NCBI RefSeq assembly: GCF_020923495.1
Contig: NZ_CP064048.1
Coordinates: forward strand, 459,501-523,500
Source: Brevibacillus sedimenti
Lineage (GTDB): Bacteria > Bacillota > Bacilli > Brevibacillales > Brevibacillaceae
DNA length: 64,000 nt
Direction of reading: 5' to 3'
Numbering within the stretch: position 1 is the first letter of the stretch; each line of letters begins with the position of its first letter. Positions 1 through 64,000 of this stretch are shown in pieces. The notes beneath the pieces were generated by a model. The model had not been told where the DNA came from. It saw only the letters and a list, made by a program, of their open reading frames with translations, and did not search any database. Both the position numbers and the translations under genes were made by a program.

Positions 1-296
1 TCCTTTGACGACCTGCTCAGCGGAAAAACGAAAGACGCGGGGAAAAACAGGGGGCACAAGTCTCACCTCGTCGAAAACACCCGGATGTTTGCCCCCTGCC
101 CGCGTCCCGTTTTGGAGCGGACAACATCCACTTATATGCTGGGCGTCAAGAGAGCGAGCGGGCCCGATCACCCATGCGCCACGGACGTTGTCTACATGCT
201 GAACAGCCTTCCTCCTGCGAGGGAAACCTGCTTGTGATGTACGTAATCCGATGAACGTATTGAAAATGTCCCAACCCTGTCAAGGGAGAGTCTGGT
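1..296. other. Window edge, no confident gene; one copy of a dispersed repeat
   Basis: Frame 1 of the plus strand is open from the window edge to a TGA near 235, but the translation is not convincing and no start is visible. Plus-strand bases 48-54 (GGGGGCA) and 106-112 (TGCCCCC) form the arms of a wide inverted repeat. Bases 141-204 (minus) carry a repeat found again near 53.3 and 62.0 kb, listed separately. The stretch lies downstream of the flotillin stop codon. I see no clear terminator for that gene. Confidence 0.4.
141..204 (-). repeat. Dispersed ~60-bp repeat, copy A
   Basis: Read on the minus strand, this segment contains GTTCAGCATGTAGACAA, then CGTCCGTGGCGCATGGGTGA, then GGGCCCGCTCGC. 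Copies B (53291-53354) and C (62026-62080) show the same blocks in the same order with similar spacing, differing by scattered substitutions and one single-base gap. The three copies lie in unrelated intergenic regions, so this is a dispersed non-coding repeat and not a shared gene. Its function is unknown. Confidence 0.7.
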
Positions 297-1871
297 CTAT
301 TGTTCCGCTGCGGAACTTGCCGGACGTTGGGCTTGGTCCGCAGTCGGGAGCGGCTCGGCCGCGGCCGCAGCCTGCTGAGCCGCCGGCTGCGTCACGGGCG
401 GGGCCTCCGGTTGGGACGGCTGCATAAAGCTGGCGATCATTTTGTTCATGTCCAGTCCGGAGACGTCCTTCAACATTTCCGGAAGTTGGGCCATCAGCTT
501 GGTCACGTTGCCGCTCAGCCGATTCACACCGTCGCCCTGCCCGCCGCCGGTGTCGATGATCGTCACCTTGTCAATCGCTTTCATCGGCTCGGCCACCTTC
601 GCAGCCAATTCAGGCAGCATCTTGGCGATGATGTCCAGCACGGCTGCCTGTCCGAACTTTTCGAACGCTTCGGCCAATTTCTCCTTCCCTTCCGCCTCCG
701 CTTCCAGTTTCAGGCGGGTAACCTCCGCCTCGGCGCTGCCTCGTGCCTTTTCCGCCTCGGCGATGGCCAGACCTTCCAGCCGCTTCTGTTCAGCCAGCGC
801 TTTTGCTTCTGCCTCGATCCGATACTTCAGCGCGTCGGCTTCGCGGATTTTCTTTGCCTTCTCCGCTTCCGCCGCCTGTTCCACGGCATATCGTTCGGCG
901 TCTGCCTTTTTCTTCACTTCGGCGTCGTACTGCCGCTCGCGGCGCAGGATTTCCTTTTCCTCCAGCTCGATTTGCTTTTGCTTGCGGACGAGGTCGATTT
1001 TCATCTCCTCTTCCGTCACCTTTTGCTTCGCGACGGCTTCCTGCAGCTTGTAGGCCTGGTCGGCGACGGCTCTCGCCTTGTCCTGCTCCTGCTTGAAAGC
1101 GGCGATCTTCAGTTCCTTGTCCTTCTCGGCCTCGGCGATGTTCGTCTCTTTCAGCAGTTCCGCCTTGCGCGCCTCTTCTTCCGCCTGGGCCTGGCGAATG
1201 CGCGCTTCCTTGTCCGCTTCTGCCTGAGAAATCATGGCATCCCGCTTGACGGCCGCAATCTGCGGAATCCCCAGCGCCGCCAGGTAGCCGTTTTTGTCGC
1301 GCACATCCTTGATCGTGAAGCTGACCACGGCAAGCCCCATCTTTTTCAGATCCTTGGCGGCGACCGCCTGCACCTCCTGGGCAAAGCGCTCCCGGTTTTT
1401 GTAAATCTCCTCCACCGTCATGCTTCCCAGGATGGCGCGCAGGTAGCCTTCCAGGACTTCCTGGGCCTCCGCTTTCAGCGCGTCGTCCGACTTGCCCATG
1501 AACTGCTCCGCGGCTGTGGCAATGTCCTCAATCGACCCGCCTACCTTGATAATGGCGACACCGTCTGCCATCACCGGAACACCCTGCTCGGTGTACACTT
1601 CCGGTGTGGAGACGTCCAGCTTGTGGGACAGCAGGCTGAGGAAGTTGGCCTGCTGGAAAATCGGCAGGATGAAGGCGCCTCCGCCCCGGACGATTTTCAT
1701 CTTGCGGCCGGATTCATCGCTGAGCACGTTTTTGGTGCCCAAAAAGCTGCCGGTCACGATCATCGCCTCATCTGCGCCCACGGTCTTGTACCGGGCCCAA
1801 AAAGCGATGCCCAGCACCACGAAGACGCCGACAACGACAGCGACGGTGACAAGAATGGTCGATTCCATCAA
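297..1871 (-). CDS. floT: Flotillin-like membrane scaffold protein (FloT/YuaG family)
   Basis: Flotillins organise functional membrane microdomains and act at the cytoplasmic membrane. The 524-residue product starts with one hydrophobic anchor (about residues 5-25). A PHB/SPFH domain follows to about residue 200, then a long Ala/Glu/Lys-rich coiled coil (about 210-420) and a Gln/Ala/Pro-rich tail. Length and layout match Bacillus FloT (about 509 residues). The ATG overlaps the stop of the upstream NfeD gene by four bases (ATGA), so the two are translationally coupled, as in the yuaF-yuaG pair of B. subtilis. The family assignment is secure; the symbol is by homology and gene order. Confidence 0.93.
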   Translation of the reverse strand: MMESTILVTVAVVVGVFVVLGIAFWARYKTVGADEAMIVTGSFLGTKNVLSDESGRKMKIVRGGGAFILPIFQQANFLSLLSHKLDVSTPEVYTEQGVPVMADGVAIIKVGGSIEDIATAAEQFMGKSDDALKAEAQEVLEGYLRAILGSMTVEEIYKNRERFAQEVQAVAAKDLKKMGLAVVSFTIKDVRDKNGYLAALGIPQIAAVKRDAMISQAEADKEARIRQAQAEEEARKAELLKETNIAEAEKDKELKIAAFKQEQDKARAVADQAYKLQEAVAKQKVTEEEMKIDLVRKQKQIELEEKEILRRERQYDAEVKKKADAERYAVEQAAEAEKAKKIREADALKYRIEAEAKALAEQKRLEGLAIAEAEKARGSAEAEVTRLKLEAEAEGKEKLAEAFEKFGQAAVLDIIAKMLPELAAKVAEPMKAIDKVTIIDTGGGQGDGVNRLSGNVTKLMAQLPEMLKDVSGLDMNKMIASFMQPSQPEAPPVTQPAAQQAAAAAEPLPTADQAQRPASSAAEQ

Positions 1872-2407
1872 AGCATGGCCTCCTTTTCGTCAAATTGGGG
1901 AAATGGTGTGACATACAAAACGTGGTCACGCACCTCTACCACCACGACTCGCGTCCCTTCCCGGATCGGTTCACCATCTACGCTGGCAGCCATGTGGTGG
2001 GTAGTGCCGGCCACCATGACAATCAGCACTTCTCCCAGACCGCCCGAGGGGATCGATGTCCATACTTCGCCAATTTGGCCGACGAGCTGCTGCATCGAGT
2101 AACCTGTCGTGTTCTCCGCCTTCGCCATCGGCTCCACCCAGACGAAATACGCCAGAACTGCCAACGCCACTCCCGCCAAAGCAGCCAAGCCGAGCACCGT
2201 CCACGCGGAAAAGGAAGTCAGACGGGTCAGGAGCAAGCCCGCAGCGCCAAAAGCGGTAATCCCGCTGACCAGCAGGACGGGCTGCAGCACCGGCAGCTGG
2301 AGCTGTTCCAGCCAATCGGAGACAGCATCGCCAAAAAACAATGTCGTCAACGTATAGACAAGGCCAAATACGATGCAGATGAGGTAGACGGTATCCATCA
2401 CGCCCAT
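1868..2407 (-). CDS. NfeD-family membrane protein (YuaF-like)
   Basis: Short NfeD proteins accompany flotillins and stomatins. The 179-residue product has three hydrophobic segments (about 4-25, 38-58 and 65-90) followed by a soluble beta-rich region (about 100-170) that fits the OB-fold of NfeD. The ATG at 2407 is preferred over an upstream GTG at 2416 because the AAAGGGG ribosome binding site sits 8 bases ahead of it. It overlaps the flotillin start by four bases. It probably functions as the membrane partner of flotillin, as inferred from the B. subtilis pair. Confidence 0.88.
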   Translation of the reverse strand: MGVMDTVYLICIVFGLVYTLTTLFFGDAVSDWLEQLQLPVLQPVLLVSGITAFGAAGLLLTRLTSFSAWTVLGLAALAGVALAVLAYFVWVEPMAKAENTTGYSMQQLVGQIGEVWTSIPSGGLGEVLIVMVAGTTHHMAASVDGEPIREGTRVVVVEVRDHVLYVTPFPQFDEKEAML

Positions 2408-2487
2408 GTTTGTCACCCCTTTCCATTCCTGTCACCTCTTTCATACGAATGGATAGGCCAAATGTTTCGATTTTTCGGCACGATTCT

Positions 2488-3945
2488 TCACCGACAGGGG
2501 GACAAACGTACCGGTGCCGCCTTTTTGATCGCCCCCGCCAACCTGCGTATCCCCTCCTCCAACGCCTCACTGCTCTCCCACGAATACGTCAAACGCATCC
2601 AGCCGGGCTCCGCTCCAAACACCTCGCCAGGCGTCATCAACACGCCGGCCTGGATCGCCGCCTCCAGCAGGTCCAGTCCGTCAATGGGCGTGTTCAGTCG
2701 GCACCAGATGTGGCAGCTGCCCGCCGGCACGTTCCACGATGCCTCCTGCCTCAGGTGCGTATCCAGTGCGGCCAGCATCCGGTCCCGCTGGGCGGTGAGA
2801 AACGGACGCAGCCGCTCCATCTGCCGCTCCCACAGCCCGCCTTCCAGAGCCAGCCGGGCCAACTGCTGCGATACCGAGCTGGTGCCGTAGTCCATCTGCT
2901 GTTTGGCGTCAGCCAGCCGTTCGATGACTGCACGCGGCCCGACCAGCCAGCCGATCCTTAGTCCGGACGCGATCGTCTTGGACAAACTGCCGACGTACAG
3001 GACGGAATCGCCGCTGTCCAGCGCCTTCAGCGGCAGCGGCGGACGCTTGTCCTCGTCCAGAGCGAGCGCTCCGTACGCGTCGTCCTCCACCACCGGAATC
3101 CGCAGTTCGCGGCAGACGGTCAACAGCTGCCGGCGACGCGCTTCACTCAGCACGGTGCCGGTGGGATTGTGAAAAGTGGGGTTGAGAAACACCATGCGAA
3201 TCCGGTGTTTTTTGTACAGCGTCCACATCTCGTCGGGAATCACCCCATCCGAGTCCATCGGAAGCTGGTAGAGGCGAAGGCCCGCCGACGCGAACAAGGG
3301 CAGCGAATAAGTGTATGAGGGTCCCTCCATGGCGATGGCATCGCCCGGGGCCAGCAGGCAGAGCGAAATGAGATGGAGCGCCTGTTGAGCGCCCGAGGTA
3401 ATCAGGATCTCTTCGGAAGAGACAGCAATCCCGTAATGGGTCCGCAGGTGAGCAGACACGGCTTCGCGCAGCTGCGGCTCCCCTTTGGGATGGACGTACC
3501 CCAAATCGATAGCCTCCATCTTCCCCCCGGTCAAACGCTCAAACTCCAGTGTCGGGATCATTTCCGTCGCCAGTTCTGCCTTGGCCAGATTGATGATCGC
3601 CGGATTCCACCCGGCTTCGCGGATTCGCCTGACGAGCGGCAGTGCCGGCAAAAACGCCCCGCCGGTGGTGTACTGGTGCCAGTTGGGCACTTTTTGTACG
3701 CCCCACAGGTGCCGGCTGACCCACGTCCCGCTTCCCTGCAGGGACTGGATCAACCCGGCGGCGCGCAGCTCCTCGTAAGCTGCCGAAACCGTCCCCCGAT
3801 TGACGCCGTACTGGCGGGCCAGCGTCCGCTCTGGCGGCAGCGGAGCCCCCGGCGGCAGCGCCCCGCTGACGATCTCACGTTCCAGATGCGCTGCAATCTG
3901 CTTGTAGACCGGCATTTCCGCATGCTTGTCCGGCTTCCAATCCAT
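2488..3945 (-). CDS. MocR-type regulator: GntR winged helix fused to a class I aminotransferase domain
   Basis: MocR regulators sense a ligand through a PLP-binding aminotransferase-like domain. The 485-residue product has a GntR winged helix in about residues 10-75 (PVYKQIAAHLEREI; ERTLARQYGVNRGT). A linker and a fold-type I aminotransferase domain (about 115-470) follow. The PLP lysine is expected in GSLSKTIASGLRIGW. The ATG at 3945 is chosen because GGGAGG lies just upstream; the open frame extends further 5' into the promoter region. It is divergent from an EamA transporter, and the shared intergenic region carries an ATTGG direct repeat. The second MocR at 62.1-63.5 kb has the same arrangement. 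The likely role is to control the transporter and itself. Confidence 0.92.
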   Translation of the reverse strand: MDWKPDKHAEMPVYKQIAAHLEREIVSGALPPGAPLPPERTLARQYGVNRGTVSAAYEELRAAGLIQSLQGSGTWVSRHLWGVQKVPNWHQYTTGGAFLPALPLVRRIREAGWNPAIINLAKAELATEMIPTLEFERLTGGKMEAIDLGYVHPKGEPQLREAVSAHLRTHYGIAVSSEEILITSGAQQALHLISLCLLAPGDAIAMEGPSYTYSLPLFASAGLRLYQLPMDSDGVIPDEMWTLYKKHRIRMVFLNPTFHNPTGTVLSEARRRQLLTVCRELRIPVVEDDAYGALALDEDKRPPLPLKALDSGDSVLYVGSLSKTIASGLRIGWLVGPRAVIERLADAKQQMDYGTSSVSQQLARLALEGGLWERQMERLRPFLTAQRDRMLAALDTHLRQEASWNVPAGSCHIWCRLNTPIDGLDLLEAAIQAGVLMTPGEVFGAEPGWMRLTYSWESSEALEEGIRRLAGAIKKAAPVRLSPCR

Positions 3946-3998
3946 GTCACATTCCCTCCCGTGGCCCTCGTTTCGTTTCTTGTTCTCTCGTTCGACAA

Positions 3999-4059
3999 AT
4001 TGGCCTATCAACCCTGCGACCAATTGGCTCAAGACTTTTCACGCAGCCTCCCCTACCAT
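3999..4059 (+). promoter_or_regulatory. MocR operator (two ATTGG boxes, 24-bp period) and promoter of the EamA gene
   Basis: ATTGG occurs at 3999-4003 and 4023-4027, exactly 24 bp apart. The second box lies within CCAATTGGCT. Starting 24 bases after TTGGCT is TACCAT (4054-4059), a plausible -10 box, with a weak -35 candidate AAGACT 17 bp upstream of it. The same arrangement, base for base in spacing, occurs at 63579-63639 in front of the LysE-type gene. Direct-repeat operators beside weak -35 boxes are known for MocR activators such as GabR and PdxR. The operator role here is an inference. Confidence 0.75.
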
Positions 4060-4099
4060 GGAAAGTGCCAGAGCATGCTGAGAAAAGGATGGGATCATC

Positions 4100-5038
4100 A
4101 TGAAAATTCAAGTCCGAAGCCGGATTCGTCAACCTTCGTCACGGGAAACCTCAGTTCAACGGCAGGAACGTGTGGGCCTGGCCTGGGGACTGCTCGGCGT
4201 CTTCAGCTTCAGCCTGACGCTTCCGGCCACCAAGGCAGCCTTGGCCTCCCTCTCTCCGCTCACCGTCGGGCTGGGGCGGGCGCTGGTTGCCGCTGTGCTG
4301 GCCGGAGTGGTGCTGCTGCTAAAGCGGGAGCGGGTACCAACCTGGCAGGAAACCAGGCAGCTTTTGATCGTCGCCGCGGGAGTGGTCGGCGGCTTTCCAT
4401 TTTTATCCGCCTGGGCGATGGAACGTGTACCGGCCACCCACGGCGCAATCGTACTGGCGCTGCTTCCGCTGGCGACTGCGGGAATGGCTGCGTTTTTCGC
4501 CGGGGAGCGTCCTTCTCGGCGGTATTGGCTCTCCAGCGCGGCGGCCTGTCTGACGATCCTGGCGTACGCAGCCGGCACCGGACTGGGCGGACTGCAGCTG
4601 GCCGATCTGGCGCTGCTCGGTGCCGTGCTGGCCGCTGCCGTTGGCTACGCCGTGGGCGGACAGCTGGCGCGCACGATGGGCAGCTGGCAGGTGATCAGTT
4701 GGGCACTGGTCTTTTCCTTGCCACTCCTCGTCGTCACCATGACCGGCCCGCTCATCTCCGAACTCCGTAACGCCTCATGGAGTGCGTGGCTGGGTTTTGG
4801 CTATGTCAGCGTGGTCAGCCAGTATCTCGGTTTCTTCGCCTGGTATCACGGCCTGGCTGTTGGGGGCGTGGCTCGTGTCGGCCAGACGCAGTACCTCCAG
4901 CCGTTTTTCACGATTGCCGCTTCTGCCCTGCTGTTAGGCGAATCCATCACGCTGGGGGCTATCGCCGCTGCCGTCATCGTCGTAGCCGCCGTAGCCCAGG
5001 GACGCCGTGCCGCTGTCATGCGCATCGAGCGGTCGTGA
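4100..5038 (+). CDS. EamA/DMT-family transporter
   Basis: This 312-residue protein has about ten hydrophobic helices in two EamA repeats, the usual layout of drug/metabolite transporters. These exporters or permeases sit in the cytoplasmic membrane; the substrate cannot be read from sequence. The first helix begins near residue 27 (LAWGLLGVFSFSLTLPATKA). An AAAGGATG ribosome binding site precedes the ATG. The gene is divergent from the MocR regulator at 2488-3945, which by analogy with similar pairs is expected to activate it, perhaps in response to an amino compound or vitamin B6-related ligand. Confidence 0.88.
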   Translation: MKIQVRSRIRQPSSRETSVQRQERVGLAWGLLGVFSFSLTLPATKAALASLSPLTVGLGRALVAAVLAGVVLLLKRERVPTWQETRQLLIVAAGVVGGFPFLSAWAMERVPATHGAIVLALLPLATAGMAAFFAGERPSRRYWLSSAAACLTILAYAAGTGLGGLQLADLALLGAVLAAAVGYAVGGQLARTMGSWQVISWALVFSLPLLVVTMTGPLISELRNASWSAWLGFGYVSVVSQYLGFFAWYHGLAVGGVARVGQTQYLQPFFTIAASALLLGESITLGAIAAAVIVVAAVAQGRRAAVMRIERS

Positions 5039-5079
5039 ATGAGATCGCAGCAAAAACGAAAACGGTTTGCTCGCCTCCG

Positions 5080-6174
5080 TCATTGTCTGGCCGGGTCATT
5101 TGGTCCCAAGCCCTTGATCGACTGGACCGCCGCTGCATCCAGCTTCTTCAGAAGGGCGACGAGGAGTTTTACCGCATGGTCCAAATCATCCCGGTGGACG
5201 ACGGAGACGTGGCTGTGAATGTAGCGGGCCGGCACGCCGATCACCATGGAGGGGATGCCGTTGTAAGCGGTGTGAATCTTTCCGGCGTCGGTGCCGCCGC
5301 CCGGCATCACGTCGATCTGAAACGGGATATTGTGTTCCCGCGCCGTCTCGATGACGAAGTTTCTGAGCTTCAGATGGGGAATCATTGTACGATCCAAAAA
5401 TCCCAACAGCGGCCCTTTGCCCAATCGGGTCCGCCCGTCCTTTTGGGCCATGCCCGGCGTATCCCCGGCCACGCCGACATCCAGTGCAAACGCGATGTCC
5501 GGCGATATCTTGTGCGCCAGCGTCTCGGCGCCGCGAAGTCCCACTTCCTCCTGAACGGTGGCGCCGGCGTATACGGTATTGGACAGGGTTTCCTGTTGAA
5601 TCTGCTCCATTACTTTCAGCGCGAGATAACAGCCTGCCCGGTTGTCCCACGCTTTTGCCAGCAGCAGTTTGGGGTTGGGGAGGACTTCAAACGGACACAC
5701 GGGAACCGCCGGGTCGCCCACCTGGACGCCGAATTTCTCCGCCTCCTCCCGGCTGGACGCTCCGATGTCGATGAACATGTTGTCGATCTCCAGCACGTTC
5801 CTGCGCTCTTCCAGGGAAAGGACGTGAGGCGCTTTGGAACCAATCACCCCGGTCAAATCACCTGAGCCGGTCAGCACTTTCACCCGTTGGGCCAGCATCA
5901 CGTGTCCCCACCAGCCGCCGAGCGGCAGAAACCGCAAAAACCCGTCATCGGTGATGTGCGTAATCAGAAACGCCACTTCGTCAAGATGCGCCGCCAACAG
6001 GATTTTTGGTCCCGAATCCCCTTTTTTCCCGACGATGCTGCCCAAGTTGTCGGTAATCAACTCCGCTTGCAGATCGGCCAGGTGTTTTCGCATCACCTCG
6101 TGGATGCGCACCTCAAATCCGGGCGGCCCGGCCGTCTCCGTCAGTTCCTTCATCAGCAGCAAATCCTTCTCCAA
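5080..6174 (-). CDS. M42-family metalloaminopeptidase (glutamyl aminopeptidase/cellulase M-like)
   Basis: M42 peptidases are cytoplasmic dinuclear metal aminopeptidases forming tetrahedral dodecamers. The metal and catalytic residues are visible in order: AAHLDEVAF, AWDNRAGC, VQEEVGLRGA (catalytic Glu pair), ALDVG and YIHSHVSV. I start at a TTG (6174) because a perfect AAAGGAGG lies 8 bases upstream. This gives 364 residues, the normal family length; an ATG start at 6351 would add a non-conserved N-terminus. It looks monocistronic, with a terminator of the upstream small gene just ahead. The exact substrate preference cannot be predicted. Confidence 0.9.
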   Translation of the reverse strand: MEKDLLLMKELTETAGPPGFEVRIHEVMRKHLADLQAELITDNLGSIVGKKGDSGPKILLAAHLDEVAFLITHITDDGFLRFLPLGGWWGHVMLAQRVKVLTGSGDLTGVIGSKAPHVLSLEERRNVLEIDNMFIDIGASSREEAEKFGVQVGDPAVPVCPFEVLPNPKLLLAKAWDNRAGCYLALKVMEQIQQETLSNTVYAGATVQEEVGLRGAETLAHKISPDIAFALDVGVAGDTPGMAQKDGRTRLGKGPLLGFLDRTMIPHLKLRNFVIETAREHNIPFQIDVMPGGGTDAGKIHTAYNGIPSMVIGVPARYIHSHVSVVHRDDLDHAVKLLVALLKKLDAAAVQSIKGLGPNDPARQ

Positions 6175-6307
6175 AACCCATACCTCCTTTTGGCACCTCA
6201 TAGTCGTTGACTTCCCCATTTGGTCAGCCGCCATGTTTACCGACACGTGGTTCCCTCCTATTGTCACCCTGTCGTGCGGAGGTTCATTCCGGTCCAGCCT
6301 CTTCTCC

Positions 6308-6336
6308 AGACAAAAAAACCCTTCCCGGTTTCGGAA
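6308..6336 (-). terminator. Rho-independent terminator after the 40-residue membrane gene
   Basis: On the minus strand CCCTTTCC and GGGAAGGG form a hairpin with a six-base loop (one G-T pair), followed by seven T. It lies about 20 bases past the stop at 6355. Confidence 0.75.
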
Positions 6337-6354
6337 AGGGCTCGTATCCATTAC

Positions 6355-6477
6355 TCATTTTTCATATTTCTCTTTTCGTTCAAACCAAAATCTAAATAGA
6401 AACGGAGAAAACATAATCAGCAGAGGAACCCAGACTAAAACAGAATCAAGGATCCGATCAAGTATCTGAGAAAACAT
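6355..6477 (-). CDS. Small single-pass membrane protein, 40 residues
   Basis: A short frame starts at ATG 6477, preceded by a GAGGGG ribosome binding site, and ends just before a strong terminator. It encodes one hydrophobic helix (VLVWVPLLIMFSPFLFRFWF) with a charged Lys/Glu tail (ERKEKYEK), giving a probable N-out or N-in single-pass peptide with a cytoplasmic basic end. It lies downstream of the Nudix gene on the same strand. The family is not recognised. The RBS-helix-terminator layout is the main support. Confidence 0.55.
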   Translation of the reverse strand: MFSQILDRILDSVLVWVPLLIMFSPFLFRFWFERKEKYEK

Positions 6478-6518
6478 GCAGAACCCCTCACCCCCGGATT
6501 GGTAAACCTGGCACCGCT

Positions 6519-6980
6519 TCATTCCTGTTGGGAATGGCTGCCGATGTAGCCGGGGATGTACCCCGTTTTCGTCAGCGCCTGGATCACCTGCTCGCGACGC
6601 AGCGGATTGTACTCCGGACACGTGCAAAACTCCTCCACCGGCACCCACCCGGCCCAGTCAATCTCTTCGTCGTCCAGCCCGCCGGGGATGGGCGCCGTCT
6701 CCTCCCCGACCAACCGGGCCAGTACACCGATGCCAATCGTGTGCTTGCCTTCACCGGCGGTATCAATCCGTTCATCCACCCAGAGCATCCGCTCAAACTC
6801 CACCAATAGGCCAGTCTCTTCCCATACCTCGCGCCGCACCGCCTCCGGAATGGTCTCCAGAAACTCCACGCTGCCGCCGGGCAAGCTGTAACAGGGCTTT
6901 CCGTCGCTTTTTTCCCTAATCAACAAAATCGCGCCCTGGTGTTCCACCACGACGGTGACCCGCATACGAATTGCTTTCAT
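6519..6980 (-). CDS. Nudix hydrolase
   Basis: Nudix enzymes hydrolyse nucleoside diphosphates linked to another moiety, often in pool sanitation. The 153-residue product carries a complete Nudix box at about residues 36-58: it starts GSVEFLETIPEAVRREV and ends WEETGL, matching GX5EX7REUXEEXGU with the metal-binding glutamates in place. A Shine-Dalgarno-like GGGAGC precedes the ATG. The substrate is unknown. It lies 17 bases downstream of the SUFU-like gene stop on the same strand, so the two may be cotranscribed. Confidence 0.9.
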   Translation of the reverse strand: MKAIRMRVTVVVEHQGAILLIREKSDGKPCYSLPGGSVEFLETIPEAVRREVWEETGLLVEFERMLWVDERIDTAGEGKHTIGIGVLARLVGEETAPIPGGLDDEEIDWAGWVPVEEFCTCPEYNPLRREQVIQALTKTGYIPGYIGSHSQQE

Positions 6981-6996
6981 TCCGCTCGCTCCCTTT

Positions 6997-7533
6997 TTAT
7001 AAGACAGGGGGACGCGTCACATCCAGAGAATTGACTCCGGTCTCTGCAAAGCGTCTCTCCAGTGCGTCAAGTCCTTCGTTCGTTACAAAAGCGGCCTCCG
7101 TTTCGGAGATGGCGTGCAGCATCATCATCCGAACCACATCGCTCCCATTGGTAAACAGCTCAAAGCCGTCCGCTTCAAAATAAGGGGGCGTGGCCAGCGC
7201 CCAACGCAGGCAGGAGCCCTCGGCAATGGGTTCCCGGAGCAAAAAGACGTCCCCGTCCCCAAGCCGCCTTCCCTGTTCGCGCCACAGCCGGGCCACCTGT
7301 CCGGCCACGTGTCCGAGGTGGGTGACCATCGCAGGTGTGAACCGGTAGGAATAGAACACGCACTCCGTTCCTCCCGTTTGATGCAGTTCCAGCGTCGCGT
7401 AGGTCCACCAACCCCGTTTGCGCGTAGCCGGATAGACGGCGATCAGCACATCCGCCTCTTCGGATTGATACAGTTCTCCCCGGCTGCCAAACGCGTGATT
7501 ATAATGGTGAAGCAGTTGGGTTACGACTTGCAT
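6997..7533 (-). CDS. Suppressor-of-fused-like domain protein
   Basis: The 178-residue protein resembles bacterial SUFU-domain proteins. The C-terminal part has the typical layout of a hydrophobic strand run (MMMLHAISETEAAFVT) followed by an acidic helix and a closing GVNSLDVTRPP-like strand. The ATG at 7533 has GGAG 8 bases upstream; the longer frame to 7671 has no convincing signal. Bacterial SUFU-domain proteins are of unclear function and are sometimes immunity proteins in polymorphic toxin loci. No toxin is seen next door, so no role is assigned. Confidence 0.6.
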   Translation of the reverse strand: MQVVTQLLHHYNHAFGSRGELYQSEEADVLIAVYPATRKRGWWTYATLELHQTGGTECVFYSYRFTPAMVTHLGHVAGQVARLWREQGRRLGDGDVFLLREPIAEGSCLRWALATPPYFEADGFELFTNGSDVVRMMMLHAISETEAAFVTNEGLDALERRFAETGVNSLDVTRPPVL

Positions 7534-7689
7534 ATGTACGTCTCCATTCACAGTTATGTCAGCATCCCCGCGGTCCAGTGTATTCGCTAATTCTAGTATA
7601 TAGAAAGAAATGCGCCATTTGCCATGCCGAGCGGGGAGAAAATCGCGCATCCGCCCCTCACTATCCATCATCCATCAGGCGGCAACCCT

Positions 7690-7865
7690 CCTACAAAAAA
7701 GAACCCCCATACCAGCGGTGCATCTGCTCGTTGGGGGCAATTTGTCTGTATGGGAGAGGCTCCTCAGGAAGCATCCAGGCAACCCGCTGCTGCACTCCCC
7801 CGGAGAGATCATGAATTTTCTGCTTGAACGAAATGTTCAACCCGCCCAAAATCGATTGTAATATT
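7690..7865 (-). ncRNA. Candidate structured RNA or leader with terminator
   Basis: On the minus strand this GC-rich segment ends in a hairpin (CCCCCA ... TGGGGG, about 7695-7733) followed by TTCTTTTTT. That is a clear terminator without a convincing gene ahead of it. Upstream the strand contains GGGGGAG and CTCTCCC blocks and GCTTCCTGAGGAGC, all capable of pairing. A short frame (to 7933) runs through the terminator and is probably not translated. It may be a free-standing RNA, or an attenuator for the SUFU-like and Nudix genes 160 bases further on. No known RNA family was recognised. Confidence 0.45.
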
Positions 7866-7935
7866 GTAAAATAAGGAAAACCAGGCATTTCACGGATTCG
7901 TCCATATGTCCGAATGTAAGGATGTGCACTCAATC

Positions 7936-8097
7936 ATGAGCGAATTTATTCATACCGTAATGGCTATTGTTGGTTTTTTAATCCTTAAGCACTTTTTTGA
8001 AAAGAATCCGCCAAAACCATTAAAATACCATTTATTTGATTTAATTGGCATTGTTTCAATGATTTATCTTTTCAAATTCATATTTAGCATATTTTAA
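7936..8097 (+). CDS. Small AT-rich membrane protein, 53 residues (hypothetical)
   Basis: ATG 7936 has an AAGGATG upstream at a long spacing. The product has two hydrophobic segments (TVMAIVGFLILKHFF and LFDLIGIVSMIYLFKFIF) separated by a basic Pro/Lys loop. Base composition is much more AT-rich than the flanks, suggesting transfer. Family not recognised. It is the only plus-strand gene in this stretch. Confidence 0.45.
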   Translation: MSEFIHTVMAIVGFLILKHFFEKNPPKPLKYHLFDLIGIVSMIYLFKFIFSIF

Positions 8098-8258
8098 TAA
8101 AGCTGATTTATAGCGTAACCAATCGGGATATTGGGGGCTCCCAACAGCACACCGGATAACCTCGCATCCGGCCTGCATCATACCGCAACAGTTCAGGATC
8201 AAACCGCTTGCGATCAAGCCAAAGGTCTTCATCCTCCGGCCGCAGAATCACCGAACTT

Positions 8259-8579
8259 TCACTTATTTTTTGTCTTGCTATTTAGCAGGAACAATACCCA
8301 CCATACAATTAAAAACAAATAACCTATAATTGCATATATAGACCAAATTGCCCCTTGTTGTAATTGACTAATTAAATGTTCAAATTCATTCAAACCTTCT
8401 GCCCTTCCAATACTATTTATCAAAGCAATGAATGGAACTGTTACAGCAAACATAATGGCTAAAATGGACAACCTTGTCATTTTCTTTCGTATAACACCAA
8501 ATATTGCAGTCACTAATGTTGTTGATAAAATTAAGTAATAAATTACCCAAAACCAATCAGGAAGAGTCTCCCAATTCAT
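8259..8579 (-). CDS. Three-helix membrane protein, 106 residues (hypothetical)
   Basis: The product has three hydrophobic segments (about 9-30, 36-56 and 76-98) and a short basic C-terminus (NSKTKNK). GAGAGGTGG lies just ahead of the ATG. It is AT-rich compared with the flanking chromosome. Such orphan proteins are common in accessory DNA of bacilli. I do not recognise the family, and the neighbouring genes give no functional clue. Confidence 0.6.
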   Translation of the reverse strand: MNWETLPDWFWVIYYLILSTTLVTAIFGVIRKKMTRLSILAIMFAVTVPFIALINSIGRAEGLNEFEHLISQLQQGAIWSIYAIIGYLFLIVWWVLFLLNSKTKNK

Positions 8580-8979
8580 TTTTCCACCTCTCTATTTGCA
8601 GCAATGTTTCCAGTCAAACCGATGTGTGAGCCCTGCCAAATGGAGCAGCGATTTGCAAAATAAAGGAGCGCCTTCTGGAGTATCAACGGGGTAACGTTCA
8701 AGGCAGGCAGCAATAATCTTACTGTAAGATCAAGGTATGGGGCCGGGAATCTGTGTTAGCAAAAAAGTTTCGTCCGTAAAGTGTCCTGACGTAACACGTT
8801 AATCCGTCTAGTCGTCAACCGGTCGCCCTCTTAAAAAATTTTCGACTGTACGGTATCTATCTGTTGACACGCTCAACAGCAGGCGGCTTCCGACACCACA
8901 TACCTTGAGCTGGCTTTACACCAGCTTTGGAGAATAAACCTCGTCGCCATGGTTTATTCCCCAAAGCTAGTGTAAAACA
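8580..8979. other. Intergenic DNA with an inverted repeat
   Basis: No gene is supported here. The main structure is the long imperfect palindrome at 8914-8977, listed separately. The rest shows no clear promoter, terminator or protein-like frame. Confidence 0.4.
8914..8977. repeat. Long imperfect palindrome (27-bp arms)
   Basis: Arms at 8914-8940 and 8951-8977 match at about 24 of 27 positions in inverted orientation around a 10-bp centre (AGCTTTGG and CCAAAGCT are within the arms). The right arm overlaps a smaller perfect palindrome CTAGTGT-AAA-ACACTAG. It lies next to the stop codon of the minus-strand 53-residue frame. It could act as a terminator-like hairpin or be the end of a lost IS element; there is no T-run. 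Confidence 0.6.
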
Positions 8980-9141
8980 CTAGCGCATGTATTGTTCGAC
9001 AAACGGAAATTCAAACTCCGCGCGATGGTTGGCACTGTCAATCAAAGAAGAAAGAAAGTTTACCTTACGCTGCATTTTCAACGCTGTCTCACGGACATGA
9101 TCCGGATTGAACAATGCACGACGATCAATGTAAGTCTGCAT
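8980..9141 (-). CDS. Small soluble protein, 53 residues (hypothetical or gene remnant)
   Basis: The frame from ATG 9141 to TAG 8980 reads as an ordinary soluble helical protein: it begins MQTYIDRRALFNPDHVRETA and ends FEFPFVEQYMR. AGGTG lies about ten bases upstream of the start. It could be a complete small protein or the C-terminal remnant of a larger one. Family not recognised. The long palindrome follows its stop codon directly. Confidence 0.4.
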   Translation of the reverse strand: MQTYIDRRALFNPDHVRETALKMQRKVNFLSSLIDSANHRAEFEFPFVEQYMR

Positions 9142-9412
9142 TGCCAGGTTACACCTGTAATGACATTCGCTCCCGACTCAAGTGCTATAGTATAATTTTA
9201 TTAAACTTACAAATTTGCCGATAAACATGCCGAAAATTATTATACCAAATTATAGAAACAATGAAAATGCATAGAATCATAAAATAATGTTTCCAATGAT
9301 AAGGCAGGCTTGACGACGTGGAGGGTTGGTTTCCCGCCCCCAACGACTCTAACGCCAGCTTGACGGCACCCGACAGGCCAGTAAATTACCGCAAGCTTTC
9401 CCGTCTTTTCTG

Positions 9413-10261
9413 TCACGCACTCCTTTTCTTCATCTTCACGGTTTTCGTCGCCTGTTCCCACTCAACGTCCAACGCGAGGATGGCAGCCAACTCCCGCGCA
9501 GGGGCATACGCTGTTCCGTTTTCGATGCTCTCCGTCAGGTCTTGGCCGTTCACCTTAACCTGCCTGGTGGTTGCATTCCACTCCACTGTGGCGCCGACTG
9601 CCTCGGCCACGGCCCGGATCGGAAGCCACGATACGCCGTCACGCAGATAACCCTGAACCGGCAGGAGACTGCCGTTTAATTCGATGGACACCTTTTCCAC
9701 AGGCTTTGCAGGTGGAATGTAGGGCACTCCGATGTAACCGCAAAAGGCCTTAACCACTGCTTCTGCGTAAGTTTTCCAGTTATCTCTTAGCTTTTTTGCA
9801 TCGACGGGATGGTCAATAAATCCATATTCCAGGATAATCGTTTCCACTTTTCCAGTATCCCGGTGCATGAAAAAATAATCTTTCCCCCCAGGTCCCACTT
9901 TGGTGTATATTTTACGAATTTTCTGACCACAATCTGCAACAGCTTGGGCAAGCAGTTTGGGAAGGGTATCTTTTGCGAAAATGGAGTAGATCGCCTCAAC
10001 CCCCTCTCCCCCACCGGAGTTAATATGGTTGGAAATACAGTAGGTGGCACCGCTGTCTCGTACCAGCTTCGTGCGTTGTGACGGCGTGAGGGACGTATCT
10101 GTTGTTCGGGTGAGCACAACAGGAACACCCAACGCGTGGAACCGTGCACTTTGGTAGGTGCTGATCTGCAAGGTGAGGTCCTTCTCCCTTAGACCGTTCC
10201 CCATTGCGCCCGGATCAGTCCCGCCGTGTCCGGGGTCGATAATCAAAATGGGTGTTGTCAC
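9413..10261 (-). CDS. N-acetylmuramoyl-L-alanine amidase (Amidase_3) with a C-terminal stalk-like domain
   Basis: Zinc amidases of this family cut the amide bond between MurNAc and L-Ala in peptidoglycan. The 282-residue product has the zinc ligands and catalytic residues in ILIIDPGHGGTDPGAMG, in SNHINSGGG and in TIILEYGFIDHP. A second domain (about 195-275) resembles the copper amine oxidase N-terminal (stalk) domain, with WLPIRAVAEAVGATVEW. The GTG start has GGAGGGGG upstream. No signal peptide is seen, so export would need lysis or another route. That fits a phage-type endolysin or a mother-cell lytic enzyme. No other phage genes are adjacent. Confidence 0.9.
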   Translation of the reverse strand: MTTPILIIDPGHGGTDPGAMGNGLREKDLTLQISTYQSARFHALGVPVVLTRTTDTSLTPSQRTKLVRDSGATYCISNHINSGGGEGVEAIYSIFAKDTLPKLLAQAVADCGQKIRKIYTKVGPGGKDYFFMHRDTGKVETIILEYGFIDHPVDAKKLRDNWKTYAEAVVKAFCGYIGVPYIPPAKPVEKVSIELNGSLLPVQGYLRDGVSWLPIRAVAEAVGATVEWNATTRQVKVNGQDLTESIENGTAYAPARELAAILALDVEWEQATKTVKMKKRSA

Positions 10262-10372
10262 ACGTTTTCACCCCCTCCGATTATCGTATTCACAAAGCTT
10301 GTACTGTTCGATTATTCGCATCCGTTCCATGCAGTAATTCCGCTCATGCAGTGCAGTATGTGCGTGGAAATA

Positions 10373-10404
10373 AAAAAAGAATCCGCATAAAAAATATACG
10401 GATT
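10373..10404 (-). terminator. Terminator of the CocE-like gene
   Basis: On the minus strand ATCCGTATA pairs with TATGCGGAT across a T-rich loop and is followed by TCTTTTTT. It lies 26 bases past the stop of the hydrolase gene. Confidence 0.8.
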
Positions 10405-10429
10405 TCATCATGGATGTAATGTTTTGGTT

Positions 10430-12199
10430 TCATCTTCTTGGTATGATCGGCAGAATAATGCAAGAAGGATGTTCGGCATCATGAAAGACGGTTTGCCGCG
10501 CGATCACAACATCCTCAGCCCGATCCTCACCGAATTGTCTTCCGGTATTGGGATTTCGGTCCCAACGCGGAAAATTACTGCTCGTTATATCCAGGCGGAT
10601 TCGATGTCCTTTTTTGAATACATTGCTTGTTGACCATAAATCGATTTCATATAAATAAGCTTTTCCAGGCTTGATTAAGCTTGGAGCCTCTCCTTTGGCA
10701 GCATTCCGATAACGGGCACGGATAATGCCGTCTGTTAGATTTTGTGCATACCCGTCGGGATGAACATCTACCAATCGTGCGACAAAGTCTGTATCTACGG
10801 CACTTGAACTTGCCCACAGTTTCACTTTAACCGGTCCTGTAACTTCTACATCATTTTCTAATACGGGGGTTGTATAAACCAATACGTCATTGCGTGATTC
10901 AATCTCTCTCTGATCAAATGCACCGCTGCTGAAATCGGGAGGCATCATGATCGCTCCGCCTTTCGTTATGACCGGATTCAACGGATCATACGTATAATGA
11001 TCGGCTGGCTCTTGATCTGGCATGATTGTACTAAGCACGCCATCGCCGTGAAGCGTATTCGCATGTCCCTGGCTGTGCAGGTAGTACGACGTATAATTTG
11101 TCCGGGCAAGCGGCCATTCATATTCATCGCGCCAAACATTCTCGCCCATCACAAATATCTTGACAGGCGCTTCATTGATGATACCGGTGTCCTTTCCTTT
11201 TACGAAATGATCAAACCATCGCAACTGGAGTCCGACCATATCCGCGACAGCGTAGTTTGCAGCCAATCCAAAATTTATTTCGCCAGCTTGATGACTGTGA
11301 TCCAAATGCATCCATGGCCCGATGACTAATTTGCTCTGCCGAGCTTCCGGACTGCCGCCTTTGTTACGCATTTTAAGAAAATTTTCTATGGTTCCTTGCA
11401 AAAATATATCGTACCAACCTGCAATGTTGAGTGCAGGGACTGTGAATTTGTCATATTTCCCCTTCAACGATAACGCATCCACATAATCTTGATCCATGCC
11501 GCGCTCAACATGTTCAAGAATGAAGGGAGCCACTTTATTTCGGGCAAAGGGAGCAAACTGTTTCAATGGCAGTGTTTTCATCTCCGTTTTTAGTTGATCA
11601 ATATCTGAAACTAACTGCGCCAAAGCATCAGCTCGTTCTTGCTCATCCGCATAACGTCTTGAGAGCGTGTCCAGATACATCCCTAATTGCCAATAGGACA
11701 AAAAGCCGAGTTCAAGCGCTCCTCCCCGGTACATGAATCCATCAAAGGGATCGCTCCAGGAAAAAGAAGGAGTCGCTGCTTTGAGTACACGTGGATTCTT
11801 CAGCATGCCTGCCCACTGTACAAATGCGGAATAAGATTCACCAAACATGCCAACTTTACCGTTGCTGTAAGGAAGCGTGCTTGCCCATTGAATGGTCTCA
11901 AAGGTATCAGAAGCTTCTTGTTTACTGGTCGAAATCAGCTCCCATTCTCCCTCAGAAGCGAATCTCCCCCTTGTATCTTGAACGATGACCACATATCCCT
12001 GCCGAACTGCACGGGAAATATCATACAATCCAAAAGAAATGGGGGGAGTATCTTTATTATAAGGATGGCGATGGAGCAGAACGGGCCATTTTCCTTCCTG
12101 ATTGGGCCGATAAATATTAGCACGCAACACGATTCCGTCTCGCATCTCAACGGGAACATCAAATTCTGCAATCATCTGGTTTTCCAATTGTTCTGACAT
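10430..12199 (-). CDS. CocE/NonD-family hydrolase (X-Pro dipeptidyl-peptidase-like esterase)
   Basis: Members are serine esterases or acylases, such as cocaine esterase and glutaryl-7-ACA acylase relatives. The 589-residue product shows oxyanion/strand motif VQDTRGRFASEGEW, the nucleophile elbow GMFGESYSAFVQW, and the C-terminal jelly-roll typical of the family (DFVARLVDVHPDGYAQNLTDG). ATG 12199 is preferred over GTG 12208 because AAAGGAG is 8 bases upstream. No signal peptide is seen. It lies directly downstream of a MerR-family regulator that is broken by a stop codon, and the two probably formed an inducible pair. Substrate unknown. Confidence 0.9.
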   Translation of the reverse strand: MSEQLENQMIAEFDVPVEMRDGIVLRANIYRPNQEGKWPVLLHRHPYNKDTPPISFGLYDISRAVRQGYVVIVQDTRGRFASEGEWELISTSKQEASDTFETIQWASTLPYSNGKVGMFGESYSAFVQWAGMLKNPRVLKAATPSFSWSDPFDGFMYRGGALELGFLSYWQLGMYLDTLSRRYADEQERADALAQLVSDIDQLKTEMKTLPLKQFAPFARNKVAPFILEHVERGMDQDYVDALSLKGKYDKFTVPALNIAGWYDIFLQGTIENFLKMRNKGGSPEARQSKLVIGPWMHLDHSHQAGEINFGLAANYAVADMVGLQLRWFDHFVKGKDTGIINEAPVKIFVMGENVWRDEYEWPLARTNYTSYYLHSQGHANTLHGDGVLSTIMPDQEPADHYTYDPLNPVITKGGAIMMPPDFSSGAFDQREIESRNDVLVYTTPVLENDVEVTGPVKVKLWASSSAVDTDFVARLVDVHPDGYAQNLTDGIIRARYRNAAKGEAPSLIKPGKAYLYEIDLWSTSNVFKKGHRIRLDITSSNFPRWDRNPNTGRQFGEDRAEDVVIARQTVFHDAEHPSCIILPIIPRR

Positions 12200-12215
12200 A
12201 TCGAGCACTCCTTTT

Positions 12216-13037
12216 TCATTGCATGAACCCTGCTCGCAAAATGGGCATCTGACTCTCGGTCACATACCACAATTTGTTACCTTCTTGAGGCGATAAATAA
12301 ATCTCTCTGCTTGGCATTTCCGGGCTGATCTGGTAGCCGTTCTCCTCAATCCAAGATCCTAGATCAATGCTCACTGGCGTATCCATGTCTGGACGGCTTA
12401 TATGGGTCACCGCCGCAACGGTCAATTCCGGCAGCTCCATCGTCCGAAAACGAGCTGTGTCCTGAAGCTTGCGCGGGATTGGGCAAGCTATTTCCAGATC
12501 GATGCTGCTTTCACATTCCGGACAACCATGCCACATCACGATATGGGGGACAGGAAGCGGAATTCCATTCCATTTTAAATATTCATCGATTTCGAATAAC
12601 CCGGGAATATTTGCTCTGCTTGTGGTTTCTTTCAGCGTTGCAACCATTAAGGGCTCAACCTTCTTAACTACAACCTCACAATGAGAAAGACTGTCACTTT
12701 TCCGTTCAATTTGTTCCAGTCTCACCTCAATACGTCGTAAACGCTCCATTTCCGACTGAATCAGCGAGTGAAGTTCCGCCTGCTTGAGTCGAAGCATTCC
12801 TCGAATTTCCGCAGTAGATACGTTATCATTCAGAAGCTGTTTGATTTGTTCAAGTGTAAAACCGAGGTCCTTAAACGCCAGAATTCGGTGCAGATCAAGC
12901 AGCTGTTCGCTCTTGTAGTAACGGTAACCGCTTTGCTGATCCGTGTAGGCAGGTTATAAAAGATCAATTTGATCATAAAACCGCAGCGTTTTAGCAGGCA
13001 CCTGGCTTAATTTTGAGAACTCGCTGATTTTAAACAT
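12216..13037 (-). pseudogene. MerR/BmrR-type regulator interrupted by a single nonsense codon
   Basis: Reading from ATG 13037, codons encode a MerR N-terminus (MFKISEFSKLSQVPAKTLRF, then YDQIDLL). A TAA at 12954-12956 follows, and the same frame continues with PAYTDQQSGYRYY, exactly where MerR proteins have the 'GLLxPxxxxxxGYRYY' wing. After it come a coiled coil and a GyrI-like effector domain (to MPILRAGFMQ). One base change (for example AAA or CAA to TAA) explains the break; there is no frameshift. An internal restart would lack the first helix of the DNA-binding domain. Its dyad operator upstream is intact. Confidence 0.85.
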
Positions 13038-13062
13038 GGGGTTCACTCCTTTCCGTACTCGA

Positions 13063-13094
13063 ATTATAAACCTTCCATCCAAGTGGAAAGTCAA
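13063..13094 (-). promoter_or_regulatory. MerR-type promoter with 20-bp spacer and dyad operator
   Basis: On the minus strand TTGACT (13094-13089) and TATAAT (13068-13063) are separated by 20 bp, the stretched spacing typical of MerR-activated promoters. The dyad ACCTTCCA-TCCAAG-TGGAAAGT (plus-strand 13070-13091, seven of eight arm positions) fills the spacer. It would drive the broken regulator and the hydrolase downstream. Confidence 0.8.
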
Positions 13095-13173
13095 GCAATA
13101 AAAAATGTTGCCAACCGACAGAAAACGTCAGTTTGCAACAAATGAATGTTCGTCAATGGCTGGATTCCACCAT

Positions 13174-13290
13174 AAAATCATAAATGCCCAAATAAAATAC
13201 GTGTCCGAGCGACTCGGACATGCAAGTGTCAAAGTCACTGCGAACACGTACGTAAAACATTACCAGGAAAGATTGAGGATTAACCGATAG
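13174..13290 (+). pseudogene. Tyrosine recombinase C-terminal remnant 1
   Basis: A plus-strand frame encodes IKYVSERLGHASVKVTANTY and a short basic tail. This is the conserved C-terminal block of phage-type integrases (VSxRLGHxSxxxTxxxY, including the catalytic Tyr). No catalytic Arg/Lys region is found upstream, so only the last exon-sized piece remains. It marks an old integration event at the left of the 13-16.7 kb island. Confidence 0.75.
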
Positions 13291-13361
13291 AACCTTCCAT
13301 TTCACAAATGATCATGTTGACCGACCTTAGATATGTGTCAGATAAGAACTCCCCTGTTTTT

Positions 13362-13520
13362 TTATTTCCGACGCAGACATTCTATATTTTTGCACGTAAA
13401 AAATGTTCCCCACCATCTGGTTCGATCTGGTAAAGTAACTATAACATCTATATTATTATCGTGTATGTCTTCAGCTTCAGAATAATCTGCGTTCGTCCAA
13501 ATATGCCTTTTTTTGGCCAT
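13362..13520 (-). CDS. Small protein, 52 residues, possibly C-terminally truncated
   Basis: ATG 13520 has a strong AAGGAGGGGG upstream. The product begins MAKKRHIWTNADYSEAEDIH and continues to DVIVTLPDRTRWWGTFFTC, ending CLRRK. It reads as the first half of a small soluble domain. From memory of related bacillar proteins I expect about 90-100 residues, so this copy may be shortened; that is not verified. No catalytic motif is seen. Confidence 0.5.
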   Translation of the reverse strand: MAKKRHIWTNADYSEAEDIHDNNIDVIVTLPDRTRWWGTFFTCKNIECLRRK

Positions 13521-13934
13521 GCGTTCCCCCTCCTTCATCCATGATCAATTTTTTCCAGATGTAAAGCACAATACCTGACAGACACTGCCGAAAACCAACT
13601 CTGGCAAAATCATGCGCCGCGTACTGAAGGCATGGGAGCTTGGATTGCCAACTGGCGATTTGTCCACCATGGAATCTTGAGAGTCGGCTGCTCGGACAAG
13701 CAACGTGAAATAACAAAAGAGTCGCTTGGCAGCAAAACGCATCCTGGGACCAACACTTCCTGGCCCGGGCTGCGTAATCTCTTGCATCATTGTTTACTTA
13801 GGTAACAAAAAAGTCAGCAGTTTGACGTCTGAACAGTGCTCACTCGCTCTCGCCCCGCCAGTGCTTCCCCACTCATGTGGAATATCCATGAAACACGCCA
13901 AGAAATATGTTGTAATTAACCAAAAAGGAAGTGA
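13521..13934. other. Intergenic region without a supported gene
   Basis: Several frames of 60-80 codons exist on both strands but none has an RBS together with a natural composition. A short plus frame near 13617-13685 ([19 protein letters not shown]) reads protein-like and may be a gene scrap. The sequence is a mosaic of AT- and GC-rich patches, in keeping with a decaying island. Confidence 0.35.
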
Positions 13935-14179
13935 GTGTTTCTTTTAGGCAAGCTCCCTCTCTGGGTTTCTGTCACTGCAATCATCGTCATTGTGATTGCC
14001 GTAACTTCCCTTCTAATCGATGTTCCTTTTTTAGAAATCTTGAATACGCTTGGCCTGGTTGTTCTCATGGTTTCTTTAGGGCATTTGCTTGGAACAAAGA
14101 TAAAGCCAGAGCTTACACTTTTTTGGGTGTCAGTATGTTTTTGGTTTTTGTACTGGCTTTTCAGATTTTTACTTTGTAG
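13935..14179 (+). pseudogene. Small membrane protein gene with a frameshift
   Basis: From GTG 13935 (GGAAGTGA just upstream) one frame gives a natural multi-helix membrane protein: VSVTAIIVIVIAVTSLLI, then VPFLEILNTLGLVVLMVSLG. Near 14085-14100 the sense switches by one frame to KDKARAYTFLGVSMFLVFVL with a stop at 14179. Neither frame alone is natural throughout, because the first runs on into a hairpin and the second is Cys/His-rich upstream. A single-base indel explains it. Family unknown. A sequencing error is also possible. Confidence 0.5.
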
Positions 14180-14244
14180 CAAAATACAACGATCGTTCTG
14201 CAAAAATTGCGAAAGCCACCTAAAATACTGCCCTAACAAGGAAG

Positions 14245-14297
14245 AAAGGGCGTCCAGAAGTCAGTTTTCCCTGACTTTCTGGACACGCCCCTTTAAC
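14245..14297. terminator. Long hairpin between convergent broken genes
   Basis: AAAGGGCGTCCAGAAGTCAG pairs with its near-perfect inverse (CTGACTTTCTGGACACGCCC and following) across a TTTTCC loop. It separates the plus-strand membrane pseudogene from the minus-strand gene ending at 14307 and could terminate both. Confidence 0.65.
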
Positions 14298-14306
14298 AAA
14301 AAGCAG

Positions 14307-14967
14307 TTAAGCGGAAAAGGCCATCGGAAATTGTTGAATGATTCCCCTCGTCATCACGTCTGCCGTTTCCAGCGCTTGTGATTCGATCCGATCACTTAAT
14401 GCGATGTTTTCAGCATAGTTTCCGGCAATACGGGAAGTCACTTCGCTACTGAGAAGCCTCAAATGCTCATCCATCATGTGTCTCCATTCCTCTGTGGACC
14501 AAAAAGGATTAATTCTCCCCAGGAAGACAGCAATGTCATCTGCGTTAGCGAACCAACGTTTCTGAGCATCTGCAGCGGCTGAGGTATTGCCTGTATTCAG
14601 TGCCTGAACCAGTTCGGCCGCAATCGTAAGATGTCGCTTCATCAAATCGCCAAATCGTGCGGCAATGGCCTTTCCATAAAAAGGTTCAAAAGCAGCCGCA
14701 AAATCTGTATCGTTCCGCAGAAGCCTTTTTATCGTTTCATCCTTATCAGGCAGGTCGCCTACTATTCACCGCCAACCTTGTCCAGTAATCATGTTGCTCC
14801 CACCAAACCCTTAGCTTTCGATTCAACGCCACTTCGGACAGCGTCCAAGCCATGATAGCGATCTGTCTAAGATCGTAACCGTAATAATTCGGGGAAAAAC
14901 CGTTTTCAAGGAAGCCTTCTCCATAGTCAGCCTCTGCCCCAAATGGTACATCTTCTATTTTCGCCAT
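14307..14967 (-). pseudogene. Conserved bacillar hypothetical protein (~215 residues) split by a frameshift
   Basis: The N-terminal piece starts at ATG 14967 (MAKIEDVPFGAEADYGEGFL) and runs to WWEQHDYWTRLAVNS. The sense then continues one frame over as GDLPDKDETIKRLLRN, through FEPFYGKAIAARFGDLMKRH and ADAQKRWFANADDIAVFLGR, to a natural C-terminus at FPMAFSA. The switch is at about 14760-14770. Such proteins (LWEQHxYWTR, HLxIAxELVxA, WxANADEIAxFL) are common in Bacillus and Brevibacillus with no established role. The break suggests a recently lost gene. Confidence 0.75.
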
Positions 14968-15081
14968 GAAAATAAAAACACCCCTCCCTACATCGATTGA
15001 TTAGGGAGGGGAGCTACGCCTACATTGTCTTAAATTCACATGAGTAATAATTTGAGAGTCTAATAAATACCCTCCACACTC

Positions 15082-16137
15082 TTAGTATCCGCTAACAGTC
15101 TTCATTCTTACATTCGTCCAGTTTTTGTAATTCAATTCTTTTCTAGCGTTATCTAGATTTTCTGCTGCGATATTTGAGTAACCCAAGACCGCCCCTGAAG
15201 CATAGGCTTGTGTTGTCCAAAGGGCTAACTTAGCAATCATGAACGCTTTTCCAAGGTACTTAACTCCTTTAACCCATCCCGCTGGCCCTTTTAAAGCTTG
15301 TCCTCCGTATTGGCCAATAGTAAGGAAGGAAGAAATACCGCTAGCCCAAGCATTTACCTCATCTCTAAACTCTTCTCGATTCATTTTTGTAATAACTGCA
15401 TCTTCATAAGCTTTTATATAGCTCTTGAAATTCGACAAAGAGTCAGCGTTATCCCCATCATTTTCATTACCTGTAATCCTAATATATTCATGTGCTGAGG
15501 CACTCAAAGCCTGAATTTCAAAGTCTCCCGATTTATTATCATGGTTGTAATAATTGTCAAAAGCTCCCCTGGCTAAAACAGCCATTAAACCAATGGAATG
15601 ATTATTCTTTTCAATTTCTTTATTTAATTTTTCCTTCTCTTCTTTAACGTCTTCTAGGGTATGCCCTTCGATTTTATCAAATGATCCCTCTTCATCTTCA
15701 AAATAACTTTCAATCTCTTTTTCAAAATCAGCAATCTCAAAAGAGAGAGATTTTTTACTTGACAACTTCTTTATTCCTTTTTCATCATAAACTGTTTTAG
15801 TTAGGAATTTATTCTTTGCCTCTCCAGTCTCAAAATCATTGTGGAAAGAAGAAATCTCAAGGACAGTATTTTGATATTTACCGTCATTATCAAAAAAATC
15901 CTCTCTTGAATAAACTGATGTCTCAATGAAATCATCATTTTTGTTGATTCCAACACTTTCGGAAACAATTTTATATCCATCATTTAACTCAATCTTATAA
16001 GAATCAAATTTAGGCTGAAGAATTTTTTCATCACCCTTGCTACTTTTCGCGAAAGTTGTAGGTATTACAGCAAAATTAGAAAATATAGACATTCCTACAA
16101 CCGATAAAGCTAACAGTGTGCTTGTAATTTTCTTCAT
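15082..16137 (-). CDS. Secreted 351-residue protein with a glycine-rich hydrophobic C-terminus (possible bacteriocin-like protein)
   Basis: A classical signal peptide is present: MKKITSTLLALSVVGMSIFS, then an Ala-rich cleavage area ending TTFAK near residue 31. The mature part is acidic and polar (residues 35-200, rich in Asp, Glu, Lys and Ser). It is followed by a less charged Gly/Ala-rich region (about 265-330: GISSFLTIGQYGGQALKGPA, VKYLGKAFMIAKLALWTTQA). A soluble N-part with a membrane-active-looking C-part is reminiscent of large bacteriocins. I cannot confirm a family; geobacillin-26-like proteins are one thing to compare. It is much more AT-rich than the chromosome and lies between two integrase relics. 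The divergent small membrane gene could be an immunity protein. Confidence 0.6.
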   Translation of the reverse strand: MKKITSTLLALSVVGMSIFSNFAVIPTTFAKSSKGDEKILQPKFDSYKIELNDGYKIVSESVGINKNDDFIETSVYSREDFFDNDGKYQNTVLEISSFHNDFETGEAKNKFLTKTVYDEKGIKKLSSKKSLSFEIADFEKEIESYFEDEEGSFDKIEGHTLEDVKEEKEKLNKEIEKNNHSIGLMAVLARGAFDNYYNHDNKSGDFEIQALSASAHEYIRITGNENDGDNADSLSNFKSYIKAYEDAVITKMNREEFRDEVNAWASGISSFLTIGQYGGQALKGPAGWVKGVKYLGKAFMIAKLALWTTQAYASGAVLGYSNIAAENLDNARKELNYKNWTNVRMKTVSGY

Positions 16138-16217
16138 TATCCGTGACTCCTTTACTATTTATTAGTAGGGAAATAAATGGTAATATTGTGTAATAAACCC
16201 CAAAAGAGGTGTTTACT

Positions 16218-16418
16218 TTGAAAAACAATGATAATCAAAACAAAAGCTTTGTAGACAAAGCTTTTGAAAATATCACGTTTTTCTTTACAGTTGGTTTCTC
16301 TGGTTTTATTCGTGACTCGATTAAGAATCCAAAAGAGACACTAATAATTTTTATCATTGTATTTCCAACATCATTAATCTTCTTTTTTTGGCTTTTCAAT
16401 TATCTCTCAAAGAAATAA
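16218..16418 (+). CDS. Small membrane protein, 66 residues, divergent from the secreted protein
   Basis: I start at TTG 16218 because AGAGG is 8 bases upstream; a GTG at 16209 overlaps the RBS. After a polar N-terminus (KNNDNQNKSFVDKAFENI), the product has one hydrophobic stretch (ITFFFTVGFSGFI) and one strong helix (LIIFIIVFPTSLIFFFWLFN) with a basic tail. It is AT-rich like its neighbour, with about 80 bases between the two starts. Size, topology and position fit an immunity peptide for the secreted protein, but that is inference only. Confidence 0.55.
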   Translation: MKNNDNQNKSFVDKAFENITFFFTVGFSGFIRDSIKNPKETLIIFIIVFPTSLIFFFWLFNYLSKK

Positions 16419-16520
16419 CTCCCCTTTCTTACAATATTACCCATACTCCCCAATCAAAATATATACCATAATTTTGGATTCTTTTCCACTTTTTCTCATT
16501 TTTTATCGCACAATCGCATT

Positions 16521-16712
16521 GTGAAAAAGCAGAAGTGGAATACAAGGGTACCCATGATACTCGAGTCTGGTGCCAGTCTAGTCTATGTATCAAAGCGGCT
16601 TGGACATAAGACGATCAAACCGAGCGCCGACACATATCTGTCCATCACCGAAAAAATGAAGAAGACGAACTTAAAAAAGTTCGCCTTCTATACCAAAAGA
16701 AAGAATTTGAAT
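16521..16712 (+). pseudogene. Tyrosine recombinase C-terminal remnant 2
   Basis: The plus frame encodes ILESGASLVYVSKRLGHKTI followed by KPSADTYLSITEKMKK, the last conserved block of an integrase with the catalytic tyrosine (ADTY). No upstream catalytic region remains. The frame then runs on antisense into the 3' end of sufB, so its natural stop is lost. It differs clearly from remnant 1 at 13174-13290, so two different recombinases once sat here. Confidence 0.75.
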
Positions 16713-16756
16713 CGGCACGAAATCGGCACGATTATTTTTTTAAACTCGTATTCCAC

Positions 16757-16788
16757 TTATAAAACGCTGGGGCAACAACGTTTTATAA
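16757..16788. repeat. Perfect 10-bp inverted repeat with 12-bp spacer at the sufB 3' end (possible attachment site)
   Basis: TTATAAAACG (16757-16766) and CGTTTTATAA (16779-16788) are perfect inverses around CTGGGGCAACAA. The element ends five bases before the sufB stop codon and follows the integrase relic. Inverted arms around a short core are the layout of tyrosine-recombinase core sites. It could instead be the sufB terminator hairpin, although it is AT-rich and has no adjacent T-run on the minus strand. No second copy was seen in the window. Confidence 0.5.
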
Positions 16789-16792
16789 TTTC

Positions 16793-18190
<1,398 letters not shown>

Positions 18191-18239
18191 CCTTACTCAC
18201 TCCTTTTGTTGAACATGGTGGCTTGACAGCCTGACGGAC

Positions 18240-21188
<2,949 letters not shown>

Positions 21189-21209
21189 CTGACTGCTGCC
21201 TCCTTCTTC

Positions 21210-21998
21210 CTACACGTTCGCGTTTACGGTTTCATCCACGATGCCGAGCTCTTCTTTGATCCAGTCGTAGCCTTCCGCCTCGAGGCGCTCTGCCAGCTCC
21301 GGACCTCCGGATTTCACGATGCGGCCCTGCATCATCACGTGTACGAAGTCAGGCTTGATGTAGTTCAGCAGGCGCTGGTAGTGGGTGATGATCAAGAAAC
21401 CGCGTTCGGGGGAACGCATTTCGTTGACACCGTTAGCCACCACTTTCAGCGCGTCGATGTCGAGACCGGAGTCGATCTCGTCAAGAATACAGATCTTCGG
21501 TTCCAGCATCATCATTTGCAGGATTTCGTTGCGCTTCTTCTCACCGCCGGAGAAGCCTTCGTTCAGGTAGCGGTGAGCAAAGGATTCGTCCATTTCCAGC
21601 GTTTTCATTTTCTTGTCAAGTTCACGGATGAACTTCATCAGCGAAATCTCGTTGCCTTCACCGCGGCGCGCGTTGATCGCGGAGCGCAGGAAGTCGGAGT
21701 TGGTCACCCCGCTGATTTCAGACGGATACTGCATGGCCAGGAACAGACCGGCGCGGGCGCGCTCGTCCACTTCCATCTCAAGCAGGTTTTCTCCATTAAG
21801 GATGACTTCGCCTTCGGTAACTTCGTATTTCGGGTGCCCCATCAGCGTGGACGCCAGCGTGGATTTCCCAGTACCGTTCGGACCCATGATCGCGTGCACT
21901 TCGCCGCCTTTGATTTCCAGAGTGAGACCCTTGAGGATTTCCTTGTCCTCGATTTTGGCGCGAAGGTTTTTTATTTGCAAATGCGGTACTGCTGTCAT
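21210..21998 (-). CDS. sufC: Fe-S cluster assembly ATPase SufC
   Basis: SufC is the ABC-type ATPase that drives conformational changes in the SufBCD scaffold. The 262-residue product has Walker A (GPNGTGKST), the Suf-specific signature [11 protein letters not shown] and Walker B ([12 protein letters not shown]). ATG 21998 is chosen because GGAGG lies 8 bases upstream; an ATG five codons earlier overlaps this RBS. It is the first gene of the operon and has a clear promoter ahead. Confidence 0.97.
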
Positions 21999-22036
21999 GT
22001 GCTTTCCCTCCATCAGTATCGTGAAATGAATGGGTT

Positions 22037-22089
22037 ATTCTCAATTCATTCTCAATGACTATCTTATAATAAGAATAATTTTAAATCAA
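22037..22089 (-). promoter_or_regulatory. suf operon promoter with a 9-bp direct-repeat operator candidate
   Basis: On the minus strand TTGATT (22089-22084) and TAAGAT (22066-22061) are 17 bp apart. Immediately downstream, around the expected transcription start, ATTGAGAAT is repeated exactly with an 11-bp period (22056-22048 and 22045-22037). One helical turn between direct repeats at the start site suggests a repressor operator. It is not a standard Fur palindrome. The regulator is not known. Confidence 0.6.
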
Positions 22090-22272
22090 GGAATGGAACA
22101 TATCTGTAATTTTTAAATAATTATGTTTAGTATATTGGGGAAGTCGTTTCTGCGTACTGGGCATTCATATCATTTTTACTTGCTTTGTAATGAAAAATCA
22201 ATTCCATCTGATTGAAAAAAATTGCCATGAATCATCCGGGCAGCAGTCTGCCATGCAGGCCTTTCCCCTGCT
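22090..22272. other. Intergenic region between the suf promoter and the pckA terminator
   Basis: AT-rich DNA between the suf operon promoter and the pckA terminator hairpin. No protein-like frame or further signal was seen. Confidence 0.4.
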
Positions 22273-22318
22273 CGCGAAAAAAGGCGCCCGGCGGCCATGT
22301 TCGGCCGGGGCGCCTTTG
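22273..22318 (-). terminator. pckA terminator
   Basis: A GGCGCC-ended stem (GGCGCCCCGGCC / GGCCGCCGGGCGCC on the minus strand) is followed by TTTTTT. It lies 11-50 bases past the pckA stop. Confidence 0.85.
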
Positions 22319-22328
22319 CGTATGCTGG

Positions 22329-23909
22329 TTATTGAACGCGCGGACCCGCCTTGGCGATCTCTGTCGCGTCGGGGAATTTCTTCTCGAAGTTCTCGATAAA
22401 GCGGGCTGCCAGTTCGCGCGCCTGCTTGTCGTACGCTTCCTTGTCCGCCCAGGTGTTGCGCGGCTGCAGCACATCCGCCGGCACGTTCGGGCAAGATGTC
22501 GGCACCTGCACGCCAAAGACGGGATCGGTCACGTAGTCCACGTGTTCCAGTTCGCCGTTCAGCGCGGCAGTTACCATCGCGCGGGTGTAGGCCAGCTTCA
22601 TGCGCGAACCCACGCCGACCGGTCCGCCGGTCCAGCCGGTGTTGACCAGGTAGACCCGCACGTCGCGCTCGTCAATCTTTTTGCCCAGCATCTCGGCGTA
22701 GACGACCGGATGCAGCGGCAGGAACGGAGAACCGAAGCAGGTGGAAAACTCCGTCTGCGGAGTGGTCACCCCGCGCTCAGTGCCGGCCATTTTGCTGGTG
22801 TAGCCGGACAGGAAGTGATACATCGCCTGTTCCTTCGTCAGTTTGGAGATCGGCGGCAGCACTCCAAAGGAATCAGCGGTCAGGAAGATGATCACGTTCG
22901 GATGGCCTCCGACGCCCGGGATGACAGCGCCCGGAATCGCTTCAACCGGGTAGGCGGCGCGAGTGTTTTCCGTGTAGGCATCGCTGTCGTAATCGGCGAC
23001 GCGGCTCACTGGGTCGACCACCACGTTTTCCAGCACGGTGCCGAACTGGATCGCCTTCCAGATTTGCGGCTCGCCTTCTTCGGACAGGCGAATGCACTTG
23101 GCGTAGCAGCCGCCTTCGATGTTGAAGACGCCGTCGTCCGACCAGCCGTGCTCGTCATCGCCGATCAGGAAGCGGTTCGGGTCAGCCGACAGCGTCGTCT
23201 TGCCCGTGCCGGAGAGTCCGAAGAACAGCGCCACATCGCCATCTTTGCCCACGTTGGCGGAGCAGTGCATGGACAGCACGTTGCGCTCGGGCAGCAGCAG
23301 ATTCATCACGCTGAAAATGGATTTTTTCATTTCGCCGGCGTACTCGGTCCCGCCGATCAGCACGGTTTTTTGCTCAAAGCTGATGATGATGAACGTCTCC
23401 GAGTTGGTTCCGTGCACAGCCGGGTCGGCCTTGAACGTCGGCGCGTAAATGACGGTGAACTCCGGTTTGTGCTCGGCCAGTTCTTCCGCGGTCGGGCGAA
23501 TGAAAAGCTGGCGGGCAAACAGATTGTGCCACGCGTATTCATTTACCACGCGAATCGGCAGACGGTAGGTTTTGTCCGCGCCGGCAAAGCCGTCAAAGAC
23601 GAACAGCTCTTTCGTCTGCAGATACTCCAGCACGTCCTGGTAGAGAGCCTGAAACTTCTCCGGAGAGATCGGCTGATTAACCGGTCCCCAGTTGACTTTA
23701 TCATGCACGGAGACTTCGTCCACCACAAATTTGTCTTTGGGCGAGCGGCCGGTAAACTTACCCGTTAACGCGTTGAGCGCTCCCTTGTCGGTCAGAATAC
23801 CTTCACCGCGTTTTACCGCCATCTCAACGAGTTGGGCGACAGGCAGGTTTGCGTGGACGGTCGCCGTCGCCAGTACGTCAGCAAGTTTGTAAACCGTCTT
23901 GGTTTCCAT
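22329..23909 (-). CDS. pckA: Phosphoenolpyruvate carboxykinase (ATP)
   Basis: PckA converts oxaloacetate and ATP to phosphoenolpyruvate, ADP and CO2, the entry step of gluconeogenesis. The 526-residue product has the kinase-1a P-loop [16 protein letters not shown], the metal site IGDDEHGW, and the substrate motif [11 protein letters not shown] near the N-terminus, all typical of the ATP-dependent class. It has a promoter-like AT-rich region upstream (TATACT at about 23977-23982) and its own terminator, so it is likely monocistronic. In B. subtilis pckA is repressed on glucose by CcpN; no such site was verified here. Confidence 0.97.
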
Positions 23910-24170
23910 GTGTGAACGATCTCCTTCCCATAAAAATCCGAGTCATGCCTTTTTCATGTCACGTGATTTGTAATTAGTATATCACATTTCGCCAAATAAG
24001 CTACAAGATTTTATTTTTTTGGGTGTGAACAAACTGTGAATGACTGTCTGCCAACACATACGGCCGGGGTTCCTTGTTTCTAGGGTTCCCCGGCGCGTCC
24101 GCTTCCTCCGCCTCCGCATCGCTTTTGTCCGTTCCAGATCATGGCGGCACCGCCTGCATGGCGCCGAACG
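23910..24170. other. Intergenic region holding the pckA promoter area
   Basis: The part next to pckA (23960-24020) is AT-rich and contains TATACT on the minus strand, a likely -10 box, but the -35 box is not clear. The remainder (24040-24170) is GC-rich without a protein-like frame. Confidence 0.4.
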
Positions 24171-24198
24171 ACAAAAGCCTCCGCCGGATGACGGAGGC
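24171..24198 (-). terminator. Terminator of the M20 amidohydrolase gene
   Basis: GCCTCCG and CGGAGGC pair across an 8-base loop and are followed by TTTTGT on the minus strand, 15 bases beyond the stop codon. Confidence 0.75.
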
Positions 24199-24212
24199 AC
24201 CGTTGCCTGTGA

Positions 24213-25373
24213 TTACGTTGATTGCTCCCCGTGGAGGTGGGCAAATGTCCGAACCACGACACGCGCGAGGATTTCCGCACCGGCAAGCAGAGCGGTGCGA
24301 TCGAAGCGCATGTGCGGATGGTGCAGCCCAGGCGTCAGATCGCAGCCGAGCGCGAGCATCGTCGCCTTGATGTGCGGCCGCTGCACGGTGTAGAAATGAA
24401 AGTCTTCCGCGCCGGGACTGACCGGAGCAGGCCGCAGGTGCTCCGCTCCCAGGACGTCCACGATCGCCTGTTCCATCAGCCGTCTGGCTTCTTCGTCCAC
24501 TTCCGCCGCCACCATCTGCGAACCGGTCGTCACGCTGATGTCGGCCCCAAACATCGCGGCCGCGCCGTCAATCACCTGCCGGACGCGGGCGGTCAGCTCC
24601 TCCATAGCCTGATTGGTCTGCGCCCGCAAGTCCAGCGCGAAGCGGGCCTTGTCGGGAATGATGTTGTAGCTGTCCCCTCCTGCCTGCAGCATGGTCATTT
24701 TCACGGTCGCTGGCACCATCGGATTGGTGTGCACCTGCCCCAACCCGTTGAGAATGGCCCCCGCCACCTCGATGGCGTTTACGCCCAGGTGCGGCCGGGC
24801 ACCGTGCGCCGACACGCCGGTAATCTCTCCGGTCATGAACATCGCTGCGCCGTTGTAGATTGCCGGCCCTGCTTCGCCTGCAGCCATTTCCTGAATGGGC
24901 CGCAGGTGGACGCCGTAGAGGAAGTCGATATCATCCACCACCCCTTTTTCCACCAGCTTGAGCGCGCCCTCTCCCTTTTCCTCGGCAGGCTGAAACAGGA
25001 TTTTCACGGTCCCTTGCGGCTGGTATCCGGAAGCGATCAGCGTCTCCACCGCCTCCAGCACGATCGTCATGTGAGCGTCGTGACCACACGAATGATTGGC
25101 CCGCCATACGCCGTCCACTTCCTGCCAAAGCGCGTCGATGTCGGTCCGAAGGCCCACGACCGGCTTACCCTCGCCCCACTCTGCCACCAGTCCGGTACAG
25201 TCGTCAAACGTTGTCACGCGCAGCCCCAGGGCGCGCATCCGCTCGGCCAGATAGCGGGTCGTCTCCCATTCGTTCCAACTGGTTTCCGGATGGGTGTGCA
25301 GATGGTCAAACGTGCGGTATACCTGGGCTTCCCGCGCGGCCAGCGTCTCTTTCAACGGCAACGCTGTCGTCAT
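24213..25373 (-). CDS. M20-family amidohydrolase (N-acyl-amino acid / hippurate hydrolase-like)
   Basis: The enzyme family hydrolyses N-acyl amino acids or related amides with two metal ions. The 386-residue product shows the metal ligands in GLRTDIDALW and SCGHDAHM and the catalytic glutamate region FQPAEEKGEGA. A later conserved histidine lies in SAHGARPH. The dimerisation domain occupies about residues 180-290. ATG 25373 follows GGAGAGGGG at a good distance. It appears to be a single-gene unit. Physiological substrate unknown. Confidence 0.9.
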   Translation of the reverse strand: MTTALPLKETLAAREAQVYRTFDHLHTHPETSWNEWETTRYLAERMRALGLRVTTFDDCTGLVAEWGEGKPVVGLRTDIDALWQEVDGVWRANHSCGHDAHMTIVLEAVETLIASGYQPQGTVKILFQPAEEKGEGALKLVEKGVVDDIDFLYGVHLRPIQEMAAGEAGPAIYNGAAMFMTGEITGVSAHGARPHLGVNAIEVAGAILNGLGQVHTNPMVPATVKMTMLQAGGDSYNIIPDKARFALDLRAQTNQAMEELTARVRQVIDGAAAMFGADISVTTGSQMVAAEVDEEARRLMEQAIVDVLGAEHLRPAPVSPGAEDFHFYTVQRPHIKATMLALGCDLTPGLHHPHMRFDRTALLAGAEILARVVVRTFAHLHGEQST

Positions 25374-25571
25374 GTTCCCCTCTCCTTCTTTCATTTTTTT
25401 GCGAATGTTCCGTCATTATCAACCATAGCTGCTCCCTGCTGTCTCGTCTTCCGACCGGAACGTTCTCCCGGCACCATTATAACACAAGACCCACCGGGCT
25501 CCGCAGCGTACCGTCACGGCACCCACGACGACACCAGGTCCCTTCCTGGCCAGCCATCCGCGATAGATCGT

Positions 25572-25913
25572 TCAGCTCGATAAGCGGATCAGTGCCTCCA
25601 GTTTCAGCCGATCGCCGATCCGTCCCTTGGTGGACACCTGCTGCCTGGCGTACTGGTAGGCCAGCTCATCGCCCCCGAACAGCATCGCCAGATCACTCGC
25701 GCGCCCCCGCACTTCCAGATGGACCGGTTCCTGCCAGGCCGTACACGTCACAGCGCCGCCGGAAAACATCAGGCAGTAGCGCGCCGGCACATCTTCCGCG
25801 ACAATCCCCACGATGCGCTCCCATCCGGCCGTCAAGGGTTTCAAGTGGGGTTTTTGCCCTACCCGCTCCGCCTTCTCCGCCAACAGCCGCTCCAGAGACT
25901 TCGCCAACGCCAT
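25572..25913 (-). CDS. SCP2 sterol-binding-domain protein
   Basis: The 113-residue product fits a single SCP2-type fold: an N-terminal helix (LAKSLERLLAEKAERV), a beta core with CLMFSGGAVTC, and a hydrophobic helix GDELAYQYARQQ. Family members bind lipids or acyl chains, but bacterial roles are mostly unknown. It lies on the same strand as the VOC gene, about 225 bases from it and separated by a terminator. No operon partner is evident. Confidence 0.7.
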   Translation of the reverse strand: MALAKSLERLLAEKAERVGQKPHLKPLTAGWERIVGIVAEDVPARYCLMFSGGAVTCTAWQEPVHLEVRGRASDLAMLFGGDELAYQYARQQVSTKGRIGDRLKLEALIRLSS

Positions 25914-26066
25914 CTCCCCCTTTGCTTCTTCCCTTACGTTCGCGGAGGTCCGGGTCGAATCCTTTGACGAGCAGTCGGAACCGATGTCGGCTGGTGTCAG
26001 CCGCTCCCATTTTTTCTCGACACTTATCCGCAGGGCAGAGGGACGGCAATTGGCCCTCGGAACAGC

Positions 26067-26101
26067 AAAACGGCACCCAGCGCTGCCTGCAGGTGCCGTT
26101 C
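26067..26101 (-). terminator. Terminator of the VOC gene
   Basis: ACGGCACC and GGGTGCCGT form a stem followed by TTTTGC on the minus strand, about 40 bases beyond the VOC stop. Confidence 0.7.
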
Positions 26102-26137
26102 TCCATATCTCTCACATATCTCCAAGCCATTGTCTGG

Positions 26138-26530
26138 CTACTCGTCAAACTCGTCCTTGTCCAGGCGTACCTCCAGATGGTGGCCGTCCGGCGTTTCAAA
26201 ATAGAGGTTATAGCTGGTCGGCCGGGCAATGGGGCCGCGGTAGCAGATATTGCACGCCTCCAGCTTGTCAACCAGATAATCCAACTCAGCCCGGCTGGTC
26301 ACGGAAAAGGCGATGTGATCCACCTGTCCGATGCCGCCTTTTCCTTCGTTATCGGTGCAGGGATGGAGACCAATCCGCGTGTAAGTGCCAATTTGAAAGT
26401 AGATAGGTGCTCCTTCTGTCATGTGTTCTTCAGGGATGGGAACTTCCAATATGTCTTTGAAAAAACGAGCTACCTTCACGACATCGCGGCAATTTAAGGC
26501 GATGTGGTGTACACCTTTCAAATGAAACAT
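26138..26530 (-). CDS. VOC (glyoxalase/dioxygenase superfamily) protein
   Basis: The 130-residue product has the paired beta-alpha-beta-beta-beta modules of the vicinal oxygen chelate fold. Metal ligand candidates are His in KGVHHIALNC, His in QVDHIAFSV and Glu in GHHLEVRLD. This arrangement is typical for glyoxalase I, fosfomycin resistance or extradiol dioxygenase relatives. Sequence alone does not define the substrate. An AGGAGG-type RBS precedes the ATG. The zinc-ribbon-like gene lies 22 bases upstream, so the two are probably cotranscribed. Confidence 0.85.
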   Translation of the reverse strand: MFHLKGVHHIALNCRDVVKVARFFKDILEVPIPEEHMTEGAPIYFQIGTYTRIGLHPCTDNEGKGGIGQVDHIAFSVTSRAELDYLVDKLEACNICYRGPIARPTSYNLYFETPDGHHLEVRLDKDEFDE

Positions 26531-26552
26531 TTACACTGCCTCCTACGTCAAC

Positions 26553-26984
26553 TCAATCACACGCTGCGCTTTCCCTTCGCTTGTTGTACTGCTTCAGTCG
26601 TTCGCTCAATCGCTTGAGGCGCAGCATCAGCGTTTCCCGCCAGTCGTCGTCGTTCAGCTCTTTGGCCACGCCCAGCAGGTCAAGGGAAATGTCAATCTGC
26701 TGTTTCAGCACGTCGGCGAAGCTGGCCGCTTCGTCCGTCATGCTACAATTCTCAAACAACTCGGATGTATTGTCAACACTCACAAAGTCGGCAAAGTCGA
26801 CTTCCGGTGCGTTATCACCTTGCGCATATTCTACCAGGATCTCGTACTCTCCCTCAATGGCCGGATGGACTTCGATCCGGTCGCAAACCGGACAAAACAG
26901 GATGGGCACGTTGTGCACAACCGTCTTGTAATGGCGCACGGTTCCGATCGAACCGACCATTCCGGCTCCGCAGCAAAAGCTCAT
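26553..26984 (-). CDS. Zinc-ribbon-like conserved protein, 143 residues
   Basis: The N-terminus has two Cys pairs (MSFCCGAGM and LFCPVCDRIEVHP) about 25 residues apart, resembling the zinc finger of YgiT-type proteins. The middle is acidic, and the C-terminus is a basic helix (LMLRLKRLSERLKQYNKRRE). AGGGAGAGG precedes the ATG. It probably forms a unit with the VOC gene. No function is known to me. Confidence 0.65.
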   Translation of the reverse strand: MSFCCGAGMVGSIGTVRHYKTVVHNVPILFCPVCDRIEVHPAIEGEYEILVEYAQGDNAPEVDFADFVSVDNTSELFENCSMTDEAASFADVLKQQIDISLDLLGVAKELNDDDWRETLMLRLKRLSERLKQYNKRRESAACD

Positions 26985-27330
26985 TCCTCTCCCTCCTTTT
27001 CGCCAAACGCTTGCACGTTTGCACGAATGTACCTCTGTATAGGCATTGTAGCCTACAAACGGACGTCAACTCCAGACGCAAATGATACCAGTCCCTGTTC
27101 GGAAGCGTACATTCGTATTCCCATTGTATCTGAAAACAACAGCAGCGACCACTTTTTTTCTGACTAATCAAAACATTACAGGCGCGATTTTCCGCTCCCG
27201 CCTGGACGCCGCCGGCCGCAGCCGCTGGCGTTTTCTCCCCTCGTCCGGGCAGCAGTTGCGCTTGGCCCCGGGGCCCGGGACCCGAAACCCGCCGCTTGTC
27301 CCGCCCCGGAGCACGGCCCGCCCCGTGAGA
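26985..27330. other. Intergenic region without a supported gene
   Basis: About 350 bases between the zinc-ribbon gene start and the gcvH terminator. The left part should hold the promoter of the zinc-ribbon/VOC unit. The right part (27180-27330) is very GC-rich, and its open frames look random. Nothing else was seen. Confidence 0.4.
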
Positions 27331-27362
27331 AAAAGGCCGGAGCATGCTGCTTCCGGCCTTTT
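27331..27362 (-). terminator. gcvH terminator
   Basis: AAGGCCGGA and TCCGGCCTT pair and are followed by TTTCTC on the minus strand, just past the gcvH stop. The plus strand also ends the stem in TTTTC. Confidence 0.85.
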
Positions 27363-27373
27363 CGTGCACATTC

Positions 27374-27754
27374 CTATTCTTTTACCATTGCTTCGTATTT
27401 GTCCGCATCCAGCAGCTTATCCAGTTCGCTCGGATCAGACATTTCCACGACGATCATCCACGCCTGCTCGTACGGCGACGTGTTGACCAGTTCCGGCGCG
27501 TTTTCCAACTCGCCGTTTACTTCCACCACTTTTCCGCTGACAGGAGCATACAGCTCGGATACAGTCTTGACCGACTCCACGCTGCCAAACGGTTCATCCT
27601 GCTTGATCTCGGCCCCTACTTCCGGCAATTCGACGAACACGATGTCGCCCAGCTCGGATTGGGCAAAAGCCGTAATACCGATATACGCCTTGTTTCCTTC
27701 TACGCGCACCCATTCGTGCTCTTCACTGTAACGAAGGTGTTTCGGGAATTCCAT
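27374..27754 (-). CDS. gcvH: Glycine cleavage system H protein
   Basis: GcvH carries the lipoyl arm of the glycine cleavage complex, and in Firmicutes it is also the entry point of lipoate assembly. The 126-residue product is standard length. The lipoyl lysine is in [18 protein letters not shown]. As in B. subtilis, gcvH is away from the gcvT-PA genes and near a yusI-like gene (30307). It appears monocistronic. Confidence 0.96.
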
Positions 27755-27813
27755 CGCTTACGTATCCTCCTATCAGGTACATTCGGTTACCCCTTACTTA
27801 TTGGACAAACGTT

Positions 27814-28266
27814 CTAGGATTCCTCTTCAATCCCCAAAATTCGATGAAGGCGTTTTTTTACCAAATTGAGCCCCTTCTCGCCCGCCTGGAAGTGACGGAG
27901 CTGCAGGTTTTCGTCAAACAGGTAGAAAGCCGGGACGTATTCGTTTTGGAACGCGTCGGTGGTCTTCATCTGGTTGTCGATGGCAATCGGGTGCGTCAGC
28001 TTGTACTCGGCAATGGTTTCCTTGATGGCCTCCACGTTGGTGTCCGCTTCGGAGCGCGGCATGTGGATGCCTACCACCTGCAGGCCGTTGGCGGCGTATT
28101 TTTCGCGCCACTCGTTCACCTGCGGCAGCGACTCCTTGCACATGTAGCAGCTAATCGACCAGAAGTGAACCAGGACCGGTTTGCCGGCCAGTTCGGACTT
28201 GCTCGCCTGTCCGTTGACCCATTCGGTCACACCGGGGAAATCAGGCAGTTCTTCGCGCAAACGCAT
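27814..28266 (-). CDS. Thioredoxin-like redoxin (TlpA/ResA-type fold), cytoplasmic
   Basis: The 150-residue product has a thioredoxin fold with active-site CYMC in HFWSISCYMCKESLPQVNEW and a cis-Pro region YVPAFYLFDENL. ATG 28266 is chosen because AAAGGAG lies upstream at usable distance. No signal peptide or lipobox is present, so unlike ResA it should stay in the cytoplasm. It lies downstream of the peroxiredoxin gene, with a terminator between them. Partner unknown. Confidence 0.85.
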   Translation of the reverse strand: MRLREELPDFPGVTEWVNGQASKSELAGKPVLVHFWSISCYMCKESLPQVNEWREKYAANGLQVVGIHMPRSEADTNVEAIKETIAEYKLTHPIAIDNQMKTTDAFQNEYVPAFYLFDENLQLRHFQAGEKGLNLVKKRLHRILGIEEES

Positions 28267-28363
28267 GGAAAGCACATCTCCTTTCGGTTCCCTACAGAAA
28301 AGCTTATGCCAAAAACGGCCCTTCTATTGAAACAGGAGTCGCTTGCTCATCGCTCCTGCAAAA

Positions 28364-28400
28364 AAAGGGTCTAACAGCAGGTTGTTAGACCCTTTTTCAT
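28364..28400. terminator. Bidirectional terminator between redoxin and peroxiredoxin genes
   Basis: GGGTCTAACA and TGTTAGACCC pair across a short loop, with A-run and T-run on either side (AAAAAAAGGG ... CCCTTTTT). It lies directly after the peroxiredoxin stop. Confidence 0.9.
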
Positions 28401-28415
28401 CTGATGCCGCGATGC

Positions 28416-28964
28416 TTAGTTCGCCGTCAGGTGAGCTTCACCCGGACGCCAGTTGGCCGGGCACAGACCGCCGGATTGCAGTGCTTGCAGCACGCGCAGC
28501 GTTTCGTCTACGGAGCGGCCGATGTTCAGATCGGTTACGACTTGGTAGCGCAGAACGCCTTCCGGGTCGATGATGAACAGACCGCGGAATGCTACGCCAG
28601 CTTCTTCATCCAGCACGCCGTAAGCACGAGCGGTGGTTTTGTTGAAGTCGGAAGCGAGCGGGTAGTTCAGGCCGCCCAGACCGTTTTTGTCGCGCGGGGT
28701 GTTGATCCATGCACGGTGGGAGTGCTTGGAGTCAACGGATACGCCGAGCACTTCCGCATCCAGATCTTTGAAGTCTTCGATAGCATCGCTCAGCGCGATA
28801 ATTTCCGTCGGGCACACGAACGTGAAGTCGAGCGGATAGAAGAACAGTACCAGCCATTTGCCACGGTAGTCGGAGAGGGAAACCTTACCGAAATCCTTGC
28901 CGTTGCCAAGAGCGGTTTCCAGCGTAAAGTCAGGGGCCGGAAGACCAACAAGACGTTGTGCCAT
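28416..28964 (-). CDS. 2-Cys peroxiredoxin (AhpC/TSA family)
   Basis: Typical 2-Cys peroxiredoxins reduce hydrogen peroxide and organic hydroperoxides. The 182-residue product has the peroxidatic cysteine in [12 protein letters not shown] and the resolving cysteine in [13 protein letters not shown] near the C-terminus. ATG 28964 has AAGGAGG upstream; three extra N-terminal codons exist but overlap the RBS. It is monocistronic by its flanking terminator. The reductant could be thioredoxin; no AhpF lies nearby. Its codon use appears more biased than its neighbours, which suits high expression. Confidence 0.93.
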
Positions 28965-29113
28965 ATGTAACAACCTCCTTAGGATTTGTTTTATTGCCTA
29001 CAGTTCTCATCATATCAACGTAGCTCTTTATAGTCAATATAATGTAGGAATCATTTCAACCTGTAATTCCATCTCAATGGCACAACAAATAGCATTCCCA
29101 CTCGCAGGAACGT

Positions 29114-30304
29114 TTATGCGCCGGTCGGTTTTCGAGACAATATGCCGGATGCCGCGATTCTGTCGGCCGCTTCCCGCAGCACGTCCGGCGGCTGCACCAG
29201 AGCAATGCGCACGTAGCCTTCTCCTTCCGCGCCGAATGCGCTGCCGGGGACGACCACCACGCCCGCTTCTTCCAACAGGGCAAAGGCAAACGCCCGCGAA
29301 CTCCATCCGGCCGGCACCGGCGCCCAGACAAACATGGTCGCCTTGGGCGGCTCGATCGCCCAGCCCGCTTCCCGCAGCGCAGCGAGCAACACGTCACGCC
29401 GTTCCTGGTAGAGGGGGCCCACCGCGTTTGACGAACCCGACTCCCTGTCCAGCCGCAGCGCCGCCACCGCCATCTGCTGCACGGGGAGAAAGACGCCGTA
29501 ATCCACGTTGGATTTGACCGCGGCCAGCGGCTTGATGATCTCTTCATTGCCCACCACGTAGGCGATCCGGCAGCCGGCCATGTTGAAGCTTTTGGAAAAC
29601 GAGTTGAACTCGATGCCCACGTCTTTGGCTCCGGGCGCCTGCAGAAAACTGGGCGGCCGATAACCGTCAAACGCCATTTCCGAGTAGGCCAGGTCGTGCA
29701 CCACGATGATGTCGTGCCGTTTGGCAAAGGACACCACCTGTTCAAAAAAGGAGAGCGGCGCCACGGCAGACACCGGGTTGTTCGGATAGTTGAGAATCAT
29801 GAAGCGGGCGCGCCGGGCCACCTCTTCCGGAATTTTCGCCAGATCGGGCAGGAAGCCGTTTTCCGCCCGCAGCGGCATCGGGTACAGGTCGGCCCCCGCC
29901 AAACGGACGCTGCCGGCGTAGATGGGATACCCCGGGTCCGGCACCAGCACCACGTCCCCGGGGTCGGCCCAGGCCAGGGCAAAGTGGGCCAGACCGTCCT
30001 GGGAGCCCATCAACGAGTGTACCTCCCTGTCGGGATCGAGCGCGACGCCGAACCGGTACCGGTACCAGCAGGCCACTTCGGCGCGAAATTCGTCCGTCCC
30101 GTCGGTCATCGGATAGCCGAACGCTCCCGGCTGCCGCACGGCTTCGACCAGCGCGTCCACCAGTTCAGGCGCGGGCGGCTGGTCCGGACTGCCGATGCTC
30201 AGGTCGATGACGGGACGACGCTGCGCCGCGCTCCGCTTGCACCTCGCGAGTTCGGAAAATATCGCCGACGACAGGTGCTCCAAACGCCGCGACGGGGTCC
30301 GCAT
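29114..30304 (-). CDS. PLP-dependent class I/II aminotransferase (LL-diaminopimelate/aspartate aminotransferase-like)
   Basis: The 396-residue product is a fold-type I aminotransferase. It has the N-terminal substrate loop DLSIGSPDQPPAPELVDALV, the cofactor residues YPNNPVSA and HDLAYSEMAF, and the PLP lysine in FNSFSKSFNMAGCRIAY. The overall pattern resembles the DapL/AlaT-like subgroup often annotated as LL-diaminopimelate aminotransferase, but the true substrate cannot be assigned. It lies immediately downstream of the ArsC-like gene (stop to start 2 bases), so they are cotranscribed. Confidence 0.88.
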   Translation of the reverse strand: MRTPSRRLEHLSSAIFSELARCKRSAAQRRPVIDLSIGSPDQPPAPELVDALVEAVRQPGAFGYPMTDGTDEFRAEVACWYRYRFGVALDPDREVHSLMGSQDGLAHFALAWADPGDVVLVPDPGYPIYAGSVRLAGADLYPMPLRAENGFLPDLAKIPEEVARRARFMILNYPNNPVSAVAPLSFFEQVVSFAKRHDIIVVHDLAYSEMAFDGYRPPSFLQAPGAKDVGIEFNSFSKSFNMAGCRIAYVVGNEEIIKPLAAVKSNVDYGVFLPVQQMAVAALRLDRESGSSNAVGPLYQERRDVLLAALREAGWAIEPPKATMFVWAPVPAGWSSRAFAFALLEEAGVVVVPGSAFGAEGEGYVRIALVQPPDVLREAADRIAASGILSRKPTGA

Positions 30305-30306
30305 CG

Positions 30307-30669
30307 TCAGCGCGCCCCCCAGGCTTTTTCGAACTCATCTTCCTTAAAGCCAACTGTCACCGTATTGCCGTCCGTCACCAGCGGGCGCTTGATCAGTTTG
30401 CCGTTGGACGAAAGCAGCTCCAGCATCTCTTCCTCGCTCATCGCGGGCAGCTTGTCCTTCAGTCCCAACTCGCGGTAGTGCTGGCCGCTGGTGTTGAAAA
30501 ACTTGCGCAGGTCAAGCCCGCTCGCCTGCCACATCCGGCGCAGCTCCTCCTTGGACGGCGGTGCTTCCACTATCGGAATCTCCTCAAAGGCGACACCGTG
30601 CTGATTCAGCCACTGCTTCGCTTTGCGGCAGGTGCCGCATCTGTCGTAGAGGTATGCCTTGATCGTCAT
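30307..30669 (-). CDS. ArsC/Spx-like thioredoxin-fold protein (YusI family)
   Basis: The 120-residue product has the N-terminal CxxC in LYDRCGTCRKAKQWL and the conserved tail of the ArsC/Spx superfamily (LIKRPLVTDGNTVTVGFKED). B. subtilis YusI next to gcvH is the likely counterpart. It lacks the RNA-polymerase-binding features I can assign to Spx with certainty, so an oxidoreductase role is more likely than regulation. It starts the two-gene unit with the aminotransferase. Confidence 0.82.
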   Translation of the reverse strand: MTIKAYLYDRCGTCRKAKQWLNQHGVAFEEIPIVEAPPSKEELRRMWQASGLDLRKFFNTSGQHYRELGLKDKLPAMSEEEMLELLSSNGKLIKRPLVTDGNTVTVGFKEDEFEKAWGAR

Positions 30670-30699
30670 ACTGATTCACCTCGAACGCGTGATAATTAA

Positions 30700-30833
30700 C
30701 AATGGAAAGAATTGTTCCTGCTACTAGCATACCACGATGTCCCTCGCGGCAAAAACGATTCAGACTGGAGCCCGCAAGTAACGTGCAGGAGAGGACAGGT
30801 GCCCCCCTCCCGAAGTTACGCGGGCTTTTTTTC
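30700..30833 (+). ncRNA. Candidate small RNA with C-rich loop and strong terminator
   Basis: On the plus strand AGCCCGC-aa-GTAAC (30769-30782) pairs with GTTAC-GCGGGCT (30815-30826), followed by seven T. This is a strong terminator with no plus-strand gene upstream. Its 32-nt loop contains GGAGAGG and a C-rich run GCCCCCCTCCC. C-rich single-stranded runs are how Firmicute sRNAs such as FsrA and RoxS contact ribosome binding sites. A perfect promoter was not found. The 5' end is a guess. Confidence 0.45.
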
Positions 30834-30906
30834 ATGCGACCAGGGCAGTCCTTAAAAAACGGCAGCCACGCATCGCTGCTGGCTGCCATACCCTGTCATC
30901 CGTCTT

Positions 30907-31086
30907 TTAATTGGTTGTCCGTACCGGTTCACCAGGCTCGCCGCCCGGCTCCGCCGTTTCCGTACCCGGATTGACCTGCCACGTCTGCGCCAGCGGCGAA
31001 AAGGGCACCCCCAGCGGGTCTGCTTCTGCCGCTTCTGCGAGCGTGCCGGTCAGCGGTTCCGTGTATTGGATCTGCTCTCGGGTCAC
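30907..31086 (-). CDS. Small acidic/proline-rich protein, 59 residues (hypothetical)
   Basis: GTG 31086 is preceded by GGAGGAGG. The product begins MTREQIQYTEPLTGTLAEAA, continues LGVPFSPLAQTWQVNPGT and ends in a Glu/Pro/Gly-rich tail (EPGGEPGEPVRTTN). It is soluble and probably unstructured at the C-terminus. It lies 64 bases downstream of the DUF2797 gene on the same strand and may be its operon partner. Family not recognised. Confidence 0.55.
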   Translation of the reverse strand: MTREQIQYTEPLTGTLAEAAEADPLGVPFSPLAQTWQVNPGTETAEPGGEPGEPVRTTN

Positions 31087-31150
31087 GTGCGTTCGCCTCC
31101 TCCGCTCCGATTTCTTTCAGTGTGGAGCGAAGGGGGCTGGTTTATGCACG

Positions 31151-31960
31151 TCAGGCGGTGACGGTCACCTGCACCTGGTAACCGGCGTGTTTTTTCGCCT
31201 GGAAGACGCCGTTTTCAAAAATCAGGTACTGGGCCTTCACGCCGATCAGCTTGCCGCCGAGACTCTCCTGCTTGTCCAGCGTCAGCGATTTGATCTTGTC
31301 CAGCGACTCCAGGATCGGATAGGTGATGTCTATCCATTCGTCTTCCCGGTACTGAAACGGCTTGAACTCCTCAGGGAAGTGGGCGTACACCTCTTCGCGA
31401 AGGGCGAGGAGATCCACTTCCTTGACATCCCCTTTCAGCATTTTTCGCCAGTTGGTCTTGTCGGGCAAAAACTGGCTCAGGTGCACCTCCAGCTCTCCCG
31501 CCATGCGCCGGGTCGGCACCTCCGCGATCGGGATGGCGCGGATGGCTCCCTGGTCCACCCAGCGCTTGAGCTCGTTGTTTTTTCGCGTCAGCCCCACCTT
31601 CACGTCGCTGGATACGGCCAGGTAGACGTAGTGCGGAATCATGCAGTGCGCCTCTCCAAAGCTGGCGTCTCGACAAGTCCCCTGATCATAGTGGCATTCG
31701 TGCGGTTTGACGATGCACAAGTCGTTTTCCGGCAGCTTGGTAAAACAGGGGTAACAGTACCCGTTGTTAAACGTCTTGTTGGTCTTGCGTCCGCAGGCGA
31801 TGCAGTTTTTCTCGCCGAGAAAGGCGATCGTCAGTTCGCGGCCCAGCCATTCATTCAACGGCAGCCGGTCTTCCCCCACCTGCAGATAGTAGTCAACAGG
31901 CTGATCCTTGCCGTGGTACTGGTGGACCAGCCCATGCAGAACACCGCGGAGTTCCACCAT
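31151..31960 (-). CDS. DUF2797-family cysteine-rich protein
   Basis: The 269-residue product contains several Cys pairs consistent with metal binding: NCIACGRKTNKTF, YCYPCFTKLP, ECHYDQGTCRD and EAHCMIPH. A region VYLAVSSDVKVGLTRKNNEL follows that recalls a GIY-YIG-like strand pair, and then a helical C-terminus. ATG 31960 follows GGGGAGGAGAG; the frame continues 5' without support. DUF2797 proteins are widespread in bacteria with no established function, possibly nucleic-acid related. Confidence 0.8.
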   Translation of the reverse strand: MVELRGVLHGLVHQYHGKDQPVDYYLQVGEDRLPLNEWLGRELTIAFLGEKNCIACGRKTNKTFNNGYCYPCFTKLPENDLCIVKPHECHYDQGTCRDASFGEAHCMIPHYVYLAVSSDVKVGLTRKNNELKRWVDQGAIRAIPIAEVPTRRMAGELEVHLSQFLPDKTNWRKMLKGDVKEVDLLALREEVYAHFPEEFKPFQYREDEWIDITYPILESLDKIKSLTLDKQESLGGKLIGVKAQYLIFENGVFQAKKHAGYQVQVTVTA

Positions 31961-32101
31961 TACTCTCTCCTCCCCTATGTACGGTCCCTTCATTCTACCA
32001 CATCCCGCTTTCCCGCAGACCGCTGTTTTCTTTTGGCAGCATGTTTTCCCGGGGCCCGGTGAAGCTAGAAAAAGACCATTCATGCAAAGGAGGCGGTAGT
32101 C

Positions 32102-32803
32102 TTGCGCCGCAGGATGCTGTTTGCCTGTCTGCTCCTCTGCCTCTTCGGATGGACGTCCCGCACCGCCGCGTCTGGTCTGCCTGTCCCCGCCTACGAGCCC
32201 ATCCATCGCATCGACACCCAGAAAAAAGTGGTGGCGCTCACCTTTGACGACGGACCGGATGCCGTCTACACGCCGAAGATCCTGGAAGTGCTGCACCGCA
32301 ACAACGTGTTAGCCACCTTTTTCGTGCTCGGTTCCAAAGCGGAGCAATATCCCAAGATCATGCAGTGGATCCAGAAAGCCGGGCACGAGATCGGCAATCA
32401 CGGGTACCACCATTACGACCTGAACAAGCTGACCGAACAGGAGATTTACGACGAGATCAAGCGCGCCGAGCAGTCGATCCTGCGCACGACCGGCGTGCTG
32501 GCCCAGTACTACCGGCCGCCCGGCGGCGTCATGACCCACGACGTGTTGAACGCCGTCCAGTCATGCGGGTACGACATCATCCACTGGTCGGTCGATCCGC
32601 GCGACTGGTCGTTGGCCCGCACCGCCTCGGTGATTGCCAAAAGCGTTAAAAGCAGCGTCTCGGCCGGAGACATCATTTTGTTTCACGACGGCGGGCTGAA
32701 CCAGCGGCAGACCGTAGCGGCACTGCAAGAGCTGATTACCGATCTCCGCTCCCAGGGCTACCGGTTTGTCACTGTGAGCCAGCTTCTTGATGCGGCACAA
32801 TAG
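32102..32803 (+). CDS. Exported polysaccharide deacetylase (NodB domain, PdaB-like)
   Basis: The 233-residue product has a signal peptide (LFACLLLCLFGWTSRTAASG). A NodB domain of normal size follows, with metal and catalytic motifs ALTFDDGPD, GNHGYHHYDL, YYRPPGG and IILFHDGG. Start codon is TTG 32102, set by AAAGGAGG 8 bases upstream. PdaB-type enzymes deacetylate peptidoglycan or related glycans and in Bacillus act on the spore cortex, so it should work outside the membrane. Its substrate is inferred, not proven. Confidence 0.88.
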   Translation: MRRRMLFACLLLCLFGWTSRTAASGLPVPAYEPIHRIDTQKKVVALTFDDGPDAVYTPKILEVLHRNNVLATFFVLGSKAEQYPKIMQWIQKAGHEIGNHGYHHYDLNKLTEQEIYDEIKRAEQSILRTTGVLAQYYRPPGGVMTHDVLNAVQSCGYDIIHWSVDPRDWSLARTASVIAKSVKSSVSAGDIILFHDGGLNQRQTVAALQELITDLRSQGYRFVTVSQLLDAAQ

Positions 32804-32951
32804 GTGCTTGTTTTGCGCCAACCAAACCGCAGGAGGTATATTTTTCCACATTTTTCATTTGGTTTCAATGAAATACGCAATCATTGGAAACCGATTCGAA
32901 AGTAATCCGCCAAGCATTGCGCACAAAAAAGGCTGGCTCAAAAGGGGCTGT

Positions 32952-33024
32952 CCCGATAAAAATGAAAAACCCAGGAATGTTGATTTTCCAGCATTCCTGG
33001 GTTTTGTCTTTGTTAGTTATCGGG
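32952..33024. terminator. Nested palindrome/terminator between convergent genes
   Basis: A 13-bp perfect stem AAACCCAGGAATG / CATTCCTGGGTTT (32967-32979 and 32992-33004) is nested within CCCGATAA (32952-32959) and TTATCGGG (33017-33024). It lies between the deacetylase gene and the ABC ATPase gene and can terminate both. GGGGCTGTCCC just left of it resembles ends of some IS elements, so it could be a MITE-like relic. Confidence 0.7.
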
Positions 33025-33045
33025 TTGAAAATCATGTTTGCACGC

Positions 33046-33774
33046 TTACGCCGACGTCCTGCCCAAAAAGGCGCGCAGCCGGTCGTTTCGCGGACTGGAA
33101 AAAATCTGTTCGGGCGTTCCTTCTTCGACAATGACGCCTTGATCCATGAAAATCACCCGGTCGCTCACCTCGCGGGCAAAGCCCATCTCGTGGGTGACGA
33201 CGATCATGGTCATGCCTTCCCTGGCCAGGTCTTTCATCACACCCAGCACTTCGCCGACCAGCTCCGGATCAAGTGCGGAGGTGGGCTCGTCAAACAGCAT
33301 CACTTTGGGGTTCATGGCCAGTGCACGGGCAATCGCCACCCGCTGCATCTGTCCGCCTGAGAGGCGGTCCGGGTAGACGTCCGCCTTGTCTTCCAGCCCC
33401 ACCTTTTTCAACAGGGCCAGTCCATGCTGCCGCGCTTCCTCCAGCGGCATCTTCTTCACCTTGATGGGAGCGAGGATGACGTTTTCCAGCACGGTCTTGT
33501 GCGGGAACAGATTGAACCGCTGGAACACCATGCCGACTTCTTCCCGCACCTTGTTGATGTCCACCTTGGGATCGCTCAGGTCGCGACCGGCGATGACGAT
33601 CCGTCCGCCCGACATCTCCTCCAACTGGTTGAGACAGCGCAAAAACGTGCTTTTCCCCGAGCCGGACGGCCCGATCACGCACACTACTTCCCGTTCCGCC
33701 ACCTGGGTGGTGATGCCTTTCAGCACTTCCAGCTTTCCGTAATTTTTTCGCAGGTCTGTCACTTGGATGATCAC
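33046..33774 (-). CDS. Polar amino acid ABC transporter ATP-binding protein (GlnQ-like)
   Basis: The 242-residue product has Walker [10 protein letters not shown], the signature [15 protein letters not shown] and Walker [15 protein letters not shown], in the pattern of amino-acid importers (GlnQ/ArtM type). It powers uptake at the inner face of the membrane. Unusually, no permease or binding-protein gene is adjacent: the upstream neighbours are small membrane proteins and the downstream one is convergent. It must work with components encoded elsewhere, or be left over from a rearrangement. Confidence 0.92.
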
Positions 33775-33902
33775 GACTTGTACCCCCTGGTTCCGTCTGT
33801 CTGTATTCCTGTCTCCCTATTGTAGCCTAATGTTTCGAAAATTTCAGCAGTTTAACATATTTTATCAGCGGGTACTCCACCTTCGTGCATCAGATGACAG
33901 GA

Positions 33903-34106
33903 TTAGTGCAGTTGGCTATAATCATGAATTTTATTTTGCTGTTCATGTAAAAACGTCTCTTTGTATACCATATTAGACGGGCTTGAGTTTTTCATTGCTG
34001 TATCCAAATCCTTCACGTTCGCTTTTCTTTTTGTTACGCGGTCATACACTACCCCAAAAACCAAAAGACCCCCAACAATGATGGACAGGAAGATCCACGT
34101 CGACAT
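33903..34106 (-). CDS. Small membrane-anchored protein, 67 residues
   Basis: ATG 34106 has a very strong AAGGAGGG upstream. The product has one N-terminal helix (MSTWIFLSIIVGGLLVFGVV) and a polar Lys/Asp-rich tail ending QNKIHDYSQLH, probably in the cytoplasm. No stop codon separates it from the frame upstream (34107-34361), so a longer fused product is formally possible. Family not recognised. Confidence 0.6.
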   Translation of the reverse strand: MSTWIFLSIIVGGLLVFGVVYDRVTKRKANVKDLDTAMKNSSPSNMVYKETFLHEQQNKIHDYSQLH

Positions 34107-34361
34107 GATAATTCCCTCCTTATACTTGGGTTCGCGAAGGCAAAGGGAGCCAACTGCAGCGGGATGCGTCAGCGGTTGTTTCCACTTATACCATACGAGG
34201 TTCATTAGAAAAACGACAACCAACTGGATTAAAAAAACTAGTTCATCATTTTTACCATCATAGAAAAACCTAAAAAACAATAGGCTTGAAAGTGCAAAGG
34301 TAGCAAGAAAGATTAAAGCAATCCTGATAATAGTAAAAATATCCCTGACCAAGTTTTTCAT
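34107..34361 (-). CDS. Two-helix membrane segment in frame with the downstream small gene
   Basis: From ATG 34361 the frame encodes two hydrophobic helices (IALIFLATFALSSLLFFRFF and LVFLIQLVVVFLMNLVW), then a non-descript linker that runs without stop into the 67-residue gene. No good RBS precedes 34361. It may be a small gene that has lost its stop codon, or the true N-terminus of a 152-residue protein. The strong RBS at 34106 favours two products. Confidence 0.4.
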
Positions 34362-34642
34362 GAATCCAGTTCACACCTTGTGTTACCGTTTTTTTATGTC
34401 AGCGAGTGCCTGCCATTCAATCGTTCTTTTTTTTAAAGTCTAGCTCTTTAACAAACTTCATGAATTTTATGCCCTTCCTTCCTGAGCCTTTCGACGTATT
34501 CATTGATATCTCCTTCCCCTCCAGGACAGCCCCCCAAACGTAAACATCCCGCACCACGTGGATTGTGGATACGGGATGCCGGGGCACGCCATGCATCTCG
34601 CCGGCCGGACTGGCCGTGAACGCGGGTATGTGTGCCGTCGCC
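34362..34642. other. Intergenic stretch with short frames only
   Basis: A GGAGGGGAAGGAG purine run at 34503-34520 (minus) precedes an ATG at 34503 with a 28-codon basic frame. In another frame the same DNA gives INEYVERLRKEGHKIHEVC before a stop, which reads more naturally. One of the two may be a gene scrap. Nothing firmer is visible. Confidence 0.3.
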
Positions 34643-34780
34643 CTATCGGACTGTCGCCTGCGGAGCGGCGGGAGCGGGCGCCGGATTGCTGTCATCTGTA
34701 AAGAAGGGAGCGACGACCAGACTCAGCAGAAAAAACAGAATCCAGATAATCCCGCGTTTAAATACGGATGGCGTAAGCAT
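34643..34780 (-). CDS. Small membrane or exported peptide, 45 residues
   Basis: ATG 34780 follows GAAAGGGG. The product has a basic start (MLTPSVFKRG), one hydrophobic segment (IIWILFFLLSLVVAPFF) and a Pro/Ala-rich tail (NPAPAPAAPQATVR). This is a common type of small bacillar membrane peptide. It is positioned alone between the MFS terminator and AT-rich DNA. Confidence 0.55.
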   Translation of the reverse strand: MLTPSVFKRGIIWILFFLLSLVVAPFFTDDSNPAPAPAAPQATVR

Positions 34781-34899
34781 CGGGTCGACCCCTTTCGACA
34801 AAAAATGGGACTATCCTTACGTTTCCCCTGCTGTTCTCAGTTTATGCCGGGAGCGCCGCTTATTCTTTGGGTCTGCGCCCAATTTGAAGGACGTTCAGC

Positions 34900-34923
34900 A
34901 AAAACAGCCCGTTAGTCGGGCTG
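34900..34923 (-). terminator. MFS gene terminator
   Basis: CAGCCCG and CGGGCTG pair across a short loop and are followed by TTTTTGC on the minus strand, about 40 bases past the stop at 34963. Confidence 0.8.
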
Positions 34924-34962
34924 CATGACAGACGATATTGTGACGGCAGAGGGATGCTGCGC

Positions 34963-36141
34963 CTAGCTTTCCTGGGTATGAAGGCACATCTTTTCTGACT
35001 GGGTCCGCTTCAGCAGGCAGGCGACGGCGAAAGCGAGAAGCTGCCCGCCCATCAGCCAGAAGATGGTCCACGGCTCCCACACCTGCATCATGAGACCGTT
35101 CAGATTGGGCGCAAGAATGCTGGCCACGCCGAAGTTCACGCCGGCAATGATGCCCGCCGTCGGCACCATGGACGCCGGCAGGATGTCAGCCGCAAAGGCC
35201 AGGCCCAGCGAGTAAAACGACCCGACCGCCGCACCCGCCAGGGCCAACAGCAGCATCATCGCCCAGACGCTGTCGCCGCTCAAAGGGAACAGCAAAAACG
35301 CAGCTGCCCCCACCAATGCGCAGACACCCATCACCAGTCTGCGCCCAATCCGGTCGCTCAACGCCCCCAGCGGCATTTGCAGGATGATGCTGCCCACGAC
35401 AAACGACGGCAGGATCAGCGACACCCACTCCACTGAGATGCCTGTTCGCAGCGCGTAGACGGGAAAGCTGCCGTTGAGCGACGTCTCCATGAATCCGTAC
35501 AAAAACGACGGAATCAGCGCCAGCCACCCCAGCCGGAAGACGGCAGCGTAGCGGTTTTCCCGCCTTCCATCCGCAGCCGGCGGTACCGGATCGGGATACG
35601 CATTGCGGATACGGGCCAGCAGGCAAAACGCCAGCACGTACAGGACAGTGACCGCCGCAAACGGTGCCCAGATCCCGAACGGCAGCAGATTGATTCCCAG
35701 CGGTCCGATGCTAAAACCGATCCCGTATGCCAATCCGTACAGCGACAAATCCCGTCCCCGCCGCTCTGGCGGCGCAATTTTCGTCACCCACATCTGGCTG
35801 GCGTAGTGCAGCGAAGTATCGCCCACGCCCATCAGCAGGCGCAGGGCAAACCAGACAGCCAGATGGGTAAAGAACGGGAGCAGCACGGTGGAGGCGGTGA
35901 CCAGCACCAATCCCCACAAAATGGTGGAACGGTAGCCGATCCGTCTGAGCGGGATCTCCAACCACGGTGAAGCCACTACCATCCCGATGTACAAGGCGGC
36001 CGCGTTCAGGCCGTTGGCCAAAGACGACACCCCCTGCTGTTCCAGCAGCACGGCCAAAAGCGGGATGGTCAGACCCTGGCTGACGCCGCCGATCACCACC
36101 ACCAGGATCAGTACCCAAAAGGTATAACGCGATGACGACAT
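34963..36141 (-). CDS. Major facilitator superfamily transporter
   Basis: The 392-residue product has twelve predicted helices in two halves. The MFS motif-A-like loop is present (PLGALSDRIGRRLVMGV between helices 8 and 9), and the first-half equivalent is PLRRIGYRSTILWG. It is close in pattern to drug-efflux permeases of the YfkF/Bcr type. Its substrate is unknown. The first residues MSSSRYTFWVLILVVVIGGV place helix 1 directly after the start. Confidence 0.88.
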   Translation of the reverse strand: MSSSRYTFWVLILVVVIGGVSQGLTIPLLAVLLEQQGVSSLANGLNAAALYIGMVVASPWLEIPLRRIGYRSTILWGLVLVTASTVLLPFFTHLAVWFALRLLMGVGDTSLHYASQMWVTKIAPPERRGRDLSLYGLAYGIGFSIGPLGINLLPFGIWAPFAAVTVLYVLAFCLLARIRNAYPDPVPPAADGRRENRYAAVFRLGWLALIPSFLYGFMETSLNGSFPVYALRTGISVEWVSLILPSFVVGSIILQMPLGALSDRIGRRLVMGVCALVGAAAFLLFPLSGDSVWAMMLLLALAGAAVGSFYSLGLAFAADILPASMVPTAGIIAGVNFGVASILAPNLNGLMMQVWEPWTIFWLMGGQLLAFAVACLLKRTQSEKMCLHTQES

Positions 36142-36462
36142 AATTTCCGGTAACTCCTCTCAAACTCTTCCTTATTCATATGTGCAGCCTTCCCGCCACG
36201 TCAGCGGCACTCCCTGGCTGCGCCGCAGAGAGAAAACCTGCTGCAACAGGTACCTGTTTGGATGCAGCCCCTCCTGCGCTGGCTGGACAGCCGACTCTGT
36301 ATCACGGTCAAAGCTGGCAGTGTCCCGCATCAGGCAGGCACGCCGCTTGACCTATTGCTTGTTCGCAACAAAGAAAGGGATGCGCTGCACGCAATCCCTT
36401 TTTCGCTAGTCATGTTACGATCGTAAGTTATCCAAATTTTCTTGTCAATCCAACATATTCTC
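36142..36462. other. Intergenic region with a terminator, no firm gene
   Basis: AAGGGAT and ATCCCTT (about 36376-36404) form a hairpin that ends in TTTTT on the plus strand and TTTCTTT on the minus strand, a likely terminator for the GNAT gene. A 54-codon plus frame from ATG 36262 runs through this hairpin and is not accepted as a gene. Confidence 0.45.
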
Positions 36463-37041
36463 TCAAATCCCGCTCCTGCTCATCCCCGCGGATCTCCGGC
36501 CTCGCCACTCGGCAGCGAGCATGCTGTAGACGGCGTGGTCGACGAAATGGTCGTACAAGAATTCGTTGCTGCGCAGCACGCCTTCCAGCTGAAAGCCAAG
36601 CCGCTCCGGTATGGCCCGGCTTTTTACATTGCCCGTCGCCGCCTGGATGGCGACGCGCTCCAGATTCCACTCGCCAAACACGAGATGGTCCAGGTAAGCG
36701 GCCACTGCCTGAGTCATCAGCCCTTTTCCCTGAAACTGCTCCCCCAGCCAATACCCAATGGACGTCTTCCGATTGTTCCAGTCGATGCTGTGGACGCCCA
36801 GCGTCCCGGCCAACCTGCCCTTGTACCAGATGCCGTAATGGGTGCCCTGGCGGCGCTTGTGCTGGTCAATCGTTAAGGCGATGAACTGGGCTGTGTCCTT
36901 TACCTCGCGCACGATGTCAAGCCACGGCAGCCACTGGCGCAAATAGGCCCGGTTGACATCCGTCAGCCAGAACAACTCCTCCGCGTCGGCCGGTTCCAGC
37001 TGCTTCAGGCAGGCCTCCATCGTCATGGGAATCACTCTCAT
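36463..37041 (-). CDS. GNAT-family N-acetyltransferase (RimJ/RimL type)
   Basis: The 192-residue product has the GNAT fold with the acetyl-CoA loop GYWLGEQFQGKGLMTQAV (motif A, Q/RxxGxG/A) and the C-terminal NVKSRAIPERLGFQLEGVLR typical of RimJ/RimL ribosomal-protein or small-molecule acetyltransferases. GGAGGAGAG precedes the ATG. The acceptor is unknown. It lies upstream of no co-directional partner apart from its terminator region. Confidence 0.88.
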   Translation of the reverse strand: MRVIPMTMEACLKQLEPADAEELFWLTDVNRAYLRQWLPWLDIVREVKDTAQFIALTIDQHKRRQGTHYGIWYKGRLAGTLGVHSIDWNNRKTSIGYWLGEQFQGKGLMTQAVAAYLDHLVFGEWNLERVAIQAATGNVKSRAIPERLGFQLEGVLRSNEFLYDHFVDHAVYSMLAAEWRGRRSAGMSRSGI

Positions 37042-37094
37042 GTCTCTCCTCCTCCAGGAAACGCAAACAGCGCCCGGGGGCGCTTTATCGGTGG

Positions 37095-37138
37095 GAAAAA
37101 GGACCTCCGGACGAGACGCCCTTCCCTGGGCCGTCCGG
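37095..37138 (-). terminator. Likely mtnKA terminator
   Basis: CCGGACG and CGTCCGG pair across a purine-rich loop and are followed by AGGTCCTTTTT on the minus strand, shortly after the mtnA stop. A wider perfect repeat CGCAAACAGC (37062-37071) / GCTGTTTGCG (37140-37149) encloses it. Confidence 0.55.
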
Positions 37139-37149
37139 GGCTGTTTGCG

Positions 37150-38193
37150 TCAGCGTTTGCAGTTGCGGATTTCGTCCGGTTTGTAGATGCCGTTTTCGGT
37201 GACAATGGCCGTGATGTAGCGGGCCGGAGTGACGTCAAACGCAGGATTGTACACCTTGATGCCGTCCGGCGCCACCTGTTTGCCCAGTCCATGTGTAATC
37301 TCCTCCGCCGGCCGCTCCTCGATCGGAATGTCTGCGCCCGTCGGCGTGTCGAGATCGATAGAAGACAGCGGGGCCGCCACGTAAAACGGTATGCCGTGCG
37401 CGTGTGCCAGAACGGCAACACCGTAGGTCCCGATCTTGTTGGCGACGTCACCGCTGGCAGCCACGCGGTCCGTGCCGACGATGACTGCCTGCACCTTGCC
37501 CTGGGCCATCACCATCGCCGCCATGTTGTCACAAATCAGCGTGACGTCGATGCCCGCCTGCTGCAGCTCGTAGGCGGTGAGGCGCGCCCCCTGCAGCACA
37601 GGCCGAGTCTCGTCAGCGTACACTTTCAGGTTCCAGCCGCGCTCCTTGGCGAGGTAGAGCGGGGCCGTCGCCGTGCCGTAGGCTGCTGTCGCGAGCGCCC
37701 CCGGATTGCAGTGCGTCAGGATGCCCATGCCGTCTTTCAGCAGGGTGAGCAGATGCTCTCCGATCCGGCGGCACACTTCCGCGTCTTCCCGCTGGATGGA
37801 CAGGGCTTCATTCAGGACTGCTGCCTTCAGCTCTGCCACCGGTTTGCCGGACTCGCGCTGCACGCGTGCTTTGATCCTGTCCAGGGCCCAGAACAGGTTG
37901 ACTGCCGTCGGGCGAGAGGTGCCGAGGTAGTCAGCCTGTTCGCTCAGGTGTTGCCAAAACGTATCGAAATCGTTGGCGTCGCTGTTGCGGATGCCGAGGT
38001 ACAAACCGTAGGCGGCCGCCATGCCGATGGCCGGTGCCCCGCGTACCTGCAGATGGCGGATGGCCGCCCACACTTCTTGTGCAGTCGTCAGTGTCAGGTA
38101 TGTCGTTTCAACGGGCAGCCGGGTCTGGTCCAGCAGGACGAGCGCGTCATCCTGCCACTTGACCGGCGCAAATGGCGTGCTGGTCGTTGTCAT
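37150..38193 (-). CDS. mtnA: S-methyl-5-thioribose-1-phosphate isomerase
   Basis: MtnA converts 5-methylthioribose-1-phosphate to the ribulose isomer in methionine salvage. The 347-residue product has the catalytic cysteine in [18 protein letters not shown] and the aspartate in [20 protein letters not shown]. Length is standard. Its ATG overlaps the mtnK stop by four bases, so it is the second gene of an S-box-controlled mtnKA unit. The homologous eIF2B-like family is excluded by these active-site residues. Confidence 0.96.
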
Positions 38194-39416
38194 ACTACAG
38201 CCTCCTGGTAGTATCGTGCGGTAACCGTCCGAACGATATCTGTGATGTCTGTCGATACTTCCACCTTGTTCCGCTCCAGAATCAGCGCCTGGCCAATCGC
38301 CAGCGCCAGCCGTTCTGCTTCCGCGCGGGTCTGGTCATCGGCGATGCTGTTCAGGTCGGCGACGCCCGCCAGTCCGATGACGCGGCGCAGGATTTTACAG
38401 CCGGCAAAGCCTGCTGCGTCGCGGATCAGCCGCTGCACGTAGCCCTGCCAGAAGCCTTCGGTGTGGGCGCTCCGCTCTTTCGCCTGTTTGTGCCAGAGCT
38501 GGACGAACTGGGAGACAAACTCGTTCCAAACGTCTTCCACCGTTGCCAACAGATATTCTCGATAATCCCCCCGCTTTCCTGCGTCCGGCTGCAGACCGTG
38601 CTGGCCCGCGTAGTTCAGCAGCAGGTTGGCGATCACCGCGCCAATGTCGAAGCCGATCGGGCCGTAGTAGGCAAATTCAGGGTCGATTACCTTGACCGAC
38701 GTCGGCGATACAAAGATGCTGCCGGTATGCAGGTCGCCGTGTATCAGCGCCTCCGCCCGGGTGAGAAAATCGTACTTGAGCTGCGCAATTTCCAGCTTCA
38801 GCTGCTTGTTGTTCCAGATCGCCTCCACCTCCCGCTTGATCAGCGGGTTGAAATTGTTGGTCGGCGCGTCTTCGTAAGGATCGGTAAAGACGAGGTCTTC
38901 CGTGATTTTGCACAATTCCGGATTTATGAATCTTCCGACAAGCGCTTTTTTGTCGTAGGGATGCGCCCCCAAGTCGGACGTGTAAAACAGCGTATGGGCG
39001 AGAAAGCGGCCGATCTGTTTGGCGAACAGCGGGTAGCGGTTGCCCTCGATCAAGCCTTTTCGCATAATCACGTGGTCGCTGACGTCTTCCATCACGGTCA
39101 GGGCCAGCTCCTCGTCGTAGTGATACACCTTCGGCACGAGATCCGGCACGTATTTGTGCTGGATGCGCAACGCCTCGCTTTCGATTCGGGCGCGGTCCAG
39201 CGTGAGCGGCCAGGATTCACCCACTACGCGGGCGTAGGGCAGTGCCTGCTTGACGACGACGCTTTTGCCCGTCGCTTCCTCCCTGATGTGGAATACCAGG
39301 TTGAGATTGCCGTCACCAATCTCCCGGCTGGTCAGTTCCGCTTCCGGCGCAAACAGGTCCGGCAGTTGTTTTACGTACTGCACTGCTTCTTGTTCGCTCA
39401 ATGCGCGATACGCCAT
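38190..39416 (-). CDS. mtnK: 5-methylthioribose kinase
   Basis: MtnK phosphorylates methylthioribose using ATP, the first committed step of this salvage branch. The 408-residue product has the kinase-like catalytic motif [13 protein letters not shown] and the metal motif [15 protein letters not shown], plus the N-terminal nucleotide loop ([11 protein letters not shown]). ATG 39416 is set by GGAGAGGGG; the open frame continues 5' through the leader terminator but is not translated. An S-box leader and promoter lie upstream. Confidence 0.96.
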
Positions 39417-39553
39417 GGTCCAATCCCCTCTCCTTTGACAGATTCTCTTGTCTTCACATTCACTTGTCTTTGCACTTTCGCTTTGTCTATGTTGGCGGCC
39501 GCCGGGCGGCGTGTGTGCTGCTGCCGCCTCCAGCCGGAGCATTCCGCACATAC

Positions 39554-39584
39554 AAAAAACCTCTTTTCCCGAAGAAAAGAGGTC
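39554..39584 (-). terminator. S-box terminator upstream of mtnK
   Basis: CCTCTTTTC and GAAAAGAGG form a perfect stem on a 5-base loop, followed by TTTTTT. It lies 31 bases past the riboswitch and about 140 bases before mtnK, as expected for SAM-dependent premature termination. Confidence 0.93.
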
Positions 39585-39614
39585 TGTTCATACGCGTCTG
39601 CGTGTCGTCTCCCC

Positions 39615-39753
39615 CTTATCTTCCAGAATACTTTTGTTTCTGCAGGAATTAGCACCGTGCATGCGCTGCACGTCTGTCGCCAGAATCGCTCGAACAGCGT
39701 CATGTCGGTTGCCGGGTTTCATCGGGCCAGTCCCTCCACCTTCTCTGGATAAG
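39615..39753 (-). promoter_or_regulatory. SAM-I (S-box) riboswitch controlling mtnKA
   Basis: The minus strand shows the S-box landmarks in order. The P1 strand is CTTATCCAGAGAAGGTGGAG, then come GGACTGGCCCGATGAAACCC, GGCAACCG, GGTGCTAATTCCTGCAGAAA and the closing P1 strand GGAAGATAAG. When S-adenosylmethionine binds, the terminator downstream forms and mtnKA is off. Confidence 0.95.
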
Positions 39754-39787
39754 GTATCCAACGTATGCGGTTTTGACGTTTGTTTGA

Positions 39788-39816
39788 ATCATACAACCCC
39801 GTCTTCTCGCTGTCAA
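39788..39816 (-). promoter_or_regulatory. Sigma-A promoter of the mtnKA leader
   Basis: TTGACA (39816-39811) and TATGAT (39793-39788) are separated by 17 bp on the minus strand. The riboswitch begins about 35 bases downstream. The -35 box is 30 bases beyond the anti-sigma stop codon. Confidence 0.88.
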
Positions 39817-39845
39817 CACCCTTTTTTGGGCGAATTGTCCAGTCT

Positions 39846-41027
39846 TCACGGACTGGTTCGCTGGCCCGAAGCACTCGGCCGGTCCCAGTTCCACCAGTCG
39901 ATCCGGCCCACGAAGGCAGCCGTGATCGACGGCTCCTGCCGCAGCTTTAGCAGTTCCTTGACAGGGCCCGTCACGACCGCCCCGTAGAGGCGCACACCGT
40001 TCTGCTGCAGGTAGCGGCAGCGTTCCTCGATGCGCAGCCGGTTTCGGGCGGTCACAAGCCGCTCGCCAATGGCGTTCGTCAGCCGTTCCTGTCCCGCGAG
40101 ATACTCCATTTCCGCCAGGTACGCCCGGGCGCGCCGCTCACCTTCGCCATGTGCCTGAATCGGTGCTTCGCCGTAATCGAGTTCTCTTTCCGCGTATCCC
40201 CACACGTCACCGGCCGACAGCAGCAGACTGCCTTCCGCCGCGTCCGGATGGTTTCGCTCCTGCCCCGTGTCCACGGCGAACCAGGTGGTATCCAAATCGT
40301 AGCCGGAAAAAAGGGCGTAGTACTCATCATGGGTCAGCAGCCGGTCAAACGAGACGGCGAGCTGCGCCACCGTTCCCTCCGGCAGCTTTTCCAGCGTGTT
40401 CCAGGCAGGATTTCTGCGGATGGCGCTTTCTTCCCGATCGTCCGCTGACAACGGAAAGAGAAAAAAGAGCCGCTCTTTCCGCAAACCGTCGGTCCATGCC
40501 GGCTTCGCGGAAATGATCGAGAAGACGTTGCTGATCGAAAAGGTTCCGGCGTTCTGATCGTCTCTCCCCACCTGTTCACGCAGTTCCATGGTTATCTCCC
40601 CGTACAGAAATCCGATTTGCGAACCGCTGCTGCCCACCGTGAGCCCCGGCTGGGTAAAGTGCACCATGTCCCGGGCCACCCGGTAGGCGTCCTCGTACAA
40701 ATACCAGCCGATCCACCCGTTGGTGAAGATCAGGACGGCCCCGACGAGAAGCGAGATGGCCACCGTGTAAGCCGCGTTGCCGAGCCTGTGGCGCCATTTG
40801 CTGCGGCGGAGGATGGCGCGCTGCGTCTCTTCGGACAGCACGTCCGTTTCTCTCTCCTCCTCTCCGCCGCTGCCCAGCAAAAGCTCCTCCAAGCGTTCCG
40901 CATACAGTTCGTCCGCTGCAATCCTCGCACGGAAAGAGGCAGCTTCTTCCTTCGTCATTTCACCGCGCAGATATGCCAGCAGTTCCCGTTCCCGATCCTC
41001 ATTTGCCTTGTCCGTCGTCAAGTTCAT
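39846..41027 (-). CDS. Membrane anti-sigma factor (Sigma_reg N/C-domain type)
   Basis: The 393-residue product has an N-terminal cytoplasmic segment (ELLAYLRGEMTKEEAASFRA). A single transmembrane helix follows at about 85-108 (AAYTVAISLLVGAVLIFTNG), and then a long extracytoplasmic domain (SGSQIGFLYGEITMELREQ and onward). This is the layout of anti-sigma factors that hold an ECF sigma at the membrane. It overlaps the sigma gene by 29 bases, giving translational coupling and fixed stoichiometry. No zinc HxxxCxxC motif is present, so it is not a classical ZAS protein. Confidence 0.8.
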   Translation of the reverse strand: MNLTTDKANEDRERELLAYLRGEMTKEEAASFRARIAADELYAERLEELLLGSGGEEERETDVLSEETQRAILRRSKWRHRLGNAAYTVAISLLVGAVLIFTNGWIGWYLYEDAYRVARDMVHFTQPGLTVGSSGSQIGFLYGEITMELREQVGRDDQNAGTFSISNVFSIISAKPAWTDGLRKERLFFLFPLSADDREESAIRRNPAWNTLEKLPEGTVAQLAVSFDRLLTHDEYYALFSGYDLDTTWFAVDTGQERNHPDAAEGSLLLSAGDVWGYAERELDYGEAPIQAHGEGERRARAYLAEMEYLAGQERLTNAIGERLVTARNRLRIEERCRYLQQNGVRLYGAVVTGPVKELLKLRQEPSITAAFVGRIDWWNWDRPSASGQRTSP

Positions 41028-41514
41028 CCCTCCACATTCTGCGTAATTTTTGCCGCCCGCGAAACAATGAGCGCTTTACGTCCCCCGTGTCGATGCCCAG
41101 CACCTCGGCGATTTCCGCGTAGCTGAGCTGTTCGTAATGCAGCAGGATCACCTGTTTTTGCTTCTCCGGCAGCCGGTCCAGGCACGTCCGCAGCGATGAC
41201 CACGCCTCTTGGCTCAGCAGCGTCCGCACCGGGTCCGCCGCCGCCCCGTCCGGCTGTTCCGGAATCTTCTCCACCAATCGCCACGGACGCTTCTTCCGCC
41301 TCCGATGCCAGTCCACAAACGTGTGGTAGGCCGCCTTGTACAGCCAGGGGCGCACCTTTTCCCCACGATAGTCATCCAGGTATTGATACGCCCGAAAAAA
41401 GGTCTCCTGCGTCAGGTCTTCCGCCTGCACCCGGTCAACGGTCAATCGGCAGAGGTAGCGGTATATGTCGTTGACGTACAAGCGGTACACGTCTTCCAGT
41501 CCGACCTTTTCCAC
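40999..41514 (-). CDS. ECF-type RNA polymerase sigma factor
   Basis: The product (about 171 residues) has sigma region 2 (YVNDIYRYLCRLT, AEDLTQETFFRAYQYLDDY, KVRPWLYKAAYHTFVDWHRR) and region 4 (LDRLPEKQKQVILLHYEQLS followed by YAEIAEVLGIDTGDVKRSLF). Region 3 is absent, as in all ECF sigmas. I start at GTG 41514 (AAAGGG upstream); a GTG six codons earlier (41532) is the alternative. It is paired with the overlapping anti-sigma. A TGGAACTTTT block upstream resembles ECF -35 boxes and may allow autoregulation. Confidence 0.92.
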   Translation of the reverse strand: MEKVGLEDVYRLYVNDIYRYLCRLTVDRVQAEDLTQETFFRAYQYLDDYRGEKVRPWLYKAAYHTFVDWHRRRKKRPWRLVEKIPEQPDGAAADPVRTLLSQEAWSSLRTCLDRLPEKQKQVILLHYEQLSYAEIAEVLGIDTGDVKRSLFRGRQKLRRMWRDELDDGQGK

Positions 41515-41569
41515 GGATTCACACCCTTTCACTCCTATCCACGCACATGGCGGGGAAAAGTTCCACCGC

Positions 41570-41611
41570 GCCGCAGCATTTTTTCAAAAGGCCGCAGCAT
41601 TTTTTCAAAAG
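41570..41611. repeat. Perfect 21-bp tandem duplication
   Basis: A 21-bp unit beginning GCCGCAGCATTTTTTC and ending AAAAG occurs twice without any difference (41570-41590 and 41591-41611). It lies between the ECF sigma start and the divergent unknown gene, where both promoters should be. Confidence 0.9.
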
Positions 41612-41668
41612 ATTGAGGTTTATGGTAAAATAAGGGGTATTATAACACGGTGTCCAAGGGGCGATTTG

Positions 41669-42475
41669 ATGGGGTATGGCATCGACCTGCTGGAGCACAT
41701 GCGGGCATTGGAGCAGAAACTGATACGGGAAGGACTGGACAGACCGCTGGAGTATATCCATTTCCGGTTTGCAGACAATTCCTTCCGCTACACGATTACG
41801 CCGCCCGACCTGCACGTCTTTGCCGAGACCGGCTGCGACGGCATTCATTACGGCTTTTTGACCGATTTCGGCCGCATCACAGATCTGGAAGAGGCCTCGA
41901 TTGTTTGTGTCAGCCCGACGGACGACCCACCTTTGCGCATTATCGCACGTAATCTGGAAGACTTTTTCCGCCTGGTGGTGACGATCGGATCCGCCGGCGA
42001 ACTTGGCAGTCTGGTGTCCGTCCGCACACCCCGGCAATGGGAGCGGTATTGGGCCGATCTCGCAGAAAGCAGGCATGAAGAGGCAACAGACCCGCAGTTA
42101 CGAAACTTCGTTACGTGCCGCCAGACCGTTTTGCATCACATGCAGACAGACCTGGGCCTCGAACCGATTCCCGACGTCATGCGGTATCTGAACGACCTGG
42201 AGAGCCAGCGCCGATCCGCTGGCTGGATTCCGACCATCGACGGGCTGGGGGTCGTGCCAATTGACGGACCGGACGGAAAGCCTGCTGCTGACTACGTGTT
42301 TCCCTTTGCCGACACCAGCAGGGATCACATACCGCTGGACGACATACGCGCCTATCTGGCCGCCGCTCCGCCTGCACACCGATGCGCCTTTGCACGCGAT
42401 GCCTTTTTCTGGTGGGTGGTGGACGAAACATCTGAACTGGGGCTCCTTCTCCATAACGTACACATCCAGCACTGA
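41669..42475 (+). CDS. Hypothetical protein, 268 residues
   Basis: ATG 41669 has AAGGGGC upstream. The soluble, acidic product has no signal peptide or transmembrane helix. Notable stretches are IHFRFADNSFRYTITPPDLH, the middle DLEEASIVCVSPTDDPPLRI and NLEDFFRLVVTIGSAGELGS, which loosely recalls SMI1/KNR4-type proteins. The C-terminus has FARDAFFWWVVDETSELGLL. I do not recognise a family with confidence. It is divergent from the ECF sigma gene, sharing the intergenic region with the tandem duplication, so it could be a target of that sigma factor. Confidence 0.75.
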   Translation: MGYGIDLLEHMRALEQKLIREGLDRPLEYIHFRFADNSFRYTITPPDLHVFAETGCDGIHYGFLTDFGRITDLEEASIVCVSPTDDPPLRIIARNLEDFFRLVVTIGSAGELGSLVSVRTPRQWERYWADLAESRHEEATDPQLRNFVTCRQTVLHHMQTDLGLEPIPDVMRYLNDLESQRRSAGWIPTIDGLGVVPIDGPDGKPAADYVFPFADTSRDHIPLDDIRAYLAAAPPAHRCAFARDAFFWWVVDETSELGLLLHNVHIQH

Positions 42476-42570
42476 ATCGGCGCCAGGGCCGGATTTACTA
42501 CCGGCCGGACAACGCCAGGCCCGGCTCCCTGCAGCGTGACAACAGCCTGCACATTTCCACCGATCAAGGG

Positions 42571-42599
42571 TTGACTCCCTGCAAGGAACGTCATATCAT
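42571..42599 (+). promoter_or_regulatory. Sigma-A promoter of the mtnWXBD leader
   Basis: TTGACT (42571-42576) and TATCAT (42594-42599) are separated by 17 bp, about 43 bases before the riboswitch. Confidence 0.85.
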
Positions 42600-42641
42600 G
42601 GGGGTAACTGCCAAGCAAAACCGCATAGCAGACGATTCACA

Positions 42642-42756
42642 CTCTTATCACGAGCTGGCTGAGGGACTGGCCCTATGATGCCCGGCAACCGGCGCTTTCC
42701 CGTCTGGGGGCGTAACGGTGCTAAATCCTGCGGAAATGTTTTCCGAAAGATGAGAG
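42642..42756 (+). promoter_or_regulatory. SAM-I (S-box) riboswitch controlling mtnWXBD
   Basis: The plus strand carries the S-box landmarks in order: CTCTTATCACGAGCTGGCTG, GGGACTGGCCCTATGATGCC, CGGCAACC, GGTGCTAAATCCTGCGG and the closing AAAGATGAGAG. It is the second S-box in the window and serves the divergent half of the same pathway. Confidence 0.95.
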
Positions 42757-42780
42757 GAGACGCTGACTGAACGACAACCG

Positions 42781-42808
42781 CCTCCCCTCCTCCATGGGGA
42801 GGTTTTTT
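42781..42808 (+). terminator. S-box terminator upstream of mtnW
   Basis: CCTCCCC (42781-42787) and GGGGAGG (42796-42802) pair and are followed by TTTTTT. It is about 100 bases ahead of mtnW. Confidence 0.93.
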
Positions 42809-42904
42809 GTTGGAACACAGCGGCCCTGTCCGGCTCGTCCACAGCACGGCGGCAATCCCGCCCGCAAGCCGGGAGGGCACAGCACAAGGAGGATCATCCC
42901 ATCC

Positions 42905-44119
42905 ATGAACGAACAACGCATCCTCGTCACCTATCTGACACAAGCGAAAGACCTGCGCAAAAAAGCAGAGGGGATCGCCGTCGGGATGACCGTCGGCACC
43001 TGGACTGACCTGCCCGCCGCCAAACAGGCGGAACTGAAACCGTACCTGGGCGAAGCGGTGGACGCTCAACCGCTGGAGACGCTGGAAAACGGGGAAACGC
43101 GCGGTCTGATCACCGTCAGCTACCCGGTGCGCAACTTTACCGCCGACATCCCGTCGCTGCTGACCGGCATCTTCGGCAAGCTCTCCATGGACGGCAAGAT
43201 CAAGCTGATCGACGTGCAGTTCCCGGAAGCGTTTCTCAACGGCTTTCCTGGTCCCCGTTTCGGCATCGATGGTCTGCGCAAACGGCTCGGCGTGCATGAC
43301 CGCCCGCTGCTGATGAGCATTTTCAAGTCCTGCCTGGGTATGCCGTTTGACGATCTGAAAGCCCAGTTCCGCGCGCAGGCGCTGGGCGGCGTGGACTTGG
43401 TCAAGGACGATGAAATCTTTTTCGCCGATGACCGCGCCCCGTTTCTGGAACGGATCAAGGCGTTTAAACAGATTGCCGCGGAAACGGAAGCACAGACCGG
43501 CAAACCTGTCCTCTACGCTGCCAATCTGACCGGTCCGGTGCACGAGTTGAACGAGCGGGCCAAGCGGGCCGTGGAGGCTGGCGCGGACTGCCTGCTGTTC
43601 AACGTGCTGGCGTTCGGCTTTGACGCCCTGCACCGCCTGAGTGCCGACCCGGACGTCCACGTGCCGATCATGGCCCATCCGGCACTGGCAGGCGCATTCT
43701 ACCCGTCGCCCGACTACGGCATCGCCACGCCGCTGCTCTTGGGCAAACTGATGCGGATCGCCGGCGCCGACCTGGTGCTCTTCCCGTCGCCATACGGCAG
43801 CGTGGCTCTGGACAAGACGGAAGCCCTGCAGCTGGCCGAGCATCTGACCGCTCCCCTGAACGGCTTGCGGCGCGCCTTCCCGGTCCCGTCTGCAGGCATT
43901 CATCCCGGCCTGGTGCCCCAACTGTACGAAGATTTTGGACAGGATCAGGTGGTCAATGCGGGCGGCGGCATCCACGGCCATCCCGGCGGGGCGACCGCAG
44001 GCGGACGCGCGTTTGTCGCCGCGATTGACGCGGTCGTCGCTGGACGTTCGCTTGCCGACGCGGCAGCCGAGTCGCCGGAGCTGGCGGCAGCCCTGGAGAA
44101 ATGGGGGGGCGGACGATGA
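42905..44119 (+). CDS. mtnW: 2,3-diketo-5-methylthiopentyl-1-phosphate enolase (RuBisCO-like protein)
   Basis: MtnW enolises the diketo intermediate in methionine salvage. The 404-residue product is a form IV RuBisCO-like protein with normal length. The metal/carbamate motif is GGVDLVKDDEIFF, and the phosphate-binding glycines occur in VVNAGGGIHGHPGGATAGG. ATG 42905 has AAGGAGG 12 bases upstream; the frame extends 5' into the leader terminator and is not used there. It is the first gene of mtnWXBD, with the mtnX start overlapping its stop. Confidence 0.96.
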   Translation: MNEQRILVTYLTQAKDLRKKAEGIAVGMTVGTWTDLPAAKQAELKPYLGEAVDAQPLETLENGETRGLITVSYPVRNFTADIPSLLTGIFGKLSMDGKIKLIDVQFPEAFLNGFPGPRFGIDGLRKRLGVHDRPLLMSIFKSCLGMPFDDLKAQFRAQALGGVDLVKDDEIFFADDRAPFLERIKAFKQIAAETEAQTGKPVLYAANLTGPVHELNERAKRAVEAGADCLLFNVLAFGFDALHRLSADPDVHVPIMAHPALAGAFYPSPDYGIATPLLLGKLMRIAGADLVLFPSPYGSVALDKTEALQLAEHLTAPLNGLRRAFPVPSAGIHPGLVPQLYEDFGQDQVVNAGGGIHGHPGGATAGGRAFVAAIDAVVAGRSLADAAAESPELAAALEKWGGGR

Positions 44120-44793
44120 GCAAATCGCTCGTGCTGTTCTGCGACTTTGACGGCACCATTACGGAAAAGGACAACATCGTCGCCATCATGCGCCGCTTTG
44201 CTCCCCCGCAGTGGGAGGCGCTGACGGAACAAATCCTCTCCCAGCAGGTGAGCATACGCGAAGGCGTGGGCAGGCTGTTTCAGCTCCTCCCTTCCTCGCT
44301 TAAGCAGGAGATTGTCGACTTCATCGTCGAGGATGCGGTGATCCGTCCCGGCTTTGCCGAATTTGTCCGCTTTTGCCGGGACGAAGGCATCGAACTGTTG
44401 ATCACCAGCGGCGGCATCGACTTTTTCGTGGAGCCGATCCTCGCCCCGTTTGAGCTGAACGTGCCCATCTACTGCAACGGCAGCGATTTCAGCGGCGAGC
44501 ACATCACCATCACGTGGCCGCACCGCTGCGACGAACACTGTGACAACGACTGCGGCATGTGCAAGACGTCGATCATCCGGAGATACGACCCGGACCGCCA
44601 CTTCCGCGTGGTCATCGGCGATTCCGTCACCGATCTGGCGGGCGCCAAGATTGCCGATTTCGTCATCGCCCGTTCGCTGCTGGCGCAAAAATGTGCGGAA
44701 CTGGGCCTTGCGCATCGGACGTTTGCCACCTTCCACGACGTCATCGACATTGTAAAAGATTTACGTACCAAACAGGAGGTCGGCTCACCATGA
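44116..44793 (+). CDS. mtnX: 2-hydroxy-3-keto-5-methylthiopentenyl-1-phosphate phosphatase
   Basis: MtnX is a HAD-family phosphatase removing phosphate from the MtnW product. The 225-residue protein has HAD motif I FCDFDGTIT, motif II LLITSGGIDFF and the motif IV region VVIGDSVTDLAGAK. The ATG overlaps the mtnW stop (ATGA) and the stop overlaps the mtnB start the same way. The position, between mtnW and mtnB, supports the specific assignment. Confidence 0.94.
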   Translation: MSKSLVLFCDFDGTITEKDNIVAIMRRFAPPQWEALTEQILSQQVSIREGVGRLFQLLPSSLKQEIVDFIVEDAVIRPGFAEFVRFCRDEGIELLITSGGIDFFVEPILAPFELNVPIYCNGSDFSGEHITITWPHRCDEHCDNDCGMCKTSIIRRYDPDRHFRVVIGDSVTDLAGAKIADFVIARSLLAQKCAELGLAHRTFATFHDVIDIVKDLRTKQEVGSP

Positions 44794-45446
44794 CAGTGAC
44801 TCTGGAACAACGCGCAGACGCGTTTCGCCGGCTGGACGAAGCGAAGCTGACGTTTGCCCGCCGCGATTGGTTTCCCGGCACCAGCGGCAATCTTTCGATC
44901 AAGCTCTCTGATGACCCGCTGCAGTTTGCCGTGACGGCCAGTGGAAAAGACAAGACCAAGCTCTCCCCGGAAGACTACCTGGTGGTCGACGGGGAGTCCC
45001 GCCCGGTCGAACCGACGACGCTCAAGCCCTCGGCGGAAACGCTGATCCACGCCGTGGTCTACAAGCGCATTCCGCAGGCGGGCGCCTGCTTCCACGTGCA
45101 CACCGTGTGGAACAACCTCGTGTCCGAACTCTACTTCGGGCAGCGCGCCTTTTCCATTCAGGGGCAGGAGCTGATCAAGGGACTGGGCATCTGGGAAGAA
45201 AACGCGCGCATTACCATTCCGATTGTCGAGAATTTTGCCCACATTCCGACACTGGCGGCCGCGATCGAAAAAGTGATCACACCTGATGTCCCCGGCGTGC
45301 TGATCCGCAACCACGGCATCTACGCCTGGGGTGCCAACGACTTCGAGGCGAAGCGCCACCTGGAGTCGTTTGAGTTCCTGTTTGAGTACCACGTGCGCTG
45401 GCTGCAGCTTCGCCAGACCGCCGTGTCCCTCACACACCCTCAATAA
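44790..45446 (+). CDS. mtnB: Methylthioribulose-1-phosphate dehydratase
   Basis: MtnB dehydrates methylthioribulose-1-phosphate to the diketo compound used by MtnW. The 218-residue product belongs to class II aldolase-like enzymes, with zinc ligands in CFHVHTVWNN and a third histidine in LIRNHGIYAWG. Phosphate-loop residues lie in FPGTSGNLSIK. AGGAGG precedes the ATG, which overlaps the mtnX stop. Confidence 0.95.
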   Translation: MTVTLEQRADAFRRLDEAKLTFARRDWFPGTSGNLSIKLSDDPLQFAVTASGKDKTKLSPEDYLVVDGESRPVEPTTLKPSAETLIHAVVYKRIPQAGACFHVHTVWNNLVSELYFGQRAFSIQGQELIKGLGIWEENARITIPIVENFAHIPTLAAAIEKVITPDVPGVLIRNHGIYAWGANDFEAKRHLESFEFLFEYHVRWLQLRQTAVSLTHPQ

Positions 45447-45476
45447 ATTGAAAATCATTAAAGGAGGTATTGCATC

Positions 45477-45989
45477 ATGGCAAAAGTACGGTTTCACGAC
45501 AACAACGAGTACATTACGGCACCGGAGGAAGTTTCTAAATTCCTGCAATCCCAAGAAATCATCTATGAGCACTGGGGAGTAGACCGCCTGGATGCCAATC
45601 TGCGCGACAACTACAACCTGACCGACGAGGAAAAGCAGCAGATTCTCGACGCGTTCCGCCCGGAAATCGAGGACATCAGCAAGCGGCGCGGCTATCTCAC
45701 GGCCGACATCGTCGTCCTGTCCGATCAGACGCCCAACCTGGATGAACTGCTGGTCAAATTTAAAGCAGAACATCATCACACCGACGACGAGTGCCGCTTC
45801 TGCGTGGACGGCCACGGCATCTTTGCGATCAAAGGCAAGGACGGCCGCTACTTTGACGTGGAAATGGAGCCGGGCGACCTGATCTCCGTCCCGTCCTACT
45901 CCCGCCACTACTTCACGCTGATGGACGACCGCAAGATCAAGGCGATCCGCCTGTTCGTCACTCCGGCCGGCTGGGAAGCCATCTACTAA
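45477..45989 (+). CDS. mtnD: Acireductone dioxygenase
   Basis: MtnD oxidises acireductone with O2; the Fe form gives the keto acid precursor of methionine. The 170-residue cupin has the metal motif EHHHTDDECRF with the distal histidine in VPSYSRHYFTL. AAAGGAGG lies upstream of the ATG. It closes the mtnWXBD unit. The final transaminase (MtnE) and the nucleosidase (MtnN) are not in this window. Confidence 0.95.
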   Translation: MAKVRFHDNNEYITAPEEVSKFLQSQEIIYEHWGVDRLDANLRDNYNLTDEEKQQILDAFRPEIEDISKRRGYLTADIVVLSDQTPNLDELLVKFKAEHHHTDDECRFCVDGHGIFAIKGKDGRYFDVEMEPGDLISVPSYSRHYFTLMDDRKIKAIRLFVTPAGWEAIY

Positions 45990-46008
45990 TCCGAAAACGA
46001 AAAACAAC

Positions 46009-46038
46009 GAAGCCGAGGGACATCCCCTCGGCTTCTGT
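46009..46038. terminator. Terminator between mtnD and fadE (convergent)
   Basis: GAAGCCGAGG and CCTCGGCTTC form a perfect stem. The T-run is short on both strands. It sits midway between the two convergent stops. Confidence 0.75.
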
Positions 46039-46050
46039 TCATTTCACCCG

Positions 46051-47829
46051 TTACAGCACGTATCCGTCCGCTTCGATAACGCGGTCGGCGATGGCCCGTT
46101 TCAGGTGGACGGTGTTGATCGGCGTCCGGCGGGTCAGCTTTTTCAGGATGGACAGGCGCATGCGCAGTTCGTCGCCCTCTTCCATCGCCGCCAGCGCCTC
46201 TTTTGCCCAGCCCTCGATCCGGTCAAACGCTTCGTGTACATACAGGGTGGCGAGATCCAGCTTTTGCCGCTCGTTTTCCACGCCGTTTTTCTCGATTGCC
46301 TTTTCCGTCCGCTTCACGACGCTGTCCATCGCGTACAGCTCGATCAGCATGTCGGCGGCCAGCGCCAGGAGTTCCTGCTCCTTGGCAATCGCCTGCTGGT
46401 ACTTCATCAGCGCGGAACCGGCCACCATCAGGATGATCTTGCGGGTCATCTCGATCAGGTGTTTTTCTGCCGCCAGCGGCGCTTCCTCGATTTCTTCCGG
46501 ATAGTAGCTCATCAGCTCTTCCTGCAGGCCGGCGGCTGCCTGCATCAGCGGCAGTTCCCCTTTCATCGCCTTTTTCACCAGCATGTCGGGGATCAGCAGG
46601 CGGTTGATTTCGTTCGTACCTTCAAAAATCCGGTTGATGCGCGAATCGCGGTACATGCCCTCGATCTCGTATTCCTGGATATAGCCGTATCCGCCGTGGA
46701 TCTGTACGCCTTCGTCCACGCAGTAATCCAGCACTTCCGAAGCAAATACCTTGTTGATGGAGCATTCGATCGCGTATTCGGCGATGGCCTTGGCCACTTC
46801 ACGGCCGTCCTCCGCCTTTTCGCCAAGAGCGGAGAGGGCGGCATCGAACAGGCCGACCGTGCGGTACACCAAGGATTCCGCGGCGTAGATTTTTGCCGCC
46901 ATGGTGCCCAATTTGTTCTTGATGATGGAGAAGTTGGCGATCGGCGTTTTGAACTGTTTGCGCTCCTTGGCGTAGGTGGTCGCCAGATGCAGGGCGTGTT
47001 TCGCCGAGCCAACCGCGCCGACAGCCAGTTTGTAGCGACCGACGTTCAAGATGTTGAACGCGATCACATGCCCTCTTCCCGGCTCGCCCAGCAGGTTTTC
47101 CACCGGCACGCGGGCGTCTTCGAGAATGAGCGGACGGGTCGAGGAGCACTTGATGCCCATTTTCTTCTCTTCGGCGCCGACCGATACCCCCGGGAAGTCG
47201 CGCTCCACGATGAACGCAGAGAAGTGTTCCCCGTCAATTTTCGCATAAACGATGAAGATATCGGCAAAACCGGCGTTTGTGATGAACTGCTTGGTCCCGT
47301 TCAACACGTAATGCGTGCCGTCTTCGGACAATTTGGCTGTCGTTTTGGCGCCGAGCGCGTCCGAACCGGAGCCCGGTTCCGTCAGGCAGTACGCGGCAAT
47401 CCGCTTTCCGGTGGCGAGATCGGGCAAGTAGCGCTGCTTTTGCTCTTCCGTGCCGAAGTACACGATCGGCAGGGAACCAATGCCGACGTGCGCCCCAAAC
47501 GTAATCGCAAACCCGCGCCCCAGCGCAAATTTTTCGCCGATCAGAGCGGAACTGATCTTATCCAGGCTGACACCGCCGTACTTCTCCGGCACGTCGGCAG
47601 CCAGGAGGCCCAGTTCCCCCGCTTTTTTCAGCAGCGATACGGACAGCTCAAAGTTTTGCTGTTCCAGCTCTTCCATATGCGGACGCACTTCATTGTTGAT
47701 GAAATCCTCTGTCGTCTGCGCGATCAGTTTTTGCTCGTCGGTGATTTCCTCCAGCACAAACACGTCGTCCGGCGAACCGGCATTGATCAGAAAGCTGCCG
47801 CCGCGAATCAGATCTTTCGTTTCAGCCAT
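46051..47829 (-). CDS. fadE: Acyl-CoA dehydrogenase FadE
   Basis: FadE oxidises acyl-CoA to enoyl-CoA with FAD, the first step of beta-oxidation. The 592-residue product has the acyl-CoA dehydrogenase core in about residues 25-410 (AAYCLTEPGSGSDALGAKTT; the catalytic-base region IQEYEIEGMYRDSRI; IFEGTNEINRLLI) and a C-terminal extension of about 180 residues, as in B. subtilis FadE/YusJ (594). ATG 47829 follows AGGGAGAGGG. It is third in fadN-fadA-fadE. Confidence 0.95.
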   Translation of the reverse strand: MAETKDLIRGGSFLINAGSPDDVFVLEEITDEQKLIAQTTEDFINNEVRPHMEELEQQNFELSVSLLKKAGELGLLAADVPEKYGGVSLDKISSALIGEKFALGRGFAITFGAHVGIGSLPIVYFGTEEQKQRYLPDLATGKRIAAYCLTEPGSGSDALGAKTTAKLSEDGTHYVLNGTKQFITNAGFADIFIVYAKIDGEHFSAFIVERDFPGVSVGAEEKKMGIKCSSTRPLILEDARVPVENLLGEPGRGHVIAFNILNVGRYKLAVGAVGSAKHALHLATTYAKERKQFKTPIANFSIIKNKLGTMAAKIYAAESLVYRTVGLFDAALSALGEKAEDGREVAKAIAEYAIECSINKVFASEVLDYCVDEGVQIHGGYGYIQEYEIEGMYRDSRINRIFEGTNEINRLLIPDMLVKKAMKGELPLMQAAAGLQEELMSYYPEEIEEAPLAAEKHLIEMTRKIILMVAGSALMKYQQAIAKEQELLALAADMLIELYAMDSVVKRTEKAIEKNGVENERQKLDLATLYVHEAFDRIEGWAKEALAAMEEGDELRMRLSILKKLTRRTPINTVHLKRAIADRVIEADGYVL

Positions 47830-47872
47830 CAAATCCCTCTCCCTTTTTATAAAATGTGGTGTTTCTCCGTGC

Positions 47873-49051
47873 CTACAGCATTTCGAACACGCCGGCGGCC
47901 CCCATGCCGCCGCCAATGCACATCGTCACGACGCCGTACTTGCCGCCGCGCCGCTTCAACTCATTCAACAGGGAAACGGTCAGCTTCGCCCCGGTGCAGC
48001 CCAGCGGATGGCCCAGGGCAATCGCACCGCCGTTGACGTTTACTTTTGCCGGGTCGAGGCCCAGTTCGCGGATGACGGCGAGTGACTGGGAGGCAAACGC
48101 CTCGTTCAGCTCAAACAGGTCCACATCGGCCAGGCTCAATCCAGCCATTTTCAGCGCTTTTGGAATGGCGACTACCGGACCGATCCCCATCACGTCGGGA
48201 TCGACGCCGCCCACCGTAAACGAGCGGAATCTGGCGATCGGGCGAACGCCCAGACTGTCCGCCTTTTCCGCCGACATCACCAGTACGGCGGCTGCGCCGT
48301 CGCTCGTCTGCGAAGAGTTGCCTGCCGTGACCGTGCCCTGCACGTGGAACACCGGCTTCAGCTTGGCCAGCGCTTCCAGCGAGGTGTCAGCCCGCACGCC
48401 CTCGTCCGTGTCAAAGACGCGCTCCGTGACGTGCAGCTTGCCGTCATCGTCCACGCGGTGCTGCTTGACGGTCAGCGGCACAATCTCGTCCCGGAACTTG
48501 CCGGCGGCGATGGCGGCTGCAGCCCGCTGATGGCTTTGCAGCGCAAACGCGTCCTGGTCTTCGCGGCTGACGCCGTAGCGCTTTGCCACTTCCTCGGCTG
48601 TGTGCCCCATGCTCATGTACGCTTCCGGCATTGTCTCCATCAGCGTCGGATTGAGCGCCACCTTGTGGCCGGCCATCGGCAGCAGGCTCATGCTCTCCAC
48701 CCCGCCGGCCACGATCACGTCAGCCCCGCCGGCGATAATCTGCTGGGCGGCGTAGGCGATGGTCTGCAGGCCGGACGAGCAAAAGCGGTTGACGGTAATG
48801 CCGGGAACGTTGGTCGGCAATCCGGCGCGCAGGCCGATCAGGCGGGCCATGTTCATCCCCTGCTCGGCTTCCGGTACGGCCGTCCCCATGATCACGTCCT
48901 CGATCTCGGCCGGATTAAGCTCGGGGACGCGGCGCAACAGGTCGCTCACGACCGCAGCCCCCATGTCGACGGGATGCACGTCCTTCAGGCTGCCTCGCTT
49001 CGCTTTTCCCACCGCGGTGCGGGCGCCGGCGACGATCACTGCTTCTCTCAT
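47873..49051 (-). CDS. fadA: 3-ketoacyl-CoA thiolase FadA
   Basis: FadA cleaves 3-ketoacyl-CoA to acetyl-CoA and a shortened acyl-CoA. The 392-residue thiolase has the nucleophilic cysteine in [17 protein letters not shown], the histidine in [17 protein letters not shown] and the second cysteine in [16 protein letters not shown]. It lies 14 bases downstream of fadN and upstream of fadE. Confidence 0.96.
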
Positions 49052-49065
49052 GTCTTTCCCCCTCC

Positions 49066-51474
49066 CTAGTTACGCAATGGCTTGTTTTTCATCAGCATGT
49101 GCTGCATGCGCTGCTGCGTCTTGGGCGTCTTGATCAGCTCGAGGAACGCCTGCCGCTCCAGCTCCAGGATGTAGGATTCCGTCACCTCGGTGCCGGCCGG
49201 CACGCTGCCGCCGGACATGACGTAGGCGATCTTGCTGGCGATCAGTTCGTCGTGATCGCTGATGTAGCCGCTCTTTTTCATCGAATAGATGCTTTGCCGC
49301 AGGGTGGCATACCCCGACTCGCCGATGACGCGAATCTTGCGCGGCCGCTGCGGTGTATACCCCTCCTTGACCATCGTCAACACGAGCTGCTTGGCGTCGT
49401 AGAGGAGGTGATCCTGATTGATGCTGATCCGGTCGCTCGGGCGCAGGTAGCCCAGATTGATCGCTTCCTTCCCGCTAGTAGAGACTTTGGCCATGGCAAT
49501 CGTCTCGAACGCACGGGCCACGAACGGGAATGGATCAACCGGCACGGTGCCGCCTTCCGGTACTTGTTCCATCGCCCGGAACAGCATCTCCTTGGTGCCG
49601 CCGCCGCCGGGCAAGAGGCCTACGCCCACTTCCACCAGCCCCATGTAGGTCTCGGCGGCCGCCTGCACGCGGTCGGCCAGGAAGCAGACTTCCACACCGC
49701 CGCCGAGCGTCATGCCGAACGGCGCCGCTACGACCGGACGGTGCATGGTGCGCAGCGCGTTCCCCACCTTGTGAAACTGTCTGACCAACATGTCCAGTTC
49801 AAACCAGTTTTCGTCCTGTGCCTCCATCAAGGCCAGAGCCAGGTTCATGCCGACACAGAAGTTTTTGCCCTGATTGCCGATCACCAGTCCGAGGAAGTTG
49901 CGCTGCACCTCTTCCACGGCGAAGGCCGCCATCTGCAGCACATCCATGCCCAGCGCGTTGTGCGGAGAGGTAAACTCCAGGCAGGCCACACCGTCGCCCA
50001 GGTCCACCAGCGCGGCACCCGCGTTTTTCCTGATCAGCCGGCCCTGTTCCTTAAGTGCCGCCAGGTTGATCTGCTCTTTCTTTTCCTCGACGTCCTTGTA
50101 GCGGCCGCCGACGGCAAATACAGCCACACGCCCGTCCTGTTTCTGATAGAACGAGGTCTTGCCGCTCGCCAGCAGTTCCTCCACCAGCGCCGGGATTGTC
50201 TCGCCCTCTTCGCGCATGCGGGCCACCGATTTTTCCACACCGATCGCGTCCCAGGTCTCAAATGGTCCCAGTTCCCAGCCGAAGCCCCATTTCATCGCCC
50301 GGTCGACAGCCACGATGTCGTCGGCGATTTCGTACGCCTTGGCCGCCGAGTAGAGCAGCACCTTCTTGAAGACGCTCCAGAGAAACTCGCTCCCCTTGTC
50401 CTTGCCGTACACAAGCGCTTTCAGCTTTTCCGGCAACGTCTTCGCCGTCTTGGCCGCCTCCAGCGACGGAAACTTCGCCTTGACGCGCGGACGGTATTCC
50501 AGCGTGTTGTAGTCGAGTACGAGAATCTCTTTGCCATTCTCCGTCTTTACCTGCTTGAAGAAGCCCTGACCTGCCTTTTGGCCGAGCCAGCCCTTTTCCA
50601 CCAACTGCAGCACCAGGGACGGCACTTCGAAGATCGCTTTTTCCGCGTCATCCGCGGTCTTGTTTTTCACGTTGTTGGCCACGTGCACATACGTGTCCAG
50701 CCCGACCACGTCCAGCGTGCGGAAGGTGGCGCTTTTCGGACGACCGATCACCGGACCCGTCAGCGCGTCTACCTCGTCGATGCCCAGTCCGAGCCGCATC
50801 ATCTCCTGGATCGAGACCTGCAGGCCGAACGTCCCGATGCGGTTGGCGATGAAGTTGGGGGTGTCCTTGCAGAGCACCGTTCCTTTGCCCAGCACGAATT
50901 CGCCAAAGTGCATCATGTAGTCGACAATCGCCGGATCCGTGTCGTTTCCGGGAATAATCTCAAGAAGTTTCAGATAACGGGGCGGATTAAAAAAGTGCGT
51001 GCCCAGGAAATGCTTGCGAAACTCGTCGGAACGTCCCGCGCATATCTCGTTGATGGAAACGCCCGACGTATTGGAGGAGACGATGGTGCCCGGCCTGCGG
51101 TGCGCCTCGACCAGTTCAAACACCTTTTTCTTTACGTCGAGGTTTTCCACGACCGCCTCGATGATCCAGTCAGCCTCGCCGAGATAGGACAGGTGGTCTT
51201 CCATGTTGCCGACAGTGATCAGGTCCAGGTTCGCCTTGTCGTAGAGCGGAGCCGGCTTTTCTTTCAGCAGCCGGTCCTTGCCGGACTGGGCGATGCGGTT
51301 GCGGACGACGGGATCAGCCAGCGTCAGTCCTTTCTTTCTCTCGTCCTCTGTCAACTCTCGCGGCACGATGTCCAGCAGGTAAACGGGGATGCCGACGTTG
51401 GCCAGATGAGCGGCGATGCTTGCTCCCATCACGCCGGAACCGAGCACGGCCGCTTTGTAGATGTTGCGTTCCAT
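49066..51474 (-). CDS. fadN: Bifunctional 3-hydroxyacyl-CoA dehydrogenase/enoyl-CoA hydratase FadN
   Basis: FadN performs the hydration and NAD-dependent oxidation steps of beta-oxidation. The 802-residue product has an N-terminal Rossmann domain ([20 protein letters not shown]) with the dehydrogenase catalytic region [15 protein letters not shown] to about residue 390. An enoyl-CoA hydratase domain follows (about 485-700: [33 protein letters not shown]). The domain order matches B. subtilis FadN/YusL. It is first in the operon, 220 bases after the FadR-like promoter. Confidence 0.96.
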
Positions 51475-51604
51475 CCATTACCCTCCTCACTAAAGAAATG
51501 GGGTCCTGCGAAAAAGGCAAAACAGTCTGAACTTGCAGAGTTTTTCACGAAGGATTTCTACCTGTTCAAACGTATTCCTTTTTTTCGCCGCACATGTCAC
51601 CCCT

Positions 51605-51622
51605 TGAATGAATGCTCATTCA
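51605..51622. promoter_or_regulatory. FadR-type operator 1 (leader of fadNAE)
   Basis: TGAATGAATGCTCATTCA is an 18-bp palindrome that fits the Bacillus FadR consensus (TGAATGA...TCATTCA). It lies in the leader about 130 bases upstream of fadN. Confidence 0.85.
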
Positions 51623-51694
51623 TTTTGCTGGTGTAAAAAAACACCCCACCGTATAAGCCCTCGCACCTGTGAGATGTTTGGCGATTCAGACGCG

Positions 51695-51744
51695 ACTGAA
51701 TGATCGCTCAGTTTTATTGTAAACGAAAAGGAGAGCGGTTGCAA
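51695..51744 (-). promoter_or_regulatory. fadNAE promoter with overlapping FadR-like operator 2
   Basis: On the minus strand TTGCAA (51744-51739) and TACAAT (51721-51716) are 17 bp apart. The palindrome ACTGAATGATCGCTCAGT (51695-51712) starts four bases downstream of the -10, covering the start point. It shares TGAATGA and a related right arm with operator 1. A TetR-type FadR bound here would block initiation until long-chain acyl-CoA releases it. The regulator gene is not in the window. Confidence 0.8.
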
Positions 51745-51867
51745 TCTTCATTTGCTGCTTATTCGCTCTCTCCCCTTCCCGGAAGTTTTCCCGCCGCAAC
51801 AGCCAAAGACAGGGCAGGCGGCCACGTACAGGCAGCAAAGACGCAGCCGCACCTGCCGTTTATGCCA

Positions 51868-52980
51868 TTACTTATGGATGATGTTGATCGACATCACCTT
51901 GCGGCCAAACGGATTTCCGTCATCCGGTTCCAGCAGGTACTCCAGCTCGTATTTGCCCACTTTGCTGTCTACGTAAGCTGCCGTGACCCACAGCTTGTTC
52001 TTGTCGGTGTCATCCTTGCGCAGCGTGAGCGTCACGCGATAGTCATGCAGCGGCACGCCGATTTTGTCGATGCTCTCCTGCGCAGACTTGCTCAGATACG
52101 CGTCCAGCCATTTCTCATTCTTGGTTTGGTGCGCATAGTTGGCGGCGGTCAGCAGCATGTTCACCGCTGTTTGCTGCCGATTTTGCGATTCCCGGAACTG
52201 TTTGGCGGCGTCTTCCGTGTAAAAATCGTACAGGCGCTTCAGTACGGTCGCAAACTCTGCGCGTGTCATGTTTTTGTACGGGTTAAACAGGCGCGTTTCG
52301 TTGAACAGATGGAATTCGCGAATCGCTCCCGCATAAGGCGAAGCAGTATCAGGATAATAGCTTGGCTGTTTCCATCCTTGGTACCCGGCGAAAAACGAGG
52401 CGACATCCTGCGATTTTGCATTCATGGTTCTCAACTTGTACGGGGCGAGCAGGTGAAAGAAGATCATGCTGGCTTCTTCCCGCGAAAGCGGATACTGCAG
52501 GAACTGGGTCGGCACCCACCAGTCGACCAGTTCTTTCTGCGGTGTTTTCATCAACTGCCCCTGCGAAACCAGATGGAGATAATAGAGAATCTTGTCACCC
52601 GGCCGGTATTCGTTGACAAAGCCTGTCTGGACGTCCAGCAGCACCTGCAGGTTGGCCGTCATCGCTTCGATTTCCTTTCGGAGCGGATACCTGTAATCGA
52701 GGTAAGCCTTCTGCTCGGGAGCAGCCAACGGTCCGTAGACGGCTTCAAAGACGCGGTTCGCCAGCACCAGCGCCTCGCCGCGGGTAATTGGCTTGTCCGG
52801 GTAAAAATGGCGCGTGCCGTTTCCCTTGTATATGCCCCGTTCGGTCAAGAACTGAATCTGCTCGCTGGCCCAGTGCCCCTTGACGTCGTCGTACGCGGTT
52901 TCGGCGTTTGCGCAGGGCACGATGACGACCTGGAACAACAGGCAAACCATGAGTACCCACAAAAGACTTCTCTTGAACAT
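51868..52980 (-). CDS. Secreted S-layer-homology (SLH) domain protein
   Basis: The 370-residue product has a signal peptide (FKRSLLWVLMVCLLFQVVIV, cleaved near CANAE). A clear SLH module follows at about residues 30-75 (YDDVKGHWASEQIQFLTERG; FYPDKPITRGEALVLANRVF). A second weak module lies at about 205-250 (AGAIREFHLFNETRLFNPYK, NMTRAEFATVLKRLY). A C-terminal beta-rich domain of unknown type follows (about 285-370: RVTLTLRKDDTDKNKLWVTA). SLH modules bind pyruvylated cell-wall polymers. ATG 52980 follows AAAGGAG. It appears monocistronic, with a GC-rich hairpin after the stop (about 51812-51858). Confidence 0.88.
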   Translation of the reverse strand: MFKRSLLWVLMVCLLFQVVIVPCANAETAYDDVKGHWASEQIQFLTERGIYKGNGTRHFYPDKPITRGEALVLANRVFEAVYGPLAAPEQKAYLDYRYPLRKEIEAMTANLQVLLDVQTGFVNEYRPGDKILYYLHLVSQGQLMKTPQKELVDWWVPTQFLQYPLSREEASMIFFHLLAPYKLRTMNAKSQDVASFFAGYQGWKQPSYYPDTASPYAGAIREFHLFNETRLFNPYKNMTRAEFATVLKRLYDFYTEDAAKQFRESQNRQQTAVNMLLTAANYAHQTKNEKWLDAYLSKSAQESIDKIGVPLHDYRVTLTLRKDDTDKNKLWVTAAYVDSKVGKYELEYLLEPDDGNPFGRKVMSINIIHK

Positions 52981-53290
52981 GATTTCTCCTTTCCTCTCCA
53001 AGTGAATTTGCGTCGAATGGTATGATTTGTACAGATGATTTCCGGGAAAAACTGCCTGTTTTACCGCCCAACCGCTGCTAAGTTATGAGAAAAAAATACC
53101 AACAGTTCCCACCTTTGTAAAGATAGCTTAAAAAATTTAGGATGGGATGCACAAGCTCTCCGCCTGACCCAATAGTCCGATCATCCTGCATTCAGGAAAC
53201 ATCATCCAGTTTTTAAGCTCTGTGTCGTGCGTCTTTCCGCTCCCTGTGCCGCACTAGGCCAAGCAAAAAACCGAAGGAATGACTCCTCCG
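52981..53290. other. Intergenic region with a terminator for the ABC exporter operon
   Basis: AACCGGAGGA and TCCTTCGGTT pair on the minus strand and are followed by TTTTT (about 53264-53292), a terminator for the ABC permease gene. AT-rich DNA around 53080-53130 should contain the SLH gene promoter. No further gene is visible. Confidence 0.5.
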
Positions 53291-53354
53291 GTTCAGCGTG
53301 CAGACAAAGTCCGCGGCACATGAGTGATGGGGCCCGCTTGGCTTTCTTTGCCCC
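53291..53354 (+). repeat. Dispersed ~60-bp repeat, copy B
   Basis: The copy contains GTTCAGCGTGCAGACAA, AGTCCGCGGCACATGAGTGA and GGGGCCCGCTTGGC in the same order as copies A and C. It begins right after the ABC-operon terminator stem and runs toward the permease stop codon at 53380, an arrangement shared with copy C. Confidence 0.7.
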
Positions 53355-53379
53355 ATTTCTCCTTGCCATGCACTTTTTC

Positions 53380-55044
53380 TTACGACTTGATCTTCTCCAT
53401 CCATTCTGGTCCTTTGGTCACCAGCACCCGCCAGAGCACCAGGTCGAAGACGGCAAACAAGCCAAACAGCAACAGGCTGATGCCGTACAGCGACGGCGTC
53501 ACCTGGAACACCAGGTACAGCGTTGGCGCTGCGATGACCACCACGGCCGCCAACGAGAACAGCGTGTTCCAGTTCTGCTTGACCGCCTTCTGCTCTGAAT
53601 CCCAGTCCAGTTTGGGCATCCTGAGGTCTATCATGATCCCGATCAGGTTGAGGAACACGATGCCCGGCAGGCTGGCAAGCAACGCGATCACGAGAAATTG
53701 CAGCGGCGGATGAAACACCAGCCCGAGGACGGCACACAGCAGCAGCATGCTGATGATGCCCAGTATCGTGCCCGGCACCACTTTGGCCGCGATGATCTGC
53801 ACGTAAGAAACAGGCAGGTACTTGTTGACGAAAAAGGACTGCCCGTCGCGCGAGAAGGCCGTGGCGGAGACGCTGTTCATGACCGTCATGAAAATGGCGA
53901 GCACAAACAAGACCGCCACGCCAATTCCGGCAAAGGCGTCTTTCTGGAGAAACTGCCCCCACTCGCCCACTGTTTCAAACCCGTCCGGGCGGCTGAGCAC
54001 GGGAATGAACACCAGCAAGGGAAACAAGAAGCAGGACAGGACGCAGTTGAGGAAAAAGGCAGGGGTGCGCAGCAGCACCTTCCATTCCTTGCTGGCGAAC
54101 GCCAGCACAGGCGACCTTCGTCCGGTCAGCTTGTCAAACTCATCCCCGCTGACACGCCTGCGCCTGGCCGCCGTCTCGGAGATCCCCATGACACCCTTCA
54201 GGTACAAGCGGTCTCCCAGCATGACAAAGCCCGCGGCAAACACCGCCGACACCAGCACAAAGGCGAGCAGGTACCATAGGCCGGCGAGAGCTCCCGACTC
54301 GACAAGCGCCAACGCCCCCAGCCTGGTGTTCGGGAACAGTCGGGTGACCAGCGAAAGCAGGGCGTTATTATCCGAGATCAGCATTTGTGCCAACTGCTCG
54401 AAGCTGTGTTCCCCTGCGTTGTTCCGATTGATGGCAACTTGAACGCCAATCACGGCCGCGATCCCGATTACGCCGCTGATCAGGCGGAGCCGGTCCCTGC
54501 TTTTCCCCACGCTGGTCACCCGCATGAACAGCATGGCCACCAGCGAGGCGATGACCAGCGGGATGACCGGCAGCGTCAAAAAGACGACGGCCGCGTACAG
54601 GTAGTAGAGCGGTCCGGCGCCACTTTTCACCCCGTACGTTATCAGCAGCGGCAGCAGCAAAAACGCGGTCGGCACATACTCGTACACCAGCGTGACGAGG
54701 AACTTTGCCCCGAGAATGTCGGACGGCTTGAGCGGCAGGGGCAGCAGGTGCTCCACGTCCTGCGAGTAGTAGTATACAGTCAGAACGTAAAAAAGGGCGA
54801 AAATCAGGATGCCCATACTGGCAATTGCCATCCCCATCCCCAAGAGCGCGCTCTGCTGCCCGCTCGCCGCCAGTCCGTCGTACAGGCCCATGACCCCCAT
54901 CACGTATCCGGATATCATCGGGAAAAAGGCGACAGCCAACAGCAGGATAATCAGCGCATTTTTCCACCAATTCCCCCGCTTCCCGCTCAAAAGGCCGCTG
55001 CCGTTTTTCATCAGCACCTTGGTCAACTTCCAGGTCCTATTCAT
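53380..55044 (-). CDS. ABC exporter permease, 554 residues
   Basis: The product has about twelve hydrophobic segments in two halves, separated by a charged cytoplasmic loop (about 270-310: RRRRVSGDEFDKLTGRRSP). It resembles the large permeases of EcsB/YthQ-like exporters (ABC-2 superfamily). It overlaps the ATP-binding gene by eight bases, so together they make a two-gene transporter. Start MNRTWKLTKVLMKNGSG is preceded by an RBS inside the ATPase gene. The substrate is unknown. Confidence 0.85.
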   Translation of the reverse strand: MNRTWKLTKVLMKNGSGLLSGKRGNWWKNALIILLLAVAFFPMISGYVMGVMGLYDGLAASGQQSALLGMGMAIASMGILIFALFYVLTVYYYSQDVEHLLPLPLKPSDILGAKFLVTLVYEYVPTAFLLLPLLITYGVKSGAGPLYYLYAAVVFLTLPVIPLVIASLVAMLFMRVTSVGKSRDRLRLISGVIGIAAVIGVQVAINRNNAGEHSFEQLAQMLISDNNALLSLVTRLFPNTRLGALALVESGALAGLWYLLAFVLVSAVFAAGFVMLGDRLYLKGVMGISETAARRRRVSGDEFDKLTGRRSPVLAFASKEWKVLLRTPAFFLNCVLSCFLFPLLVFIPVLSRPDGFETVGEWGQFLQKDAFAGIGVAVLFVLAIFMTVMNSVSATAFSRDGQSFFVNKYLPVSYVQIIAAKVVPGTILGIISMLLLCAVLGLVFHPPLQFLVIALLASLPGIVFLNLIGIMIDLRMPKLDWDSEQKAVKQNWNTLFSLAAVVVIAAPTLYLVFQVTPSLYGISLLLFGLFAVFDLVLWRVLVTKGPEWMEKIKS

Positions 55045-55762
55045 GCTTCGTCAGCTCCAGGAACAGCCGTTCCAGCGATTCGCTGGAGCGGAAGTGCTCT
55101 TGCATCTCCTTGAACGTGCCGCAGAACAGAATCTCGCCCTTGTTAATGATGGCGACGCGGTCACACAGCTTCTCCGCCACTTCCAGCACGTGCGTGGAGA
55201 AAAACACGGTCCGGCCGCTGTCAGCGTGTTCCCGCATCATTTCCTTCAGGGTGAACGCTGATTTTGGGTCCAGCCCGGTCAGCGGTTCGTCGAGAATCCA
55301 GACTTCCGGATGGTGGACGAGGGCCCCCATGATTACGATTTTTTGCCTCATGCCGTGCGAATAACTCTGAATCGGATCAGAGAGGGCGTCGGTCATGTCA
55401 AACCGTTCGGCCAGCCGGGCGATCCGCTCCTTGCGCACGTCCTGCGGCACTCCGTACATGTCGGCCATAAAGGTGACGTATTCCAGCCCTTTCAGGCGCA
55501 AAAACAAGTCGGGACTGTCCGGCACATAACCGAACTGCCGCTTGGCCTCCAGCGGTTCGGTCCCGATATCTCGGCCGTTCACCCGGATGGTTCCCTGGTC
55601 CGGCCGGACGATGCCGGTAATCATCTTGATCGTCGTTGTCTTGCCCGCCCCGTTTGGCCCGAGAAAACCGAAAATTTCCCCGCGGGGAACGGTCAGGGTG
55701 AGGCGGTCAACCGCCTTGACAGTACCGCCGTAGCTCTTGCTCACGTCCACGAGTTCGATCAT
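55037..55762 (-). CDS. ABC exporter ATP-binding protein
   Basis: The 241-residue product has Walker A LGPNGAGKTTTIKMI, the signature SHGMRQKIVIMGAL and Walker B WILDEPLTGLDPKS, typical of CcmA/NatA-type exporters. ATG 55762 follows AGGAGG; the frame extends 5' with no support. It pairs with the overlapping permease gene. Confidence 0.93.
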   Translation of the reverse strand: MIELVDVSKSYGGTVKAVDRLTLTVPRGEIFGFLGPNGAGKTTTIKMITGIVRPDQGTIRVNGRDIGTEPLEAKRQFGYVPDSPDLFLRLKGLEYVTFMADMYGVPQDVRKERIARLAERFDMTDALSDPIQSYSHGMRQKIVIMGALVHHPEVWILDEPLTGLDPKSAFTLKEMMREHADSGRTVFFSTHVLEVAEKLCDRVAIINKGEILFCGTFKEMQEHFRSSESLERLFLELTKHE

Positions 55763-55865
55763 GGTCGTCCTCCTTTTGCCGGGAAGTGCGTCGTACTTAC
55801 ACGTAATACGAACCAGCCGATAATGAGTTTCGTATCTCCCCTGCACCCTGCGGTTCTCCTGCGCC

Positions 55866-55897
55866 TGAGAAAAGAGCCGGCAAGAATGCCGGCTTGC
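55866..55897 (-). terminator. Terminator of the 137-residue gene
   Basis: AGCCGGCA and TGCCGGCT pair over a four-base loop and are followed by CTTTTC on the minus strand, just past the stop at 55901. Confidence 0.75.
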
Positions 55898-55900
55898 GTG

Positions 55901-56314
55901 TTACTGCGGGATAAAACTGCCGTCGCGAAGCATGGTCAGCTCGCCCATGAAGAACGCCACGTCTTCCGATTCAGGCAGCTGGCCGTTTGCCTCCAGCGTC
56001 TCCAGACGGCGCAGCAGAAAGTTGGCAAAGTCGCTGATTTGGAGCGGATGCGCCTCCATGTCGGCATCGTCCAGCACCTCATATCGGGTCATGGCCTCCA
56101 GGTGGATCATGATGCGGAATCCGCCCAGTTCCCCCAGGTATTCCCGATTGTTCAGCGGCGATTTTTCCAGCTTTTGCAGCATGCTGACAATGTCATTGGC
56201 ATACATGCTGGGAAACGCGACCATGTAGATGTCGCGAAGTTGCGATTCTTCCGTCTTAATCAGCAATACATCGATGCCGTCCATCTTTTTTTCCTTTTTC
56301 CCAAAACCGAACAT
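55901..56314 (-). CDS. Conserved hypothetical protein, 137 residues
   Basis: A soluble protein with a basic start (MFGFGKKEKKMDGIDVLLIK). Its mixed alpha/beta body has LRDIYMVAFPSMYANDIVSM, GELGGFRIMIHLEAMTRYEV and ISDFANFLLRRLETLEANGQ, and it ends LTMLRDGSFIPQ. No motif identifies a function. It has its own terminator and is probably monocistronic. Confidence 0.7.
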   Translation of the reverse strand: MFGFGKKEKKMDGIDVLLIKTEESQLRDIYMVAFPSMYANDIVSMLQKLEKSPLNNREYLGELGGFRIMIHLEAMTRYEVLDDADMEAHPLQISDFANFLLRRLETLEANGQLPESEDVAFFMGELTMLRDGSFIPQ

Positions 56315-56530
56315 GCCTATTCCACCTCAACTGTTTTTCAACCTCATTCCATGATAGCCATAATTTCTCCACGGAAACAACCCCTATCTCGCAACCAGCT
56401 CACATCGTTTTGCCGCACCGTGTTTGCGCGCTGTTTTTCGCGGGAAACATAAGCGCAATCACGAGTCAGACGGTGTCGGGAGCGGCAGCCGTAATCCGGA
56501 CATGCGAAAAAAATATGTGCGCAAACCCCC

Positions 56531-56560
56531 TTGACATTTGCACAGGCCCACGCGAATAAT
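56531..56560 (+). promoter_or_regulatory. Promoter of the proBAC leader
   Basis: TTGACA (56531-56536) is followed after 18 bp by AATAAT (56555-56560). Transcription would begin just before the T-box stem I. Confidence 0.8.
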
Positions 56561-56574
56561 TATGAATTAACAAA

Positions 56575-56883
56575 CGCGATTGAACAAAAGTGTATAGCCT
56601 ATGGCGATGACGGGGATCAGTAAAACCGCCCTTCAGGTACAGAGAGCGAGATTCAGCGGCTGAGAGATTTCGCCCATGAACCGGTTTGAACCCACCCCTG
56701 AGCGGCCAGGGATGACCTGGACAGGTTTCTTTCACCTGTTATCAAAGAAAGAGAGCCGAACGGTTTGGCGGCTGAACACGAGGACAACGCCTCGTGCTTT
56801 ACGCCTGCATACCGTTAAATAAGGTGGTACCGCGGAAGAGAGATACCCTTTCGTCCTTATGTGTGGGATGAAAGGGTTTTTTG
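56575..56883 (+). promoter_or_regulatory. T-box leader with proline specifier (CCC), controlling proBAC
   Basis: The leader has an AGTA motif (56619-56622) facing GAA-CCC-A (56688-56694). It is bounded by stems GGGG/CCCC below and AAACCG/CGGTTT above, so the specifier codon is CCC, proline. The conserved T-box AAGGTGGTACCGCGG is at 56821-56835. Terminator arms ACCCTTTCGTCC and GGATGAAAGGGT (56845-56877) are followed by six T. Uncharged tRNA-Pro should stabilise the antiterminator and switch on proline synthesis. Confidence 0.95.
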
Positions 56884-56916
56884 CTTTTTTGTTGCTGGAA
56901 TGAGGAGGGTTACACG

Positions 56917-58044
56917 ATGAAGAAGGGAAAAATGCGGCTGGTGGTAAAAGTGGGCAGCAGTTCGCTGGCGGCGCCGGGCGGCGGGTGCGATCCGGCGAAA
57001 ATGTCCCTGCTCGTATCGGCCGTCAGCCGTCTTAGAGACGCCGGCCATCAGGTCGTGCTCGTCTCCTCGGGAGCGGTGGCGAGCGGCTTTCGGAAGCTGG
57101 GGTACCAACAGCGTCCCCGCACGCTGGCGGCCAAACAGGCAGCTGCGGCCATCGGGCAAAGCCTCCTGATGCAAACCTACACCGAACTGTTCGCCGCATA
57201 CGGCTACACCGTGGCGCAAATCCTCTTGACCCGGGGCGACTTTTCCGACCGCGAACGCTATCAGCACGCCTTTCAGACGCTGTCTCTGCTGCTGGAGAAA
57301 AACGTCCTGCCGATCATCAACGAAAATGACACCGTCTCCGTGGCGGAGCTGACCTTTGGCGACAACGACATGCTGGGCGCGCTGGTTGCCGGTCTGGTAC
57401 ACGCCGACCTGTACCTGATCCTGACGGATACCGACGGGCTGTACGACAAGGACCCGCGCACCCACGCGGACGCGGTCCGCATTCCCTATCTGTCCGCCGT
57501 CACCGACGAAGTGGAGGCGCTGGCTGGCGGAGCCTCCCGATTGGGCACAGGCGGGATGCGCTCCAAGCTGATTGCCGCCAAGACTGCCCGGCAGTTGGGC
57601 GTTCCCAGCTTTATCGGCCGCCTGGCGCAGCCGTCCGACCTGCTTGACGTGCTGGATGGCAGCGGCAGCGGCACCTACGTCGGCTTCCGTCCCGAATCGC
57701 CCGCCGGCCACGCGCTGCCGACCCGCAAGCAGTGGATCGCGCTTCACTCCCCCGTCCGCGGGCGGATCAGCGTGGACCACGGCGCCGCCGAAGCTGTGCT
57801 GCTACACCAGCGCAGCCTGCTTTTGGCCGGCGTGCGGGACGTGGATGGCGCGTTTGCCTCCGGCGAGGTGATCGAGGTGTACTGCGACGGCCAAATGATC
57901 GGTCGCGGCGTCAGCCGCTGGAGCGCCGCCGAGCTGCGGGCAAAGCTCTCTGCCGCCAGTCCGCCGAAAGGCATCGTCATCCACCGCGACCAATGGACGG
58001 AAGCAGCGTGCTTTGCGGCAATCGGCGGCAGCGAGAGAACGTGA
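56917..58044 (+). CDS. proB: Glutamate 5-kinase
   Basis: ProB phosphorylates glutamate, the first and feedback-controlled step of proline synthesis. The 375-residue product has an amino acid kinase domain (KVGSSSLA; VSSGAVASGFR; PIINENDTVS; FGDNDMLGALVA; LTDTDGLYDKDPR) and a C-terminal PUA domain (about 275-360). ATG 56917 follows GAGGAGGG. It is the first gene of proB-proA-proC. Confidence 0.96.
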   Translation: MKKGKMRLVVKVGSSSLAAPGGGCDPAKMSLLVSAVSRLRDAGHQVVLVSSGAVASGFRKLGYQQRPRTLAAKQAAAAIGQSLLMQTYTELFAAYGYTVAQILLTRGDFSDRERYQHAFQTLSLLLEKNVLPIINENDTVSVAELTFGDNDMLGALVAGLVHADLYLILTDTDGLYDKDPRTHADAVRIPYLSAVTDEVEALAGGASRLGTGGMRSKLIAAKTARQLGVPSFIGRLAQPSDLLDVLDGSGSGTYVGFRPESPAGHALPTRKQWIALHSPVRGRISVDHGAAEAVLLHQRSLLLAGVRDVDGAFASGEVIEVYCDGQMIGRGVSRWSAAELRAKLSAASPPKGIVIHRDQWTEAACFAAIGGSERT

Positions 58045-58085
58045 AGCAGGCGGGGGATTCCCTCGCGTTAAAGGAGATGAGGAAT

Positions 58086-59390
58086 GTGGAGAAGAGCCAA
58101 ACTGAGAAAAAACCACACATGGAGCAAAACCTGAAGGAACGCGTGTACGAACAGATCCGCCTGGCCAAACAGGCGTCGCGGCACCTGGCCTTGCTGTCCC
58201 GCCCGGAAAAGGACCGCGCCCTAAAGGCAATCGGCGAACGTCTGCTGGCTGACGAAGCAGCCATCCTCGCCGCCAACGAGCGGGATATGGCCCGTGCGGA
58301 AGCGGACGGTCAACCGGCTGCCTATCTGGACCGGCTGCGCCTGACGCCGGATCGGCTGCGCGATCTGGTCGAAGGGCTTGGCCAACTGGTCGCGCTGAAC
58401 GATCCGGTGGGCGAAGTGACAGCCCAATGGACCCGGTCAAACGGTCTGGTGATTCAGCAGGTGCGGGTCCCGCTGGGCGTGATCGGCATGGTCTACGAGG
58501 CCCGGCCAAACGTCACCGTGGACGCCGCGGCGATTGCGCTCAAGACAGGCAATGCGATCGTCCTGCGCGGCAGCCGCAGTGCCCGGGAAAGCAACCTCGC
58601 CCTGACGCACAGCATCCGCGCCGCTCTGGCGGACAGCGGGCTGCCGGCAGAGGCCGTGCAGTACCTGCCCTATGACGCACACGAATCGGTCGATCTCTTG
58701 TGCACGGCCAACGGCTTGATCGACGTCGTCATTCCGCGCGGCGGCGCCTCGCTGATCAGCCGTGTGCTGCGCACCTCCACCGTCCCGGTGCTGGAGACGG
58801 GCGTGGGCAACTGCCACATCTACATCGACCGAACCGCCGAGTACGCCATGGCGGAAACGATCACCCTCAACGCCAAAACGAGCCGCCCTGCCGTCTGCAA
58901 CGCGGCCGAAACCCTGCTCCTGCACCGCGCCTGGCCTGAAGCGCACCGGCGCGACCTGTTGGCCCGTCTTATGGAGGCCGGCATCGAACTGCGCGCCTGC
59001 GAGGAGACGCGGCGGCTCCATCCGGAGCTGGCGGACCGGCTCGTACCCGCCACGCCGGCGGACTGGGATGCGGAATACCTTGGCTTGATCCTGGCCGTGC
59101 GCACGGTAGACAGCATGGACGACGCACTGGACCATATCTCCCGCCACGGCACCGGCCACTCTGAAGCGATCGTGGCGCAGGACGCCGCGCGAGCGGAACG
59201 GTTTCTCGCCGCCGTCGATGCGGCCGCCGTCTACCACAACGCGTCCACCCGCTTTACGGACGGCGGGGAATTCGGCTTTGGCGCGGAGATCGGCATCAGC
59301 ACGCAAAAGCTGCACGCCCGCGGTCCGATGGGCCTGCCCGCGCTTACGTCCAGCAAGTACGTCGTGCGCGGCAGCGGACAGATTCGCTAA
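58086..59390 (+). CDS. proA: Gamma-glutamyl phosphate reductase
   Basis: ProA reduces glutamyl phosphate to glutamate semialdehyde with NADPH. The 434-residue product has the aldehyde-dehydrogenase fold with the catalytic cysteine in TSRPAVCNAAETLLLH, IGMVYEARPNVTVDAA near the N-terminus and GFGAEIGISTQKLHARGPMG near the end. I start at GTG 58086, nine bases after AAAGGAG; ATG 58077 is too close to the RBS and ATG 58119 is a possible shorter start. It is second in the operon. Confidence 0.95.
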   Translation: MEKSQTEKKPHMEQNLKERVYEQIRLAKQASRHLALLSRPEKDRALKAIGERLLADEAAILAANERDMARAEADGQPAAYLDRLRLTPDRLRDLVEGLGQLVALNDPVGEVTAQWTRSNGLVIQQVRVPLGVIGMVYEARPNVTVDAAAIALKTGNAIVLRGSRSARESNLALTHSIRAALADSGLPAEAVQYLPYDAHESVDLLCTANGLIDVVIPRGGASLISRVLRTSTVPVLETGVGNCHIYIDRTAEYAMAETITLNAKTSRPAVCNAAETLLLHRAWPEAHRRDLLARLMEAGIELRACEETRRLHPELADRLVPATPADWDAEYLGLILAVRTVDSMDDALDHISRHGTGHSEAIVAQDAARAERFLAAVDAAAVYHNASTRFTDGGEFGFGAEIGISTQKLHARGPMGLPALTSSKYVVRGSGQIR

Positions 59391-59407
59391 CGGAAGGAGA
59401 ATGCAGC

Positions 59408-60250
59408 ATGAGTGAACATTCAACGCTCTCTTTCGATACGCGGCTCGGCTTTCTCGGAGCCGGTTCGATCGTCGAGGCCATGCTGGCCGGCATATTGAAA
59501 AACGAACTCATTGCACCGGAGCGGATTTTTGTCGCCAACCGCAGCGACCAGGCGCGGCTCAGGCATCTGGCAGAGACGTTCGGGGTGAACGCCTGTGAGG
59601 ACAAAGCCGCTCTGGTGGAGCAATCCGATATTCTCATCCTGGCGATGAAGCCCAAAGACGCTCCGGATGCGTGCCGCAGCCTGCGCGGACTCGTCCGTCC
59701 CGATCAACTGGTGATTTCCGTCGTCGCCGGCGTTTCCACGGCTTGCATCAGCGACTGGCTGGGCACCAATGGCCCGATCGTCAGAACGATGCCGAACACG
59801 TCGTCCGCCGTCGGGCTGTCCGTCACAGGCCTCTCCGCCAACAACGCCGTGAGTGAGCAGCAGCTTGGCTCCGCCACTGCCCTGTTTGAAGCGATCGGCT
59901 CCGTCCACATCGTGTCTGAAGACGAGCTGGACATCATCACCGGCCTCTCCGGCAGCGGCCCGGCCTACGTGTACTACCTGGCAGAAGCGATGGAAGGCGC
60001 GGGCGCGAAAGCCGGCCTGTCCCGCGAAATGGCCCGGCAGCTCACCGTCCAGACCCTGCTGGGAGCAGCGCAGATGCTGCTCCACTCCAGCGATGAGCCC
60101 GCCCTTTTGCGGAAAAAAGTAACCAGTCCGGGCGGCACCACCCAGGCCGGTCTGGAAGTCCTGGATTCGTACCGCTTTCAACACGCCGTCACCTCCGCGG
60201 TGCTGCGCGCCGCTGAACGGGCCCGCGAGCTTGGCGCCCAGTACCGGTGA
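59408..60250 (+). CDS. proC: Pyrroline-5-carboxylate reductase
   Basis: ProC performs the last step to proline with NAD(P)H. The 280-residue product has the Rossmann motif RLGFLGAGSIVEAMLAGI and the conserved C-terminal signature (SGSGPAYVYYLAEAMEGAG; SPGGTTQAGLEVLD). GGAAGGAG precedes the ATG. With proB and proA in the same T-box unit, the full pathway from glutamate is encoded here. Confidence 0.96.
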   Translation: MSEHSTLSFDTRLGFLGAGSIVEAMLAGILKNELIAPERIFVANRSDQARLRHLAETFGVNACEDKAALVEQSDILILAMKPKDAPDACRSLRGLVRPDQLVISVVAGVSTACISDWLGTNGPIVRTMPNTSSAVGLSVTGLSANNAVSEQQLGSATALFEAIGSVHIVSEDELDIITGLSGSGPAYVYYLAEAMEGAGAKAGLSREMARQLTVQTLLGAAQMLLHSSDEPALLRKKVTSPGGTTQAGLEVLDSYRFQHAVTSAVLRAAERARELGAQYR

Positions 60251-60312
60251 TCCGTTTTGCGCCTGCGCCCGATCGTGTATACTAAAGAAAAAACACGGAC
60301 GAGGAGGAGCCG

Positions 60313-61119
60313 ATGGAGATTTACGCCCTCTACGGTACGAGCGGGACGGGAAAAAGCACGAGTGCGCTGCAGCTGGCCCACCAGATGGACATCAGCGCCA
60401 TCATTGACGACGGCATCCTGATTTACCAGGGCCGCAAGGTGGCCGGCACCTCCGCCAAGTACGAAAAAACGAAAATCCAGGCGGTCAAGCGGGCCATTTT
60501 CCACTACCGCGACCACGCGGAGGAAGTGCGCCGCGCTCTCGCCGCCCTCCGCCCTCAGCGCCTGTTGGTGATCGGCACCTCGAAGCGAATGATCGAGCGG
60601 ATACGGGAAGCGCTGGACCTGCCCACCCCTGTCCGCTACATTCCGATCGAAGCGATCAAACCAGCGCATGAGATCGAAGCGGCCCGGTACATTCGGGAGA
60701 CCCAGGGAAAGCACGTGATCCCGATTCCCCGCGTCGAGGTGGAAAAAGACTTCTGGCAGCGGATGATCGCCTCCGCCCAACAGATTTTTTCCGCCAAAAA
60801 GGAAGTGATCGGGGAAACGACGGTGGTACACCCGCCGTTTACCGGCGGCCGCATCCTGATTCATCCGCAGGTGCTGCGCAAGATCGTCCAGGTGACGTGC
60901 AGCCGCTTTCCGTACGTCAGCCAGGTGAAGAACATGACCTACACGTTTGAAGACGTGCCCCGTCTGCAGGTATCCCTGGATGTCCGGCTCCCGTATGGGA
61001 CGTCCATTCCCCCGTTGGCCCGGGAGATTCAAGAGGCGCTACATCAGGAAACGAGCCACTGTCTCAATTTTGCCCCGGTCAGCATTGACATACGGATTAT
61101 GCGCTTGCAATTGGTTTAA
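60313..61119 (+). CDS. P-loop protein with an Asp23/Gls24-like C-terminal domain
   Basis: The 268-residue product has a Walker A motif at its very N-terminus (YALYGTSGTGKSTSALQLAH), a DDGILIYQGRKVAG segment and a putative sensor region (RLLVIGTSKRMIERI). After about residue 180 the pattern changes to IHPQVLRKIVQVTCSRFPYV, then LQVSLDVRLPYGTSIPPLAR and EIQEALHQETS. This matches the alpha/beta Asp23 (YloU/YqhY-type) fold. An NTPase joined to an Asp23-like domain is uncommon in my experience. The gene is about 60 bases downstream of proC, with no strong terminator between, so it may be cotranscribed. Role unknown. Confidence 0.7.
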   Translation: MEIYALYGTSGTGKSTSALQLAHQMDISAIIDDGILIYQGRKVAGTSAKYEKTKIQAVKRAIFHYRDHAEEVRRALAALRPQRLLVIGTSKRMIERIREALDLPTPVRYIPIEAIKPAHEIEAARYIRETQGKHVIPIPRVEVEKDFWQRMIASAQQIFSAKKEVIGETTVVHPPFTGGRILIHPQVLRKIVQVTCSRFPYVSQVKNMTYTFEDVPRLQVSLDVRLPYGTSIPPLAREIQEALHQETSHCLNFAPVSIDIRIMRLQLV

Positions 61120-61159
61120 TGGATTTCCTCCCAAGTACTCCCACATACGCAACGGCTTC

Positions 61160-61206
61160 GCCGGTTTGCTGACTGTCATTTGACACGAGGCAAACCGGCT
61201 TTCATT
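61160..61206 (+). terminator. Terminator after the P-loop/Asp23-like gene
   Basis: GCCGGTTTGC and GCAAACCGGC are perfect inverses around a 20-base loop, followed by TTTCATTTT. It separates the gene (and the proBAC unit) from the coat-protein genes. Confidence 0.8.
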
Positions 61207-61291
61207 TTGCCTGCAAATACAAGTCATGACCCGCCTTCCCGCTGCTCAAGCTATGGAGTGTATCCCATTTTACCTGAAAGGAGATCGCCTC

Positions 61292-61609
61292 ATGTCAACG
61301 ACGATGTTCACTCCTCAGCAAACGCAGGCACCGATGCCCCAACCGCCCCGCGTGATTTCGACCAAAGACGCCAGCTATTTGAAGGACGCCCTTTCCTGGG
61401 AACTGCTGGCGTTTAAAAAGCTGCACTTCTTCGCCCAACAGGCGACCGACCCGCAGGTGAAACAGGCGCTGGAAAAAGCAGGTCAGATGCATCAGCGCCA
61501 CTACCAGAAACTGCTTAGCCACTTGCAGGTAAACAACGCGCAGGCGATGGCTGCCATACCCCAGACACAGGCACAGCAGCAACAGCAGCAACAACAGCAG
61601 ATGCAGTAA
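61292..61609 (+). CDS. CotF-like spore coat protein, 105 residues
   Basis: The core DASYLKDALSWELLAFKKLH followed by VKQALEKAGQMHQRHYQKLL is the helical pattern of the CotF domain (ferritin-like helices, DxxYLxDxLxxE). The start is Gln/Pro-rich and the end is a poly-Gln run, common in coat proteins. GAAAGGAG lies ahead of ATG 61292. It is followed 15 bases later by a second CotF-like gene. Expression in the mother cell is expected but no sigma-E/K promoter was verified. Confidence 0.85.
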   Translation: MSTTMFTPQQTQAPMPQPPRVISTKDASYLKDALSWELLAFKKLHFFAQQATDPQVKQALEKAGQMHQRHYQKLLSHLQVNNAQAMAAIPQTQAQQQQQQQQQMQ

Positions 61610-61624
61610 AAGGAGGGATATGAG

Positions 61625-61954
61625 ATGCCAAACCAAAACCAGATTGCCAATCCGCAGACGGGTGTTCCCAAGGTAAAAGGGCCGCAGATGAACGACCGTG
61701 ACTTCTTGAACGACGGTCTGGCGACATGCAAGTACCTGACGGACAGCCTGAACGTCGCCGTACGGGAAGCCAGCCACCAGCAGCTCTACGACGACCTGCT
61801 GCACATCCTGACGGAGACGCACCACAGCGCCCGCGAGATGTTTAATCTGATGTTCCAAAAGGGATGGTACAAGCTGGAGGCGGAAGACCAGCAAAAGCTG
61901 CAGCAGGCGTATCAGCAGTTCAGCGGATATTCCACGCAGTTTCCGTATCACTGA
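61625..61954 (+). CDS. CotF-like spore coat protein, 109 residues
   Basis: The protein begins MPNQNQIANPQTGVPKVKGP and has the CotF helices NDRDFLNDGLATCKYLTDSL and LYDDLLHILTETHHSAREMF, then a Gln/Tyr-rich end (QQAYQQFSGYSTQFPYH). It pairs with the upstream CotF-like gene; the two are probably cotranscribed and may form a heteromer in the spore coat. AAAGGAGG precedes the ATG. Confidence 0.88.
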   Translation: MPNQNQIANPQTGVPKVKGPQMNDRDFLNDGLATCKYLTDSLNVAVREASHQQLYDDLLHILTETHHSAREMFNLMFQKGWYKLEAEDQQKLQQAYQQFSGYSTQFPYH

Positions 61955-61993
61955 TAGACGATCGCTGCAAACCGGGAAATTTGTCTTCAGTCT

Positions 61994-62026
61994 GAAGGGA
62001 CATCCGACAAGGGATGTCCCTTCTGT
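61994..62026 (+). terminator. Terminator of the CotF pair
   Basis: GAAGGGACATCC and GGATGTCCCTTC are perfect inverses on a short loop. The T-run is weak (TGTTT). Confidence 0.8.
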
Positions 62027-62080
62027 TTGCAGACAAGTCCGTAGCCCATGGGTGAGGGGGCCCGCTCGCTGCTCTGCCGA
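62026..62080 (+). repeat. Dispersed ~60-bp repeat, copy C
   Basis: The copy contains TTGCAGACAAGTCCGTAGCC, CATGGGTGA and GGGGGCCCGCTCGCT, aligned with copies A and B with one single-base gap. It starts directly after the CotF terminator and ends four bases from the MocR stop codon. Confidence 0.7.
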
Positions 62081-62083
62081 CGG

Positions 62084-63535
62084 TCACATCATCTCTCTGA
62101 TCAATCGGGACAGGCGGTGAAGCGCCCGCTCCATCTGCTGCTCATCGGCGTATGCGTACGAGAGGCGCAGGTGGCAGTCGTCCGTGCCGTCATAGATGTA
62201 GCCCGGATTCAGCAGAATGCCCTCGGCCAGCGCCCGCGAAAAGAGAGTCCGCATCGACACCGCCCGGCGCAGCCGCAGCCAGATGTAAAAGCCGCCCTGC
62301 GGATATCGCCATTCCGCCAGATCGGCAAACCAGCGCCTGAGCGACTCGCACGCGCACGCCCTGCGCGCTCGAAGAGCCTCCCTCACCGTTTGCAGATGGC
62401 GTTGGTACAGGCCGCTGCTCAGCCATTCCGCCGCCACCAGCTGGGACAGAGCGCTGGCTCCGTAATCGGTCTGCATTTTCACGTCGGCCAGCCGTTCGAC
62501 AACCGGTTCCGGCCCGACAACCCAGCCAATCCGCAGCCCGGGGCTGAGCGATTTGGACAGGCTGCCCACGTACAGGACCAGCCCGTTGGGGTCGAGCGCC
62601 TTCAGCGGAGGCGGCCCCGGCTCGTCCAGCCACAGTTCGCCGTAGACGTCATCCTCCAGGATGGGCAGCCGCTCCCGTTCGCAGCCGGCCAGCACCTGCT
62701 GCCGCCGTCTCTCCGACATCAGGATGCCGGTCGGATTGTGAAAGGACGGTATGGTGTAGAGCAGAGCGGCCTGGTGAGCCTGTTTCAGCCGTGCCAGCGC
62801 ATCCGGACGAATCCCTTCCTCGTCCAGCGGAACGCCCGTCAGCCGCATGCGCGACGACTGAAACACCGGCAGCGAGTACAGATAGGAAGGGCGCTCCAGC
62901 AATATGGCCGAGCCTTGGCGCAAAATACCCAGCGAGATAAGCTGCAGCGCCTGCAGTGCACCGGACACGACGAGAATGGACGACGGCGGAGCGTCGATGC
63001 CGCGCGTCCGCAGGTGGGCGCTGATCGCCTGCCGCAGTGACTTCAGCCCTTTGGGTTCCGTATAGCCGAGCTGGGCAATCTGTCCGCCCAATCGTCCCAT
63101 AATCTCCGCCATGCCGGCAGACGGCAGCAGGTCGGGCGACAGTTCCCCCGTGCCCAGCCGAATGATCTGCGGATCGTATTCATGCCGGTTGATGGCCTGG
63201 ATGGTCGGCTGATTGGGCGGATGTTCGCCCGCCTGGACGTAGCTCAGCCAATCGGGAGGCGGGGCGGACGCCAGCAGCGACCAGGTGTTGTTGCTGACCA
63301 CGGTGCCGCTGCCCACGACCGCTTCGATCAGCCCTTCCGCCTTCAGTTCGTCCAGCGCCGTCACCACCGTGCTCCGGTTGACGCCAAACGCCTCGGCCAG
63401 GGCCCGCTGCGTCGGCAGTCTGCTTTTGACCGGCCAGTCGCCGGTGGCGATTTTTTCCCGGATGTAGGCAACAATCTGGGCGTAGATCGGCACATCCGAC
63501 GCCCTGTCCGGCTTCCAGTCAATCGTCGGCACCAT
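62084..63535 (-). CDS. MocR-type regulator (second copy of the arrangement)
   Basis: The 483-residue product has a GntR winged helix (about 8-75: PIYAQIVAYIREKIATGDWP; TQRALAEAFGVNRSTVVTAL) and an aminotransferase domain with the PLP lysine in YVGSLSKSLSPGLRIGW. ATG 63535 follows GGAGGAGGG; the frame extends 5' without support. It is clearly paralogous to the regulator at 2488-3945, sharing DWKPD near the start, and is divergent from a LysE-type exporter. The shared promoter region carries the same 24-bp-spaced ATTGG boxes. Confidence 0.93.
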   Translation of the reverse strand: MVPTIDWKPDRASDVPIYAQIVAYIREKIATGDWPVKSRLPTQRALAEAFGVNRSTVVTALDELKAEGLIEAVVGSGTVVSNNTWSLLASAPPPDWLSYVQAGEHPPNQPTIQAINRHEYDPQIIRLGTGELSPDLLPSAGMAEIMGRLGGQIAQLGYTEPKGLKSLRQAISAHLRTRGIDAPPSSILVVSGALQALQLISLGILRQGSAILLERPSYLYSLPVFQSSRMRLTGVPLDEEGIRPDALARLKQAHQAALLYTIPSFHNPTGILMSERRRQQVLAGCERERLPILEDDVYGELWLDEPGPPPLKALDPNGLVLYVGSLSKSLSPGLRIGWVVGPEPVVERLADVKMQTDYGASALSQLVAAEWLSSGLYQRHLQTVREALRARRACACESLRRWFADLAEWRYPQGGFYIWLRLRRAVSMRTLFSRALAEGILLNPGYIYDGTDDCHLRLSYAYADEQQMERALHRLSRLIREMM

Positions 63536-63578
63536 CGTGATCCCTCCTCCGGTCTTCATGCTTCCCCTATTGTAGCCA

Positions 63579-63639
63579 ATTGGTCGGGTCGCTGCCAAAC
63601 CAATTGGCTGGAGACAGACGGCCCGATTTGTCTTACTGT
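63579..63639 (+). promoter_or_regulatory. MocR operator (two ATTGG boxes, 24-bp period) and promoter of the LysE-type gene
   Basis: ATTGG is at 63579-63583 and 63603-63607; both sit in CCAATTGG. Starting 24 bases after TTGGCT is TACTGT (63634-63639), the -10 candidate, with GAGACA 17 bp upstream of it. All spacings equal those at 3999-4059, although the sequence between the boxes is unrelated. Confidence 0.78.
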
Positions 63640-63679
63640 GGAAGCCATGAGATACACCGCAAAAGGAGGAGCTTTTCGC

Positions 63680-64000
63680 ATGTGGGAAGCCGCGTTGCAC
63701 GGATTTGTGCTCGCATTCGGATTAATCCTGCCGCTCGGCGTGCAAAATGTCTTTGTCTTCAATCAGGGGGCGGCCCAGCCGACGCTGTGGCGGGCGCTGC
63801 CTGTCGTCCTGACCGCAGCCGTCTGCGACACGCTCCTGATCCTGCTGGCCGTGCTGGGCGTGTCGCTGGCGGTGCTCACCTTTGCCTGGCTGAAAACCAT
63901 CCTCTATGCCGGGGGCGTCTGCTTTCTCATCTACATGGGCATCCTCACCTGGCGAAGCCGCCCCTCTGCCGAGACGCAGGAGGCGGAGCAGTTCCCGCCG
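63680..64000 (+). CDS. LysE/ArgO-family amino acid exporter, 5' part (cut by window end)
   Basis: ATG 63680 follows AAAAGGAGG. The visible 107 residues contain the family start GFVLAFGLILPLGVQNVFVF (the GPxxxxV-like N-terminal motif), a second helix (VVLTAAVCDTLLILLAVLGV) and a third (LKTILYAGGVCFLIYMGIL). LysE-type permeases export basic or other amino acids. The gene runs off the window without a stop. It is expected to be activated by the divergent MocR. Confidence 0.88.
   Translation, partial: MWEAALHGFVLAFGLILPLGVQNVFVFNQGAAQPTLWRALPVVLTAAVCDTLLILLAVLGVSLAVLTFAWLKTILYAGGVCFLIYMGILTWRSRPSAETQEAEQFPP

Follow-up and report, generated by a model that had tools for sequence, protein, structure and literature searches.

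Analysis of the window, by which we mean the whole 64-kb stretch of DNA, revealed ATTGG boxes 24 bp apart at both of its MocR/exporter intergenic regions, site A (3999-4059) and site B (63579-63639). Both regions are probably operator-promoters of MocR/exporter divergons, at which the MocR protein would activate the exporter gene and repress its own; we put the probability of this reading at about 0.78. It rests on the boxes, their spacing, the -35/-10 register, the conservation of the layout and its gene pairing, all of which were observed directly.

Layout of the two sites

The features of both regions are as follows.

2491..3945, minus strand: MocR regulator A (Pfam GntR 3e-19, Aminotran_1_2 1.1e-40; recognition helix NRGT by alignment)
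3999..4003, plus strand: operator A box 1, ATTGG (AATTGG from 3998)
4020..4029, plus strand: operator A box 2, CCAATTGGCT (ATTGG 4023-4027; CCAATTGG 4020-4027; TTGGCT 4024-4029)
4031..4036, plus strand: degenerate -35 position AAGACT of site A, 17 bp before the -10 (position inferred from the 68-site consensus and the sequence)
4054..4059, plus strand: -10 element TACCAT of the EamA gene, fitting the 29-nt register of the other sites
4100..5038, plus strand: EamA-family transporter, probable exporter (Pfam EamA 2.3e-31)
62087..63535, minus strand: MocR regulator B (Pfam GntR 4.1e-19, Aminotran_1_2 2.3e-38; recognition helix NRST by alignment)
63569..63574, minus strand: putative -10 TACAAT of MocR B itself, adjoining box 1 at offset 9 (from the sequence)
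63576..63583, plus strand: operator B box 1, CCAATTGG (ATTGG 63579-63583)
63596..63602, minus strand: imperfect inverted box CAAACCA of site B (position from the consensus CCAwCCA)
63600..63609, plus strand: operator B box 2, CCAATTGGCT (ATTGG 63603-63607; CCAATTGG 63600-63607; TTGGCT 63604-63609)
63611..63616, plus strand: degenerate -35 GAGACA of site B, 17 bp before the -10, equal to the consensus at the same offset
63634..63639, plus strand: -10 element TACTGT of the LysE gene (from sequence and register)
63680..64000, plus strand, running off the window: LysE-family translocator (Pfam LysE 2.6e-14 on the in-window part; 207 aa in full)

Regulators A and B both have the MocR domain order, an N-terminal GntR winged helix followed by a class I aminotransferase-like domain (Pfam). 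The residues K328, D238, D295 and D296 are invariant in 10 aligned MocR proteins, so the candidate PLP-binding Lys and Asp are kept; K328 and the Asp positions would correspond to Lys312 and Asp279 of GabR, as described in the available text of PMC6677901.

This layout agrees with the initial annotation, which had placed paired ATTGG boxes at a 24-bp spacing, the second within CCAATTGG, between a MocR regulator and a divergent transporter (MocR/EamA at A and MocR/LysE at B according to Pfam). The TACYRT -10 element that it had proposed to start 24 bases after TTGGCT is found at exactly that distance at both sites, as TACCAT at A and TACTGT at B. TTGGCT itself was rejected as a -35, because its distance of 24 nt from the -10 is excessive; the -35 position lies further downstream.

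Chance tests and occurrence in the own genome

In 2000 mononucleotide shuffles, the two intergenic regions never came to share a repeated 6-mer with the same spacing (10-60) in each (0/2000), and a shared 5-mer of this kind arose in 3/2000. In the whole 3.93-Mb genome, exact AATTGG-N18-AATTGG has four matches: site A, site B twice (the palindromic boxes match on both strands) and one further place, which sits within stop-free frames of at least 120 codons. The same holds for all six of the places checked (this exact one and five with one mismatch), although this is a weak test.

The pattern ATTGG-N16-CCAATTGG is confined to the two operators in the own genome. Across 39 family genomes it has 70 matches, 52 at A/B sites and 18 elsewhere by our own count, and a reversed control pattern has 3. 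Five of the matches elsewhere were read: two lie before EamA genes, one upstream of a TauE-family gene, one in an aldehyde dehydrogenase frame and one in a sigma-54 activator frame (Pfam). Six of the 18, including the one in the sigma-54 frame, share a near-identical string. At the TauE-family gene the match is a B-like double box around position 1616 of locus L302, for which no -10 was seen where one usually stands.

The upstream regions of two own paralogs (G000:C1:269128 and 3483479) hold no TGG pair at 24 bp. A third MocR of the own genome (G000:C1:14149; L034 1200-1530, equal to G000:C1:13849-14178) is followed by an AzlC gene (Pfam) and has the boxes TGGCT/TTGGCTC 22 bp apart. Its -10 again lies 24 nt after TTGGCT, yet the box flank is a different one. 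Six relatives of this locus show the same boxes at 22 bp (five) or 23 bp (one), and a TATnnT hexamer was found at +29 from the second TGG in 7/7 of these loci, the own one included.

Conservation among orthologs and paralogs of the family

Among the 39 family genomes, exact ATTGG-N19-ATTGG is present upstream of 23/23 A orthologs at an identity of 53% or more; 20 of these belong to the genus and 3 to two other genera. TGG boxes 24 bp apart were found in 30/30 best B matches (at least 61% identity), and 27 of the 30 have the strict ATTGG form. Orthologous regions in related genomes, the check that the initial annotation had named, thus keep both boxes at 24 bp. Strict ATTGG was too narrow as a search pattern: it missed 3/30 B loci and paralogs with GTGG, TTGG or ATGG boxes.

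The DNA between the boxes had been described as not conserved. This is correct between A and B, but inside each orthologous group the spacer is partly kept, as ATTGGCyTAC...CCTGCTGCCAATTGGCTCTA in the A group and as ACAAATTGGTTGG...AAACCAATTGGCTGGAGACA in the B group; free intervening DNA is therefore true only between groups.

In the paralogs of the family, TGGNTG pairs at 24 bp occur in 18/21 loci of group B2, 4/11 of group C and 1/8 of group D, with at most 5 at any other spacing; such a pair is absent from 7/11 C and 7/8 D paralogs. Seven A paralogs (46-48% identity) without the strict repeat comprise three with TGGATGG pairs at 24 bp, one with a TGGATC pair and three with none. The B2 paralogs (e.g., L111, L116 and L121), 54-59% identical to B, have GTGGTTGG boxes; several lie near frames that look EamA-like by eye, and a further TGGTTGG box often stands ahead of the start codon of the target. 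A search for A at order level gave 39 genomes, identical to the family set, and a wider one in 299 phylum genomes (E up to 1e-110) matched one genome besides the own, at 42%.

The 24-bp spacing in MocR loci outside Brevibacillus

The external set consisted of 76 loci, namely the 80 best-scoring of 581 relatives minus 4 from Brevibacillus, and it leans towards B. In 42/76 of these loci from the best 80 of 581, TGGNTG pairs are spaced 24 bp; no other spacing between 8 and 79 was seen in more than 4. Counting exact 7-mer repeats in the same best-scoring loci gave 26/76 for 24 bp (median 1, next highest 9). After thinning of these 76 loci, drawn from the best 80 of 581 relatives, to 32 genus labels, four of which are MAG or family names only, 19 remained at 24 bp, 4 at 23 and 4 at 25; in the row set used for genus labels and recognition helix, L182 and B_G017 are the same locus. 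A count of 51/76 from the pair-picking score is not clean, because this score favours 24 bp, whereas the spacing-peak count (42/76) is clean.

TTGG pairs from the best 80 of 581 relatives peak at 24 bp (36/76) and also at 20 bp (29/76); in our reading the 20-bp peak comes from TTGGTTGG boxes paired out of register. Of the external loci in this set, 15/76, many of them Clostridium, lacked an acceptable pair at 23-25 bp, and some related MocR loci space the same boxes by 23 or 25 bp, or by 22 bp.

Conservation in orthologs and the 24-bp peak in external loci together bear out the proposal that the spacing itself is under selection. The common MocR recognition code proposed for the two loci stands as far as the shared architecture goes, but it is not particular to them, being common to many Bacillota MocR loci. 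A private link between the two loci was rejected, because the layout is general among MocR loci. What the two sites share is a MocR operator of general type: a genuine regulatory element that belongs to a known kind and is not special to the A/B pair.

A fixed promoter register

The promoter register was determined at 71 sites, the regions with an acceptable pair among 102 (including the best 80 of 581 relatives). The 4 Brevibacillus rows were kept in the -10 register and consensus analyses; of the 29 class loci (L262-L290), 22 were used for the -10 register, two of them from the own family, and 16 for the target classes. Counted downstream from the T of the second TGG, the best -10 sits at 29 nt in 47/71 sites and at 28 nt in 10 (ties counted); the highest control value was 2.85.

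Aligned, 68 distinct sites give the consensus WTTGGTTGG...CCAwCCA-ATTGGNTGG-AGACA, 17 bp, TAnaaT. Its box letters are partly chosen, because the pair score rewards box likeness and TG; the -35, the -10 and the inverted box lie outside that score. Box 2 runs into the -35 position, 17 bp before the -10, where the consensus is the degenerate GAGACA, and GACA was found in 38/68 distinct sites. An inverted CCANCCA ahead of box 2, likewise in 38/68, is imperfect at site B of the window and was not seen in the A sites of the genus.

On the MocR strand, the distance between box 1 and a -10 is 8 or 9 nt at 39/71 sites and in 27/30 B loci (offset 8 in 24/30, offset 9 in 3/30). No fixed place for the MocR-side -10 was found in A, where at most 2 of the 18 sites scored agree.

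Proposed mechanism and alternative explanations

According to our model, a MocR dimer would read the two direct-repeat TGG boxes 24 bp apart, and MocR bound at box 2 would contact RNA polymerase and thereby switch the exporter gene on. MocR would sit at an activator position, since box 2 leads into a degenerate -35 (GAGACA or worse) with a distance of 17 bp to the -10. At site B the complex on box 1 would repress the MocR gene, as box 1 adjoins the -10 of that gene on the other strand. An amino compound is the presumed effector, acting through PLP. By analogy, the fixed -10 register, the degenerate -35 and the MocR -10 beside box 1 would fit exporter activation and self-repression as for GabR and PdxR, for which MocR divergons with target activation and autorepression are described in the main text of PMC5320631.

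Alternatively, MocR could repress the exporter gene, with binding to box 2 covering the -35 and the effector relieving the block. Box 2 does abut the -35, and EnuR, a MocR repressor, has operators overlapping the promoter core according to the available text of PMC8739950. However, a degenerate consensus -35 (GAGACA) is as at activator-dependent promoters, the register between box 2 and the -10 is fixed, and MocR genes often stand in divergent orientation to targets under positive control (PMC5320631, main text). We therefore consider repression of the exporter rather unlikely.

A linked exporter network, in which regulators A and B would each bind the operator of the other as well, is more doubtful still. 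The two sites have ATTGG boxes, spacing and -10 distance in common, but the flanks are specific to each group. For the score matrices, relatives supplied 13 sites of A and 18 of B; the sites of the window genome and its nearest relative and the outgroup A sites were left out. While the mean scores with the own matrix were 71.1 (A) and 68.4 (B), computed on the training sites, the mean full-site cross-scores were -16.3 for A sites with matrix B and -8.8 for B sites with matrix A. Site B of the window scored 41.9 with matrix B and -19.0 with matrix A. Site A scored 47.4 with matrix A and 8.2 with matrix B in full; on box positions it reached 18.0 with matrix B, and a weak overlap is therefore possible. 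The outgroup A orthologs (G031-G033) also speak for cross-recognition: their proteins carry NRST, box 1 has the B-like TTGGCTGG (in G031 box 2 as well), and the sites of G031 and G033 score 28.0 and 10.9 with matrix B. Regulators A and B of the window themselves differ in the recognition helix (NRGT versus NRST). The cross-talk considered possible in the initial annotation thus found no support, given the group-specific box flanks, the poor cross-scores and the recognition-helix residue that is changed in the A clade of the genus.

A role of the boxes as sites of some other, global regulator or as promoter elements, with MocR as a mere neighbour, is very improbable: TGG-rich motifs are short and MocR binding here is predicted, but the motif tracks MocR genes across genera, the box variants follow MocR orthologous groups, and the own-genome matches to ATTGG-N16-CCAATTGG lie at the two operators only.

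In this reading A and B, each of which now has its own box flanks, share an ancestral code, and each most likely serves its own exporter only.

Recognition helix and box flanks

The A proteins of the genus have NRGT in 20/20 cases, and their sites have TG in box 2 in 0/20 and in box 1 in 1/20. Of 97 rows that combine NRST with a box pair, 87 have TG in box 2; the NRST rows include five B proteins, in all five of which NRST was read. One tentative explanation, judged from sequence comparison, is that in the Brevibacillus A clade a Ser-to-Gly change (NRST to NRGT) went along with rewriting of the 3' halves of the boxes (TGGNTG to TGGCYT/TGGCTC), which would insulate the EamA regulator from the LysE regulator with the 24-bp spacing and the promoter register kept. 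As a single clade amounts to one evolutionary event, the link between Ser/Gly and the boxes is a hypothesis only. If true, it would be a natural re-specification of an operator on a fixed scaffold, with the boxes about a quarter turn out of phase.

Exporter targets and separated loci

When neighbours were classified by a crude longest-frame rule, the 24-bp pair was present in 53/56 LysE, 3/3 EamA and 13/37 other or unclassified loci, and some of the 'other' rows (L182, L237) resemble LysE.

No EamA match lies within 1.5 kb at the MocR A locus of the outgroup genomes G032 and G033. Their EamA genes (55% and 60% identical to that of the window; Pfam EamA) lie elsewhere, with no MocR A match in the 3.1-kb stretches around them; the 24-bp operator is present at both the MocR A gene and the separate EamA gene in both genomes. 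In G031 the EamA gene remains within the MocR A locus. The pattern in G032 and G033 is apparently what would be expected if MocR A acted through the operator on EamA in trans and on its own gene in cis. The A-type operators of these separate EamA genes lie at L300 (around 1530) and L301 (around 1567).

Relation to known MocR systems

MocR operators are known to consist of two direct boxes, or of direct boxes with an inverted one between, with a TGT/TGG core in most and often in divergons (Suvorova and Rodionov 2016; PMC5320631, main text). The present sites resemble them in direct-repeat boxes, TGG core and divergon setting, and are a further instance of this known type. The box distances in the main text of PMC5320631 are one or several helical turns; whole turns were not found here, where the 24-bp mode amounts to about 2.3 turns (10.5 bp/turn), although the measure may differ. 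Neither the 24-bp rule nor the -10/-35 register was found in the main text of PMC5320631 or in other open-licence PMC literature as far as its text was available.

In the GabR system of B. subtilis (gabTD/gabR), direct-inverted-direct repeats lie over both divergent promoters (available text of PMC9452892), an arrangement that some of the sites here may share, and GabR is an activator and autorepressor (available text of PMC6522883), as proposed here. The GabR operator is 41 bp with 6-nt repeats, which would put the starts of the direct repeats about 35 bp apart, provided that these repeats mark its ends, compared to 24 bp here; the GabR target is GABA catabolism, whereas here it is an exporter. 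Neither pdxST nor another PLP-metabolism target of the PdxR type is found at sites A and B, whose divergent neighbours are EamA and LysE genes (Pfam). PdxQ regulons include DMT or LysE/YggA transporters (PMC5320631, main text).

YisV of Bacillus subtilis is a possible ortholog of regulator B. The B. subtilis-group loci L235, L251 and L257 (51-54% identity) carry the same operator, with a LysE-type neighbour in L251 and L257; the LysE-family neighbour of yisV in Bacillus subtilis is presumably yisU. In the available text of the 2019 survey PMC6522883, YisV is listed with function unknown and six of the seven Bacillus subtilis MocR proteins are described as still uncharacterised. YisV, YcxD, YhdI and YdfD are not named in the main text of PMC5320631.

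For a large set of MocR proteins, our analysis gives a precise predicted operator (TTGGNTGG, 24 bp, TGGNTGGAGACA, 17 bp, -10), which would tie many of them to LysE- and EamA-family exporters. The Ser or Gly residue in NRxT offers in addition a residue-to-base hypothesis for DNA recognition by MocR proteins.
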